Source: Gammaproteobacteria bacterium
GTDB taxonomy: Bacteria; Pseudomonadota; Gammaproteobacteria; Pseudomonadales; Pseudohongiellaceae
Assembly: GCA_016762995.1 (NCBI GenBank)
Contig: JAESUT010000003.1
Span: 1 to 6,218 of the forward strand
DNA length: 6,218 nt
Reading direction: 5' to 3'
This document shows positions 1 to 6,218 of this stretch, one piece after another. The notes below the pieces were generated by a model. It saw nothing but the letters and a program-made list of their open reading frames with translations. It had not been told where the DNA came from and made no database searches. Both the position numbers and the translations under genes were made by a program. Position 1 is the first letter of the stretch. The number at the start of each line of letters is the position of its first letter.

Positions 1-554
<554 letters not shown>

Positions 555-678
555 TTTTCTAATTAAGCACCTGTTCTTAATAACGCCTATCCCTTCGATA
601 CTTTTTTGGACTAAGCCAGTCACTTCCAAAGTTCCCGACTTCCGCTTAAGCGAACTACACTGTACTAACACGCACTGG

Positions 679-684
679 AAAGGA
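679..684 (+). promoter_or_regulatory. Ribosome binding site of the IS91-type transposase
   Basis: AAAGGA stands seven bases before the ATG at 692 and supports that start. The 137 bases between the pump stop (554) and this gene hold no coding sequence I can recognise. They include a 10-bp palindrome CGCTTAAGCG at 643-652 of unknown meaning and are probably in part the 5' end of the IS91-type element. Confidence 0.5.
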
Positions 685-691
685 TTCCGGC

Positions 692-1708
692 ATGTTACAA
701 GGTGCAGTCTGGTTAGGCGGCTACGAAGCCGCGCTTAGGTATGAGCGCCACCGTCCCGAACAAACCCTGCTCTATCAGATTGTGGAGCAACATTACCCTC
801 GGTTTCTGGCCCAGCTTGCCGCCGAAGAAAGGTTCCTGTCTGAGTACGTGCAGCAGGAGTTCACCGATTACTTGAAGTGTGGCCGACTGGAACATGGCTT
901 TCTCAGGGTGCGCTGCGACAGTTGTCACCATGAGAAGTTGGTGGCGTTTAGCTGTAAACGAAGAGGCTTTTGCCCCAGTTGCGGGGCTAGGCGTATGGTA
1001 GAGAGTGCTGCACTGTTGGTGGATGAGGTGCTGCCAAAGAAGCCCATTCGGCAATGGGTGTTAACGGTTCCCTTTCCTCTGCGCTTTTTGTTTGCCGCCT
1101 ACCCTGAACTGATGAGCAAAGTACTGGGAATCGTCATTCGAACATTATCCACTCACCTTGCTCATCAGGCAGGGTTTAAGAAGAAAGAGGCCCACACTGG
1201 GGCAGTGACCCTGATTCAACGTTTCGGCTCAGCCCTTAACTTGAACATTCATTTTCATATGCTGTTTCTTGATGGCGTGTATGTCGATGACGGAGCAGGG
1301 CACTTTGCCTTTCATACCAACAAAGCCCCTACATCAGAACAACTCACTGAACTGCTGCACACCATTAGCCAGCGCATAGCTGGTTTTCTGGAAAGGCGGG
1401 GTCTGTTGCAGCGTGATGAAGACAACAGCACTCTCACACTGGATGAGCTGGATGAAGATCCAATGCAGGAACTTCATTCTCACTCAGTGACCTACCGCAT
1501 CGCCATGGGTCCGCAGCAAGGTCGCAAAGTATTCACCCTGCAAACCATTCCGCCCAGGCAGGAGCCGCCGCCGGGTTCTGAGCGCGTGGCAAAACTAGCG
1601 GGGGAATTGGGGACGGAGGGATTAATAGTTAGTCAGCTAGCTTTGCCGGCCTACCCCTTCCTCTATATCCCAACTTTCTTCCCAGTTTTGATTCAATTTG
1701 CTGTTTGA
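692..1708 (+). CDS. IS91-family (Y2, HUH) transposase, 3'-truncated
   Basis: The 338-codon frame starts with an N-terminal zinc-binding region with cysteines at residues 63, 75, 78, 88, 94 and 97 (CDSC and CPSC pairs), typical of IS91 transposases. The HUH nicking motif follows as NIHFHMLFLDG (His187 and His189). Family resemblance runs to about residue 304 (SERVAKLAG, near base 1603). Full-length members continue with an FSLHAG-like stretch and the YxxxY catalytic tyrosines, which are absent here. The last ~34 codons are read through the inverted repeat and the 3' end of the RAYT unit and are not IS91 sequence. The protein should bind and position DNA but lack the tyrosines that cleave it, so it is probably inactive in rolling-circle transposition. 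The missing part does not occur beyond the RAYT unit, so material was lost rather than merely interrupted. The frame is otherwise undamaged. Confidence 0.85.
   Translation: MLQGAVWLGGYEAALRYERHRPEQTLLYQIVEQHYPRFLAQLAAEERFLSEYVQQEFTDYLKCGRLEHGFLRVRCDSCHHEKLVAFSCKRRGFCPSCGARRMVESAALLVDEVLPKKPIRQWVLTVPFPLRFLFAAYPELMSKVLGIVIRTLSTHLAHQAGFKKKEAHTGAVTLIQRFGSALNLNIHFHMLFLDGVYVDDGAGHFAFHTNKAPTSEQLTELLHTISQRIAGFLERRGLLQRDEDNSTLTLDELDEDPMQELHSHSVTYRIAMGPQQGRKVFTLQTIPPRQEPPPGSERVAKLAGELGTEGLIVSQLALPAYPFLYIPTFFPVLIQFAV
1609..1624 (+). repeat. Left copy of the 16-bp RAYT-unit inverted repeat
   Basis: The sequence GGGGACGGAGGGATTA lies five bases beyond the RAYT stop codon. It is the perfect reverse complement of 3716-3731. 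The G-rich GGAC-containing form resembles the short recognition tags RAYT enzymes use next to REP palindromes (family knowledge; role here inferred). Confidence 0.7.
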
Positions 1709-2258
1709 AATAGTCGGTGCCTACTGGCATTGAATAGTGCGCGGCTTCTCGAAATTCGTGTATATCTTCAGGTGATAGAGCCGAAGAAAACAGTTCTCGA
1801 TAATTCCAGAGTCTTTGCTCTTTATTCCGTCCTAATCCTAGATAGCTTGCATGCGGGGTAAGCGTGCTGTCTACATCTCCCCATGCATTAGCATGGTGAC
1901 TAGACCAAACATACTCCTCGGGCCGAGAGACCATGTTCGCGGCAACAGGATTTAGCTCAATATAGCGATAACACTTTAGGAGATAACTATCAGCGTCCAC
2001 GGCACTTGCCTTATGTCTTCTTTCCCATAGGGTTCCTGATCTCGAGTATTTCTTATTAATGAGTTGAGCGTAACGGCTACAAACAACTTTCATTAACTCA
2101 GAGATGCTGCTGGAGTTTTCTGGCGAAATGAGCAGATGGACGTGATTTGTCATCAAACAGTAGGCATGTAGCCTATTACCGTATCTTGGCGAAACGTCGT
2201 TCAATAGCTGCAGATAAGCACGATAGTCACATTCATCGAAAAAGCATGCTTCGCGATT
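1629..2258 (-). pseudogene. RAYT transposase, C-terminal part of the IS-split gene
   Basis: On the minus strand this encodes all but the first ~22 residues of a Y1 HUH transposase of the RAYT/IS200-like group. It reads NREACFFDECDYRAYLQLL, then the HUH motif CLMTNHVHLL, then CYRYIELNPVAANMV with the catalytic-tyrosine helix, and ends in a basic RGRGRPAKLAD tail. In the restored 230-residue protein the motif histidines are 60 and 62, and the likely nucleophile is Tyr120 or its neighbour Tyr118. The frame has no internal damage and ends with TAA at 1629-1631. RAYTs are single-copy, domesticated-type enzymes that nick REP palindromes. The N-terminal codons lie at 3576-3646, beyond the IS256-family insertion, so the gene is disrupted. 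Internal starts (for example the ATG at 2204) would omit part of the fold ahead of the HUH motif. Confidence 0.85.
2251..2258. repeat. Target-site duplication TCGCGATT, left copy
   Basis: This is the 8-bp sequence next to the left end of the IS256-family element, identical to 3576-3583. Deleting the IS plus one copy restores the RAYT reading frame, which confirms the boundary. Confidence 0.9.
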
Positions 2259-2282
2259 GGGAGTGTTAGAAATTCTGTGTCA
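2259..2282 (+). repeat. Left terminal inverted repeat of the IS256-family element
   Basis: Aligned with the reverse complement of 3552-3575, it differs at five positions: the second base and a four-base block in the middle. GAGTGTT and ATTCTGTGTCA are shared. Confidence 0.85.
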
Positions 2283-2323
2283 ATTCTTTAACTTGCAGCA
2301 TAATGCTGTATGGAGAATTGATT

Positions 2324-3526
2324 ATGACAGAAAAATTCAATTTCGATGAAGCCCTAAAGGCAATTCAATCAGGGCAGGCCGTTACGGGTAAAGATGGAGT
2401 TTTAGGGCCGCTGGTAAAGCAGCTCACTGAGGCAGCACTTGAAGCCGAATTGGAAAGCCATCTTGCCGATGATGTGCTCCCAAATCGCAAGAACGGCAAA
2501 ACCAGAAAAACTCTTAAAACCAGCGTAGGCCGTATTGATCTCGATACTCCGCGTGATCGTGCCGGCACCTTTGAACCTCAGATTATAAAGAAACACCAAA
2601 CCAGCGTCAGCGATGAAATTGAAACCAAGATTTTGTCGATGTACGGCAGGGGATTAAGTTACTCCGATATCAGCGAACATGTTGCTGAAATTTACGGTAT
2701 CTCAGTTTCCACTGCCGCTATCAGCGCGATTACAGACAAAATTATCGACACCGTTAAGGCCTGGCAACAGAGACCATTGGATTCACATTATCCCTTTGTT
2801 TGGCTGGACGCTATTCACTACAAAGTTCGTGCCCAGGGCCATTACGAAAGTCGAGCCATTTACACTGTGCTAGGACTCAATCTCGATGGCAAGAAAGACG
2901 TGCTGGGGCTGTATCTCTCCGAAAGTGAGGGCGCTAACTTCTGGCTTGGTGTGTTAAGCGACCTACAGAACCGAGGCATAAAAGACATCCTTATTGCTTC
3001 GGTCGATGGCCTGACGGGCTTCCCTGAGGCGATCCAGACGATATTCCCGAAGACCGAAGTCCAGCTTTGTATTGTTCATCAAATCCGCAACTCATTGCGC
3101 TATGTTGCTTCTAAGCATCAGAAAGAATTTATGGTTGACCTCAAGCGGGTTTACAAGGCTTTGAACAAGGAGGCTGCCGAATCTGCACTGGATGACCTCG
3201 AGGAAAAGTGGGGAGATAAATACGCCATTGTCATTAAGTCGTGGCGAAAAAAGTGGGACAACTTATCAGTGTATTTCCGCTATCCTGAAGCCATTCGCAA
3301 AGTAATTTATACGACCAATTCGATTGAGGCCGTACATCGTCAATTCCGTAAGCTGACGAAAACCAAGGGTGGCTTTCCCAACGACAACAGCTTGCTCAAA
3401 TTGTTGTATATGGGCATCCAGAACGCGAGTAAAAAGTGGACGATGCCGATTCAGAATTGGGGGCTGACTTTATCTCAACTGGCTATCTTCTTCGAGGGTA
3501 GGCTTGATGGTGCACTTGATCTGTGA
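2324..3526 (+). CDS. IS256-family DDE transposase (Transposase_mut)
   Basis: This 400-residue protein matches the usual IS256 transposase length. The ATG at 2324 is preferred over the in-frame ATG at 2303, because GGAG sits eight bases before it and nothing suitable precedes 2303. The N-terminal half contains the family's ALEAELESHL and SVGRIDLDTPRDRAGTFEP regions. The catalytic triad is visible as the Asp in WLDAIHYKV (residue 162 from this start), the Asp in SVDGLTGF (228) and the Glu in TTNSIEAVHRQFRK (335). The CIVHQIRNS C-x2-H motif lies between the second Asp and the Glu. It ends in TGA at 3524-3526, so TGA is a normal stop here. All landmarks are present, so the element is probably able to move. 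It is read against the RAYT gene it interrupts. Confidence 0.95.
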   Translation: MTEKFNFDEALKAIQSGQAVTGKDGVLGPLVKQLTEAALEAELESHLADDVLPNRKNGKTRKTLKTSVGRIDLDTPRDRAGTFEPQIIKKHQTSVSDEIETKILSMYGRGLSYSDISEHVAEIYGISVSTAAISAITDKIIDTVKAWQQRPLDSHYPFVWLDAIHYKVRAQGHYESRAIYTVLGLNLDGKKDVLGLYLSESEGANFWLGVLSDLQNRGIKDILIASVDGLTGFPEAIQTIFPKTEVQLCIVHQIRNSLRYVASKHQKEFMVDLKRVYKALNKEAAESALDDLEEKWGDKYAIVIKSWRKKWDNLSVYFRYPEAIRKVIYTTNSIEAVHRQFRKLTKTKGGFPNDNSLLKLLYMGIQNASKKWTMPIQNWGLTLSQLAIFFEGRLDGALDL

Positions 3527-3551
3527 TCAGATAGATGAGGTGTTTTTACTT

Positions 3552-3575
3552 TGACACAGAATCCTGAACACTCTC
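3552..3575 (-). repeat. Right terminal inverted repeat of the IS256-family element
   Basis: This is the partner of 2259-2282. It begins 25 bases after the transposase stop codon, and its outer end abuts the second TCGCGATT. Confidence 0.85.
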
Positions 3576-3583
3576 TCGCGATT
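3576..3583. repeat. Target-site duplication TCGCGATT, right copy
   Basis: Identical to 2251-2258. It codes for part of the RAYT Asn-Arg-Glu stretch in the uninterrupted gene. Confidence 0.9.
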
Positions 3584-3646
3584 ATTGCCACGCTGGACAA
3601 TATGATAAGCAAAGCCTGGCAGGTACATTCGAGGTCGTCTTGGCAT
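3576..3646 (-). pseudogene. RAYT transposase, N-terminal part of the IS-split gene
   Basis: The minus-strand ATG at 3646 follows AAAGGAGATTGCC, a good ribosome binding site. It encodes MPRRPRMYLPGFAYHIVQRG followed by NN, the standard RAYT N-terminus. Joining base 3576 directly to base 2250, which uses one copy of the 8-bp target repeat, gives QRGNNREACFF without a frame break and a total of 693 bases (230 codons plus stop). This fragment alone has no catalytic residues. It can still be transcribed from its own promoter into the IS. Confidence 0.85.
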
Positions 3647-3715
3647 GGCAATCTCCTTTTGCCCTATTCAGTGTAGCTCCTGATTTACACCGATACCTCA
3701 TTTCTGATGAAAAAA

Positions 3716-3731
3716 TAATCCCTCCGTCCCC
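3716..3731 (-). repeat. Right copy of the 16-bp RAYT-unit inverted repeat
   Basis: TAATCCCTCCGTCCCC is the perfect reverse complement of 1609-1624. It lies about 70 bases upstream of the RAYT start codon and 31 bases beyond the higA stop codon. Confidence 0.7.
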
Positions 3732-3762
3732 TTATACTCCATTGCCTCTGGGCTTGCTGTGT

Positions 3763-4053
3763 CTACCCGTGCGCGTATTGCAATGGGCTAACATCAATCT
3801 CGTCTTCATGCTCCATAGCCTGAGACAGGTCATAACTGGCTTGCATACGCACCCAAATATCAGCCGTCCCGCCAAAGGCTTTTGCCAAGCGTATCGCCAT
3901 ATCCGGCGAAATTCCGGCAAGACCATTAATCACACGCGATAGCGTGTTACGGGTCACACCCAAATGGGTTGCACCATCCGTAATATTTATATCAGCAGCC
4001 TCTAGCGCTGTCTTAATCTGTCGCCCAGGATGCGGTGGTTTTCTCATAGCCAT
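3763..4053 (-). CDS. higA: HigA-family antitoxin (XRE-type HTH)
   Basis: The protein has 96 residues from the ATG at 4053. A GTG nine bases earlier (4062) is in frame, but it overlaps the AGGAG ribosome binding site that sits eight bases before the ATG, so the ATG is the better start. The helix-turn-helix covers about residues 24-60, with [20 protein letters not shown] as the core followed by [14 protein letters not shown]. The C-terminus ([22 protein letters not shown]) is typical of the HigA/VapI-type group. It is expected to bind and neutralise HigB and to repress its own promoter. It lies 27 bases after the higB stop on the same strand, in the toxin-first order characteristic of higBA. 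The gene ends with TAG, 31 bases before the RAYT unit's inverted repeat, so transposition stopped just short of the antitoxin. Confidence 0.9.
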
Positions 4054-4080
4054 ATCATTCACTCCTATAACAATTATTCA

Positions 4081-4359
4081 TCAATGGTAATCACCATAAT
4101 CAATATCGAAGGCATCTCCATCTTCCATTCGGAACCAGATGCGGAAATTACCAGACACCCAAACCGCTGAAAAACCTTTAAGCTTCCCGGTCAACTTGTG
4201 CAGGTTCCAGCCTGGCAAGTCCATATCTGACGGCTTGATCGCGTTATCCAGACGGAAAAGTATGTCTTCCGCCCGTTCAACATGTTCTGCTTTAATTTTG
4301 CTCAGATCACCTTTCTCATAAAGCTTCTTCAAAGCACGGTTTTTAAACGTTCTTATCAT
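4081..4359 (-). CDS. higB: HigB-family toxin (RelE-superfamily mRNA interferase)
   Basis: The protein has 92 residues and starts MIRTFKNRALKKLYEKGD, a usual HigB opening. DMDLPGWNLHKLTGKLKGF follows, then VWVSGNFRIWFRMEDGDAFDIDYGDYH with Arg73 and the C-terminal Tyr-His at 91-92. These are hallmarks of the RelE-like fold that cuts mRNA on translating ribosomes (family knowledge). The length is normal and the frame undamaged. It is the first gene of a two-gene operon with higA and ends in TGA. The ribosome binding site is weak (GAAAGA next to the ATG), which could keep toxin low relative to antitoxin. The pair probably stabilises the surrounding mobile region. Confidence 0.9.
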   Translation of the reverse strand: MIRTFKNRALKKLYEKGDLSKIKAEHVERAEDILFRLDNAIKPSDMDLPGWNLHKLTGKLKGFSAVWVSGNFRIWFRMEDGDAFDIDYGDYH

Positions 4360-4365
4360 TCTTTC

Positions 4366-4391
4366 ATTGTATCGTGTAACGATGCGCTTGT

Positions 4392-4394
<3 letters not shown>
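4366..4394 (-). promoter_or_regulatory. higBA promoter with overlapping small dyad
   Basis: On the minus strand ATGACA (4394-4389) and TACAAT (4371-4366) are separated by 17 bases, each one mismatch from the sigma70 consensus. The -10 box ends six bases before the higB ATG, so the leader is extremely short or the message may be leaderless. ATCG-N5-CGAT at 4371-4383 overlaps the spacer and -10, a plausible HigA operator (inference). Confidence 0.55.
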
Positions 4395-4707
<313 letters not shown>

Positions 4708-4708
4708 C

Positions 4709-4915
4709 TTGCTGGTTGTGCACATTCATGGGCCAAGTAAGGAGAACAGCACCAATAGAATAGGTTGGGAGTTATTTCTCAATGTAAACTTTACGATTAT
4801 AGAGTTAGTAGGAGGAGTGCTTAGCAATAGCACTTTAGGGGCGCTGGCTGGCAAAGTACGCCGTTGTAGGTTCAACCCGTCATCGCAACACTCTTTTCCA
4901 TCATCTCATTCTTAA
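4709..4915 (+). pseudogene. CDF (CzcD-like) cation transporter, N-terminal remnant
   Basis: Beginning two bases after the old pump stop, the frame reads HIHGPSKENSTNRIGWELFLNVNFTIIELVGGVLSNST. This matches the start of cation diffusion facilitators: a His-containing cytoplasmic tail, then the first transmembrane helix. Resemblance ends at about codon 42 (base 4834), just before the second helix, which would carry the metal-binding His/Asp residues. The remaining ~26 codons (LGALAGKVRRCRF onward) are unrelated. No clear ribosome binding site is seen before the TTG at 4709. The czcA-czcD order indicates that the ancestral metal-resistance cluster once continued here and was cut off. Confidence 0.65.
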
Positions 4916-5150
4916 GTTACCGTATCTCAGCCTGCTCTGCAGCCTTAGATTGATGCCAAACAGAATCGAGTCTGTAGTTCTTTTTCAAGGCGTAAAGGCT
5001 GCGTGTTGCGACTCCACGATGGCTGGCCACTTCGGCAACTCTGAGGCCTCTTTCAACTAGCTGTCGACAGCTTTCACTCTAAATTCTCTGTGAATCAATT
5101 GTTGCTCGTATGCACCTCTCCTGTAGCCATTTTGTATGACTGAAAAGTAT
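4872..5150 (-). pseudogene. Degenerate IS3-family orfA remnant
   Basis: On the minus strand one frame reads ESCRQLVERGLRVAEVASHRG and continues VATRSLYALKKNYRLDS...KAAEQAEIR. This is the helix-turn-helix and following region of IS3-type OrfA proteins. The expected N-terminal piece, HREFRVKAV, is present but in another frame, so a frameshift lies near 5065. A TAA at 4917-4919 and a TGA at 4872-4874 end the frame. No orfB, terminal repeats or target duplication were found. The ends are approximate: the right side fades out between about 5125 and 5160, and the junction with the CDF remnant lies between 4835 and 4872. The roughly 80 bases from there to the promoter at 5235 hold nothing I recognise. 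Confidence 0.6.
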
Positions 5151-5234
5151 CCAGTAAAGTAATAGCGATTCAAATTGTGCCACTCCAAATACGCAAAATC
5201 TGACGCCAGCAGGCAATATAGAAGAGAAGAATAC

Positions 5235-5265
5235 TTGCATCTGTAGTGGGTACAGATGATATATT
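5235..5265 (+). promoter_or_regulatory. MerR-family-type promoter/operator (19-bp spacer with dyad)
   Basis: TTGCAT (5235-5240) and TATATT (5260-5265, preceded by TGA as in extended -10 boxes) are 19 bases apart. A perfect 8-bp dyad, CATCTGTA (5238-5245) and TACAGATG (5251-5258), fills the spacer around GTGGG. An overlong spacer with a dyad between -35 and -10 is the hallmark of promoters twisted into shape by MerR-family metal sensors. The CTGTAGTG...TACAG form resembles operators of the PbrR/CadR group as I recall them. The predicted start of transcription, near 5272, is about 45 bases before the selenoprotein ATG. No regulator gene is in the window. Confidence 0.6.
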
Positions 5266-5315
5266 GACTGCTATCAGTATTTCGACTTTCAATAATAGAT
5301 GACGGTTTACACTTA

Positions 5316-6023
5316 ATGCGATCTCCGAAAACCAAATGGCTAATAGCCTTTTCCTTCTTAATGGCTCCACTGCTCGCGTCCTTGGCGTCACAGGCAGCTG
5401 CTGTTGAGAGTGAGTTATCCACGGTCACTCTCTTCGTCGAAGGTATGATGAAAAGCCGTGGCGGCGTCACTTGACTAAGCTGACCGAATAGCGTCGTAGC
5501 GGCTCTGTCAGAGCTCGCAGGAATAGATTCAGAAGATAATGTTGAAGTTTTTCTCGACAGGGATGCCTTCACCGTAAGTTATGATGCGTCACAAGTATCC
5601 TTGGAGGAAATGTATGAGGCGATTTCCGATCTGGGGTACAGTCCCGGTATTGAAGAAAAACAAGCGGATGATTCTTCGGATGAGAACCGTGGTGCCGTTC
5701 CTGATCTAGTCGTGTCAGCTCTCAATGAAGCGGCGGAAGACGGGAAATTGGTGCTTCTAGATTTTTATGCGCAGTGGTGTATCGCCTGCAAAGCATTGGA
5801 TGAAAGCGTGTTTAGCCAGCCCTCAGTAATTAGTGCCCTCGAGAACTATGTATTTCTCAAAATAGACACCGACTTGCATGAAGAAGTTGCCGCTTACTAT
5901 GATGTTGTGGGCATGCCTACACTCGTTATTTTGGGGGTGAGGGGTGATGAGATACATAGATCTGTCGGTATGCTTGACCCCGCAGAATTTAGCCTGCAGC
6001 TAGATGAGCTATTCGAGAAGTAA
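5316..6023 (+). CDS. Probable selenoprotein: exported HMA domain with U-x-x-U motif fused to a thioredoxin domain
   Basis: The frame gives 235 residues if two in-frame TGA codons (5472-5474, 5481-5483) are read as selenocysteine. The N-terminus (MRSPKTKWLIAFSFLMAPLL...ASQAAA) is a Sec-type signal peptide, probably cleaved near residue 29. Residues about 36-100 form an HMA domain: VTLFVEGM, then T-U-L-S-U-PNSVVAALSELAGI, then VEVFLDRDAFTVSYD and a final EEMYEAISDLGYSP. U53 and U56 fall exactly on the two metal-binding cysteines of the HMA CxxC. After an acidic linker (EEKQADDSSDEN) comes a thioredoxin domain with QWCIACKA (C155, C158) and a cis-proline in GMPTL (P201). Gene context: MerR-type promoter upstream, exported HMA gene 65 bases downstream. 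The ATG at 5316 is chosen for the signal peptide; its ribosome binding site is weak. TGA terminates neighbouring genes, so the code is standard. The alternative is a pseudogene with two nonsense mutations. Without recoding, only a thioredoxin fragment from about 5601 would be called. Confidence 0.8.
5499..5518 (+). promoter_or_regulatory. Candidate bacterial SECIS hairpin
   Basis: GCUCU (5502-5506) and AGAGC (5510-5514) pair around the three-base loop GUC. GCG (5499-5501) pairs with CGC (5516-5518) below a single unpaired U at 5515. The loop G lies 23 bases after the second UGA and 32 after the first, both inside the spacing range I recall for bacterial SECIS elements. As in E. coli fdhF, the stem has a lone bulged U and the loop starts with G followed by U, though here the bulge is on the 3' side. 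The hairpin is inside the coding sequence for the HMA helix (AALSELAG). Confidence 0.6.
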
Positions 6024-6088
6024 ACACAAAATAGAAGTTGCTCAGTTTCTCCTAACTTGTGGCTTAGGATTGTTTTAGAGAGATCGAA

Positions 6089-6218
6089 ATGAAATTTATT
6101 CCCGCGTTGGTATTTCTGCTGTTCGTTAGTGTCTCGAGCGCCGATGGTCAAGAATCTGCACCAGTCTATGCTGTAGGTGTAGATGGACTGGCCTGTCCAT
6201 TCTGTTCCTATGGTGTTG
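6089..6218 (+). CDS. Exported heavy-metal-associated (HMA, MerP-like) protein, N-terminal part (3' end outside window)
   Basis: The first 43 codons are visible. The ATG at 6089 follows AGAGAGAUCGAA, a moderate ribosome binding site. MKFIPALVFLLFVSVSSADG is a short signal peptide, with cleavage likely after SSA. The mature part begins the first HMA strand, VYAVGVDGLACPFCSYGV, with the metal-binding cysteines at residues 36 and 39. HMA domains carry soft metals such as Hg(II), Cu(I), Zn(II) or Cd(II) between two cysteines and pass them to partner proteins (family knowledge). The gene starts 65 bases after the selenoprotein stop, with no terminator seen between, so the two are probably co-transcribed from the promoter at 5235. 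Unlike its neighbour it uses ordinary TGT cysteine codons. What follows, and whether another domain is attached, cannot be seen. Confidence 0.8.
   Translation, partial: MKFIPALVFLLFVSVSSADGQESAPVYAVGVDGLACPFCSYGV

What the first reader, a model, noticed from the sequence alone, without database searches (positions are those of the whole stretch)
5316..6023. Unannotated selenoprotein: HMA domain with both CxxC cysteines replaced by TGA-encoded selenocysteine, fused to thioredoxin
Seen: one 235-codon frame with a signal peptide, an HMA fold and a thioredoxin domain, interrupted only by two TGA codons. They sit three codons apart, exactly where HMA domains carry T-C-x-x-C (here T-U-L-S-U-P-N). 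The sequence continues in the same frame with recognisable HMA sequence. Known: Sec often replaces catalytic or metal-binding Cys, and TGA is one base from both Cys codons. Inference: a U-x-x-U metal site would bind soft metals, especially mercury, very tightly, and the attached thioredoxin CxxC could reduce or reload it. Gene callers would truncate this to a thioredoxin fragment starting at about 5601. I cannot tell from here whether the family has been described.
Basis: partly seen in the sequence, partly recalled or inferred. Interest (0 to 1): 0.95.

Follow-up and report, generated by a model that had tools for sequence, protein, structure and literature searches.

The report
Twin-selenocysteine mercury-linked HMA–thioredoxin protein
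A bacterial gene that databases list only in cut or misread form has two in-frame UGA codons exactly where a metal-binding protein normally carries its two metal-gripping cysteines; both are predicted to be read as selenocysteine, the gene follows a predicted mercury-regulator-type promoter, and the protein would likely grip mercury outside the cytoplasm while its attached thioredoxin half would recharge it.

Summary
Window 5316-6023 (+) is one 235-codon frame with two TGA codons (residues 53, 56) aligned with the CxxC ligands of HMA domains, followed by a DsbD-gamma-like thioredoxin domain. All 23 intact homologous loci found (window included) keep both TGAs, never TAA, TAG or Cys; 27 of 27 database proteins spanning the site read Trp-x-x-Trp, a gene-calling artefact. 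The gene's strongest synonymous constraint lies on a hairpin 23 nt after the second UGA. The host draft has selB, tRNA-Sec and selD; selA was not found there, but a ~94%-identical relative has it, as do 12 of 14 genomes searched. New: a mercury-type regulon. A MerR-family gene lies nearby in 18 of 23 loci; 19 of 22 have a predicted MerR-type promoter before the selenoprotein gene; MerA, MerC, MerT/P or GDCCVxC genes lie near some. Best reading: periplasmic mercury-binding double selenoprotein with a built-in reductase. Metal, export and function are inferred. UxxU HMA selenoproteins are known as short proteins; this fusion was in none of the inventories searched.

The parts
5235..5265 (+). Predicted MerR-type promoter: -35-like TTGCAT (5235-5240), 19-bp spacer holding the operator dyad CTGTAGTGGGTACAG (5241-5255), -10-like TATATT (5260-5265)
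   Evidence: 2 mismatches to CTGTAGTNACTACAG, 75 bp before the ATG, 0.007 matches expected per 250 bp; same arrangement in 19 of 22 loci (loose -10 criterion)
5316..6023 (+). Double-selenocysteine HMA-thioredoxin fusion gene, 235 codons plus TAA
   Evidence: 23 intact loci with the window
5316..5402 (+). Probable N-terminal signal peptide (about residues 1-29)
   Evidence: by inspection; hydrophobic N-termini; pN/pS 0.53
5418..5651 (+). HMA domain (about residues 35-112) with a seven-residue stretch MKSRGGV between GM and TU
   Evidence: PF00403 residues 50-108, 31.6 bits; model order E35-42 H56-65 E76-79 E84-89 H96-105 E109-111
5472..5474 (+). TGA codon 1, predicted Sec53
   Evidence: TGA in 23 of 23 intact loci
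5481..5483 (+). TGA codon 2, predicted Sec56
   Evidence: TGA in 23 of 23 intact loci
5499..5518 (+). SECIS-like hairpin GCGGCUCU-GUC-AGAGC-U-CGC, loop 23 nt after UGA2 (32 nt after UGA1 by arithmetic)
   Evidence: 5-bp upper stem formed in 100% of cells over 21 distinct sequences, one pair with a double change; peak of synonymous constraint, windows centred on residues 62-67; fits published bSECIS limits in 23 of 23, as do 83 of 154 control positions
5706..6020 (+). Thioredoxin domain, DsbD-gamma-like, active site WCIAC (Cys155, Cys158)
   Evidence: PF00085 50.5 bits; DsbD C-terminal domain is the best thioredoxin-type match in the PDB by sequence (4ip1) and the best by fold (1vrs_D, E 1.4e-9)
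6089..6218 (+). Start of a second exported HMA-like gene with an ordinary Cys motif (GLACPFC), cut by the contig end
   Evidence: similar genes next downstream in L044 and about 2.4 kb downstream in L059; the two fragments scanned gave no family hit

Best explanation
Window 5316-6023 encodes a likely periplasmic double selenoprotein in which two in-frame UGA codons, predicted to be read as selenocysteine, stand in place of the metal-binding CxxC of an HMA domain fused to a DsbD-gamma-like thioredoxin domain, and it likely captures mercury(II) under predicted MerR control. Shown here: the frame, the two UGAs and their strict conservation, the fused domains, the constrained hairpin after the UGAs, Sec-decoding genes in the hosts, a MerR-type promoter sequence and neighbouring merR and mer genes. 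Inferred: a soft metal such as Hg(II) activates the promoter through MerR; Sec-tRNA and SelB, guided by one hairpin within reach of both UGAs, insert two selenocysteines; the exported protein binds the metal between two selenolates; and the thioredoxin CxxC, fed by a DsbD-type membrane reductase, re-opens the diselenide that would otherwise form outside the cytoplasm, or takes over the metal for hand-on to MerC or MerT.
For: Sec decoding: 23 of 23 intact loci TGA/TGA; of the 103 database proteins found besides my query, 27 span the site and all 27 read W/W (two apparent C/C rows, P0017 and P0019, are thioredoxin-to-HMA cross-alignments of proteins that start after UGA2); pN/pS 0.16 before the UGAs; synonymous excess up to 0.51 in windows centred on residues 62-67 against a median of 0.056; hairpin; own genome selB 396 bits, tRNA-Sec 68.9 bits, selD 297 bits; selA in 12 and selB over cut-off in 13 of the 14 genomes searched, out of 19 known to hold the gene. 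Not code 4: 40 of 123 neighbouring ORFs of 200+ aa with a readable stop end in TGA, and the L067 homologue itself ends in TGA. Mercury link: MerR-family gene in 18 of 23 loci; TIGR02051 MerR is the best model for all six regulators scanned; operator dyad before the selenoprotein gene in 20 of 22 loci, full -35/19-bp/-10 layout in 19 of 22, dyad beside merR in 14 of 18 loci; MerA over cut-off in L049 and L050, MerP over cut-off in L049, MerC over cut-off in L068, GDCCVxC over cut-off in L048, L060, L062. Fold.
Against: selA was not found in the host draft, nor was the 8.6-kb selA region of the near relative; G391 lacks selA and a selB over cut-off. The five selenogene-adjacent MerR proteins scanned reach 126-133 bits, below the MerR equivalog cut-off of 150.85, and their last two Cys are 8 apart where the over-cut-off regulator in L049 has 9, so the sensed metal is not settled. 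MerC in L049 and L059 and MerT in L049 and L050 are best hits under their cut-offs. MerA was confirmed in only 2 of 23 loci. RNAalifold preferred another, invariant pairing that involves UGA2; only one of five stem pairs changes on both sides, which 109 of 500 shuffles reach; 83 of 154 control positions also satisfy the bSECIS limits; single-sequence folding is unremarkable. So the SECIS rests on conservation. L052 and L055 lack both the operator and a merR neighbour.
Confidence: 0.6

Rival explanations
1. The gene is a true double selenoprotein, but the metal is not mercury: it serves copper, silver, cadmium or another soft metal, alongside the RND-type efflux pump whose end lies at window 3-554.
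For: An RND efflux gene lies upstream in the window (Pfam) and, by similarity clustering, in L044 and L048, and downstream in L049 and L058; among HMA-type NCBIfam models a CopZ model scores best (46.6 bits, under its cut-off of 91); the adjacent MerR proteins fall under the Hg-MerR cut-off, with CadR and CueR models at 110-125 bits.
Against: TIGR02051 MerR is still the best model for each of the six regulators scanned; they keep the upstream Cys, 35 residues before the next, which by recalled knowledge marks divalent-metal sensors and not Cu(I) sensors; recurring neighbours are MerC, MerA and GDCCVxC genes.
Confidence: 0.2
2. The UxxU-HMA domain is a redox partner, not a metal carrier: the thioredoxin domain and the diselenide form an exported relay that repairs oxidised or metal-poisoned proteins.
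For: DsbD-gamma-like domain; most described selenoproteins are thought to be redox proteins (PMC13188914, section 7 parts 1 and 2).
Against: The two Sec codons lie on the metal-ligand positions of the HMA fold and the promoter is of MerR type, which points to metal handling.
Confidence: 0.15
3. Nonsense mutations or assembly errors: a pseudogene whose Cys codons turned to TGA, with only the thioredoxin part made from an internal start.
For: The window is rich in insertion elements and TGA is one base from both Cys codons.
Against: 23 of 23 intact loci from many assemblies share both TGAs; codons before them are under purifying selection; synonymous constraint peaks around and after the UGAs.
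Confidence: 0.02
4. TGA is read as tryptophan (genetic code 4), giving W-x-x-W.
For: 27 of 27 database proteins that span the site were translated that way.
Against: TGA ends 40 of 123 neighbouring ORFs of 200+ aa; hosts carry Sec-decoding genes; W-x-x-W makes no sense at an HMA ligand site.
Confidence: 0.01

Closest known systems
UxxU metal-binding (seleno)protein NF041115 ('putative mercuric reductase', two Sec, PMC13188914 Table 1)
   Same: HMA-type metal-binding protein in which both motif residues are Sec (UxxU)
   Different: Model of 74 positions; this protein scores 32.5 bits against a cut-off of 95, has a seven-residue stretch before the first Sec that canonical HMA domains lack, and is fused to a thioredoxin domain
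MerP/MerT-related selenoproteins (GOS MerP, 2 sequences, PMC2398784; PF02411 selenoprotein, PMC13188914; NF045683 MerT/CopZ fusion-like selenoprotein)
   Same: Mercury-linked HMA or MerT proteins that use Sec
   Different: MerP model 28.7 bits against a cut-off of 92.55, MerT_CopZ_Se 12.8 against 375; no thioredoxin domain in the listings seen
DsbD gamma domain (C-terminal thioredoxin domain of DsbD)
   Same: Nearest solved relative of the thioredoxin part by sequence and by fold, WCxxC active site
   Different: No DsbD membrane domain here; joined instead to an HMA domain
MerR regulon of mer operons
   Same: MerR-type promoter layout (19-bp spacer with dyad), merR-family gene close by, mer genes near some loci
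   Different: The member is a double selenoprotein; in 15 of 18 loci it is convergent with merR and has its own operator copy

Membership tests
Bacterial selenoprotein | In-frame UGA aligned with Cys of homologous domains, conserved across species | tested here: met
Bacterial selenoprotein | SECIS hairpin after the UGA (limits from PMC13188914 Fig 2 legend) | tested here: inconclusive
   GU[C/U] loop 23 nt after UGA2 in 23 of 23 and both UGAs pass in 23 of 23 (lenient scan over sub-windows), with strong synonymous constraint; but 83 of 154 control positions also pass and RNAalifold prefers another pairing
Bacterial selenoprotein | selA, selB, selC, selD in the host | tested here: inconclusive
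   selB, tRNA-Sec, selD found; selA not found in the draft but in the ~94%-identical relative G390
Bacterial selenoprotein | Selenium in the product | not testable with these tools
   needs 75Se labelling or mass spectrometry
HMA domain (PF00403) | Over the curated cut-off | tested here: met
   31.6 bits against 24.8, with Cys written for the two TGA
HMA domain (PF00403) | CxxC metal ligands | tested here: not met
   TGA-x-x-TGA; no C/C form among 27 spanning database proteins
NF041115 UxxU metal-binding selenoprotein | Over the curated cut-off (95 bits) | tested here: not met
   32.5 bits
MerP (TIGR02052) | Over the curated cut-off (92.55 bits) | tested here: not met
   28.7 bits
MerR regulon member | Promoter with long spacer and operator dyad, merR-family gene close by | tested here: met
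   19 of 22 loci; merR family in 18 of 23 loci
MerR regulon member | Induction by Hg(II) | not testable with these tools
   needs a reporter test

The most novel reading that the evidence does not exclude
A mercury-inducible, obligately selenium-based metal trap: an exported HMA domain whose two ligands are always selenocysteine and never cysteine, decoded from one shared SECIS, with its own fused reductase to keep the diselenide open, and possibly able to break the carbon-mercury bond of methylmercury with its paired selenolates.
Probability: 0.35. Interest if true: 0.92.

Novelty: new variant of a known kind. Interest (0 to 1): 0.8.

Why it matters
It ties selenium use to mercury defence through gene control and not only through chemistry: a MerR-type switch, of the kind that runs mer genes, appears to drive a double selenoprotein. 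It offers a natural candidate Se-Hg-Se trap to test against the thiol-based MerP, a case of two Sec three residues apart under one candidate SECIS, and a family that searches built on Cys/Sec pairs could miss, because no Cys form of the fusion was found. Databases now hold it as a truncated thioredoxin or as a false Trp-x-x-Trp protein.

Tried and rejected
Pseudogene or sequencing error. Genetic code 4 (L067's own stop is TGA). A Cys form was sought in 5.8 billion proteins by sequence and by profile (which scored only the 7997 candidates sharing most words): none among the 27 proteins that span the site. My first count was by a motif that a differently built Cys form could have escaped, so one search repeated it by alignment; it flagged P0017 and P0019 as C/C, which searches show to be cross-alignments of their thioredoxin site (both start after UGA2). 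A search with the HMA part alone gave 8 candidates and no hit, so stand-alone relatives were not reached. Plasmids (10 records) and phage records (4) gave only partial matches, none over 60% of the query, mostly annotated DsbD. Rarity: high-scoring two-TGA relatives in 2 of 390 genomes of the order sample; a strict DNA motif in 1 of 369 genomes of the class sample, the host itself (G279 is not in that list). The first promoter scan was too strict and missed the window's own site (6 of 22 loci against 2.7 expected before the selenoprotein gene; 5 of 19 against 3.2 at merR); two perfect merR-side dyads in it (L056, L068) gave the pattern used, so that pattern is not independent of these loci. 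RNAalifold's structure differs from the hairpin I favour; both are nearly invariant, so covariation cannot choose. Rows dropped before counts: L053 (near-identical to L052, same genome) and from the non-redundant set; L063 (frameshifted) from the TGA, constraint and promoter counts, but kept. Genome searches for selA and selB covered 14 of the 19 genomes known to hold the gene. One paper search returned nothing.

Full report
What is there. Window 5316-6023 (+) is a single 235-codon frame closed by TAA with two internal TGA codons at residues 53 and 56. With Cys written at the two sites, Pfam finds an HMA domain (31.6 bits, cut-off 24.8) and a thioredoxin domain (50.5 bits, cut-off 23.5). A family profile aligns the two sites with the CxxC ligands in the HMA repeats of Copper-transporting ATPase 2 (7xuk). 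The AlphaFold model (31-sequence alignment, mean pLDDT 81.2, pTM 0.63) shows the HMA strand-helix order, the two residues in the loop before the first helix of that domain, and a thioredoxin fold; Foldseek's nine best matches are DsbD C-terminal (gamma) domain entries (1vrs_D, E 1.4e-9). A seven-residue stretch, MKSRGGV, separates the HMA 'GM' from 'TU'; GMMKS is invariant in the 14 sequences and at least 90% conserved in the 31.

Is it chance. tblastn-confirmed scanning of a genome collection gave 20 further loci, and the host itself and genome G279 gave three more. Of these 24 loci 23 are intact, and all 23 have TGA at both sites and no other in-frame stop; L063 is shifted by one base just before the first TGA. 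Of 103 database proteins found besides my query, 27 span the site and 27 of 27 have Trp at both positions, the mark of gene calling with code 4; 28 others begin exactly at residue 60, after the second TGA. None that spans it has Cys. Codons 30-52, before the TGAs, have pN/pS 0.16, against 0.24 for 57-112, 0.28 for the thioredoxin part, 0.53 for the signal region and 0.76 for the linker, over nine pairs. Code 4 is excluded, since 40 of 123 neighbouring ORFs of 200+ aa with a readable stop end in TGA.

Decoding. The host assembly (3.05 Mb, 234 contigs, 92% complete) has selB (396 bits), tRNA-Sec (68.9 bits against a gathering score of 47) and selD (297 bits). selA was not found. The close relative G390, about 94% identical in DNA over the stretches compared, has selA, and the 8.6 kb around it there is absent from the host draft as a whole; that fits a gap but does not prove one. 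Of 14 genomes searched, out of 19 known to hold the gene, 12 have selA and 13 have selB over the cut-off; G391 lacks both. A hairpin with loop GU[C/U] lies 23 nt after the second UGA in all 23 sequences tested, and both UGAs meet the published limits in 23 of 23 (limits from PMC13188914, passages read). Its upper five pairs are formed in 100% of cells over 21 distinct sequences. Codon constraint peaks over it: in seven-codon windows centred on residues 62-67, same-residue pairs share the codon 0.71-0.77 of the time against 0.22-0.27 expected, an excess of up to 0.51 against a gene median of 0.056; a second peak is centred on residues 52-58 (22 sequences). Cautions: 83 of 154 control positions in the same genes also meet the limits; only one pair changes on both sides, a figure reached by 109 of 500 shuffles, although 3 of 500 reach the paired fraction and the covariation score; RNAalifold prefers an invariant pairing of CUGAC, which holds UGA2, with GUCAG; single-sequence folding is unremarkable. 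Both UGAs lie within 16-37 nt of one loop (23 and 32), so one element could serve both; that is inference.

Regulation and neighbours. A MerR-family gene lies in 18 of 23 loci: in 15 directly beyond the 3' end on the opposite strand, in L044 further downstream, and in L067 and L068 just upstream on the same strand. The window's contig ends 195 bp after the gene, so its own merR cannot be seen. Of six regulators scanned, all have TIGR02051 (mercury MerR) as best model; the five selenogene-adjacent ones (L045, L050, L058, L059, L067) reach 126-133 bits, under the 150.85 cut-off, and the second one in L049 reaches 160.7. The nearest solved chain to the L045 regulator is 4ua1, with the three Cys aligned. 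Other neighbours: MerA over cut-off in L049 and L050; MerP over cut-off in L049; MerC over cut-off in L068, best hit under cut-off in L049 and L059, and by similarity in L044 and L047; MerT best hit under cut-off in L049 and L050; GDCCVxC protein over cut-off in L048, L060 and L062. The dyad CTGTAGTNACTACAG, taken from two merR-side sites, occurs with at most 3 mismatches within 250 bp before the selenoprotein gene in 20 of 22 loci and beside merR in 14 of 18, with 0.007 expected per 250 bp (49 matches in all against 7.0 expected). In 19 of 22 the dyad sits in a 19-bp spacer between a TTG-type -35 and a -10-like hexamer (loose criterion), the layout of MerR promoters as recalled; the window has it at 5235-5265. 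L050's site is a poor match at -205, and L052 and L055 have neither site nor merR neighbour.

Mechanism. Committed reading: Hg(II) or a like soft metal switches on the gene through MerR; SelB inserts two Sec; the exported protein binds the metal between two selenolates; the DsbD-gamma-like domain, by analogy with DsbD, takes electrons from a membrane reductase and re-opens the diselenide or takes on the metal. Only sequence, conservation and the predicted control elements are shown; binding, electron flow and export are inferred. The methylmercury idea in the novel case rests on recalled selenolate chemistry and no call.

What is known. PMC13188914 (May 2026; section 7 parts 1 and 2 with all of Table 1 read; part 3 not read; other passages by term) speaks of 119 families, among them a UxxU metal-binding protein (NF041115) and a MerT-type selenoprotein, but its table has no HMA-thioredoxin fusion. 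PMC2398784 (passages by term; not all places shown) lists MerP (2 sequences, 0 Cys homologues) and names other fusions, not this one in what I saw. PMC9312934 and PMC12013277 were seen by passages only. Paper searches showed no description in their listings; subscription papers, preprints and supplements were not seen, so a prior description cannot be ruled out. Of the 25 NCBIfam 20.0 models listed for the protein, none is over its cut-off and none covers both domains. Verdict: a real double-selenoprotein family absent from the inventories I searched, a new variant of the UxxU HMA kind, with a predicted regulon link to mercury that is the main advance.

Noticed in passing
window 265-570 and 4419-4724 (L044 4709-5014): The 3' end of the RND pump gene occurs twice in the window, on either side of about 3.8 kb with an IS91-type transposase, an IS200-like (Y1) transposase, a Mutator-type transposase and a HigB/HTH toxin-antitoxin-like pair; in the near relative L044 this stretch aligns once.
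   Followed up: partly
L049 7683-8156 (+): A MerP-like HMA frame near the fusion gene has TGA at the first ligand position (T-U-V-G-C), a probable UxxC selenoprotein, followed by a second merR and MerT, MerP and MerA genes.
   Followed up: partly
window/L066 (G000), L044/L051, L050/L056, L052/L053, L067/L068 (G279): Five genomes carry two copies of the UxxU fusion gene, the host included; the L052/L053 pair is almost identical.
   Followed up: no
L047 and L049: Loci titled Blastopirellula and Alphaproteobacteria carry copies 64% and 91% identical to the window's, while most named loci are titled Gammaproteobacteria: mis-binned contigs or transfer.
   Followed up: no
G000 C172 (L086): selD lies in a 759-codon open frame, much longer than the 311-position family; it may be the NADH dehydrogenase-SelD fusion mentioned in PMC2398784 (fusion not tested).
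   Followed up: no
L047, L048, L056, L059, L060, L062, L067 (cluster CL2): An about 180-residue membrane-type protein with a TPGCEMRA-like motif recurs within about 2.5 kb of the fusion gene; the one member scanned (L060) matches no NCBIfam model.
   Followed up: partly
window 6089-6218, L044 6885-9222, L059 8284-10538: An HMA-like CPFC protein, a roughly 300-residue exported-looking protein and a repeat protein follow each other in L044 and L059 and may form a recurring block.
   Followed up: no
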